From positions 1 through 36,438 of the forward strand of contig QBMS01000029.1 of assembly GCA_003249095.1 (NCBI GenBank): 36,438 nt of DNA, written 5' to 3'. This document shows, piece by piece, positions 1-36,438 of this stretch. Origin of the DNA: Snowella sp. Its GTDB lineage: Bacteria; Cyanobacteriota; Cyanobacteriia; Cyanobacteriales; Microcystaceae. The notes beneath the pieces are model-generated. The model saw nothing but the letters and a program-made list of their open reading frames with translations. It ran no database searches and was not told where the DNA came from. The position numbers and the translations under genes are program-made. The number at the start of each line of letters is the position of its first letter. The stretch's first letter is position 1.

Positions 1-3
1 CAA

Positions 4-51
4 GGTGGCTAAAGCCACCACCGTGTTCATCCCCATAGCTAAAGCTAGGGG
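4..51. repeat. Two adjacent hairpins with the same loop
   Basis: Two stem-loops lie side by side. The first is GGTGGCTAAAGCCACC (4-19), a perfect 7-bp stem. The second (31-51) pairs CCCC and TAGCT with AGCTA and GGGG, with one bulged A. Both contain the loop core GCTAAAGC. Paired hairpins of this kind occur at the ends of IS200/IS605-type elements and in dispersed cyanobacterial palindromes. No transposase is visible in this window, so the assignment is a guess. Confidence 0.4.
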
Positions 52-78
52 CTTTCCACTTGCTTTTCGGTAATCAAG

Positions 79-1260
79 TTAACCAATACTACTGAAGGAA
101 ATTTTGAGATAATCTTCCTCCATTTTCGCTCCAGAGGCTTTCAACGCCGCGAGAGCCTGGGGTAAAACTAAATTACGGCGATGATTGCCAATGCGAATAT
201 TTAGCTCATCCCCTGTTTTATTCAATTGCACCTGTTCCTTGGGAATACCAGGCAAATAAAGCTCTAGGCGATAGTTTTGTCCATCTTGAACGATATTGAT
301 CGTATTCTCTTTGTAATACACCTGGGAAGGGTCTTCATCGGCATAAAGGGTTTCTTTTAGTCGTTCTAAGGCCGCTAAACCACATAATTCTTCAGAAAAA
401 AGTGGAACTTCCTTCACAGGCAAGGGATGAAAATTATCGTAAATTTCTTGTTTATAGACCTGTTGATTACTCTTCCAGCGTTGGAAAAAGGGATCATGAA
501 CCTCTTCAGGGAGAATGCGATTGGCAATCACCAGATCCGTCGAAACGTTATATAAACTCAGATAGGCATGGGCGCGTAGGGATTCCTTAATCACCATTTT
601 TTCAGGATTAGTGACTAAGCGAACGGAGGTTTGGGTATTATCCGTCAAAACTTTTTCTAGGGCTTCGATTTGTTCATAAAATTCGTAGGGGGCATCCATC
701 ACTTCCTTATCGGGTAACGAAAAGCCCGCGATCGGTCGAAATAATGGTTCCACCAAAGGACGCAGGGCTACCGACATGGTTTGTAACGGTTTATAAAATT
801 TTCTCATATACCAGCCACCCACTTCTGGCAAACTCAACAGTCTTAGAGCGGTTCCCGTCGGGGCTGAGTCGATAATCAAAACATCATACTCCGCCTCATC
901 GTAGTGACGTTTCATGCGGACTAAGCCAAAAATTTCGTCCATTCCAGGCAAAATTGCCAGTTCTTCTGCTTGAATGCCGTCTAAACCTCGTGCCTGTAAA
1001 ACCTGGGTAATATAACGCTTTACGGCTCCCCAATTACCTTCTAGTTCCATTAGTGCGTCTAATTCTGCTCCCCAGAGGTTGGGTAAAACTTCGCGGGGTT
1101 CGTGGCCCAATTCGAGATCAAAGCTATCGGCGAGGGAATGGGCAGGATCGGTGCTTAAAACCAGGGTTTTATGGCCTAATTCTGCACAACGAAGCCCTGT
1201 AGCCGCCGCGACGGAGGTTTTACCGACTCCTCCTTTACCAGTCATGAGAATTACGCGCAT
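79..1260 (-). CDS. ArsA/GET3-family ATPase with C-terminal HSP20-like domain
   Basis: This is a cytosolic P-loop ATPase of the ArsA/GET3 (TRC40) family. The N-terminus carries the deviant Walker A motif GKGGVGKTS (residues 8-16). The switch I motif [12 protein letters not shown] follows near residue 36, and the [14 protein letters not shown] motif near residue 129. Residues from about 310 to 393 form the small beta-rich HSP20-like module found in many bacterial ArsA homologues. There is no ArsB pump or ArsD/ArsR gene nearby, so an arsenite role is not supported by context. Cyanobacterial members may instead act in targeting or as chaperones, but that is inference. The length of 393 residues fits a single-ATPase-domain member. 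The ATG start gives the [15 protein letters not shown] beginning typical of the family. Confidence 0.88.
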
Positions 1261-1331
1261 GGGATTTAGTTATCTGAGAAAAATTTACATTACTTATTTT
1301 TATTATGGAGGGTATCTTAATTTTTGTAAAA

Positions 1332-1709
1332 CTAGCTCGAAAAATGTTGCTGTAAGACATCCCAACGGGAGCAGTCCCAATAATCAATATGGGAGATAAT
1401 CAAATTTTGGTCGTTGAGCATTAATTCACTTCTTCCTGAAATGGCAATATGGGGTTGCCAAGGTAGGGGTGTTGTCCAGGATAATGTCCATCGGGTTTCG
1501 AGGCGATCGCCGATTTGCTCAATGTGGTGGAGTTCCATCTGAATATTTTGAAACCAGTGGCTCATGAATCCAATCATGGCTTGATAGCGTTTAATTCCCC
1601 GAAATTCAGTCATCGGATCTTTAAAATAAACGTCTTTTGCGTAGATTTCGTAGGTTTGATCACGGGGAAATCGTTGATAATCTTTCTTTAGAATTTCAAT
1701 AATGTTCAT
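1332..1709 (-). CDS. DUF2358 family protein (NTF2/SnoaL-like)
   Basis: The 125-residue protein matches the DUF2358 family shared by cyanobacteria and plants. It begins with a helix (IIEILKKDYQRFP), continues with YAKDVYFKDPMTEFRGI, and ends with aromatic-rich strands including TRWTLSWTTPLPW and HIDYWD. The pattern resembles the NTF2/SnoaL cone fold, in which D and W residues line a pocket. No enzymatic function is established for the family and I do not infer one. It lies 71 bp downstream of the ArsA-type gene's start on the same strand, so it is transcribed just before that gene and could be in the same unit. No strong ribosome binding site precedes its ATG. Confidence 0.75.
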   Translation of the reverse strand: MNIIEILKKDYQRFPRDQTYEIYAKDVYFKDPMTEFRGIKRYQAMIGFMSHWFQNIQMELHHIEQIGDRLETRWTLSWTTPLPWQPHIAISGRSELMLNDQNLIISHIDYWDCSRWDVLQQHFSS

Positions 1710-1956
1710 AAATTTGAGAGGTTTTAATGGGTTTTATGAAATAAAAAACTCGTTAATAATCCTAACCGATTATCTTGATCGCCGCGATCGCTTAACAGAT
1801 AGATCAATTTAGATCAATTGAAGCAACAAAGGAATCTGATGTTTGAGGGGCGGCAATTGTAGGCTATGCTTAATGATTAAATAAACTTGTGTCTTTGACG
1901 AGTTTTTGGGCAATACTTGATAGCAATTCATTAGATTTGTTTTTCTGAGGCAAAGC

Positions 1957-2544
1957 ATGATTATTGCAATTACAGCATTAAAAGGCGGTGTGGGCAAAAC
2001 CACCACATCGATTCATCTCGCCGCCTATTTTCAGCAAAAAGCCCCTACCTTACTGATTGATGCCGACAGAAACCGCTCTGCCCTAATTTGGTCACGGGAG
2101 GAAAAATTACCGTTCTATGTTGCTTCCCAAGCGGGGGCGACTAGTTTAATTCGCAAATATCCCCATATTATCGTCGATACTAGGGCCAGACCCGAAGCGG
2201 ACGAATTTAGAGATCTGGCGGATGGCAGTGACCTATTAATTATTCCCACGACTCCGAATCACTTGGATTTAGATGCAACTTTTAAAGCCGTTGAACAATT
2301 GGAACCCCTCAATGCCAATTATAAAATTCTCTTAACGAAAGTAGATGCCCGCACGAAAGGAGGAGAGCAAGCCCGAAAACTCCTCGAAGAAGCCAAACTT
2401 CCCTTGTTTAAAACGGAAATTCCTCTCCTAGTTGCCTTTGAAAGAGCTTCTCAAAAGGGAGTGATTATCCGAGACTATTCCGATCCCCGCGCCAAGGTCG
2501 CCTGGTTAAGATACAAATTGGTTGGGGAAGAAATTCTCCCTTAA
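1957..2544 (+). CDS. Orphan ParA-family ATPase
   Basis: This is a 195-residue ParA/MinD-type ATPase. The deviant Walker A KGGVGKTTTS starts at residue 9. The Walker A' region is TLLIDADRNRSAL, and the Walker B equivalent is HIIVDTRARPEADE, where the usual DxxP is altered to DTRARPE. The protein is short and lacks the N-terminal helix-turn-helix of plasmid ParA proteins, matching the small chromosomal or plasmid ParA subgroup (as in VirC1-like or McdA-like proteins). No parB-like, minE or carboxysome gene is adjacent, so its cargo is unknown. GAGG lies 8 nt upstream of the ATG and supports the start. Such proteins bind DNA non-specifically and position a partner by ATP cycling; that role here is inference from the family. 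Confidence 0.85.
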   Translation: MIIAITALKGGVGKTTTSIHLAAYFQQKAPTLLIDADRNRSALIWSREEKLPFYVASQAGATSLIRKYPHIIVDTRARPEADEFRDLADGSDLLIIPTTPNHLDLDATFKAVEQLEPLNANYKILLTKVDARTKGGEQARKLLEEAKLPLFKTEIPLLVAFERASQKGVIIRDYSDPRAKVAWLRYKLVGEEILP

Positions 2545-2714
2545 GGTTTAACGATTTAAAAGATCCCATTCCTGCAAACAAAAGTCTATTACTCAGACAC
2601 AAAAAAGCGATCGAGTCCCCTAAATTTCGTAACGATGGGAAACTTGATTGTATTGATTTTGTAAGCAATTACTTACGCGATCGCTGATTCGAGAATAGTT
2701 AATTTTAATCAAAC

Positions 2715-3128
2715 TTAGCTTTTTTTGAGTTGATCTATTCCAGGGACAGAAGAATGGGCCAGACTATCACTCATATTGATTAACTTTTCTGCTGTCCAGC
2801 CCTGATCCTTTCCAGAAGACGTTTCATCATAGGACTGAGCAAGGGCATGACTCATCTGCACCAATTTTTCTGTTGTCCAAACGTCATTACCTGTTTGTGT
2901 GCCATCATCTTGTTTCATCGCAGAGCCATAGTAATCAATTTGAGCGGGAACCCAACCTTTGGGGCCAAATCCTTGGAATTCCCTAGAAGATGTGGAGTCA
3001 TTGGTCGAGGAATTTTTATAGCGACTATTAGGGGCATCGACTGACCATGTCCAATCCATTCTTGCGCCAGGTTTTTCGATGAAGAAGCGGAAGAAACGCT
3101 TAACTGCCTCAAAAATTTTGTTCAACAT
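2715..3128 (-). CDS. Hypothetical protein with a duplicated helical motif
   Basis: I do not recognise this 137-residue protein. The start at 3128 (MLNKIFEAV) is preferred over the upstream one at 3164 because GGAGG lies about ten bases before it. The N-terminus is a basic amphipathic helix (FEAVKRFFRFFIEKP), which could contact a membrane. The middle is rich in Ser, Asn and Asp. The C-terminal half contains two copies of one motif, VWTTEKLVQMSHALAQS and GWTAEKLINMSDSLAHS, separated by about 16 residues. The W-T-x-E-K-L-x-x-M-S pattern suggests a short repeated binding helix. There is no signal peptide and no obvious enzyme motif. It stands alone between ParA (plus strand) and a secreted protein gene (plus strand). 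Confidence 0.6.
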   Translation of the reverse strand: MLNKIFEAVKRFFRFFIEKPGARMDWTWSVDAPNSRYKNSSTNDSTSSREFQGFGPKGWVPAQIDYYGSAMKQDDGTQTGNDVWTTEKLVQMSHALAQSYDETSSGKDQGWTAEKLINMSDSLAHSSVPGIDQLKKS

Positions 3129-3300
3129 AAAACATTTGCCTCCAAAACGTATCTTTTGATACAACTTATAGTTTCATTATAGTCTTCACAGGTAGATATT
3201 ATGATGGTTTGGTGAACTTAATCTTTTCTTCGTCATTGAGATCGGTGATTTTAAACCTTAAAATATGGAAGTTGACCCAAACCCAATCTGGAGTTTCTCT

Positions 3301-3645
3301 ATGATTTTTCGTCGTTTTCTCGCCGTAGTTGTTGCTTTGGTTGTCACTCTGCTGGTGGTAATGCCGTCTAATGCGATCGCGGCCCATCAAGATGCTCAAA
3401 TGGCAGATCAGCTTAATCAAACCTTCCAACAAGCCCAGGAACAGTTCAAACAAGGAGTCGATCAAGCCAAACAAGGTTTTGACCAAGCTCAGGAGCAGTA
3501 CAAGCAAGGACTTGCCCAACTCAATCAAGGAATCGAGCAAGCTCAAAATACTTATCAACAGGGATTAGACCAATTGTCTGAAGGTCTTAAACAAGCTCAG
3601 GAGGCTTATCAACAGGGCTTAAAACAAATCAAACACGATCAATAA
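3301..3645 (+). CDS. Secreted helical protein built of 18-residue repeats
   Basis: The 114-residue product has a clear Sec signal peptide: MIFRR, then a hydrophobic stretch of about 16 residues, and a likely cleavage after AIA near residue 27. From residue 44 onward the mature part is four tandem copies of an 18-residue unit (44-61, 62-79, 80-97 and an incomplete 98-114). The consensus is QAQExYxQGLDQxxQGLx. Eighteen residues equal five helical turns, so the same face recurs each time, as expected for a long amphipathic alpha-helix or coiled coil. The start at 3301 is chosen over 3265 because GGAG sits 7 nt upstream and the signal peptide begins there. Function is unknown; an extracytoplasmic structural or lipid-binding role is possible but unproven. 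Confidence 0.7.
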   Translation: MIFRRFLAVVVALVVTLLVVMPSNAIAAHQDAQMADQLNQTFQQAQEQFKQGVDQAKQGFDQAQEQYKQGLAQLNQGIEQAQNTYQQGLDQLSEGLKQAQEAYQQGLKQIKHDQ

Positions 3646-3688
3646 TTTCCCCCTTATCTTGAAACCATCGTCAATGGAGGAGCCAGAG

Positions 3689-4138
3689 ATGTCTAGCAAT
3701 CGTTCATCACCAATCTTGTGCTGGCTATTCGGTGCGATCGCCTGTCTGGGGCTATGGTTTCCTACAACGCTCTCTGTCTGGGCTGACCAGGGGATTTATC
3801 AGTCGGCGTTGCTAATTTCATCGGAACCAGGAACCCCTCTGGCGATTTATCCCGATCCGAGCCGTGAGCAACCCGCCCTGGGTTATGGAGAAGAGGGAGA
3901 CAAAATTCTGGTTCTAGAGAAAATTTATAGTAATCAGGGTAATCCTTGGGATCGCATTCGTCTATTAACCTCCCCGCCCCTAGAAGGATGGATTGCTGAT
4001 GTGTATGTCAAAAGGGAAAACTCTGATGATCCTCCAGATAATCCCTACGAAAACAGTAATCAGTATTATTCCCAAGATAATTACTCCCAAGGATATTTTG
4101 TTCAACAACGAATCAATGACAAAAACGACCAAAGATAG
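3689..4138 (+). CDS. Secreted SH3-like hypothetical protein
   Basis: The 149-residue protein starts at ATG 3689, where GGAGGAG lies about 7 nt upstream; a TTG at 3659 in the same frame has no such site. A signal peptide (SSPILCWLFGAIACLGLW, with likely cleavage after VWA) is followed by a beta-rich segment of about 75 residues. It includes LAIYPDPSREQPALGYGEEGD, a W-D-R-I-R strand and EGWI, resembling a bacterial SH3 (SH3b) domain. The tail is low-complexity, rich in Asn, Tyr, Ser and Gln. SH3b domains often bind cell-wall peptides, so a periplasmic or envelope role is plausible. It follows the 18-residue-repeat protein by 43 bp on the same strand and may be co-transcribed with it. Confidence 0.6.
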   Translation: MSSNRSSPILCWLFGAIACLGLWFPTTLSVWADQGIYQSALLISSEPGTPLAIYPDPSREQPALGYGEEGDKILVLEKIYSNQGNPWDRIRLLTSPPLEGWIADVYVKRENSDDPPDNPYENSNQYYSQDNYSQGYFVQQRINDKNDQR

Positions 4139-4193
4139 CATTTTCGCCCCAAAATAATCATGAGGACACAACCTAATTCGGTCAAATCAAACC

Positions 4194-5063
4194 ATGCAAC
4201 ACATTACGGGCAAAACGAAACTTCTTGGGGTGATTGGTGATCCGATCGCCCATTCCCTTTCTCCTTTAATCCATAATGCGGCCCTACAAAAATTGGGGAG
4301 AGATTATGTTTATGTGGCTTTCCCGATTAAAGCCGAAAATCTTGAAGCCGCGATCGCAGGATTTCAGGCATTTGGCTTGGTGGGATTTAGCATCACCATT
4401 CCCCATAAACAGAGCATTATTCCCTTGCTCGATAGCATTACCCCAACGGCCCAACTCGTCGGAGCGGTCAACACTGTTTACAGGACAGAAACAGGTTGGC
4501 AAGGAACGAATACCGATGTGGAAGGATTTATTGCCCCCTTGAAAACGTTAGACCGCAATTGGACAAAAGTTCATCCTGTCATTTTGGGGATTGGGGGAGC
4601 CGCTAGAGCCGTTGTCGTCGGTTTAGCCCAACTGGGATGTTCTAAAATTGAAGTGGTCGGTCGCAATATCGCTAAATTAGAGGCATTTCATCAAAGTTGG
4701 CAAAAATCAGATTTACAGTCCGTTGTTTCGGTGCATCCCTGGGAAAATCTAGCTCAATTAATTCGCCATACCGAACTATTCATTAATACCACTCCCGTGG
4801 GCATGGCTCCCCACACGAATCAATCCCCTTTATCGGAAGAATTAATCCAAAAATTATCTCCCTCCGCGATCGCCTATGACTTGATTTATACACCGAGTCC
4901 TACCCGTTTTTTACAACAGGCCCAAAGCCAGGGAAATATAACCATTGACGGGCTAGAAATGTTAGTCCAACAAGGAGCCGCCGCCCTGCAATTGTGGTTA
5001 GATGAACCTGTTCCAGTGGATACGATGCGCCAAACGCTGAAAAACTATTTGTTTCCTTCCTAA
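4194..5063 (+). CDS. aroE: Shikimate dehydrogenase
   Basis: AroE reduces 3-dehydroshikimate to shikimate with NADPH in the aromatic amino acid pathway. The shikimate-binding SLSP motif is at residues 21-24. The catalytic lysine is K72 in SITIPHK, with N93 in AVNT and D108 in NTDVEGF completing the substrate pocket. The NADP-binding glycine loop GIGGAARAVV lies near residue 133, followed by VVGRN, whose Arg fits NADP specificity. The C-terminal MLVQQGAAALQLW helix is typical. The length of 289 residues matches the family. The gene ends 2 bp from the stop of the convergent hpnB gene. The ATG start fits family alignments. Confidence 0.95.
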   Translation: MQHITGKTKLLGVIGDPIAHSLSPLIHNAALQKLGRDYVYVAFPIKAENLEAAIAGFQAFGLVGFSITIPHKQSIIPLLDSITPTAQLVGAVNTVYRTETGWQGTNTDVEGFIAPLKTLDRNWTKVHPVILGIGGAARAVVVGLAQLGCSKIEVVGRNIAKLEAFHQSWQKSDLQSVVSVHPWENLAQLIRHTELFINTTPVGMAPHTNQSPLSEELIQKLSPSAIAYDLIYTPSPTRFLQQAQSQGNITIDGLEMLVQQGAAALQLWLDEPVPVDTMRQTLKNYLFPS

Positions 5064-5065
5064 GA

Positions 5066-6250
5066 TTAACTTTGGGGATAAACTCTTCCTTTCCAGCCGC
5101 CCCCTTGACCCCGCCAATGCCGTAGGGCTGAATCAATCGTCATTAGATTATAAAAAAGGGCGATTATCGGTAAACTGAGTGACCATAAAGGGGAAAGTTT
5201 ATAGAGTTTTAAGGTCGGTAAATAGGCGATCGCCATTAAAAACCAAGTTAAGCTACTGATAATGATTAAATTGTTAGATTCGAGATAGAATCCGAGCAAT
5301 AAAATGACAGGAGCCGCTAGATAAACTAAGCTCATTCCCAAGACAGTTCCTAATAATAATAAGGGAGAATAATTGAGTTGAGTATAGGCAGTACGGGCAA
5401 TCATATTCCAAATTGTATCGAGGGAGTCGTAGGGACGTAAACTTGTCGTCTTTTCCGTTAAGCCTAACCAAATTGCTGTTGGATTATCAGGGTTAGAAAG
5501 TCCTTTGATTTTTTGGGCTAGGGTACAATCATCAATCAGAGCTTCCCGTAAACTCGGAATACTGCCAATTTCTTCCAGGCGATCGCGTCGAATGAGAATA
5601 CATCCCCCTGCGGCTGCGGCCATTTTATTTCGGGGATTATTAACCCAAGGAAAAGGATAGAGTTTTTGGAAAAAAAAGACAAAGGCAGGAATCAGAAATT
5701 TTTCCCAGACGCTATCACACCGCAATAACACCATGAGAGATGTTAGAGCTAAATCTTCTTTTTCTGCTTTAGTAACTAACTCTTTTAAATTAGTTGAATG
5801 ATGCTCAATGTCTGCATCGGTAAATAAAAAATAATCGGGTGATAATCCTTGATTTTTGGCTGTCTGAATTCCCTGTTCCATCGCCCAAAGTTTCCCTGAC
5901 CAACCGATGGGTAAAGGCTGACCTGAAATTACCTTTAAACGATCTGACTGATTTAAATGATTAGCAATATTTTGAGCGACTTCTCCTGTTTTATCCGTAC
6001 TTTGATCGTCGATTAAAATAATTGAAAATTCTCCAGGATACTCTTGACTTAAAAGAGATTTCAAACTAACTGGCAAGACATCGGCTTCATTTCTCGCAGG
6101 AATAATCGCACAAACACTTGGATAACTGGGTAAATCAATATTATTAATTTCTAATCGTTGATCAGCTTGCCAAAATTGTCCCCAAAATAATAATAAAAAT
6201 ATCCAGATGATTAATGAAAGGGTTGCTATAGTCAGCAAAATTAAAATCAT
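5066..6250 (-). CDS. hpnB: HpnB-type glycosyltransferase family 2
   Basis: This is a membrane GT2 glycosyltransferase resembling the hopene-associated HpnB family. One N-terminal transmembrane helix (about residues 3-25) is followed by the GT-A domain. That domain has IPARNEADVLPVSL, the nucleotide-binding LIDDQSTD, FTDADIEH as the metal-binding DxD, and the EALIDDCTLAQKIKG catalytic region. The segments WSGKLWAMEQG and LYPFPWVNNPRNKMAAAAGG are characteristic of HpnB. Three or so hydrophobic helices close the protein (residues 290-375). HpnB genes usually accompany hopanoid synthesis genes; no squalene-hopene cyclase or other hpn gene is visible here, so the acceptor is not certain. The gene is convergent with aroE, with stops 2 bp apart. 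Confidence 0.82.
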   Translation of the reverse strand: MILILLTIATLSLIIWIFLLLFWGQFWQADQRLEINNIDLPSYPSVCAIIPARNEADVLPVSLKSLLSQEYPGEFSIILIDDQSTDKTGEVAQNIANHLNQSDRLKVISGQPLPIGWSGKLWAMEQGIQTAKNQGLSPDYFLFTDADIEHHSTNLKELVTKAEKEDLALTSLMVLLRCDSVWEKFLIPAFVFFFQKLYPFPWVNNPRNKMAAAAGGCILIRRDRLEEIGSIPSLREALIDDCTLAQKIKGLSNPDNPTAIWLGLTEKTTSLRPYDSLDTIWNMIARTAYTQLNYSPLLLLGTVLGMSLVYLAAPVILLLGFYLESNNLIIISSLTWFLMAIAYLPTLKLYKLSPLWSLSLPIIALFYNLMTIDSALRHWRGQGGGWKGRVYPQS

Positions 6251-6295
6251 ATTTATTTTATTCCATTAGAGGAAAATATATTATTATTCAAGAGA

Positions 6296-6472
6296 TTAGA
6301 CCGCACAGGCATTATCAGAAGATAAAATACTAGGAATCGGTAAAGGATCTCCTGTAGATTGGTAGGATATAATTAAAGACTCTAGGGCTTCTATACCATT
6401 TTTAACCGCGTCTTCATAGGTATCGCCATGAGTCCGCCATTCTTGCCCAGCATTAACGCCCCAGATTACGTT
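6296..6472 (-). pseudogene. HicB-like antitoxin remnant (C-terminal half)
   Basis: An open stretch on the minus strand encodes about 58 residues, ending in a TAA. It contains THGDTYEDAVKNGIEALES and then STGDPLPIPS. This is the hallmark second half of HicB-type antitoxins: the GDTxEEAxxNxxEAIE helix followed by the G-x-P-I-P-x-P tail. The N-terminal half of the HicB fold is missing. The reading frame is closed by TGA at 6473-6475, and the next gene's 3' end overlaps the fragment. No HicA toxin gene (small YcfA-like double-stranded RNA-binding protein) is present nearby. I read this as a decayed toxin-antitoxin locus. Confidence 0.6.
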
Positions 6473-7037
6473 TCATTTCCCTTAATTCATCTTCTATTTC
6501 CCAGTCATGAAATACTGTTTCTAAGGGATCGGCGGCTCGATTATAGGTTCGATAATTGGCTCCCTGGTTCCATCCGACTGTATCCGAATTAGCGGTAGTT
6601 TGAGCAGTTTTTGCCTGTTCTGCCTTCATTTGTTCGGCTTTGATCTGGACTTCTTTCTGGCGTTGTTGAATTTGTTGTAATAATTCCTGGGATTGAATCA
6701 GACGTTTTTTGACCCCTTCCATTTGTCCCCAAACTTGATTACCCTGACGCAAGAGGGCGGCTTCCCTTTCCTGGGCGGCTTGAGCGAGATCTAATCGTTG
6801 GGCTTTTTGAGCTTTCTCAATGCGGGCGTGCCAGGTTTGAATGTCCTGAGCTAGGGCCAGAATTTCATCTTCTAACCGTTTTTTTTGGCCTTCTAATTCC
6901 TGAATCAGCGATCGCGTATCTTGCTCTTGTTCTTTTAACTGTTCTACCAATGCCTGTAATTCTAAATGAGGATTATTCCGCAAAAATTCTTCTAAGCGAG
7001 TCTCCAAAAAATGACTAAAATCGTCAAATATTCCCAT
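6453..7037 (-). CDS. Coiled-coil protein, TIGR04376-like cyanobacterial family
   Basis: This is a 194-residue soluble protein. It opens with MGIFDDFSHFLETRLEEFL, then RNNPHLELQALVEQLKEQE, the conserved start of a cyanobacterial family annotated as TIGR04376. Residues 25-150 are predicted coiled coil, rich in Gln, Glu and Lys. A short linker follows, and then a conserved tail (DPLETVFHDWEIEDELREMKR). No enzymatic motif or membrane segment is present. Function is not established for the family. The 3' end overlaps the HicB remnant by about 20 bp, which suggests that an insertion or deletion next to this gene destroyed the antitoxin gene while leaving this one intact. Confidence 0.75.
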   Translation of the reverse strand: MGIFDDFSHFLETRLEEFLRNNPHLELQALVEQLKEQEQDTRSLIQELEGQKKRLEDEILALAQDIQTWHARIEKAQKAQRLDLAQAAQEREAALLRQGNQVWGQMEGVKKRLIQSQELLQQIQQRQKEVQIKAEQMKAEQAKTAQTTANSDTVGWNQGANYRTYNRAADPLETVFHDWEIEDELREMKRNLGR

Positions 7038-7429
7038 ATTGCCTAAACCAGTGTTAACAATTAAAAGTCCTTGACTTTAATATTAAGCGTTACTAATATT
7101 TGCCCCTCTAGTCCCCCAACTTTGGCTACGGTGTACACACAAGTTTCTCTGTCTAAATTTTTAAGTTTTGATCCCCTCAACTCCTCTTGATAAGGTAGGG
7201 CTGTTTCATCCTCAAAGGCTAAGAAAAAGAGTAGGGTAAACAAATTTATAAATTCATATAGAATGAAAAATTTTTACCTTATTTTTTTATATTATATGAT
7301 CAGATTAATCGAAAAATTAAAAAAAGTCAAGGACTTTCGGCAAGCTTCTGGCAAAAGACACCAACTATAATTTTCTCCTAATCGCATTTTTTCTGAATTT
7401 AGAAGAGTATGATCACCGAGCCTAATTTA
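7038..7429. other. 392-bp intergenic region with two palindromic 15-mers
   Basis: This gap lies between the polA stop and the coiled-coil gene start. It is AT-rich and holds two copies of a 15-bp near-palindrome in inverted orientation: AAAGTCCTTGACTTT at 7064-7078 and AAAGTCAAGGACTTT at 7323-7337. Between them is a segment containing GCTACGGTGTACACACAAG, a type of motif I associate with dispersed repeats in cyanobacterial intergenic regions. A 60-residue open frame here has no recognisable features and I do not call it a gene. The arrangement resembles a small non-autonomous element, but no target duplication is visible. Confidence 0.35.
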
Positions 7430-10345
7430 TTATTTCGCTTCCATCCAGTTTTTTCCTGCATGAATTTCAACCACTAGGGGAATACTCAGAGAAACCGCTT
7501 CTTCCATCGTCCTTTTGATTTGGGTTTCTAGAATTTCCCATTCTTCAGTCGGCATTTCAAAAATCAATTCATCATGGACTTGTAATAAAAGTTTCGCTTC
7601 ATAATTAGCTAGAATTTTATCGATTTTGACCATCGCAATTTTAATCAGATCCGCACTAGAACCTTGAATCGGAGCATTTGCCGCAGACCTTAAAAGTTGA
7701 CCATCGGTGTAGTTAAAATCGATCGCCTCTAAATCCAAAGAGTGGGGATCAACGCCCCGTAATTTCCGTAAACTCTGACTACCAAATTCAAAATAACGCC
7801 GACGGCCCTCAATCGTCGTTACAAAACCATCGGCGATCGCGCATTTTTTCATCGTTTCTAAATAGTTGAAAACCTGGGCATATTTTTGCCGATAGCGATC
7901 AATAAACTTGCGCCCCTCCTCTGAACTAACCCCTGCTTCCCTGGCAAAACGTTGCGCTCCCATGCCATAAATAACCCCAAAATTAATCGTCTTACCCAGA
8001 TTTCGTTCGGCAGGAGTAATAATTTCCTTATCAAACAATAATCGAGCCGTTACTTCATGGACATCTTGATGATTGCGATAGGCTTCTAATAAAACAGGTT
8101 CCTGACTAAGATGGGCAAGAATCCGTAATTCTATTTGGGAATAATCCGCAGACACTAAAATCCAATTTTCTTTAGGAATAAATGCCTGACGAATTTTACG
8201 AGAAAATTCAGTCCGAATCGGAATATTTTGTAAATTAGGATTAGAAGAAGAAAGGCGACCCGTTGTCGTGACGGTTTGATTAAAATCCGTATGTACCCGT
8301 TGAGTTTTAGGGTTAACTAACATCGGCAAAGCGTCAACGTAGGTAGATTTTAGTTTAGACAGAGTGCGATGATTTAGAATTTCATCAATTAAAGGATGAT
8401 CTCCCTGTAATTTTTCTAAAGTCGCATGATCGGTGGAATAACCCGTTTTAGTTTTACGGGATTTTTTCAGATTTAAACCTAATTTTTCAAATAAAATTTC
8501 TCCTAATTGTTTGGGTGAACCCAGATTAAACTGTTCCCCTGCTAATACGTAGGCTTCTGTTTCAATCCTATGTAAATCTTGTTCTAATTGTTGAGAAAGT
8601 TCTTGTAAATAATTAACATCAATGCGAATCCCCCGATCTTCCATTGCAGCTAAAATTGGCTCTAGGGGTTGTTCAATGGTTAATAATAATTTTTCGAGTT
8701 CAGGTAAATCCGATAATTCTGCTCGTAATTTAGGAACCAATAAAAGGGTACTGTAGGCATCTAAACCGCAGTAATTCGCAACAATTTCAATGCTCACCTG
8801 GGAAATATTTTTCCCTTTTGGAATACCCAAATCTTTATAACTCAGAGCCACAATATTGGGCAAATAGCGGCGACATAAATCGGTTAAATTATGATTTTGT
8901 TCGGGGTGCAAAACATAGCTGGCCAACATCGTATCCAACACCACACCCTGAAGATTAATTCCTTGATGTTTAAAAATCAGTCGGTCAAATTTTGTATTCT
9001 GAAAAACCTTGGGATAGCGATCGCTTTCTAGGATGGGTTTTAAGGCTTCTAAAACCGTTGATTTCTCCAACTGCTGACCGTCAGTATGGCCTACGGGAAA
9101 ATAGGCTATCTCAGTAATTTCTTTCCCCCATGCACAGCCAATTCCCACTAAATCCGAACTAAAAGGATCTAATCCCGTTGTTTCGGTGTCCCAGGCGACG
9201 GGGAACTCAGGATTAGTATAGGTTTGTAATTTTTGAACTAAATTATTGAGCTTTTCGAGAGTATCAATAATTTCGGGTTGAATGAGCGTTTGGGGTTGAT
9301 GATAGGAAGGATTGGGTTCAATCTTGATGGGAGTTTCAGCCGTCTTAAAAAGAGAAAGTTGTTGGGGATCACTGGATTCAATGGGGGTAATAACCGATGG
9401 AGGCGGTGTAATAATTTCTCCGCCAAACTGCCCTTGTAACTGATTTAATTTTTCTAAAAAAGTTCTGAGTTCTAATTTTTCTAAAACTGATTTCAGGGCG
9501 GCACGATCAAAGCCTGTTAATTGAAAAGTTTCTAGGGAATTGTCTAACGGGACATTGGTGACAATTTCGGCTAAATGACGGGAATGTTCCGCATCGGCTT
9601 TACCCGTTTCTAATTTAGTTTTAATCGCTCCTTTAATTTTGCTTAAATTTTCATAAATAGCTTCTAGGGTTCCGTATTCATTCAATAATTTTACAGCAGT
9701 TTTTTCGCCGATGCCCCGCACCCCAGGAATGTTATCCGATTTATCTCCACAGAGAGCTTTGTAGTCAACAATTTGGGCAGGGGTGACTCCCATTTTGGCT
9801 TTGACGGCTTCTTCATTAAATTCACTGTAACCTTCATTTCCCTTTGCTTGAAATGGATTTCTTTCTAGATATAAAACACTAATATTTTTATCAGGATCAA
9901 CTAATTGAAATAGGTCGCGATCGCCACTGACTATTTTTACTTGATAATTAGCTTGGCTGGCTTGATGGGCGAGGGTTCCCAAAATATCGTCGGCTTCGTA
10001 ACCCGCGTAGGTAATCGTTTCTAAATTTAAGGCCGCTAATAATTCCCGTAAATTTCTGAGGTCAACAATAAAATCTTCGGGGGTTTCCTCTCGGTCTGCT
10101 TTATAGTTAACGTCGGCTTGATGACGAAAGGTGGGTTCTCTTCTATCAAATGCGATCGCGATCGCCTGGGGTTTCTGAGACTCAATCACCTGAACTAGGG
10201 AATTTAAAAAACCAAAACACACACTGGTCGGAATTCCACTGACGGTACGGAGTGGCCCTTTTCGAGACAGCGCGAAGGCATAATAGGCACGGAAAGCGAG
10301 GGAATGACCATCGATCAGAATCAGTAGCGGGGCAGAATTAGACAT
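7430..10345 (-). CDS. polA: DNA polymerase I
   Basis: PolA fills gaps and removes RNA primers during replication and repair. At 971 residues it has all three domains. The 5'-3' exonuclease (1 to about 300) has LIDGHSLAFRAYYA, the YEADDILGT acidic cluster, SGDRDLFQL, and GDKSDNIPGVRGIGEKTA. The 3'-5' proofreading domain (about 375-570) keeps its metal ligands: D386 and E388 in WDTETTGLD, and FQNTKFDRLIF and YCGLDAYST further on. The polymerase domain (about 590-971) has motif A DYSQIELRILAH, motif B RNLGKTINFGVIYGMG and motif C VHDELIFE. All catalytic residues appear intact, so it should be a proofreading enzyme. It follows btpA on the same strand by about 100 bp, with a possible hairpin between them. 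Confidence 0.97.
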   Translation of the reverse strand: MSNSAPLLILIDGHSLAFRAYYAFALSRKGPLRTVSGIPTSVCFGFLNSLVQVIESQKPQAIAIAFDRREPTFRHQADVNYKADREETPEDFIVDLRNLRELLAALNLETITYAGYEADDILGTLAHQASQANYQVKIVSGDRDLFQLVDPDKNISVLYLERNPFQAKGNEGYSEFNEEAVKAKMGVTPAQIVDYKALCGDKSDNIPGVRGIGEKTAVKLLNEYGTLEAIYENLSKIKGAIKTKLETGKADAEHSRHLAEIVTNVPLDNSLETFQLTGFDRAALKSVLEKLELRTFLEKLNQLQGQFGGEIITPPPSVITPIESSDPQQLSLFKTAETPIKIEPNPSYHQPQTLIQPEIIDTLEKLNNLVQKLQTYTNPEFPVAWDTETTGLDPFSSDLVGIGCAWGKEITEIAYFPVGHTDGQQLEKSTVLEALKPILESDRYPKVFQNTKFDRLIFKHQGINLQGVVLDTMLASYVLHPEQNHNLTDLCRRYLPNIVALSYKDLGIPKGKNISQVSIEIVANYCGLDAYSTLLLVPKLRAELSDLPELEKLLLTIEQPLEPILAAMEDRGIRIDVNYLQELSQQLEQDLHRIETEAYVLAGEQFNLGSPKQLGEILFEKLGLNLKKSRKTKTGYSTDHATLEKLQGDHPLIDEILNHRTLSKLKSTYVDALPMLVNPKTQRVHTDFNQTVTTTGRLSSSNPNLQNIPIRTEFSRKIRQAFIPKENWILVSADYSQIELRILAHLSQEPVLLEAYRNHQDVHEVTARLLFDKEIITPAERNLGKTINFGVIYGMGAQRFAREAGVSSEEGRKFIDRYRQKYAQVFNYLETMKKCAIADGFVTTIEGRRRYFEFGSQSLRKLRGVDPHSLDLEAIDFNYTDGQLLRSAANAPIQGSSADLIKIAMVKIDKILANYEAKLLLQVHDELIFEMPTEEWEILETQIKRTMEEAVSLSIPLVVEIHAGKNWMEAK

Positions 10346-10359
10346 AGGGAGTCGCTAAA

Positions 10360-10400
10360 AGAAATCTCCATCCACTAAAGCTTTCAGAATAGAGATTTCT
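10360..10400 (-). terminator. Possible terminator or attenuator between btpA and polA
   Basis: On the minus strand a 9-bp perfect inverted repeat, AGAAATCTC (10392-10400) and GAGATTTCT (10360-10368), is separated by 23 nt that contain a smaller AAAGCTTT palindrome. It is followed by TTTT. It sits after the btpA stop and just before the polA start. The T-run is short, so it may be a weak terminator or an mRNA processing structure. Confidence 0.4.
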
Positions 10401-10442
10401 CCATTTTACTCTGCTTCAACCCAATCTAGATTCAGGATAAAT

Positions 10443-11291
10443 TTAAACAGGATTCGGGACAGGATCAGCCGTTTTTTCGATTAATTTAGCGGCACTCACT
10501 TCTCTCGCCGCTTCGATAAACTGAGCCACCCGAATGGGATCAATCGTTTCATGAATCATCCCTTGACGTTTTAGGGAACTAGCAACGATCGCACCATCGG
10601 CGGCCTGCATGAGTTGGCCAATATTATCCCAATTCGCTCCACTGCCAATTAATACGGGAGTTCCCTTGGCGGCGGCGGTGGCGAGTTCCAAATCTTCTAG
10701 GGTAGGAGGACTGCCCGTTGCCCAACCAGAAAGAATCACGGCATCAGCCAGACTGCGTTCAATGGTGTCTTGAACTGCCGTTGTTAGATTGGGCGTTCCC
10801 AGGGGTCGGGCGTGTTTGACCAAAACATCTGCAAAAATTGCAATATCAGAGCCTAATTCTCGGCGAAATCGTAATATTTCATGGGCATTTCCCTCAATTA
10901 ATCCCTGATCCGTTGCCATGATGCCATTGAGGACATTAACTCGGATAAATTGAGCATTAACACAGGAGGCGATCGCCAAAGCTCCCTTTGCGTCATTCCG
11001 TAAAAGATTTAGACCAACGGGAACGACCACAAGATTCATAATGCGATCAACAATCAAGGTCATGGCACTAATGACGGCGGGATTGACCTGATCTTTCGTA
11101 AAGGGCGCGTCAAAAAAATTTTCAACAATAATGCCATCAATTCCCCCTGCGGCAAGGGCTGTGGCTTCCTGTTCTGCTCGTTCAATAACGGCCTTAAGAC
11201 TACCTCCCCAACGGGCTGAAGTGGGTAAGGGCAACAGATGAACTACGCCGATTATCGGGTTTTTAGTTTGGAAAATCTGATTTAAGTCCAC
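10443..11291 (-). CDS. btpA: BtpA family photosystem I biogenesis protein
   Basis: BtpA is a peripheral thylakoid protein required to stabilise photosystem I reaction-centre proteins in Synechocystis. Family landmarks include NPIIGVVHLLPLPTSARWGGS near the N-terminus, GIDGIIVENFFDAPF, AQFIRVNVLNGIMATDQG, VLVKHARPLG, ADAVILSGWATGSPP and PVLIGSGANWDN. It is a TIM-barrel-like fold of about 280 residues. I place the start at the GTG at 11291 (VDLNQIFQTKNP), with AGGA 11 nt upstream. A longer frame from a GTG at 11330 adds 13 residues that do not look like family sequence. polA follows on the same strand. Confidence 0.9.
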   Translation of the reverse strand: MDLNQIFQTKNPIIGVVHLLPLPTSARWGGSLKAVIERAEQEATALAAGGIDGIIVENFFDAPFTKDQVNPAVISAMTLIVDRIMNLVVVPVGLNLLRNDAKGALAIASCVNAQFIRVNVLNGIMATDQGLIEGNAHEILRFRRELGSDIAIFADVLVKHARPLGTPNLTTAVQDTIERSLADAVILSGWATGSPPTLEDLELATAAAKGTPVLIGSGANWDNIGQLMQAADGAIVASSLKRQGMIHETIDPIRVAQFIEAAREVSAAKLIEKTADPVPNPV

Positions 11292-11680
11292 TGCACTGAA
11301 TATCCTGATGCACCATTGGGCGGTCGGCACGTATTTTATAGAACCAATTTAAGATCTTACCGTAAATCCGTAAATCCTCCATGCTTGGATCTCAACCCGC
11401 CCCATTTTAAACCGACGATCACCAACTATAGAGGTATTCATGCAAGAGAGGTATGGCCAAAGTTTGATTAACAAGGGGCTTAAGCCCCTTGCCCATAGCT
11501 TGTACAACTGCACACCCTTATCTTTCTCGGCGATCGCGAAAAAAAATTCATTTTATTTGGTTAAGTCAAATCAATCAAAGGGAAAATAGAGAATAAAAGA
11601 GAGATTTAAGAAAATTGTTTTTCCTTACCCATTGAGTTACCTTAAATAGGCAAACTCGATCCTTTCCACGCTTAAGCCGA
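11292..11680. other. Intergenic region with a perfect 20-bp palindrome
   Basis: This divergent intergenic region lies between btpA (minus) and the HAD gene (plus), so it should hold both promoters. The only clear structure is the perfect palindrome CAAGGGGCTTAAGCCCCTTG at 11472-11491. A related palindrome lies at 17141-17158. One HIP1 site occurs near 11530. I see no RNA gene or coding frame. Confidence 0.5.
11472..11491. repeat. 20-bp palindrome, dispersed type
   Basis: CAAGGGGCTTAAGCCCCTTG is a perfect palindrome. A diverged copy occurs at 17141-17158 upstream of cruP. It lacks a T-run and is in a divergent promoter region, so it is not a terminator. It may be a dispersed cyanobacterial palindrome or a remnant of an insertion sequence end. 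Confidence 0.55.
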
Positions 11681-12367
11681 ATGCTGAGACTGATTACCGA
11701 TTTCGATGGCCCGATTATGGATGTTTCCGAACGATATTATCAGGTCTATCAATACTGCCTAAAACAAGCTCAGGAGCAGGGACAAGGGGTCAAGCAACTT
11801 TCCAAGTCCGAATTCTGGGAACTCAAACGCGCTCAGGTTCCCGAACGACAAATTGGATTGATGTCGGGTTTAGAGGCAGAACAAGCCCAAAAATTTACCC
11901 ACTTACGCCGTCAAACGGTTCATACGCTTCCTTATCTGGTTTATGACCAACCCGTAGCTGGCGCGATCGCGACCTTAGAAAAAATTCAACAACTAGACAT
12001 TGATTTAGTGGTAATGACCATGCGGCGGGTTCGAGAACTAGATGCGGCCCTAGAGAATTATGATTTAGGGCGATTTTTTGCGCCTCAACAGCGTTATTGC
12101 TTGAGTAATGATTATGTCAAGACAACGGACGTAGAAGACAAGCCCCGTTTAATGGCCAGAGCCGTAGAGGAATTAGCTCCCTGTGAAAACGTCTGGATGG
12201 TGGGGGATACGGAAGCAGATATTGCGGCGGCCAAAAGTTATGACATTCCCTTTGTCGGTGTGCTATCGGGAATCCGCGATCGCGATCGCCTAGAGCAGTA
12301 TCAACCTGATTTTATTGTCAATAATTTGAGGGAAGCCTTGGATTTAATTTTAGCGGCGATCGGCTAA
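11681..12367 (+). CDS. HAD-superfamily hydrolase (phosphatase-like)
   Basis: This 228-residue HAD hydrolase carries all four motifs. Motif I is DFDGPIMDV (residues 7-15, nucleophile D7, acid D9). Motif II is the Thr in VVMTMRRVREL. Motif III is the Lys in VEDKPRLM. Motif IV is VGDTEADIAAAKS. The helical cap between motifs I and II (about 15-95) places it with subclass I enzymes such as phosphoglycolate phosphatase and related Cof/Gph proteins. The substrate cannot be told from sequence. Pro and Ile after DFDG are slightly unusual, since DFDGTLxD is the norm. It precedes typA by 126 bp on the same strand, but typA appears to have its own promoter. Confidence 0.8.
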   Translation: MLRLITDFDGPIMDVSERYYQVYQYCLKQAQEQGQGVKQLSKSEFWELKRAQVPERQIGLMSGLEAEQAQKFTHLRRQTVHTLPYLVYDQPVAGAIATLEKIQQLDIDLVVMTMRRVRELDAALENYDLGRFFAPQQRYCLSNDYVKTTDVEDKPRLMARAVEELAPCENVWMVGDTEADIAAAKSYDIPFVGVLSGIRDRDRLEQYQPDFIVNNLREALDLILAAIG

Positions 12368-12415
12368 TCTTCCATTGAGTCAAACGCATTAGTTAAGAAC
12401 CTCTAACTTCAATAC

Positions 12416-12445
12416 TGTCAACTTGTCATCCTAATATGTTAGAAT
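12416..12445 (+). promoter_or_regulatory. Candidate extended -10 promoter for typA
   Basis: TGTTAGAAT (12437-12445) matches an extended -10 element (TGnTATAAT-like). A weak -35 candidate, TGTCAA, lies at 12416-12421, 18 bp upstream. The site is about 50 bp before the typA start. This is a pattern match only. Confidence 0.4.
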
Positions 12446-12493
12446 CGTTACAAAATATTACTAACAACTCCTAAACGTACCTCCAGAGTCTAT

Positions 12494-14287
12494 ATGTCCC
12501 TTCCCATTCGCAATCTTGCCATCATCGCCCACGTCGATCACGGTAAAACGACCTTAGTTGATGCACTCCTCAAACAATCCGGCATTTTTCGCGAAGGGGA
12601 AGACGTTCCGATTTGTGTCATGGACTCCAATGCCCTAGAACGAGAGCGGGGAATTACCATCCTTTCTAAAAATACCGCCGTTCGTTATCAAGACACCCTC
12701 ATTAATATTGTTGATACCCCAGGCCACGCGGACTTTGGTGGAGAAGTTGAACGGGTATTGGGAATGGTAGATGGTTGCGTCCTAATCGTGGATGCCAATG
12801 AAGGCCCCATGCCCCAAACCCGCTTTGTGTTGAAAAAAGCCTTAGAAAAAGGATTACGTCCGATCCTGGTCGTCAATAAAATCGATCGCCCCCGTGCTGA
12901 TCCCAACACAGCCGTTGATAAAGTTTTTGATTTATTTGTGGAATTAGGCGCAGACGATGACCAGTGTGATTTCACGACCCTTTTTGCTTCGGGTTTAGCA
13001 GGTTACGCGAAAGACTCTTTAGAAGATGAAGGGGTTGATATGACTCCCCTGTTCCAAGCGATTTTACACCACGTTCCGCCCCCGGCTGGAGACCCTACTA
13101 AACCCCTCCAATTGCAGGTGACAACCCTTGATTATTCCGACTATTTGGGACGGATTATCATTGGTCGGATTCACAATGGAACCATTAAATCGGGTCAACA
13201 GGTCGCCCTGGTTAAAGATACGGGAGACATCGTTAAAGGTCGGGTGACTAAGTTATTAGGCTTCTCTGGTTTACAACGAGTCGAAATGGAAGAGGCTAGT
13301 GCGGGTTATATTGTAGCGGTCGCAGGTTTTGCAGATGCGAATATCGGTGAAACCCTGACCAGTGCGGATGATCCCCAAGCATTACCTTTGATTAAAGTTG
13401 ATGAACCAACCCTACAAATGACGTTTTCCGTTAATGATTCACCCTTTGCAGGTCAAGAAGGCCAATTTGTGACTTCTCGCCAAATCCGCGATCGCCTCCA
13501 CCGTGAATTAGAAACCAATGTGGCTCTACGGGTGGAAGACAGTGATTCTGCTGAAAAATTCCTCGTTTCAGGACGGGGAGAATTGCATCTAGGGATTTTG
13601 ATTGAAACCATGCGTCGCGAGGGCTACGAGTTTCAGGTCTCCCAACCCCAGGTAATTTTCCGCGAAGTCAATGGCCAGCCCTGTGAACCCTTTGAATATT
13701 TAGTCTTAGACGTTCCTGAAGCGGCTGTGGGATCTTGTATTGACCGACTGAATCAACGTCGGGGTGAAATGCAGGATATGCAAAAAGGCACGAATAATCG
13801 TACTCAACTAGAGTTTATTATTCCCGCGCGGGGCTTAATCGGTTTTCGGGGTGAATTCATCCGCATGACGCGAGGTGAAGGCATCATGAACCATAGTTTT
13901 CTGGAATATCGGAAACTGTCGGGAACGGTGGAAACCCGTTACAACGGGATTATTACCGCCTTTGAAGAAGGAACCGCAACTTTCTACGCCATGAAAAACG
14001 CAGAAGATCGGGGTGTTTTCTTCATCACGCCTGGTACGAAAGTTTATCGCGGCATGATTATTGGTGAACATAACCGTCCCCAGGATTTAGATTTGAATGT
14101 TTGCAAGGCCAAACAATTGACCAATCACCGTTCAGCAACAGGGGATGAATTGGTGCAATTACAAGCTCCCATTGAAATGAGCCTGGAGCGGGCTTTGGAA
14201 TATATCGGCTCGGATGAGTTGGTAGAGGTTACACCAAAGTCGGTTCGTTTACGCAAAGTCAGCAAACAAAAGGTGGCTAAACGCTAG
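12494..14287 (+). CDS. typA: Translational GTPase TypA/BipA
   Basis: TypA (BipA) is a ribosome-associated GTPase related to EF-G and LepA, involved in ribosome assembly and stress adaptation. The G motifs are intact: [10 protein letters not shown] (G1, residues 12-21), RERGITI (G2), [12 protein letters not shown] (G3) and NKIDRPRA (G4). The length of 597 residues matches the family. Domain V and the TypA-specific C-terminal domain are recognisable in [26 protein letters not shown] and [23 protein letters not shown], diagnostic of TypA rather than LepA. The ATG at 12494 gives the canonical start. A rho-independent terminator follows 40 bp after the stop. Confidence 0.97.
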
Positions 14288-14324
14288 GCTTACTTTCAGG
14301 ACTTTTCTGTTAAATAAACTTATT

Positions 14325-14359
14325 AATCCCCCTCGATCCTCGAATTTTGGGGGATTTTT
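14325..14359 (+). terminator. Rho-independent terminator after typA
   Basis: AATCCCCC (14325-14332) pairs with GGGGGATT (14349-14356), and the stem runs into a TTTTT run. It lies between the convergent typA and dapB genes and could act on both strands, since the left arm is preceded by A-rich sequence on the plus strand. Confidence 0.75.
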
Positions 14360-14440
14360 AATTGATTTTTTCCCCAGATTCTTAACTTGATGGGGCGATC
14401 GCATTACAATAAATCATTTTCCATCAATTTTTACTCACAT

Positions 14441-15268
14441 TTATAACAATTTTTCCAAGCCATACACCAAGGTTTTTAAATTAATCACTTTACGGATTCC
14501 TAGCAAAACCCCTGGCATATAACAAGCTCGGTCAGTCGTGTCATGACGTAACGTATAAATTTGACCAGGAGACCCAAAAATAATTTCTTGATGGGCTAAT
14601 AATCCAGGTAAACGAATACTATGAATATTGATATTTTCGGGGCCTAAGCCGCCCCTGGCTCCCGTAATAATCTCTTTTTCATTAACTAACATTGGATTAT
14701 AGGTTTTGCCTAACTCTGCTAACATTTCTGCGGTTTTAATGGCAGTTCCACTCGGTGCATCGGCTTTTTGATTGTGGTGCAATTCAATAATTTCTACATG
14801 GTCAAAATATTGAGAAGCCTGGATCGCCGCTTGTTGCATCAATAAAACCCCGATCGCGAAATTAGGCGCAATTAAAACTCCTGTACTGGCTTTATCCGCA
14901 AATTCTGTCAGGTCTTCAATCTGTTTCGCACTTAATCCCGTTGTTCCCACCACTGGACGCACCCCATAGGCGATCGCGGAACGAACATTTTCATAAACCC
15001 CATCGGGATGGGTAAAATCCACCATCACCCCTTGAATTTTCTCCTGGGTCGCCAACACCAAAACACTTTGTAAATCATCCAAGACTGGTACTTCCAACGG
15101 GCCAATACCGACAATTTCGCCAATATCCTGTCCTCTGATATGAGGATTGGCATCAACCGCCCCCACAAGCATCATATCTTCCGCCTTAGCAACGGCTTTA
15201 ATCACCTCTCGTCCCATTTTCCCCGCCGCCCCATTGACGACCACTGGAATTAACGCATCATGAGTCAT
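14441..15268 (-). CDS. dapB: 4-hydroxy-tetrahydrodipicolinate reductase
   Basis: DapB reduces 4-hydroxy-tetrahydrodipicolinate with NAD(P)H in the diaminopimelate/lysine pathway, which also feeds peptidoglycan. The dinucleotide loop is [15 protein letters not shown] (residues 8-22). The catalytic and substrate-binding motif [15 protein letters not shown] is complete, and [11 protein letters not shown] and [12 protein letters not shown] are typical. The length of 275 residues is usual for cyanobacterial enzymes. It is convergent with typA across a shared terminator region. It is followed upstream by the gene for a membrane coiled-coil protein on the same strand, about 110 bp away. Confidence 0.96.
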
Positions 15269-15380
15269 GGTCTTTAATTATCCTAAAAATAATACTCAAC
15301 AAAATCTTTGATCTATTATCCCCCGTTTTCATCCAGTCCTCATAATTATGCCTAAAATCTTCAATATTTCCCTTTATTTT

Positions 15381-16385
15381 TTAATCTTTTCCTGTGATCA
15401 TTTGCTGTTGGTGTTCGGTTAAAATAACAACTTGATTTTGTGCTTCTAAAACATCTGTTTGTAAATAATCGTATTCATTTTTTAAATAGGTTAAGCAGGT
15501 TTCTAGGGAATGAATTTCCTGACGTTTTTCCAACAGAATTTGAGCTAGACGATTATTTTCTTGGTTATAAATTTCTAAATTATTTTGTAGGTTTTGGCAC
15601 TTTTTTTCTAATTCTATTTTGGATTGTATAAAATTCTGAACTTCTGATTGGAGATGATTTTCTGCGGTCATTAGTTCATCTAAATTCGTTGCTCGTAGGG
15701 AGGTTTTTTTCTCTAATTCCTGAATTTCTTGCTTTAGTTCTTCTTTGTACTGGGCTTTTTTGAGGATATCACTTTGTAATTGTTCTAATTCTTCTCGAAT
15801 GAAACCACAACTATTTTCGATCAGTTTCATATTATAATTCGTTTCAACGAGACGTTTTTCTAAGGATTTTTTTTGATAGTTAGCTTGATCAATTTTGTTG
15901 GATAGTTCAGCTAAGACCGTCTCCAATTTTTGTTTTTGGGGTTGAAGTTGGGCAAACAATTGATAAAATTCGTCCCGTCTCTGGTGTAAGTTAGAAATAT
16001 GATCCACCAAATAAAATCGTTCCGTTTTCAGTCGATTGCTCTCTATTTCCATATTTTGATTAAAGCTTTGGGCTGAAGCGATCGCTTGGTAAAGTTGAGA
16101 TTCATAATTTTCTAAATTTTCTAGGCGTTCTTCCAATCCCCAAATTTCTTTCACTAATGCGGTTTTAAGTCGTTTTCGTCCGTAATAAAGCCGTTTTTCT
16201 CTGACCCAATTTCCCCCGTAGGCGGCGGTAACTGCAACCAGTCCCATCGTCAAGGAATTTTTAACATTTTTGGTCATCATCAAACCCAAAGCGATCGCCA
16301 CCACCATCGTCGCCGCAGCAAAACACGCTTGGTCATTGAGCCAAAACAAAAAGGGATTTTTGGAAATAAGTTTACGTTTACTCAC
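15381..16385 (-). CDS. Membrane-anchored coiled-coil protein
   Basis: I do not recognise this 334-residue protein beyond its architecture. The N-terminus has a short basic segment and then two close hydrophobic helices (about residues 20-38 and 45-62), forming a membrane hairpin. From about residue 68 to the end it is an almost continuous coiled coil rich in Glu, Gln, Lys and Leu, with repeated LE-x-x-LENLE and QELEKK patterns. No catalytic motif is visible. Such proteins can scaffold envelope or division complexes, but that is speculation. It is transcribed toward dapB and could share a transcript with it. Confidence 0.6.
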   Translation of the reverse strand: MSKRKLISKNPFLFWLNDQACFAAATMVVAIALGLMMTKNVKNSLTMGLVAVTAAYGGNWVREKRLYYGRKRLKTALVKEIWGLEERLENLENYESQLYQAIASAQSFNQNMEIESNRLKTERFYLVDHISNLHQRRDEFYQLFAQLQPQKQKLETVLAELSNKIDQANYQKKSLEKRLVETNYNMKLIENSCGFIREELEQLQSDILKKAQYKEELKQEIQELEKKTSLRATNLDELMTAENHLQSEVQNFIQSKIELEKKCQNLQNNLEIYNQENNRLAQILLEKRQEIHSLETCLTYLKNEYDYLQTDVLEAQNQVVILTEHQQQMITGKD

Positions 16386-16705
16386 AGAATCTTAAACTTC
16401 AGGGCGTAACTTTATTATAAGGAAATTTATCAAGAGACGAAGGAAGGGAATTGATTTCTGGATAGAACTTACGCAAAAAAAGCAAACTGTAAGGGTAATT
16501 TATGAATTGCTCCTGTGACGAAATTTTGTGTAAATCCTCCTGAAACCGCCCAGGCGATCGCCGATCATTAAGTTATAAAACGTTGACTTGACGATCCCAC
16601 TCGATTTTATGTAGCATTTTATACAGAATGTGTGAATTGTCTTAACATTTCGGATCAAGTTAGTAACGCTCAAGAGAGTCATTCAGCAATCAAAAGAGGG
16701 GAAAT
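16386..16705. other. 320-bp divergent intergenic region
   Basis: This region separates the minus-strand coiled-coil gene from the plus-strand small protein gene, so promoters for both are expected. TTGACT at about 16584 and AT-rich stretches downstream could be a promoter, but no pair with good spacing stands out. GAGGGGAAAT immediately before 16706 is a strong ribosome binding site. There is one HIP1 site. I see no RNA gene. Confidence 0.4.
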
Positions 16706-16948
16706 ATGCAAGCTTTAATCAACAATCGCTCCCAATCCCAAGCAAAATGGTGTTATCTTCCCCTTAATTGGACAGGAGAAGCTCCCAAGGCAGAAGATCA
16801 AACGTGGGTACAACTCTTAGCCGAAGATCTATTCGCTGACGATCAAGCCCTGCTGTTGTGTCAGGAATCAGAGAATGAATGGGTGGTCTGGGTGCCTGGT
16901 CAAGGAGAAACCCGTTTAGATATTAGTGAATTTTGTATTAATCCTTAG
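16706..16948 (+). CDS. Small conserved acidic protein of unknown function
   Basis: This 80-residue protein is supported by a strong GAGGGG ribosome binding site 4 nt before the ATG and by a terminator after the stop. It is acidic and rich in Trp and Glu, with segments such as KWCYLPLNWTGEAP, DQTWVQLLAEDLFADDQ and EWVVWVPGQGETRLDISEF. The alternating hydrophobic pattern suggests a small beta-rich domain. No signal peptide or membrane segment is present. I cannot assign a function. Its own regulatory signals on both sides suggest a monocistronic gene. Confidence 0.65.
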   Translation: MQALINNRSQSQAKWCYLPLNWTGEAPKAEDQTWVQLLAEDLFADDQALLLCQESENEWVVWVPGQGETRLDISEFCINP

Positions 16949-16971
16949 AAATTTTTAAAATAACTGATATT

Positions 16972-17004
16972 CAGGGGCTAGTTCCGTAAACTCCCCTGTT
17001 TTTT
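16972..17004 (+). terminator. Rho-independent terminator after the 80-residue protein gene
   Basis: CAGGGG (16972-16977) pairs with CCCCTG (16993-16998), and inside it AGTT pairs with AACT around a CCGTA loop. A run of six T follows directly. It lies 24 bp after the stop codon. Confidence 0.75.
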
Positions 17005-17140
17005 GCATTTTGAAGAAAAATATTCAGGATTATCCCCAGAGGGAATTGACTCCTGTTATAAATAGGGAATTATGCGAAATTCTTTTTGTTGATACTGTTT
17101 TCATCCAATAAGCTGTTAATCATCTAAAACAGATACAGGT

Positions 17141-17158
17141 AAGGGGCTTAAACCCCTT
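17141..17158. repeat. Palindrome related to that at 11472
   Basis: AAGGGG and CCCCTT are separated by CTTAAA, a diverged copy of the perfect palindrome at 11472-11491. The surrounding region from 16949 to 17245 holds the preceding terminator and this palindrome, but no gene that I can see. Confidence 0.45.
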
Positions 17159-17245
17159 GTTACAAGACTTTCAACAAAATCATGATGCAATCTAAATTTG
17201 TGACAGCTTAATAATTACTTACACATTCCTGAAATCATTTTTAAA

Positions 17246-18781
17246 ATGACCTTAACCGAAATATTGCTTTCCCAACTTCAGAATCATTCCCTCGAAAATC
17301 TGCGCCAAATGGATCGGCGTTGGTATGATTTACGCAATGAAAATGCTACGCCCTCAACGGTAATTAATCAATCTTCAGAAAACCTCGGCAATCTAGAGTT
17401 TGATTTAGTTTTTTGTGGAGGAACATTAGGAATTTTACTAGCAACTGCTCTACAAAGAAAAGGCTGGAAAGTTGCCCTGATTGAGCGGGGGATTTTGCGG
17501 GGTAGAGAACAAGAATGGAATATTTCTCGTCATGAACTAACAGTATTTCTAGCATTAGATTTATTAACAGAAGCAGAACTGGAGCAGGCGATCGCAACGG
17601 AATATAATCCCGCCAGAATTAGTTTTTTTGAAGGATACGAATTGTGGGTAAAAGATGTTTTAAATATTGGCGTTGATCCGATCTATTTATTAGAAACTTT
17701 AAAGCAAAAATTTATCACCTCAGGGGGTAAATTATTAGAAAATACAGCCTTTAAAAGTGCAACAATTTGTCCCGATGGAGTCGTGATTGATATCGGTACG
17801 GCCAAATTAACCAGTCGTTTATTGATTGATGGAATGGGTCATTTCTCCCCCATTGTTCAACAAATTCGTAACGGACAAAAACCCGACGGTGTTTGTTTAG
17901 TGGTGGGCAGTTGTGCTAAAAATTATCCCCAAAATGAAACAGGAGATTTGATCGCGACAGTTACGCCTATTTTGAATCAGTGTCAATATTTTTGGGAAGC
18001 TTTTCCTGCCAGGGATGGACGTACAACCTATTTATTTACCTATCTCGATACTCACCGCGATCGCTTTAGTTTAGAATTTTTTATGGAAGAGTATTTCAGA
18101 TTATTACCAACCTATCAAAATTGCGAATTAGAACCGCTTAAATTTGAACGATTTCTCTGGGGATTCTTTCCTGCCTATCGAAACAGTCCTTTAAAAATTC
18201 CCTATGCTCGGTTATTGGCGATCGGAGACAGTGCGGGCGGACAATCTCCTGTCAGTTTTGGAGGATTTGGAGCGATGGTTAGACATTTAAAACGCTTAAC
18301 AGAGGGCATTGATGAAGCGTTAAATAGTGATAGTTTAAATCCCAAGGAATTAGCGTTACTCCAACCCTATCAACCGAATATTTCTGTCACTTGGCTCTTT
18401 CAAAAGACCATGAGTGTGGGCATGGATCAAACCTATAAACCCAATCAAATTAACGATTTAATGAGTGGAGTTTTTCAAGTTATGGATCGGTTAGGAGATG
18501 ATGTTTTAAAACCGTTTTTACAGGATGTGATTCAATTTTCGGCTTTGTCTAAAACCTTACCCCTAGTGAATCCAGGCTTAGTATTACCCCTTTTGCCCCA
18601 GGTCGGTTTAAATCCTTTAATTGATTGGAGTTTTCATTATTTAACGCTTGCGGCCTATAGTGGTCTTTATCCCTTGGCAAAATCCTTGGAACCATTCACG
18701 AAAAATTTTAGTCCACAGCAACACTATTACTATCAACGTTGCTTAGAAGCTTGGCAGTATGGCTCAGGAGGAGATTATTGA
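17246..18781 (+). CDS. cruP: CruP-type lycopene cyclase paralogue (FAD-dependent)
   Basis: This 511-residue flavoprotein belongs to the CruA/CruP branch of lycopene cyclases. The N-terminal dinucleotide fold is FDLVFCGGTLGILLATALQ, followed by VALIERG (residues 52-82). The C-terminal FAD-contact motif, near residues 326-342, is AIGDSAGGQSPVSFGGFG followed by AMVRHLKRL. The tail PYQPNISVTWLFQKTMSVG is typical of CruP. The shorter length and the QSPVSFGGFG form favour CruP over CruA. In plants CruP has been linked to lowering beta-carotene epoxide under oxidative stress; its reaction in cyanobacteria is unsettled. The stop overlaps the start of the SirB1-family gene (TGATG), so translation is coupled. 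Confidence 0.72.
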   Translation: MTLTEILLSQLQNHSLENLRQMDRRWYDLRNENATPSTVINQSSENLGNLEFDLVFCGGTLGILLATALQRKGWKVALIERGILRGREQEWNISRHELTVFLALDLLTEAELEQAIATEYNPARISFFEGYELWVKDVLNIGVDPIYLLETLKQKFITSGGKLLENTAFKSATICPDGVVIDIGTAKLTSRLLIDGMGHFSPIVQQIRNGQKPDGVCLVVGSCAKNYPQNETGDLIATVTPILNQCQYFWEAFPARDGRTTYLFTYLDTHRDRFSLEFFMEEYFRLLPTYQNCELEPLKFERFLWGFFPAYRNSPLKIPYARLLAIGDSAGGQSPVSFGGFGAMVRHLKRLTEGIDEALNSDSLNPKELALLQPYQPNISVTWLFQKTMSVGMDQTYKPNQINDLMSGVFQVMDRLGDDVLKPFLQDVIQFSALSKTLPLVNPGLVLPLLPQVGLNPLIDWSFHYLTLAAYSGLYPLAKSLEPFTKNFSPQQHYYYQRCLEAWQYGSGGDY

Positions 18782-19581
18782 TGAAGGCATTTGTTTTAGA
18801 GGTTAATCAACCCGATGATCAAATTAGTTTAGCTAAAGCGAATTTATTTTTTGCCCAGACTCAATATCCTGAGCTTAATCCTGATATTTATCTAAATCAA
18901 TTGGATGCGATCGCGTCTGTTTTACGAGATAGACTTCCTGAGAATTCCTATCCTTTAAAAATCATTCAAACGATTAATCAATATTTATTTGAAGAATTAA
19001 GATTTACAGGCAATACTCGTGATTATTATGATCCCCGTAATAGTTATTTGAATGAAGTTCTAGATCGTAAACTGGGCATTCCCCTTAGTTTATCAATTCT
19101 TTATTTAGAAATTGCCCAACGCCTGAATTTTCCAATGGTGGGAATCGGGATGCCTGGTCATTTTTTGATTCGTCCCAATTTTGAAGATGCGGGAATTTTT
19201 GTCGATGCTTTTAATCAGGGAGAAATTTTATTTCCAGAGGATTGCGAAACCCGATTACAACAGGTTTATCAACAGCCTGTCAAATTAGAGCCAGCTTTTT
19301 TAGCCCCCATTAGTAATCGACAAATTTTAGTCCGAATGCTCACGAATTTAAAATTTATTTATGTGAATCATAATCACTATGAAAAAGCCCTTCAGGTAAT
19401 TAATTCATTGTTAATCCTCTTGCCAGACTCGGAAACAGAGCTACGCGATCGCGGTTTACTTTATTATCAAATGGGAGACGGGGAACACGCCATTGTGGAT
19501 CTAGAAACCTATCTACAACTGTCACCCAATGCCCAGGACGCACCCGCGATTTACCAATTGCTAGAGCAAATTCGATCCTAA
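18781..19581 (+). CDS. SirB1 family protein (transglutaminase-like plus TPR)
   Basis: This 266-residue protein matches the SirB1/UPF0162 family. The N-terminal part is transglutaminase-like, with YYDPRNSYLNEVLDRKLG, then IPLSLSILYLEIAQRL, GMPGHFLIRP, and FVDAFNQGE. The C-terminal part has tetratricopeptide-like helices (NLKFIYVNHNHYEKALQVIN, DRGLLYYQMG). The catalytic Cys of true transglutaminases is absent from the aligned SLSILY helix, so it is probably non-enzymatic. The start is the ATG at 18781, which shares its A with the cruP stop codon; an upstream frame into cruP is a read-through shadow. The SirB1 role in cyanobacteria is unknown. The tight overlap with cruP suggests the two products are made in fixed proportion. 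Confidence 0.85.
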   Translation: MKAFVLEVNQPDDQISLAKANLFFAQTQYPELNPDIYLNQLDAIASVLRDRLPENSYPLKIIQTINQYLFEELRFTGNTRDYYDPRNSYLNEVLDRKLGIPLSLSILYLEIAQRLNFPMVGIGMPGHFLIRPNFEDAGIFVDAFNQGEILFPEDCETRLQQVYQQPVKLEPAFLAPISNRQILVRMLTNLKFIYVNHNHYEKALQVINSLLILLPDSETELRDRGLLYYQMGDGEHAIVDLETYLQLSPNAQDAPAIYQLLEQIRS

Positions 19582-19605
19582 AATAGATGGCTGTTAAAAA
19601 GATAG

Positions 19606-19656
19606 AATCCCCCCGTCCTACGGACACCCCCCTTATCAAGGGGGGCAGGGGGGATC
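19606..19656. repeat. Nested G/C hairpin repeat
   Basis: An inner perfect hairpin, CCCCCCTT / AAGGGGGG with an ATC loop (19627-19645), sits inside an outer pairing of AATCCCCCC with GGGGGGAT. Nested poly-C/poly-G repeats of this type are dispersed in many cyanobacterial genomes. It follows the SirB1 stop by about 25 bp and could also act as a transcript-end structure, though no T-run follows. The rest of the 250-bp gap to 19832 shows nothing further. Confidence 0.6.
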
Positions 19657-19831
19657 GAGGGCAAAATGGATTGTCAGTTTAATTTTAACCAGCTACTTAG
19701 TTGTTACTAATTTAAAGAGAATCACTGATTGAAAGTGCGTCAGAATTGGGGAATTTAGGGTGCAAAAAAAGATTATTGTGATCATCATTATCTACAGAGT
19801 AAGATGGTTTTGACCTAGTTTTAAACGTCAA

Positions 19832-20770
19832 ATGTTTTTTAGCATCGTCATTCCCACCTATAATCGCCAGCCAATTTTAGAAAAATGCCTGAGAGCCTTA
19901 GAGAATCAACGGTTAACCGATCACACGGTCGAAAACTATGAAGTCGTTGTGGTTGATGACGGCTCTACCGATGGAACGTTGACATGGTTAAACGCTCACC
20001 AAGCAGAATTTCCCCACGTTGTTACCTATGAACAAAATCATCAAGGCCCTTCGGCGGCTCGAAATTTGGGCGTTCAGCAGGCCCAGGGCGATACGATCAT
20101 TTTTATTGATAGCGATCTGGTGGTGACGGAGCAGTTTTTACAGTCCCATGCAACGGCTTTACAAACAGAAGAAAAAGCCCTTAATAGCGATCGCCTCTTT
20201 ACCTACGGAGCGGTGATTAATACTTGTAATTTTGAAAATCCGACGGCGGAACCCTATAAAATTACTGATTTTTCGGCGGCTTACTTTGCAACGGGCAATG
20301 TGGCGATCGCGAAAAAATGGCTAGAACAAGCAGGTTTATTTGATACCCGATTTCAACTTTATGGCTGGGAAGACCTAGAATTAGGCGTTAGATTAAAGGA
20401 ATTACGGCTAAAGCTGGTCAAATGTCCCGCCGCCGTTGGTTATCATTGGCATCCTCCCTTTACCCTAGAGCAAATCCCCAAATTAATCGACCAGGAAATC
20501 CAACGAGGACGGATGGGAGTCTTATTTTATCAAAAACATCCCACCTGGGAAGTGCGTTTGATGATACAAATGACCTGGTTACATCGGGTATTATGGGGGC
20601 TACTTTCCCTGGGAGGAACCCTCAATGAACGAACCCTCGCTCCCCTTTTACAATGGTTGATTAACCAGAAGCGGCCCCAACTTGCCCTAGAAATCGCCCG
20701 CATTTTTCTCAATTGGTATAACGTTCAGGGGGTTTATGCCGCCTACCGAGAAAGCCAATCTGAAGCCTAA
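19832..20770 (+). CDS. Glycosyltransferase family 2
   Basis: This 312-residue GT2 enzyme has no membrane anchor at its N-terminus. It carries SIVIPTYNRQPILEKCL (residues 4-20), the nucleotide-binding VVVVDDGSTDGTL, HQGPSAARNLGV, and IIFIDSDLV as the metal-binding DxD. The catalytic-base region is YGWEDLELGVRLKEL. The E-D pair in GWEDLELG is typical of GalNAc-type GT2 families. A C-terminal helical part with a modest hydrophobic segment (LHRVLWGLLSLGG) may associate with membranes. Donor and acceptor cannot be assigned. It stands alone, with about 250-bp gaps on both sides. Confidence 0.85.
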   Translation: MFFSIVIPTYNRQPILEKCLRALENQRLTDHTVENYEVVVVDDGSTDGTLTWLNAHQAEFPHVVTYEQNHQGPSAARNLGVQQAQGDTIIFIDSDLVVTEQFLQSHATALQTEEKALNSDRLFTYGAVINTCNFENPTAEPYKITDFSAAYFATGNVAIAKKWLEQAGLFDTRFQLYGWEDLELGVRLKELRLKLVKCPAAVGYHWHPPFTLEQIPKLIDQEIQRGRMGVLFYQKHPTWEVRLMIQMTWLHRVLWGLLSLGGTLNERTLAPLLQWLINQKRPQLALEIARIFLNWYNVQGVYAAYRESQSEA

Positions 20771-21018
20771 ATTGAGGGAGTGACTGTCATTAAATTCTAA
20801 AAACCCTAGAAATTTGTGGCTGTTTCTGGCTCTCTCTCCCAAAAAATACCGCGATAAAAATAAAGATTTTGTTAAATATTCCTAATATTTTCAATAAAAT
20901 CTGGACGAAATATGGAAAATAGAGGGGAGTTGATGCTAACTTAATTTTAGTTTTGGGGCATATTAGGTTTATCGTCATTTTTAATTATCATTTTGGAGAC
21001 ATCTGGAGATTTTTTTTT

Positions 21019-23115
21019 ATGCCATTTATATTCGGACTAATTGGTCTATTAATCGGCGGTGCGATTGCTTATTTCTTTTTCCAAAATAAATTACAGCAGA
21101 TCCAGCGTAAACTCGAAAGTTCAGAAAAAAAATTGGAACGGGCGAATCGGGCCCTTGAAGACACTGAATCCCTGCGATCGCAACAGTCCATCCACGCCCA
21201 GGAACTCCAAAATGCTCGCCAACAACTCCAATCCGTCGAGGCTTCCTATCAGGGGCAACTCCGTAATTTAGAGGAGTCCTATGAGTTGCAATTACAAGAG
21301 GCTGAAAAACTCCAGGGAAATCCTGCTGCCCTCGCCGATTCCCAAGACCGCACTAGACAAATTGAGCAATCCTATCAAGCTCAGATTCAGGAATTACAAG
21401 CCAATCATCACAACGAAAAAGTCGCGATCGAGCAATCCTACCAAGCTCAAATCCGAGAATTACAACAATCCTATCAACAATCCCTAGAAGAACTTCAACA
21501 AACTCCTCCTGTTCAAGCGTTTGACACTTCCTCTCCGACTTCTTCCGAAACAACTGAATCTGGTGGTTGGCAAGGAGCCGCAATGGGAGCCGCCGCGATC
21601 GCAGGGGCCGCAGGGTTAGCGGGTTGGGCAACCTCTAATTTTCTTGATCGGGAAGAGGAAGAAAACCCCGTTGTAGAAGAATCGCCTGTTATAGAAGAAT
21701 CGCCCGTTATAGAAGAAATCAGTGAAGAAAGCGTTGCCGAATCTCCTTTTGAAGTCAGTGAAGAAACCCCCGCAGAAAATTGGGCAGATCAACCCCTAGC
21801 AGAAGAAGTTGCGATCGACTCTGAAATGATGGGCTGGACAGAAACTCCTCCAGCTATTGAAGAACCTGTTGCCGAATTTCCCTTTGAAATCAGTGAAGAA
21901 ACTCCCGCAGAAAATTGGGCCGATCAACCCCTAGCAGAAGAAGTTGCGACAGAATCTGAAATGATGGGCTGGACAGAAACTCCCCCAGCTATCGAAGAAA
22001 TTACCGAAGAACTGGTTGCCGAATCTCCCTTTGAAATCCCTGAAGAAACTCCCGAAGACAATTGGGCCGATGCTTCCTTGGGAGAAGATCTCCTAGACGG
22101 AGCAGATCTATCCAGTTGGACAAATGACGAACCCGCACCTGTTTCCGAAGAAATTACCGAGGAACTCGTTGCCGAATCTCCCTTTGAAATCCCTGAAGAA
22201 ACTCCCGAAGACAATTGGGCTGATGCTTCCTTGGGAGAAGATCTTCTGGATGGAGCAGATCTATCCAGTTGGACAAATGCCGAACCCGCGCCTGTTTCCG
22301 AAGAAATTACCGAGGAACTTGTTGCCGAATCTTCCCTTGAAATCTCTGAAGAAAGTCCCGAAGACAATTGGGCTGATGCTTCCTTGGGAGAAGAGCTTTT
22401 GGGCGGAACAGAATTAGCCAGTTGGACAGAAACCGAATCCCCCCAATTGTTAGAAGAACCGATTCAGTCCCTAGAGGAAACGGTTGAAACTCCTGATACT
22501 TCTTTAGATTTAAGGGATTTAAGCGAAGATTTTGATTCACCCATAGAAGCTGAATTGCCTTCCTTTGAAAATGAAGACGCTTTGTTAGAGACCTCGACGG
22601 ACTCTGAACTAGATTTTCTTTCTATGTTGCAAACAGAGGAAACCTCCCTGGATGAAGCCGAAGAACTTTCTTCCTTTATGGACACGGAAGATCCCGCTTT
22701 GCCCGATTTTTTGGGGGAAGAGACCCTGAACGATGATCTTCAACTATTGGATATGTTTCCGCCAGAAACTGGAGATTTAGCCAATATGTCTGAAACCTTG
22801 GCGGGTGAAGAGAATGCGCCTTTCATCAATTTTTTTGATTCGGAAGCCGACAAATCCGATCTTGAGTTTTTAGAAATGCTGAAAACGGATGATGATAATC
22901 TCAACCGTTTAGGATCGAATGAATCCGATGATTTATTCGGAGATTTATTTACTCCCGATGATTCCGCCTCATCTGATATCAATGAGCTATTTGATTCGGT
23001 GGATAGTCAAGCCCCGAAAGCGAGCCAAGAGGGATTAGAAGAGTTGTTTGGAGATGATTCACTCTCCTTCGATAATTGGGATCTACCTAGTTCTGAAAAG
23101 TCTTCTTCTGACTAA
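21019..23115 (+). CDS. Acidic, repeat-rich membrane-anchored protein
   Basis: I do not recognise this 698-residue protein. The ATG at 21019 is preferred, with GGAG about 10 nt upstream; the frame is open to 20953. An N-terminal transmembrane helix (FIFGLIGLLIGGAIAYFFF) is followed by a coiled coil (about 22-165) containing repeats of EQSYQAQIxELQ. A Gly/Ala-rich hydrophobic segment (about 183-207) could be a second membrane element. Residues 232-478 are five tandem repeats of 45-51 residues, consensus EEITEELVAESPFEIPEETP then EDNWADASLGEDLL. Units 3 and 4 differ at 8 of 153 bases, 7 of them silent. The remainder is extremely acidic, with LxFLxML-type motifs. A scaffold or binding role is likely; no enzyme motif is seen. 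Confidence 0.65.
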   Translation: MPFIFGLIGLLIGGAIAYFFFQNKLQQIQRKLESSEKKLERANRALEDTESLRSQQSIHAQELQNARQQLQSVEASYQGQLRNLEESYELQLQEAEKLQGNPAALADSQDRTRQIEQSYQAQIQELQANHHNEKVAIEQSYQAQIRELQQSYQQSLEELQQTPPVQAFDTSSPTSSETTESGGWQGAAMGAAAIAGAAGLAGWATSNFLDREEEENPVVEESPVIEESPVIEEISEESVAESPFEVSEETPAENWADQPLAEEVAIDSEMMGWTETPPAIEEPVAEFPFEISEETPAENWADQPLAEEVATESEMMGWTETPPAIEEITEELVAESPFEIPEETPEDNWADASLGEDLLDGADLSSWTNDEPAPVSEEITEELVAESPFEIPEETPEDNWADASLGEDLLDGADLSSWTNAEPAPVSEEITEELVAESSLEISEESPEDNWADASLGEELLGGTELASWTETESPQLLEEPIQSLEETVETPDTSLDLRDLSEDFDSPIEAELPSFENEDALLETSTDSELDFLSMLQTEETSLDEAEELSSFMDTEDPALPDFLGEETLNDDLQLLDMFPPETGDLANMSETLAGEENAPFINFFDSEADKSDLEFLEMLKTDDDNLNRLGSNESDDLFGDLFTPDDSASSDINELFDSVDSQAPKASQEGLEELFGDDSLSFDNWDLPSSEKSSSD
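21712..22452 (+). repeat. Five coding tandem repeats of about 150 bp
   Basis: The units are 21712-21858, 21859-21993, 21994-22146, 22147-22299 and 22300-22452. The last three are each exactly 153 bp. Units 1 and 2 resemble each other more than the rest (both contain AENWADQPLAEEVA and MMGWTETPPA), suggesting two separate rounds of duplication. Confidence 0.85.
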
Positions 23116-23137
23116 AATTCTCTTTGTCATCTAGATG

Positions 23138-23177
23138 TTTTAGACGGTCTAACACTGGGGCTGTCTAAAATATTTTT
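23138..23177 (+). terminator. Probable terminator after the acidic repeat protein
   Basis: TTTTAGAC (23138-23145) and GTCTAAAA (23163-23170) form an 8-bp stem with a 17-nt loop, followed by TATTTTTTT. It lies 23 bp after the stop codon and separates this gene from frmA. Confidence 0.6.
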
Positions 23178-23181
23178 TTAA

Positions 23182-24330
<1,149 letters not shown>

Positions 24331-24677
24331 TTTAGAATAATTTCTCTCTTTGCATGAAGATATACGTGATCGCTGATATTGTGGGAAGCGTTTCTTCGTT
24401 GCTGAAAAGTTTTCAGGGAAGCGAGGAGTTTACAAAATAGTACATTTTAAGTTCTGGGGGATGATATAAAGATAAATGTTTAACAGAATCCGTATTTGGC
24501 GTGATACATGAAAAGTTTCCGTATAATCTATAGTTAGCTACTTCAGCCCTGGGCCAGAACAATTACGTTTTAGATTGCAGAATCGTAAGCGTTGTTATTG
24601 GCAATGAGTTAAGCTTCTAGATAAAGCTAGTCCTAACATACCTACATCAATACTCCTCTTTCCCATAGGGATTGAAT
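24331..24677. other. Intergenic region before the TIR-Mrr gene
   Basis: This 347-bp AT-rich gap has no HIP1 site, no convincing reading frame and no RNA gene. It should contain the promoter of the TIR-Mrr operon, but I cannot pick out a confident -35/-10 pair. AGGG at 24667-24670, 7 nt before the ATG at 24678, is the ribosome binding site for the next gene. Confidence 0.45.
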
Positions 24678-25544
24678 ATGACCACTCTTGAACCCATTTC
24701 GGAACAAAGACCACAAGTTTTCGTAAGCTACGCAAGTGCAGACAGTATGGATGCAAAAGTAATTGTGGAGGGGTTACGTTCACGGGGTATCAACGTATGG
24801 TTAGATGCAGATGAAATTCGCCCAGGAGATCATTGGGTTGAATCGATTCGCACTGCTATTTCAGCTAGTGCTTATTTTCTGCTTTTATTGTCTAAGCATT
24901 CAGTTCAATCTTCTTGGATGACTCATGAAGTTATATTAAAAGAACTTCAAAGCCGAGATGTTACTTTTCTGCCCGTGCTTTTGGAAGACTGCAATATTCC
25001 TTCACCTCTTGCCGTATATCAATACTTTGATATGAGAAGTGGGGTTGAAGAAAATTTAGGGAAACTTGCAGAGGCTTTAAGATTTACTCCAAAAATTGAT
25101 TTTGAGAAACTATCTGCACAAACTTTTGAGCAACTGGTTGTAGATCTTCTTGAGAAACTCGGCTTTGTTAACTTACAGCCAGAAATACATCCAAGAGACT
25201 CAGGAGTTGATGCTGTGGTTGAGTTCCGACAAAAAGATCCATTTGGTGCTGAAATTCGTGAAGTGTACGCTGTTGAAACTAAATTCTATCGCCATTCTCG
25301 TGCAGGTTTAGAAGCATTAAGACAGTTGGCTGGATATGCTAAAAGTGATCCAAAAATTAACAAAGCACTTCTGGTTACTAATGGAAATCTTACCTCTGTT
25401 GCTCTTGATTGGGTGAATGATGTCCCTAAAGTTATTGGTATTCCGATACGGGTTATTGATGGAACAGAATTGAAGCGGCTTCTCTTACAAAACACTGATT
25501 TAGTCTCTAAATACTTTCCCCCTAGCTTAAGTAATGCTTCATGA
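24678..25544 (+). CDS. TIR domain fused to Mrr-type restriction endonuclease domain
   Basis: This 288-residue protein has two domains. Residues 11-135 are a TIR domain: QVFVSYASAD (betaA/box 1), VWLDADEIRPGDHW, and SKHSVQSSWMTHEV with E84 at the position of the NADase glutamate. Residues 140-285 are a PD-(D/E)XK nuclease of the Mrr_cat type. Its likely active site is E151 (FEQLVVDLLEKLGF), D178 (GVDAVVEF) and E200/K202 (VETKFY), with a following LRQLAGYA helix. There is no N-terminal Mrr winged helix; the TIR domain takes that place. The start at 24678 has AGGG 7 nt upstream and is preferred over the TTG at 24672. The stop overlaps the next gene (ATGA). Restriction or abortive defence is the likely role, by inference. 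Confidence 0.85.
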   Translation: MTTLEPISEQRPQVFVSYASADSMDAKVIVEGLRSRGINVWLDADEIRPGDHWVESIRTAISASAYFLLLLSKHSVQSSWMTHEVILKELQSRDVTFLPVLLEDCNIPSPLAVYQYFDMRSGVEENLGKLAEALRFTPKIDFEKLSAQTFEQLVVDLLEKLGFVNLQPEIHPRDSGVDAVVEFRQKDPFGAEIREVYAVETKFYRHSRAGLEALRQLAGYAKSDPKINKALLVTNGNLTSVALDWVNDVPKVIGIPIRVIDGTELKRLLLQNTDLVSKYFPPSLSNAS

Positions 25545-26080
25545 GCCGAATTACAGATTTGGTTAATCGACTAGATAACTGTCCTGCTGGAGATAGCGGA
25601 TGGCGAAAATTTGAAGACCTCTGTACAGAAATTCTCGAATTTTTATTTGTTCCGCCATTGGTGAGACCCATTGTACAGCCTCGCACATACTCTGGTACAA
25701 ATCGGCGAGATGCTGTATTTCCTAATCGCAATTTCGATGAAAAGCATGGTTGGGGTTTGCTACTCCGAGAATTAGAAGCAAGGATGGTACTATTTGAATT
25801 TAAAAACTATGGAACAACAGATATTGGAAATGAAGAAGTGATTCAAACTAATAATTACTTGACTGAACCTATGGGTAAGCTGGCGATTATGATATGTAGT
25901 AAACTTCCTGGCAATGGTGCTCATATACAGCGAAATACTATATACAGTCGCGATAAGAAAGTGATTCTTTTTATGACTAAAGAACATCTTAAGGAAATGC
26001 TTTTTATCAAAGAACGGGGTGAAGATCCATGCGATTTAATAGTCGATCTTGTTGAAAGATTTTACTTGCAGCATGAATAA
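25541..26080 (+). CDS. PD-(D/E)XK nuclease-like protein paired with TIR-Mrr
   Basis: This 179-residue protein begins inside the stop of the TIR-Mrr gene (ATGA), so the two are co-translated. Its pattern fits a restriction-endonuclease-like core: a helix with GWRKFEDLCTEILEFLF (E25), D57 in TNRRDAVFPN, and E86-x-K88 in LFEFKNY. The following helix and strand are QTNNYLTEPMGKLAIMICSK. It lacks any other recognisable domain, signal peptide or membrane segment. I do not know a named family. It may be a second nuclease, a DNA-recognition subunit or a regulator of the TIR-Mrr protein. Calling it a nuclease rests on motif spacing alone. Confidence 0.7.
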   Translation: MSRITDLVNRLDNCPAGDSGWRKFEDLCTEILEFLFVPPLVRPIVQPRTYSGTNRRDAVFPNRNFDEKHGWGLLLRELEARMVLFEFKNYGTTDIGNEEVIQTNNYLTEPMGKLAIMICSKLPGNGAHIQRNTIYSRDKKVILFMTKEHLKEMLFIKERGEDPCDLIVDLVERFYLQHE

Positions 26081-26113
26081 GCAAACATATCTAATCGGTA
26101 GATCAATAGCTGA

Positions 26114-26292
26114 TTAAGTGTCCAACGTGATCGCCATTTCATTTTTATCACTATGCAAAACAGCCAAATTGTTGAGAGTTGTGGCCACATCAGGCAGAAA
26201 AGAACCAGGATTCTCTGCCGCTAATTCTCTTCTAATCTGCAAAGCCTCTTGGTATTCTTGCTCCGCGATCACTATTTCATTTCTATTAACTC
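26114..26292 (-). pseudogene. Remnant of a tetratricopeptide repeat protein
   Basis: The minus strand encodes about 55 residues ending in a TAA at 26114-26116. It includes NRNEIVIAEQEYQEALQIRR, then ELAAENPGSFLPDVATTLNN and LAVLHSDKNEMAI. This is the kinesin-light-chain-type TPR (TPR_12) unit that occurs in long arrays in cyanobacterial proteins, often with CHAT or NB-ARC domains. No start codon or further repeats are present; upstream it runs into the 3' end of the dipeptidase gene. It is a leftover of a larger gene. The plus-strand frame over the same bases is a shadow. Confidence 0.65.
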
Positions 26293-26997
26293 CTATATCC
26301 TTCCATAGCGGGCAATCACAGGGCTTTGGGGATTTCGTTGATTATATAACCAGGCCCACAATTGATCGCCGAGGGAAAAATGCCACCATTCTCCTGGATG
26401 CCGTAAAAAACCCGCCGATTCCATTACCTCATTCAATAAAACCCGATTTTTATGAAATAATTGGGACTTGGGATCGGAATGATTCGCATAAAAATTCGGT
26501 TGAGAAATGTCCGATAGATCATCAATTTCTCCGCCCATATCAACCAGATTTCCCGACGAATCTACTAGGGTAATATCCATCGCTGAACCCGTACTATGGG
26601 GCGGTGGTGTCGCCAAATCGTAGCTAGGAATAGCCCAAATTTTATAGACCTCTGTGAATAGTTCCTGACGCTTGGTAGGCGATAAATCTTTCTCTTCTAA
26701 TCCTTTTTGTTGTAATAAAAAAGCAAAGGTGTAATCCACCATAAATTGTTGAACTTCCACAGGGCGATAGGCATCAAAAATTTGAATTTTCCAACCCGAA
26801 CAACGCTGTTCTAAAGACTCTTGCGCTTTTTTTAGGGCTTCAATAACCTGCGATCGCAAACAATAGGGAGATTTGCCTTGATAATCTGCCCCTAACTGCT
26901 GATAGGGAGGTGGATCGGTTAAGACAATATTGGGTAAGGCGATCGCCAATAGGGGATCACCACACTCTTCGATTAAAATTTGCTGATAGGGTTTCAT
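26293..26997 (-). CDS. VanX/DdpX-type D-Ala-D-Ala dipeptidase (peptidase M15)
   Basis: This 234-residue zinc dipeptidase belongs to the VanX/DdpX (M15D) family, which hydrolyses D-alanyl-D-alanine. The motifs are complete: FDAYRP (75-79 region), the zinc site PHSTGSAMD with H134 and D141, and GEWWHF with catalytic E203 and zinc ligand H206. No signal peptide is present, so it acts in the cytoplasm, likely in cell-wall dipeptide recycling. Other vancomycin resistance genes are absent, so a resistance role is not supported. I use the ATG at 26997; a TTG two codons upstream is possible. It is divergent from the double-META gene across 99 bp. Confidence 0.88.
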   Translation of the reverse strand: MKPYQQILIEECGDPLLAIALPNIVLTDPPPYQQLGADYQGKSPYCLRSQVIEALKKAQESLEQRCSGWKIQIFDAYRPVEVQQFMVDYTFAFLLQQKGLEEKDLSPTKRQELFTEVYKIWAIPSYDLATPPPHSTGSAMDITLVDSSGNLVDMGGEIDDLSDISQPNFYANHSDPKSQLFHKNRVLLNEVMESAGFLRHPGEWWHFSLGDQLWAWLYNQRNPQSPVIARYGRI

Positions 26998-27030
26998 CGT
27001 CAATTTTCAAAAAATCGAATAAAATCTTGT

Positions 27031-27047
27031 CTAATCTTCTAGATTAG
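27031..27047. promoter_or_regulatory. Small palindrome between divergent genes
   Basis: CTAATCT and AGATTAG are exact inverted arms separated by TCT, located midway between the divergent dipeptidase and META-protein genes. This is the position expected for an operator acting on both. No known regulator consensus is matched. Confidence 0.3.
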
Positions 27048-27096
27048 GACGATCAATGAATTGTCATTATCTCATCCTCCGCCCTATCCAGACTAG

Positions 27097-28284
27097 ATGA
27101 AAATAAAAATGATAGCATTCAGCCAGAAAAAGCCTAATTTTAAATTAAATATGCGTTTCTCAAAAAAAATAGTCGCCAATATGAGTCTTCTCCTCCTGGG
27201 AACAGGAATCGGTTTCACTCCTTTGGTTAGTCATTCCGTATTGGCCCAAATGTCCGAGGAAAATACCCAAAATTCTACAATTCTTGCCCAAAAAGTAACC
27301 TCTCTAGAGAATACCTCCTGGCAACTCACAAGCCTGGGAGAGGCTCAACCCTTAGCAGAAAAGCCCATTACCCTCGAATTTGGTGAAAAAAATCGCCTAT
27401 CGGGTTCATCGGGATGCAACCGTTACATGGGGTCATTTAGCACCAAGGGAAACCAATTTTCCGTCAAATCGCCCCTGGGTTCGACTATGATGGCTTGCCC
27501 CGAAGACCTGATGAAACAGGAACAACAATTTTTGCAAGCCCTAAGCGCAGGCAAAAGTTATAAGATTAACGCGAATGGAGAACTAGAGATTCAATATCGT
27601 GAGGGAAGTCGTAATAAACGATTGAAATTTTCGCCCCTGAAGACAGGTAGCGCAGATCAGAAAATGGCTCTAGAGAATACCTCCTGGCAACTGATGGCAA
27701 CGGGTCAATCCCTACCGCAAACAGAAAAACCGATTACCTTAACTTTTAGCGAAAATAATCGTCTAGCAGGTTCGTCGGGTTGCAATCGTTATATGGGAAG
27801 CTTTAAGGTCACAGGTAACCAATTTGAAGTCAAATCTCCCCTCGCTTCTACTCGCATGGCTTGTCCTGAAACCTTAATGAAGCGAGAACAGGAATTTTTG
27901 CAAGCCCTAAGTGCGGCCAAGCGTTACCAAATTAACGACAAAGGAGAACTAGAAATCCAGTATGGTAGCGGAACAGGGAACAATGTATTGAGGTTTTTGC
28001 CAACCAAAACTAGTAAAGTTATCGAAAAAATCGTTTACGTCAATGGTCGTACTGTCCCTTGCACAGGAGTCGCTCCTCAACAATGTTTGCAGATCAAGGA
28101 ATCAATGAAGGATGATTGGACGTTGCTTTATCAGGGGATTAAAGGATTTAAACATGAGCAGGGCTACGTTTACAGATTGCGAGTACGGGAAGAAATCATC
28201 GCCAATCCTCCTGCTGATGGAAGTTCGCGTGAATGGGTGTTAGTTGATGTACTTGAAAAAGTCGCAATGAAGGTTCAAAAATAA
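27097..28284 (+). CDS. Secreted double META (HslJ-like) domain protein with DUF4377
   Basis: This 395-residue exported protein has an N-terminal signal region (MRFSKKIVANMSLLLLGTGI, cleavage probably after SVLA near residue 50). Two META domains follow, at about 70-180 and 192-302. Each has ENTSWQL, the SGSSGCNRYMGSF motif (AGSSGCNRYMGSF in the second) and MACPEDLM / MACPETLM. The domains are a tandem duplication. The C-terminus (about 308-392) resembles DUF4377, with CTGVAPQQCLQIKE and WTLLYQGIKGF, a pairing known from other META proteins. HslJ-type proteins are linked to envelope stress and novobiocin resistance in E. coli; the molecular function is unclear. Two cysteines in each META domain could bond in the periplasm. 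A shorter start at 27151 is possible. Confidence 0.82.
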   Translation: MKIKMIAFSQKKPNFKLNMRFSKKIVANMSLLLLGTGIGFTPLVSHSVLAQMSEENTQNSTILAQKVTSLENTSWQLTSLGEAQPLAEKPITLEFGEKNRLSGSSGCNRYMGSFSTKGNQFSVKSPLGSTMMACPEDLMKQEQQFLQALSAGKSYKINANGELEIQYREGSRNKRLKFSPLKTGSADQKMALENTSWQLMATGQSLPQTEKPITLTFSENNRLAGSSGCNRYMGSFKVTGNQFEVKSPLASTRMACPETLMKREQEFLQALSAAKRYQINDKGELEIQYGSGTGNNVLRFLPTKTSKVIEKIVYVNGRTVPCTGVAPQQCLQIKESMKDDWTLLYQGIKGFKHEQGYVYRLRVREEIIANPPADGSSREWVLVDVLEKVAMKVQK

Positions 28285-28636
28285 TTTTTTACCATTCTTA
28301 AAATTTCGCTTAAATGACTGCCCAAGGTAGTGTTTTAGGCGATTTTTTGCATTTAATTCTGTTCACCGTATATGGCGAGCTATACGGAGAAAATTGACGA
28401 GGTAAGAAATTCAATTCCCAGAAAATACTTAAGAATGAGTGGCGTAAACCAAAAAATACTCACGGAAGAAAAATAAGTGTTTATACTTAAGCAGTATGGG
28501 TGAGGAGATATTCCGTAAAAATAAGATCAATCCTTTGACTTAATTCCCTCTAGATTGTCTAAGCCTTGTTTTTCAGAGGTTTTAAGGATTGGCGATCGCG
28601 CTCATTTAGGTTTAAAAATCAAATTTCATAATTAAT

Positions 28637-28652
28637 TGTGATCCAGATCACA
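28637..28652 (+). promoter_or_regulatory. CRP/SyCRP1-type binding site
   Basis: TGTGATCCAGATCACA matches the cAMP receptor protein consensus TGTGA-N6-TCACA at every specified base. The symmetry extends one base further on each side (T and A). A half-site-like GATCACG lies about 20 bp downstream. If the promoter at 28702-28730 is used, the site is centred about 92 bp upstream of the start point, a spacing in phase with class I activation. This assignment is by consensus only. Confidence 0.65.
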
Positions 28653-28701
28653 AAAAAAACAAGATCTAGATCACGGTTAGCGGATTTTACGTAGATTATG
28701 G

Positions 28702-28730
28702 TTGACTTATTACTTACCTAAATTTATTTA
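28702..28730 (+). promoter_or_regulatory. Candidate promoter for the PEP-CTERM protein gene
   Basis: TTGACT (28702-28707) and TATTTA (28725-28730) are separated by 17 bp, giving a sigma-70-type promoter. It lies about 50 bp downstream of the CRP-type site and overlaps a hairpin, consistent with a regulated promoter. Confidence 0.5.
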
Positions 28731-28751
28731 AGTAAATAATGATTTACTTAA
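28728..28751. promoter_or_regulatory. Perfect 10-bp hairpin at the predicted transcription start
   Basis: TTAAGTAAAT (28728-28737) and ATTTACTTAA (28742-28751) are perfect inverted arms around AATG. TTACTTA or its complement occurs three times (28710-28716, 28729-28735, 28744-28750), suggesting an operator with repeated half-sites or a hairpin at the 5' end of the mRNA. Confidence 0.45.
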
Positions 28752-28965
28752 AACTCTGGCTTCTGGCTTCGGTCGTCTTCGGAGATAACAAGACAACTTA
28801 TTCACCTTTGCTTGGGGTTGCCTGTTCCCTGGGATGAAGGGAAAAGAGGAAAATCTTAATTTTCAGACTCTTAAAAAGAGTTTGGAAGGTTTTTCCTGGG
28901 AATTTTTCTTTTTTATCTGTTGAATAAACAAAGCTAGTTTTTAAAATTTGTATAGGTCTTCTGCC

Positions 28966-30189
28966 ATGTTGACAATTTCCTCTCCTCCTCCAATAACGCA
29001 ATACGAAATGCCTGTCTCAACATCCTCTCAACAACTTCGGCCTGCTATTTATACCGAGTCGCGGAATGATGGAATTTATATAACGAAAAAGGGAAAAATC
29101 ATCGTTGGCAAGAAATCTCCCTATGAAATTTCTGGATTTTCGATTATTGAGACAGAAGGAAATATTACTTTTGAACTCAAATCAAATCTCCCCTTACGGG
29201 GTTTGCCCGAAACGCGAGCGAGAGCTAAACGAATTGGTTATGGAGATTTACTGTTGTATTATCCTAATACGACGGCTGGTGTTCGATTTACAGGAAAAAA
29301 AATAGGAATTTATCATGATGTAAAAACGGTTAATAATGCCAAATTTCATTTTGGAAATAAAACGACGACAGATTATATAAAAAGATTAAAATCAGCCAAG
29401 GCTTATGACGCGAAGATGCTTTTTCCGCCTGATTGGAAGACTCATATTAAAACGGGAGCTTTGTTTAGTAAAAATTTAAACGTTACTGAAGTCAAAACAG
29501 AGAATGATTATGTGATTAGGATTACGATGCCCCGCAATCAGTTACCAGAGGGACAATTTATTGCTTACCTACCGACGGAATGTATGAATGATTATGTGAT
29601 AGGGACTTATCCCCTGGCAGGCAATACTCAAATCGAAGAAGAAGAAGGCAAAGCTCCTAAGGAAGTAGCTGCGATGATGGAAAAGTTGAATCTGCCTGGT
29701 GCGGCTGATGCTCCCAAATTTTTAGCGTCTAACCTATTAATGCCTGAAATGTTAACGGGCATGGGAACCCTGGGAGTCTCTGTTCCTGCGATCGCACCGC
29801 TCTCTTCTCTGTTGGCTGCGGTGGGTACTTTGTGGGGATTCTCTTCCTCCTCAGAAAGTGTGCCGAGCGAATATCCAATAGAAGAGGTGGCCGCTTCTCC
29901 CCAAGTTGCTGAGAGTTCTCTTGAGATTAGTGAAACTCCTCTCAAAGTTGCCGAAAGTTCGGTTCAAGCTCCCCCAACATTACTCCATAATTTAAGGAAT
30001 GCTCCCCAGAGTAGTGGTGATCCTTTACTGTCTTCATCAAAAGCAGAAACTCCTACGTCGAACACTCCGAGCGAGGCCGTGCCAGAACCCAGAATGACTG
30101 GAGCGATCGCGATTGCCATTGGATTAGGAACAATGTTTAAGAGAAAATCTAAGGGGGAGAGAAAGGAGAAAGATGATAATAAAGAATAG
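28966..30189 (+). CDS. PEP-CTERM-tailed protein without a signal peptide
   Basis: I do not recognise the body of this 407-residue protein. Residues 1 to about 215 look globular and beta-rich, with DGIYITKKGKIIVGKKSPYE and RITMPRNQLPEGQFIAYLP. From about 220 the sequence is low-complexity, rich in Ala, Pro, Ser and Glu. The C-terminus has AVPEPRMTGAIAIAIGLGT followed by FKRKSK: a VPEP motif, hydrophobic helix and basic end, as in PEP-CTERM exosortase substrates. Unusually, no signal peptide is present at the N-terminus. The ATG at 28966 is used (AGG 9 nt upstream); a TTG at 28948 would add six residues and still no signal. A CRP-type site and promoter lie upstream. Confidence 0.6.
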   Translation: MLTISSPPPITQYEMPVSTSSQQLRPAIYTESRNDGIYITKKGKIIVGKKSPYEISGFSIIETEGNITFELKSNLPLRGLPETRARAKRIGYGDLLLYYPNTTAGVRFTGKKIGIYHDVKTVNNAKFHFGNKTTTDYIKRLKSAKAYDAKMLFPPDWKTHIKTGALFSKNLNVTEVKTENDYVIRITMPRNQLPEGQFIAYLPTECMNDYVIGTYPLAGNTQIEEEEGKAPKEVAAMMEKLNLPGAADAPKFLASNLLMPEMLTGMGTLGVSVPAIAPLSSLLAAVGTLWGFSSSSESVPSEYPIEEVAASPQVAESSLEISETPLKVAESSVQAPPTLLHNLRNAPQSSGDPLLSSSKAETPTSNTPSEAVPEPRMTGAIAIAIGLGTMFKRKSKGERKEKDDNKE

Positions 30190-30288
30190 GCAAAAGAGAG
30201 TTATGATAAATCTATCGACAAGATAAAAAATTTCCCTATTAATTCACTGAAAGATTTGCATCCTGTTACTAGCAAGAGCAAGACAAAA

Positions 30289-30963
30289 ATGAAATTTCCT
30301 CGTTTCAGTATTCGACTTTTTATACTCTGCGGTAGTTTAGGGGTTTTATTGGGAGTAAAAGAAACAACGGTTTTAGCCCAAGCACAGGATTGTAATGACA
30401 TCATTAATGGAGCGGTTGGGGGATGCCTCCAGGAGATTCCTGCTCCTTTCCCTAATTCTTTAAGAAAAGCTAGTGCAGAGTTTGAAACGACTCTCTCCCT
30501 CAATCGTAAGGTTTATAATTACGCGATCGCCCATCTCGGTCAACAAATTGCCGATGGAGAATGTGCCTTTTTAATCCATAACGCATTGGTAGCGGCGGGA
30601 GCGAGAACATCGGAGTCTTTTGGTTCCACTGGCGTGAATGCGGATTATGTGTGGGGAAAGTTGATTGCGACCATAACTCCCCAAAATATTGATATCCAAG
30701 GGGTTGAGGTGGGCGATATTATTCAGTTTCGGGATGTGTCAACCTACGAAAAAATTACCAAACCCGATGGCTCTTGGAAAACCCGAAAAGTTCAATATAC
30801 CCACCATACCTCGATTATTGGTGCAATTAACGGTAATCATCTGGTATTAATTCATCAAAATTTTGGCAATGATCCTGCCATCAAAAAAACAGTGCAAAAA
30901 AGTGATTTGAATCTAGATAGTTTGCGATCGGGAACCCTCTGGATTTATCGACCCACTCAATAA
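30289..30963 (+). CDS. Secreted CHAP/NlpC-P60-like protein
   Basis: This 224-residue exported protein has a signal peptide (FSIRLFILCGSLGVLLGV, cleavage likely after VLA). The mature part resembles a papain-like CHAP or NlpC/P60 amidase. It has a candidate catalytic Cys in GECAFLIHNALVAAG, the GDIIQFRD loop common to these folds, and a candidate His in THHTSIIGAI, followed by LVLIHQNFG. This suggests cleavage of peptidoglycan or a related amide, but the match is distant. I start at the ATG at 30289, where the signal peptide begins; a TTG at 30256 is also open. It follows the PEP-CTERM-tailed gene by about 100 bp on the same strand and may be co-transcribed with it. Confidence 0.55.
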   Translation: MKFPRFSIRLFILCGSLGVLLGVKETTVLAQAQDCNDIINGAVGGCLQEIPAPFPNSLRKASAEFETTLSLNRKVYNYAIAHLGQQIADGECAFLIHNALVAAGARTSESFGSTGVNADYVWGKLIATITPQNIDIQGVEVGDIIQFRDVSTYEKITKPDGSWKTRKVQYTHHTSIIGAINGNHLVLIHQNFGNDPAIKKTVQKSDLNLDSLRSGTLWIYRPTQ

Positions 30964-30964
30964 T

Positions 30965-32886
<1,922 letters not shown>

Positions 32887-33008
32887 AAACAGTAATATCG
32901 GCTGATTTGCGTGGTTTTATTTTATCTTGATTCTTAAATTGGTCAAGGATAAACCTAAAAAAAGTTTTTTTCAGAGAATATTGTGTAATTCAGTTTTGTA
33001 TAGGATTA

Positions 33009-33028
33009 GGACATAATATATTATGTCC
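33009..33028. repeat. 20-bp palindrome, left copy
   Basis: GGACATAATATATTATGTCC is a perfect palindrome, followed by CTACA. The copy at 34120-34139 is the same except for its last base. The two bracket the frameshifted ABC ATPase gene. The gap from 32887 to 33081 contains nothing else of note. Confidence 0.7.
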
Positions 33029-33081
33029 CTACACAATTTTTTCTGTTTTAAAAATGTAATTTATCAATAATTATTTCTAGA

Positions 33082-34052
33082 TTAATTAGTATTTCCTTTT
33101 TCAAAAAGACGACCAATAACTTCTTCGATGGGAGGATCGGTTACACTTAAATCAATTACCTCTAATTGGGCTAAAATTCGAGAAACCGTACTGGTTAATT
33201 TTTCTCGTTTGACTAAAAAACGGACTTCTTGACCTTCAATTGATTCAATTTCTGCAAAATCTTCTAATTTTTCCTTAGCGACAAGATTAGCTAATTCTAT
33301 CCTAACTTCTCGATAAGGGGCAAAACGTTCTAAAAGTTGTTCTAAATCTCCGTCATAAAATAATTGTCCTTGGTGAATCAATAAAACCCGTTTACAGAGA
33401 GCCGTAATATCTGCCATATAATGACTGGTTAACAGAATCGTTGCTTGATAACGTTCATTATATTCCTGCAAAAAATTTCGCACGGCCGCCTGGGCATTAA
33501 CATCTAAACCGAGGGTCGGTTCATCTAGAAACAACACCTGGGGATGGTGTAATAAGGCCGCTAATAATTCTGCTTTCATCCGCTCTCCTAAAGAGAGTTT
33601 CCGAACAGGCTGGGTTAACTGTTTTTGTAGGGTCAACATTTCTGCTAATTCCTGAAGTCTTTTTTCAAAAATATCGTCAGGAATTTTATAAATTGCCGCA
33701 TTAATTCTGAGGGAATCGAGGGCGGGAAGATCCCAGAGTAATTGTTGTTTTTGTCCCATCACGAGACTGGCTTTTTGTAAAAATTGGGGTTGACGACGAA
33801 AGGGAACGTAACCTGCGACCCTAACCTGTCCATGGGAAGGATGGATGAGTCCTGTGAGCATTTTCAGGGTGGTGGTTTTTCCTGCTCCATTGGGGCCTAA
33901 AAAACCGACGATTTCTCCTGTATCTATGGAAAAAGAAATGTCTTGAACGGCTTTTACTTCTCGATAGGTACGGTTAGGGTTCCTTTAATTCCAGGTGATT
34001 TGACGGCGACGGGATAGATTTTACTTAAATGTTCGACTGAAACAACAGACAT
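33082..34052 (-). pseudogene. ABC transporter ATP-binding protein, frameshifted
   Basis: An ABC-2-type export ATPase is encoded in two frames. From ATG 34052, frame one reads MSVVSVEHLSKIYPVAVKSP then GIKGTL, and ends at TAA 33954-33956. The second frame picks up at about 33972 with RTYREVKAVQDISFS and GEIVGFLGPNGAGKTTTLKM (Walker A), and runs to the stop at 33082. It includes the ABC signature LSLGERMKAEL, Walker B VLFLDEPTLGLD and the H-loop LLTSHYM. The break is between 33973 and 33977. The only ordinary ATG in the second frame (33861) lies after Walker A, so a product from it would be inactive. A short deletion in the N-terminal region explains the pattern. No cognate ABC-2 permease is adjacent. 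Confidence 0.82.
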
Positions 34053-34119
34053 AATTTTAGAATAATGTTATGAGTTTTGATAAGCAAATTTGGAATTAAA
34101 AGGTATCAGATAGCTATGA

Positions 34120-34139
34120 GGACATAATATATTATGTCT
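34120..34139. repeat. 20-bp palindrome, right copy
   Basis: GGACATAATATATTATGTCT followed by CTACA, nearly identical to 33009-33028. It lies between the mutL stop and the ABC ATPase start. No T-run follows, so it is not a standard terminator. Confidence 0.7.
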
Positions 34140-34177
34140 CTACAATTATTGAAAAAAATTAAATGAATCATTTTAAT

Positions 34178-35851
34178 CTAAATACCATGACTTTTTCCGA
34201 TCATCCAGTGACGGCGAAAGAAACGGGCTAAGGAGGATTCTTCTAGGGATAAATAAATCGGGCGGCCGTGGGGACAGGTTTGGGGATGACGGCTGATTTT
34301 CCATTGGTCTAAAAGGGTCTGCATTTCCGCTAGGTTTAAAGTCATACCATTACGAATCGCGGTTCGACAGGCGATCGCGGCTTGGGCAGTGGATAAATCT
34401 CCGCCTAAACTAAGTTCAATGAGGGCTTCAGCGCAATCTTCTCGATGGGCTAATAATTCGGGGGCATTGCGAACGGCCCAGACTTGTTCTCCAAAGGATT
34501 CAATTTCTATGCCTAAATGTTGTAAATTTTCGATTTGATTTTGACTTAAAGAATTCAGAATAATCGGTTTTTCTAGGTTCACTAATTGCCATTGATCTTG
34601 CAATTTTTCGTATAAAACTCGCTCCTGGGCAATGTGTTGTTCGATTAACCAAAGTCCTGATTCATGTTCTGCAATAATATAGGTTTTATTCACTTGGGCG
34701 ATCGCCTTTAGGGGCATTAATCCCAGAGTGGGCGGGGGTTCCGTCGTCGTAGAATCGACTTGATAGGTTCCTTGGGCTTCTGCGGCTTTTAGAAGGTGAT
34801 TAACTCGTTGTTGATGACTATTTTCGGGTAAAATATCTAGATTAAGGTGTAATGCTTGGTTAATCGCCTGGGTAATTTGAGCTTGCCAAAAAGGGAGAGA
34901 TTGCAAATAAATTTCCGTTTTAGCAGGGTGGCGATTCCAGTCAATTTGGCTTGGACACACCTGAAGATGGACGAAACACACAGGAAAGCGATCGCGGGGG
35001 AGAGTGCGATGAAAGGTCGAAATAATGGTTTGTTCTAGCTCTGGTATTTTAAGCGGTCGATGATTAATGGCTACTTTGATCCAATCGGGGCGACGACGAT
35101 GACAGCGATCGGGCAAGCCTATGAGCAAATCTAAGGTTGCAACGGAAACGGGATCGGTCAGGGTTTCAATCTTCAGAGAAAGGGACTGTAAATCGCTAAA
35201 TTTAACAGTTTTGAGGAATTGGGGCAAAATTTTTTGCGCGTTTTGACTGGGGCTGATGCCGATCCACAATTGTTCTTTTTGCCAGACTTGCCAGGTGATC
35301 TGGGGATGACAGAGAGCCATATTTTGAATATAGGTCTGCACGGTTTTTAATTGTTGAGCAACGGGCGGCAATCCCAACAAACGATGAGGAATTTTTTTAA
35401 ATAAATCAGTAACGGTAATAATGGTTCCCACCGCGATCGCGACATTGATCGGTTCCTGGGCTTTTCCGTTGTCATGGTAGCGGACTTGCCAACCTGTGTG
35501 ATTCAAATCCTCGGCAGAGCGACTTTTAATTTCTAATTCTGCCACCTGGCTTAGGCTATGCAATGCCTCACCCCGAAATCCGAGGGTGTTAATGTTCCAA
35601 AGGTCGGCTAATTCACGAATTTTACTGGTTGTATGGGGTAACGCGCAGGTTTCCAGTTCCTCTAGGGTCATTCCCCGTCCGTTATCTGCGACTTGAATGT
35701 AACCCTCTTCAATACTCAACCGAATTCTGAGCTGGGTCGCCCCTGCATCGATCGCATTTTCGACCAATTCCCGTACCACTGCGGCCAGGGAATCAATCAC
35801 TTCTCCCGCCGCGATCAGGTTTACAAGTCCAGTAGGTAAGGGCTGAATCAT
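34178..35851 (-). CDS. mutL: DNA mismatch repair protein MutL
   Basis: MutL couples mismatch recognition by MutS to strand incision. The N-terminal GHKL ATPase is intact: AAGEVIDSLAAVVRELVENA with catalytic E28 and N32, DNGRGM (56-61), HTTSKI (ATSKI in most homologues) and GFRGEALHSL (91-100). The C-terminal domain has the endonuclease motifs in slightly altered form. EQHIAQERVLYE (404-415) replaces DQHA-x2-E-x4-E, but H406, E410 and E415 are kept. ACR at 494-496 and CPHGRP at 526-531 are present. The length of 557 residues is normal for cyanobacteria, and the ATG start gives the usual beginning. Strand discrimination by an endonuclease-type MutL is likely but the first Asp is replaced by Glu. 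Confidence 0.95.
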   Translation of the reverse strand: MIQPLPTGLVNLIAAGEVIDSLAAVVRELVENAIDAGATQLRIRLSIEEGYIQVADNGRGMTLEELETCALPHTTSKIRELADLWNINTLGFRGEALHSLSQVAELEIKSRSAEDLNHTGWQVRYHDNGKAQEPINVAIAVGTIITVTDLFKKIPHRLLGLPPVAQQLKTVQTYIQNMALCHPQITWQVWQKEQLWIGISPSQNAQKILPQFLKTVKFSDLQSLSLKIETLTDPVSVATLDLLIGLPDRCHRRRPDWIKVAINHRPLKIPELEQTIISTFHRTLPRDRFPVCFVHLQVCPSQIDWNRHPAKTEIYLQSLPFWQAQITQAINQALHLNLDILPENSHQQRVNHLLKAAEAQGTYQVDSTTTEPPPTLGLMPLKAIAQVNKTYIIAEHESGLWLIEQHIAQERVLYEKLQDQWQLVNLEKPIILNSLSQNQIENLQHLGIEIESFGEQVWAVRNAPELLAHREDCAEALIELSLGGDLSTAQAAIACRTAIRNGMTLNLAEMQTLLDQWKISRHPQTCPHGRPIYLSLEESSLARFFRRHWMIGKSHGI

Positions 35852-35950
35852 TCTTTCATCATACGCCCTAGAAACCTAGCAATCCATAAGCGATCACCCT
35901 TCTTGATCAAGAAAAAATGCGATTAAACTGACAAATCGTAAACCCATCGA

Positions 35951-36397
35951 TTAATCAAATACGTCCGTTAAAGTTTGTGCCTCTAAAATGCGATCGCCCC
36001 ATAACTCTAAATCAGCGATCGAAGCCTGGCTCAAACGAATCTCTATCTCTTGAGGCAACTCGCCAAAACGTTTCGTCAACATTCGACGCAGTAGAATCAT
36101 TTCACCTTGTTCGATACCTTGTTCGATACCAATTCTTTCTACCGATGTAACATAGCGCATTTTGACATTCCTCTCTAATTCACTAATTGAAGTCCAGAGT
36201 TGTTTTTCTAAGTCAGGAGGTAAGTTCATTAACCAATCAATTATCGCAAACAAGTCAATAATTTGCTGTTTTCCCCAGTCTTTTTCGTATAATAACTTAG
36301 CCAATCGCCATTTTGCAGTGTAACGCGCCTCTACATCTTTGCGAGTTCTTTGAGTCAATAAATGAGCGGCTGTCACTAAAGCAGGCACTGGTTCAGT
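35951..36397 (-). pseudogene. Truncated Rpn/PD-(D/E)XK transposase-family protein with DUF4351 tail
   Basis: About 148 codons remain of a protein family that is normally around 300 residues. The preserved part has VTAAHLLTQRTRKDVEARYT, then AKWRLAKLLYEKDWGKQQI, IIDLFAIIDWLMNLP, the repeated IEQGIEQG linker, and a DUF4351-type end (LLRRMLTKRFGELPQEI). The N-terminal PD-(D/E)XK nuclease domain of the Rpn (recombination-promoting nuclease) family is missing: the frame is closed by TAG at 36398-36400. A GTG at 36388 could start a 145-residue product. The bases from 36401 to the window edge do not encode the missing part and form a small hairpin, suggesting the end of an inserted element. Confidence 0.7.
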
Positions 36398-36438
36398 CTA
36401 ATTATTAGAATGAAATCCTTACAAGACAAGGACTTAAC

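Follow-up and report, generated by a model that had tools for sequence, protein, structure and literature searches.

Type IV restriction enzymes of the Mrr type carry an N-terminal DNA-reading domain in front of their nuclease, and Shedu proteins consist of one nuclease domain behind varied N-terminal modules. In a 36,438-nucleotide stretch of DNA from Snowella sp., analysed here as a whole and called the window, two overlapping genes encode a TIR-Mrr protein (P1) and a smaller protein (P2) that resemble several such systems in part (Table 1). P1 has the Mrr_cat domain with its E, D and ExK residues in common with Mrr-type restriction enzymes, but it carries a TIR domain in the place of the DNA-reading domain and is accompanied by a second putative nuclease gene. 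The P2-like proteins, like Shedu (SduA), have varied N-terminal modules before the nuclease, but P2 itself lacks SduA_C according to Pfam.

The nearest model for the pair would be R.BspD6I, which, in the accessible part of PMC6261011, combines a small free-standing nuclease with a larger one, as we propose here: the large subunit cuts one strand and the small subunit the other, the small one needing an active large one. The folds of the R.BspD6I small subunit and of FokI resemble the predicted fold of P2 at 10-11% identity. However, the R.BspD6I partner is a site-specific nickase, whereas P2 is paired with TIR-Mrr and no methyltransferase lies beside the window pair. More generally, the pair differs from restriction-modification systems in that no cognate DNA methyltransferase was found among the ten flanking ORFs of the window; among the ORFs traced at the other loci, a methyltransferase-like gene follows the pair in L002 only.

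Combinations of the two P1 modules have precedents. Short Argonaute REase-TIR proteins join PD-(D/E)XK and TIR in one chain, as P1 does, such nuclease-TIR chains being known from Argonaute neighbourhoods (accessible part of PMC2743648), and Mrr and TIR are described as alternative modules behind AbiJ-type domains (accessible part of PMC3710099). In P1, however, the order is TIR then REase, the PADLOC Aga_REase-TIR match covers the TIR only (residues 16-135), and we found neither an Argonaute-associated (APAZ-type) domain in P1 nor a Piwi match in the ten flanking ORFs. Compared with Thoeris, ThsB profiles hit only the TIR part of P1 (best 2.4e-6), P2 has no ThsA-type match, and the NCBIfam Thoeris type III score for P1 is 32 against a cut-off of 220.

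Two catalogued families extend into P2. It matches the C-terminal half of phrog_31260 (positions 190-362 of 365, 1e-22), the N-terminal part of which matches the P1 Mrr domain as a profile; phrog_31260 is, however, one gene without TIR, whereas Mrr and P2 are encoded here by two genes. P2 also matches the C-terminal third of M36A from the PADLOC candidate PDC-M36 (298-444 of 457, 5.3e-16), but the first ~295 positions of M36A are missing here and no M36B lies beside P2, whereas locus L026 has both the M36A N-terminal part and M36B. In the libraries searched, the P2 domain is covered only as part of PDC-M36A and phrog_31260. The first-pass annotation had recognised no named system in this pair, and our searches agree: PADLOC gave partial matches only (many to TIR parts, one to the PDC-M36A tail) and NCBIfam none above cut-off. 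No description of the pair was found in the literature searched, which covered few subscription papers, and PMC12988326 gave no hit for PDC-M36, TIR or Mrr.

Table 1. Features of the TIR-Mrr/P2 gene pair, in window coordinates
Feature	Coordinates	Strand	Basis
Shared cassette (two genes and up to about 150 bases 5')	24530..26095	+	blastn
P1, TIR-Mrr protein, 288 aa	24678..25544	+	homologues at 11/14 loci
TIR domain, P1 residues 14-130	24717..25067	+	Pfam TIR_2 and model matches
E84 codon (presumed NADase glutamate)	24927..24929	+	alignment, 12 rows; role by analogy
Mrr_cat nuclease domain, P1 residues 143-269; E151, D178, E200, K202	25104..25484	+	Pfam, Foldseek, alignment
ATGA, overlap of P1 stop and P2 start	25541..25544	+	sequence
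P2, FokI/R.BspD6I-small-subunit-like nuclease (predicted), 179 aa; E25, D57, E86-x-K88-N89	25541..26080	+	model, motif counts

The TIR-Mrr protein P1

The two-gene arrangement described in the first-pass annotation was confirmed. P2 starts within the stop codon of P1, and all the residues named at the time are found where they had been placed (E84, E151, D178 and E200-x-K202 in P1; E25, D57 and E86-x-K88 in P2). For P1, a TTG 6 bases earlier is also a possible start. The proposed fusion holds as well: TIR_2 (7e-27) is followed directly by Mrr_cat (9.7e-17, 61.6 bits against a cut-off of 21), both above the Pfam curated cut-offs. In the predicted structure of P1 (pLDDT 78.0, pTM 0.70), residues 11-136 align with TIR structures with a best Z of 16.8, and the TIR resembles those of NADases, for example the TIRs of SPARTA and AbTir.

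We aligned P1 with its homologues (12 rows including the window). The Mrr residues E151, E200 and K202 are kept in all 12 rows and D178 in 10, being replaced by N in L008 and L009. E84, which by analogy we take to be the NADase glutamate of the TIR, is kept in nine rows (G in L003, D in L008 and L009), and W80 in nine of the 11 rows checked. The TIR of the window is 2 residues shorter than that of the 11 other homologues just after E84 (24927-24935, P1 residues 84-86). The genome of the window contains a second Mrr_cat gene, within a 270-aa frame (G000:C98:5267-5632).

These data bear on the earlier suggestion that the TIR acts as an NADase: it is weakened because E84 is kept in just 9 of 12 homologues, while in the window itself the glutamate is intact. 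A reading in which the TIR is the effector would have the nuclease pair sense foreign DNA, or act in parallel; cleavage of NAD+ or synthesis of a cyclic signal by the TIR would then halt the cell. We consider it fairly unlikely: the retention of E84 in the window and most homologues, that of W80 and the likeness to NADase TIRs favour it, but position 84 is G or D in three of the 12 rows, the TIR is the least conserved segment, and the fused Mrr-P2 proteins do without it.

Foldseek matches of the P1 model include MspJI and AspBHI, two modification-dependent enzymes aligned with its Mrr part, for which Mrr_cat is the best Pfam match. They are consistent with a restriction pair that depends on DNA modification (type IV-like) and stands alone, the TIR being a structural dimeriser in place of the Mrr DNA-reading domain, with no sensing of infection. 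However, Pfam detected neither Mrr_N nor SRA nor any further known DNA-reading domain in either protein, and TIRs are rarely known to read DNA; we regard this explanation as quite unlikely.

P2 and its changing partners

P2 belongs to no Pfam family at E ≤ 1, has no usable match in NCBIfam or among PDB sequences (the sole NCBIfam row has an E of 0.11), and matched none of 50,697 phage records at E ≤ 0.01. Its structure was predicted with AlphaFold2 from 20 sequences (pLDDT 84.9, pTM 0.84). Foldseek returned nothing at E ≤ 0.001 for this model, the best matches including RPB5 (0.002) and FokI (0.023). Aligning the Foldseek candidates with VIA-align placed FokI at the top (Z 11.9, 154 residues), with Z scores of 11.8 for Nt.BspD6I and 11.6 for the free-standing R.BspD6I small subunit (2p14, 152/186 residues). 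Shedu (Z 7.1, 131 residues) and RPB5-type chains (7.3 and less) are both below FokI. The predicted P2 model thus resembles the FokI/R.BspD6I cleavage domain in fold.

An alignment of P2 with 22 homologues found by tblastn or profile, and not by the motif, gave 23 rows in which D57, K88 and N89 are each invariant. Position 86 is acidic throughout (E in 20 rows, D in 3) and E25 is kept in 18, so that the family signature D-(x)n-(D/E)xKN holds in 23 of 23 motif-independent rows. In another alignment (A4, 20 rows), the four named P2 residues are among the 12 invariant columns of 179 (hypergeometric p 1.2e-5), an enrichment that is partly built in because its 9 viral rows came from a DNA pattern containing ExKN. 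L006 and L013 were omitted from the P2 alignments. With its predicted FokI-like fold and D...(D/E)xK in all 23 rows, P2 can with high probability be assigned to the PD-(D/E)XK-type nucleases, its catalysis being predicted. This agrees with the second nuclease that the first-pass annotation had considered as one possibility. An origin of P2 as a duplicate of the Mrr domain is unsupported, profile comparison with Mrr parts giving a probability of 6.9.

Conservation differs between the segments. Identity to the window among ten relatives is 43-87% for the TIR, 47-92% for Mrr and 65-93% for P2. The ratio dN/dS is below 0.5 for each segment in 11 pairs, the top value being that of the TIR of L008-L009 (0.032/0.074); together with the conserved motif, this leads us to reject P2 as a chance ORF. 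The P2 active site is complete in 11 of 11 homologues, including L008 and L009, where the TIR E84 and the Mrr D178 are both lost. Judged from these sequences, the TIR is the most variable segment and P2 the best preserved. On this pattern, P2 looks like the catalyst that the module cannot do without, and the TIR like a rapidly evolving sensor or switch. The TIR may nevertheless be catalytic in the window and in other lineages that keep E84, since the TIR and Mrr sites of the window are intact.

The P2-like domain occurs in several other contexts. It stands alone in L018 and L021, and follows an Mrr-like domain in one polypeptide on three plasmids (L016, L017, L019) and eight viral contigs (L045-L047, L049, L051-L054). 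It is also found behind a WD40 propeller (L027), an HNH domain (L063) and, weakly, an ORC-CDC6-like ATPase (L020, 27.7 bits against a cut-off of 27), and forms the tail of PDC-M36A in L026, with two PDC-M36B genes downstream. Among the Mrr-P2 fusions, which correspond to phrog_31260 (PHROGs, function unknown), Mrr_cat was detected in all five proteins scanned with Pfam (L045, L016, L019, L053, L052), and the E, D, E and K of the Mrr site are invariant among 11 aligned fused proteins (alignment A7), six of them outside the Pfam scan (L017, L046, L047, L049, L051, L054). A7 omits the near-identical L048 and L050 (frame cut or overlong); in the proviral fused protein of L050, a near-copy of L048, other residues occupy the Mrr ExK position. 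The P1 Mrr domain matches that of the fused proteins by profile with a probability of 98.9. A tree of 32 rows, read only at the level of these groups since several branches are long, unites the TIR-Mrr partners (93/85) and places the fused proteins together with the WD40 rows and the two stand-alone ones (95/98). Because Mrr and P2 are fused in one polypeptide without TIR, these architectures suggest that the two act together as a two-nuclease core, to which the TIR would have been added.

Among the genes with the M36A architecture, those at L022 5089-6465 and L023 5095-6465, on plasmids of Leptolyngbya and Methylobacterium, follow genes annotated as UmuC/UmuD-type, which hints at a tie to DNA damage. 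In genome G914 (L076), a truncated PDC-M36A-like frame is found close to others that, in our reading, encode a TIR domain and a NACHT-type NTPase.

A compact and rare cassette

Searching the genome collection with short pieces of P2 yielded 14 loci. In 11 of them (L002-L012), P1 is immediately upstream of P2; the adjacency that the first-pass annotation suggested checking in homologues is regular. In the window and these 11 pairs, the genes overlap by 1 to 26 bases, and by 4 bases in 7 of the 12. The hosts of the 11 pairs are cyanobacteria and MAGs labelled Thermoplasmatales and Dehalococcoidia. P2 from these MAGs is 65-68% identical to that of the window which, taking the contig labels as given, suggests horizontal transfer.

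The other three loci depart from this organization. In L013 a deletion fuses the TIR start in frame to P2 from about residue 26 (7896-8465), with loss of E25; the syntenic L010 is intact. L015 has N upstream of P2 and a stop within it, and L014 shows a different, distant architecture, the N-terminus of which has no Pfam family and is receiver-like in our own reading. Among the 11 pairs, the P2 gene of L006 is frame-shifted by one base a few codons after its start. At L062, a fragment of P2 lies next to the site-2-protease-like gene also seen in L008 and L009, apparently a case of decay in place.

The module is rare. P2-profile matches were found in 3 of 386 genomes of the phylum of the window (the window itself, one WD40 and one PDC-M36A architecture), and in 5 of 350, 3 of 292 and 3 of 246 genomes of three other phyla, the centre genome being counted in each. 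In the family of a Nostoc, 15 of 192 genomes had matches, five of them TIR-Mrr pairs. P1 gave eight matches at E ≤ 1e-15 in the same 192 genomes: the five pairs, an Mrr remnant followed by the first residues of P2, and two TIR-only proteins. All six Mrr-containing matches thus adjoin P2 (5) or a remnant of its start (1). On plasmids, 23 records matched P1, none covering > 80% of it.

We compared window positions 22001-28500 with ten cyanobacterial loci by blastn. At nine of them, the matching region has its left edge between 24530 and 24941 and its right edge between 26076 and 26095; L013 gave two pieces only. In eight further locus pairs compared, the surroundings are common to L004/L006, L005/L007, L008/L009 and L010/L013, and the cassette is what L002/L003, L002/L004, L003/L004 and L005/L010 have in common (with 41-81 further bases in two cases). 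The gene lists suggest about nine different settings. The cassette moves as a compact unit.

In the window, the pair is preceded by an alcohol dehydrogenase gene (23218-24330, + strand; ADH_N, ADH_zinc_N) with a TAG at 24217-24219, past which the frame goes on to 24330 with similar-looking protein; this is either a pseudogene or a sequencing error. It is followed by an M15 peptidase gene on the opposite strand, which was found in all 39 genomes searched in the family of the window. At the 14 other loci retrieved, neither frmA nor the pair was found within about 1.5 kb on each side (less for L086), and the META gene occurs in L084 only; no empty insertion site is demonstrable because gene order differs too much at the 14 loci. 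A promoter and terminator scan gave no more sites than shuffles.

A defence-island setting, raised in the first-pass annotation, is unsupported. Among the ten flanking window ORFs, scanned with Pfam only, no family was recognised from defence. The neighbour ORFs listed for L002-L013 number 95, and 75 of them were scanned with PADLOC; the remainder are all 11 ORFs of L013 and 9 of the 12 of L009, which nearly duplicates L008. At E ≤ 1e-10 the scan gave matches to 71 PADLOC families, none of them in more than 3 members. Ten neighbour ORFs were traced singly: two matched (an OLD/GajA-like ATPase in L011 and the methyltransferase-like gene in L002) and eight gave no match. Outside these ten, defence genes may lie behind the PDC-S44, PDC-M52B and most mad matches. 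In our own reading, most neighbours look like housekeeping genes, for example metK in L004/L006 and a hydrogenase gene in L005/L007. In L011, the ATPase gene (12913-14550) lies beside the archaeal-labelled pair, and the ORF at 5960-6877, without PADLOC match, has a C-terminus that we read as TIR-like or deoxyribosyltransferase-like.

This setting bears on the possibility that the pair is not immune at all but an addiction, homing or repair nuclease on mobile DNA, with a selfish or housekeeping role. The mostly housekeeping neighbours, the Mrr-P2 fusions on plasmids and viral contigs and the decay in place in L006, L013, L062 and L070 are in keeping with it. We nevertheless hold it decidedly improbable: patchy distribution, mobility and ready loss are just as characteristic of defence genes, the PADLOC candidate PDC-M36A has the P2-like domain as its tail, and no antitoxin-like third gene recurs in the neighbour gene lists.

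A proposed mode of action

We favour, with a probability of roughly 0.5, a mobile TIR-gated two-nuclease module serving putative restriction or abortive DNA destruction. P2 would be a small nuclease with a fold like that of FokI and the R.BspD6I small subunit; together with Mrr in P1 it would cut DNA as a pair, each partner contributing one active site. Mrr and P2 might each cut one strand or, alternatively, P2 might be the main cutter and Mrr a DNA-binding or dimer partner; the latter option fits L008 and L009, because there D178 of Mrr is changed to N and P2 is complete. The TIR would serve as an accessory sensor or oligomerisation switch, clearing the pair to act in response to an infection signal or foreign DNA, and the outcome would be restriction of the invading DNA or abortive DNA destruction. 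A physical complex of P1 and P2, DNA cutting, gating by the TIR and protection of the cell are what we infer from the data above. Several observations speak against this TIR-gated reading: the housekeeping-like neighbours, the lack of a Foldseek match for P2 at E ≤ 0.001, the altered ExK place in L050, and the intact TIR and Mrr sites of the window itself.

Bacterial TIR proteins have been studied mostly as NAD+ enzymes or signal makers. We tentatively propose, at somewhat short of even odds, that P2 stands for a family of immune nucleases not described before, recognisable by D...(D/E)xKN and a FokI-like fold and coupled to exchangeable sensor modules (TIR-Mrr, Mrr, WD40, ATPase, HNH, M36A), and that in the TIR-Mrr version the TIR governs DNA cleavage by a heterodimer of two nucleases, whether in place of NAD+ consumption or in addition to it. 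The TIR shows less conservation than the nucleases joined to it and is missing from the fused version, which makes a role in gating nucleases directly testable. A good model of the P2 domain would reveal further combinations of sensor and nuclease.
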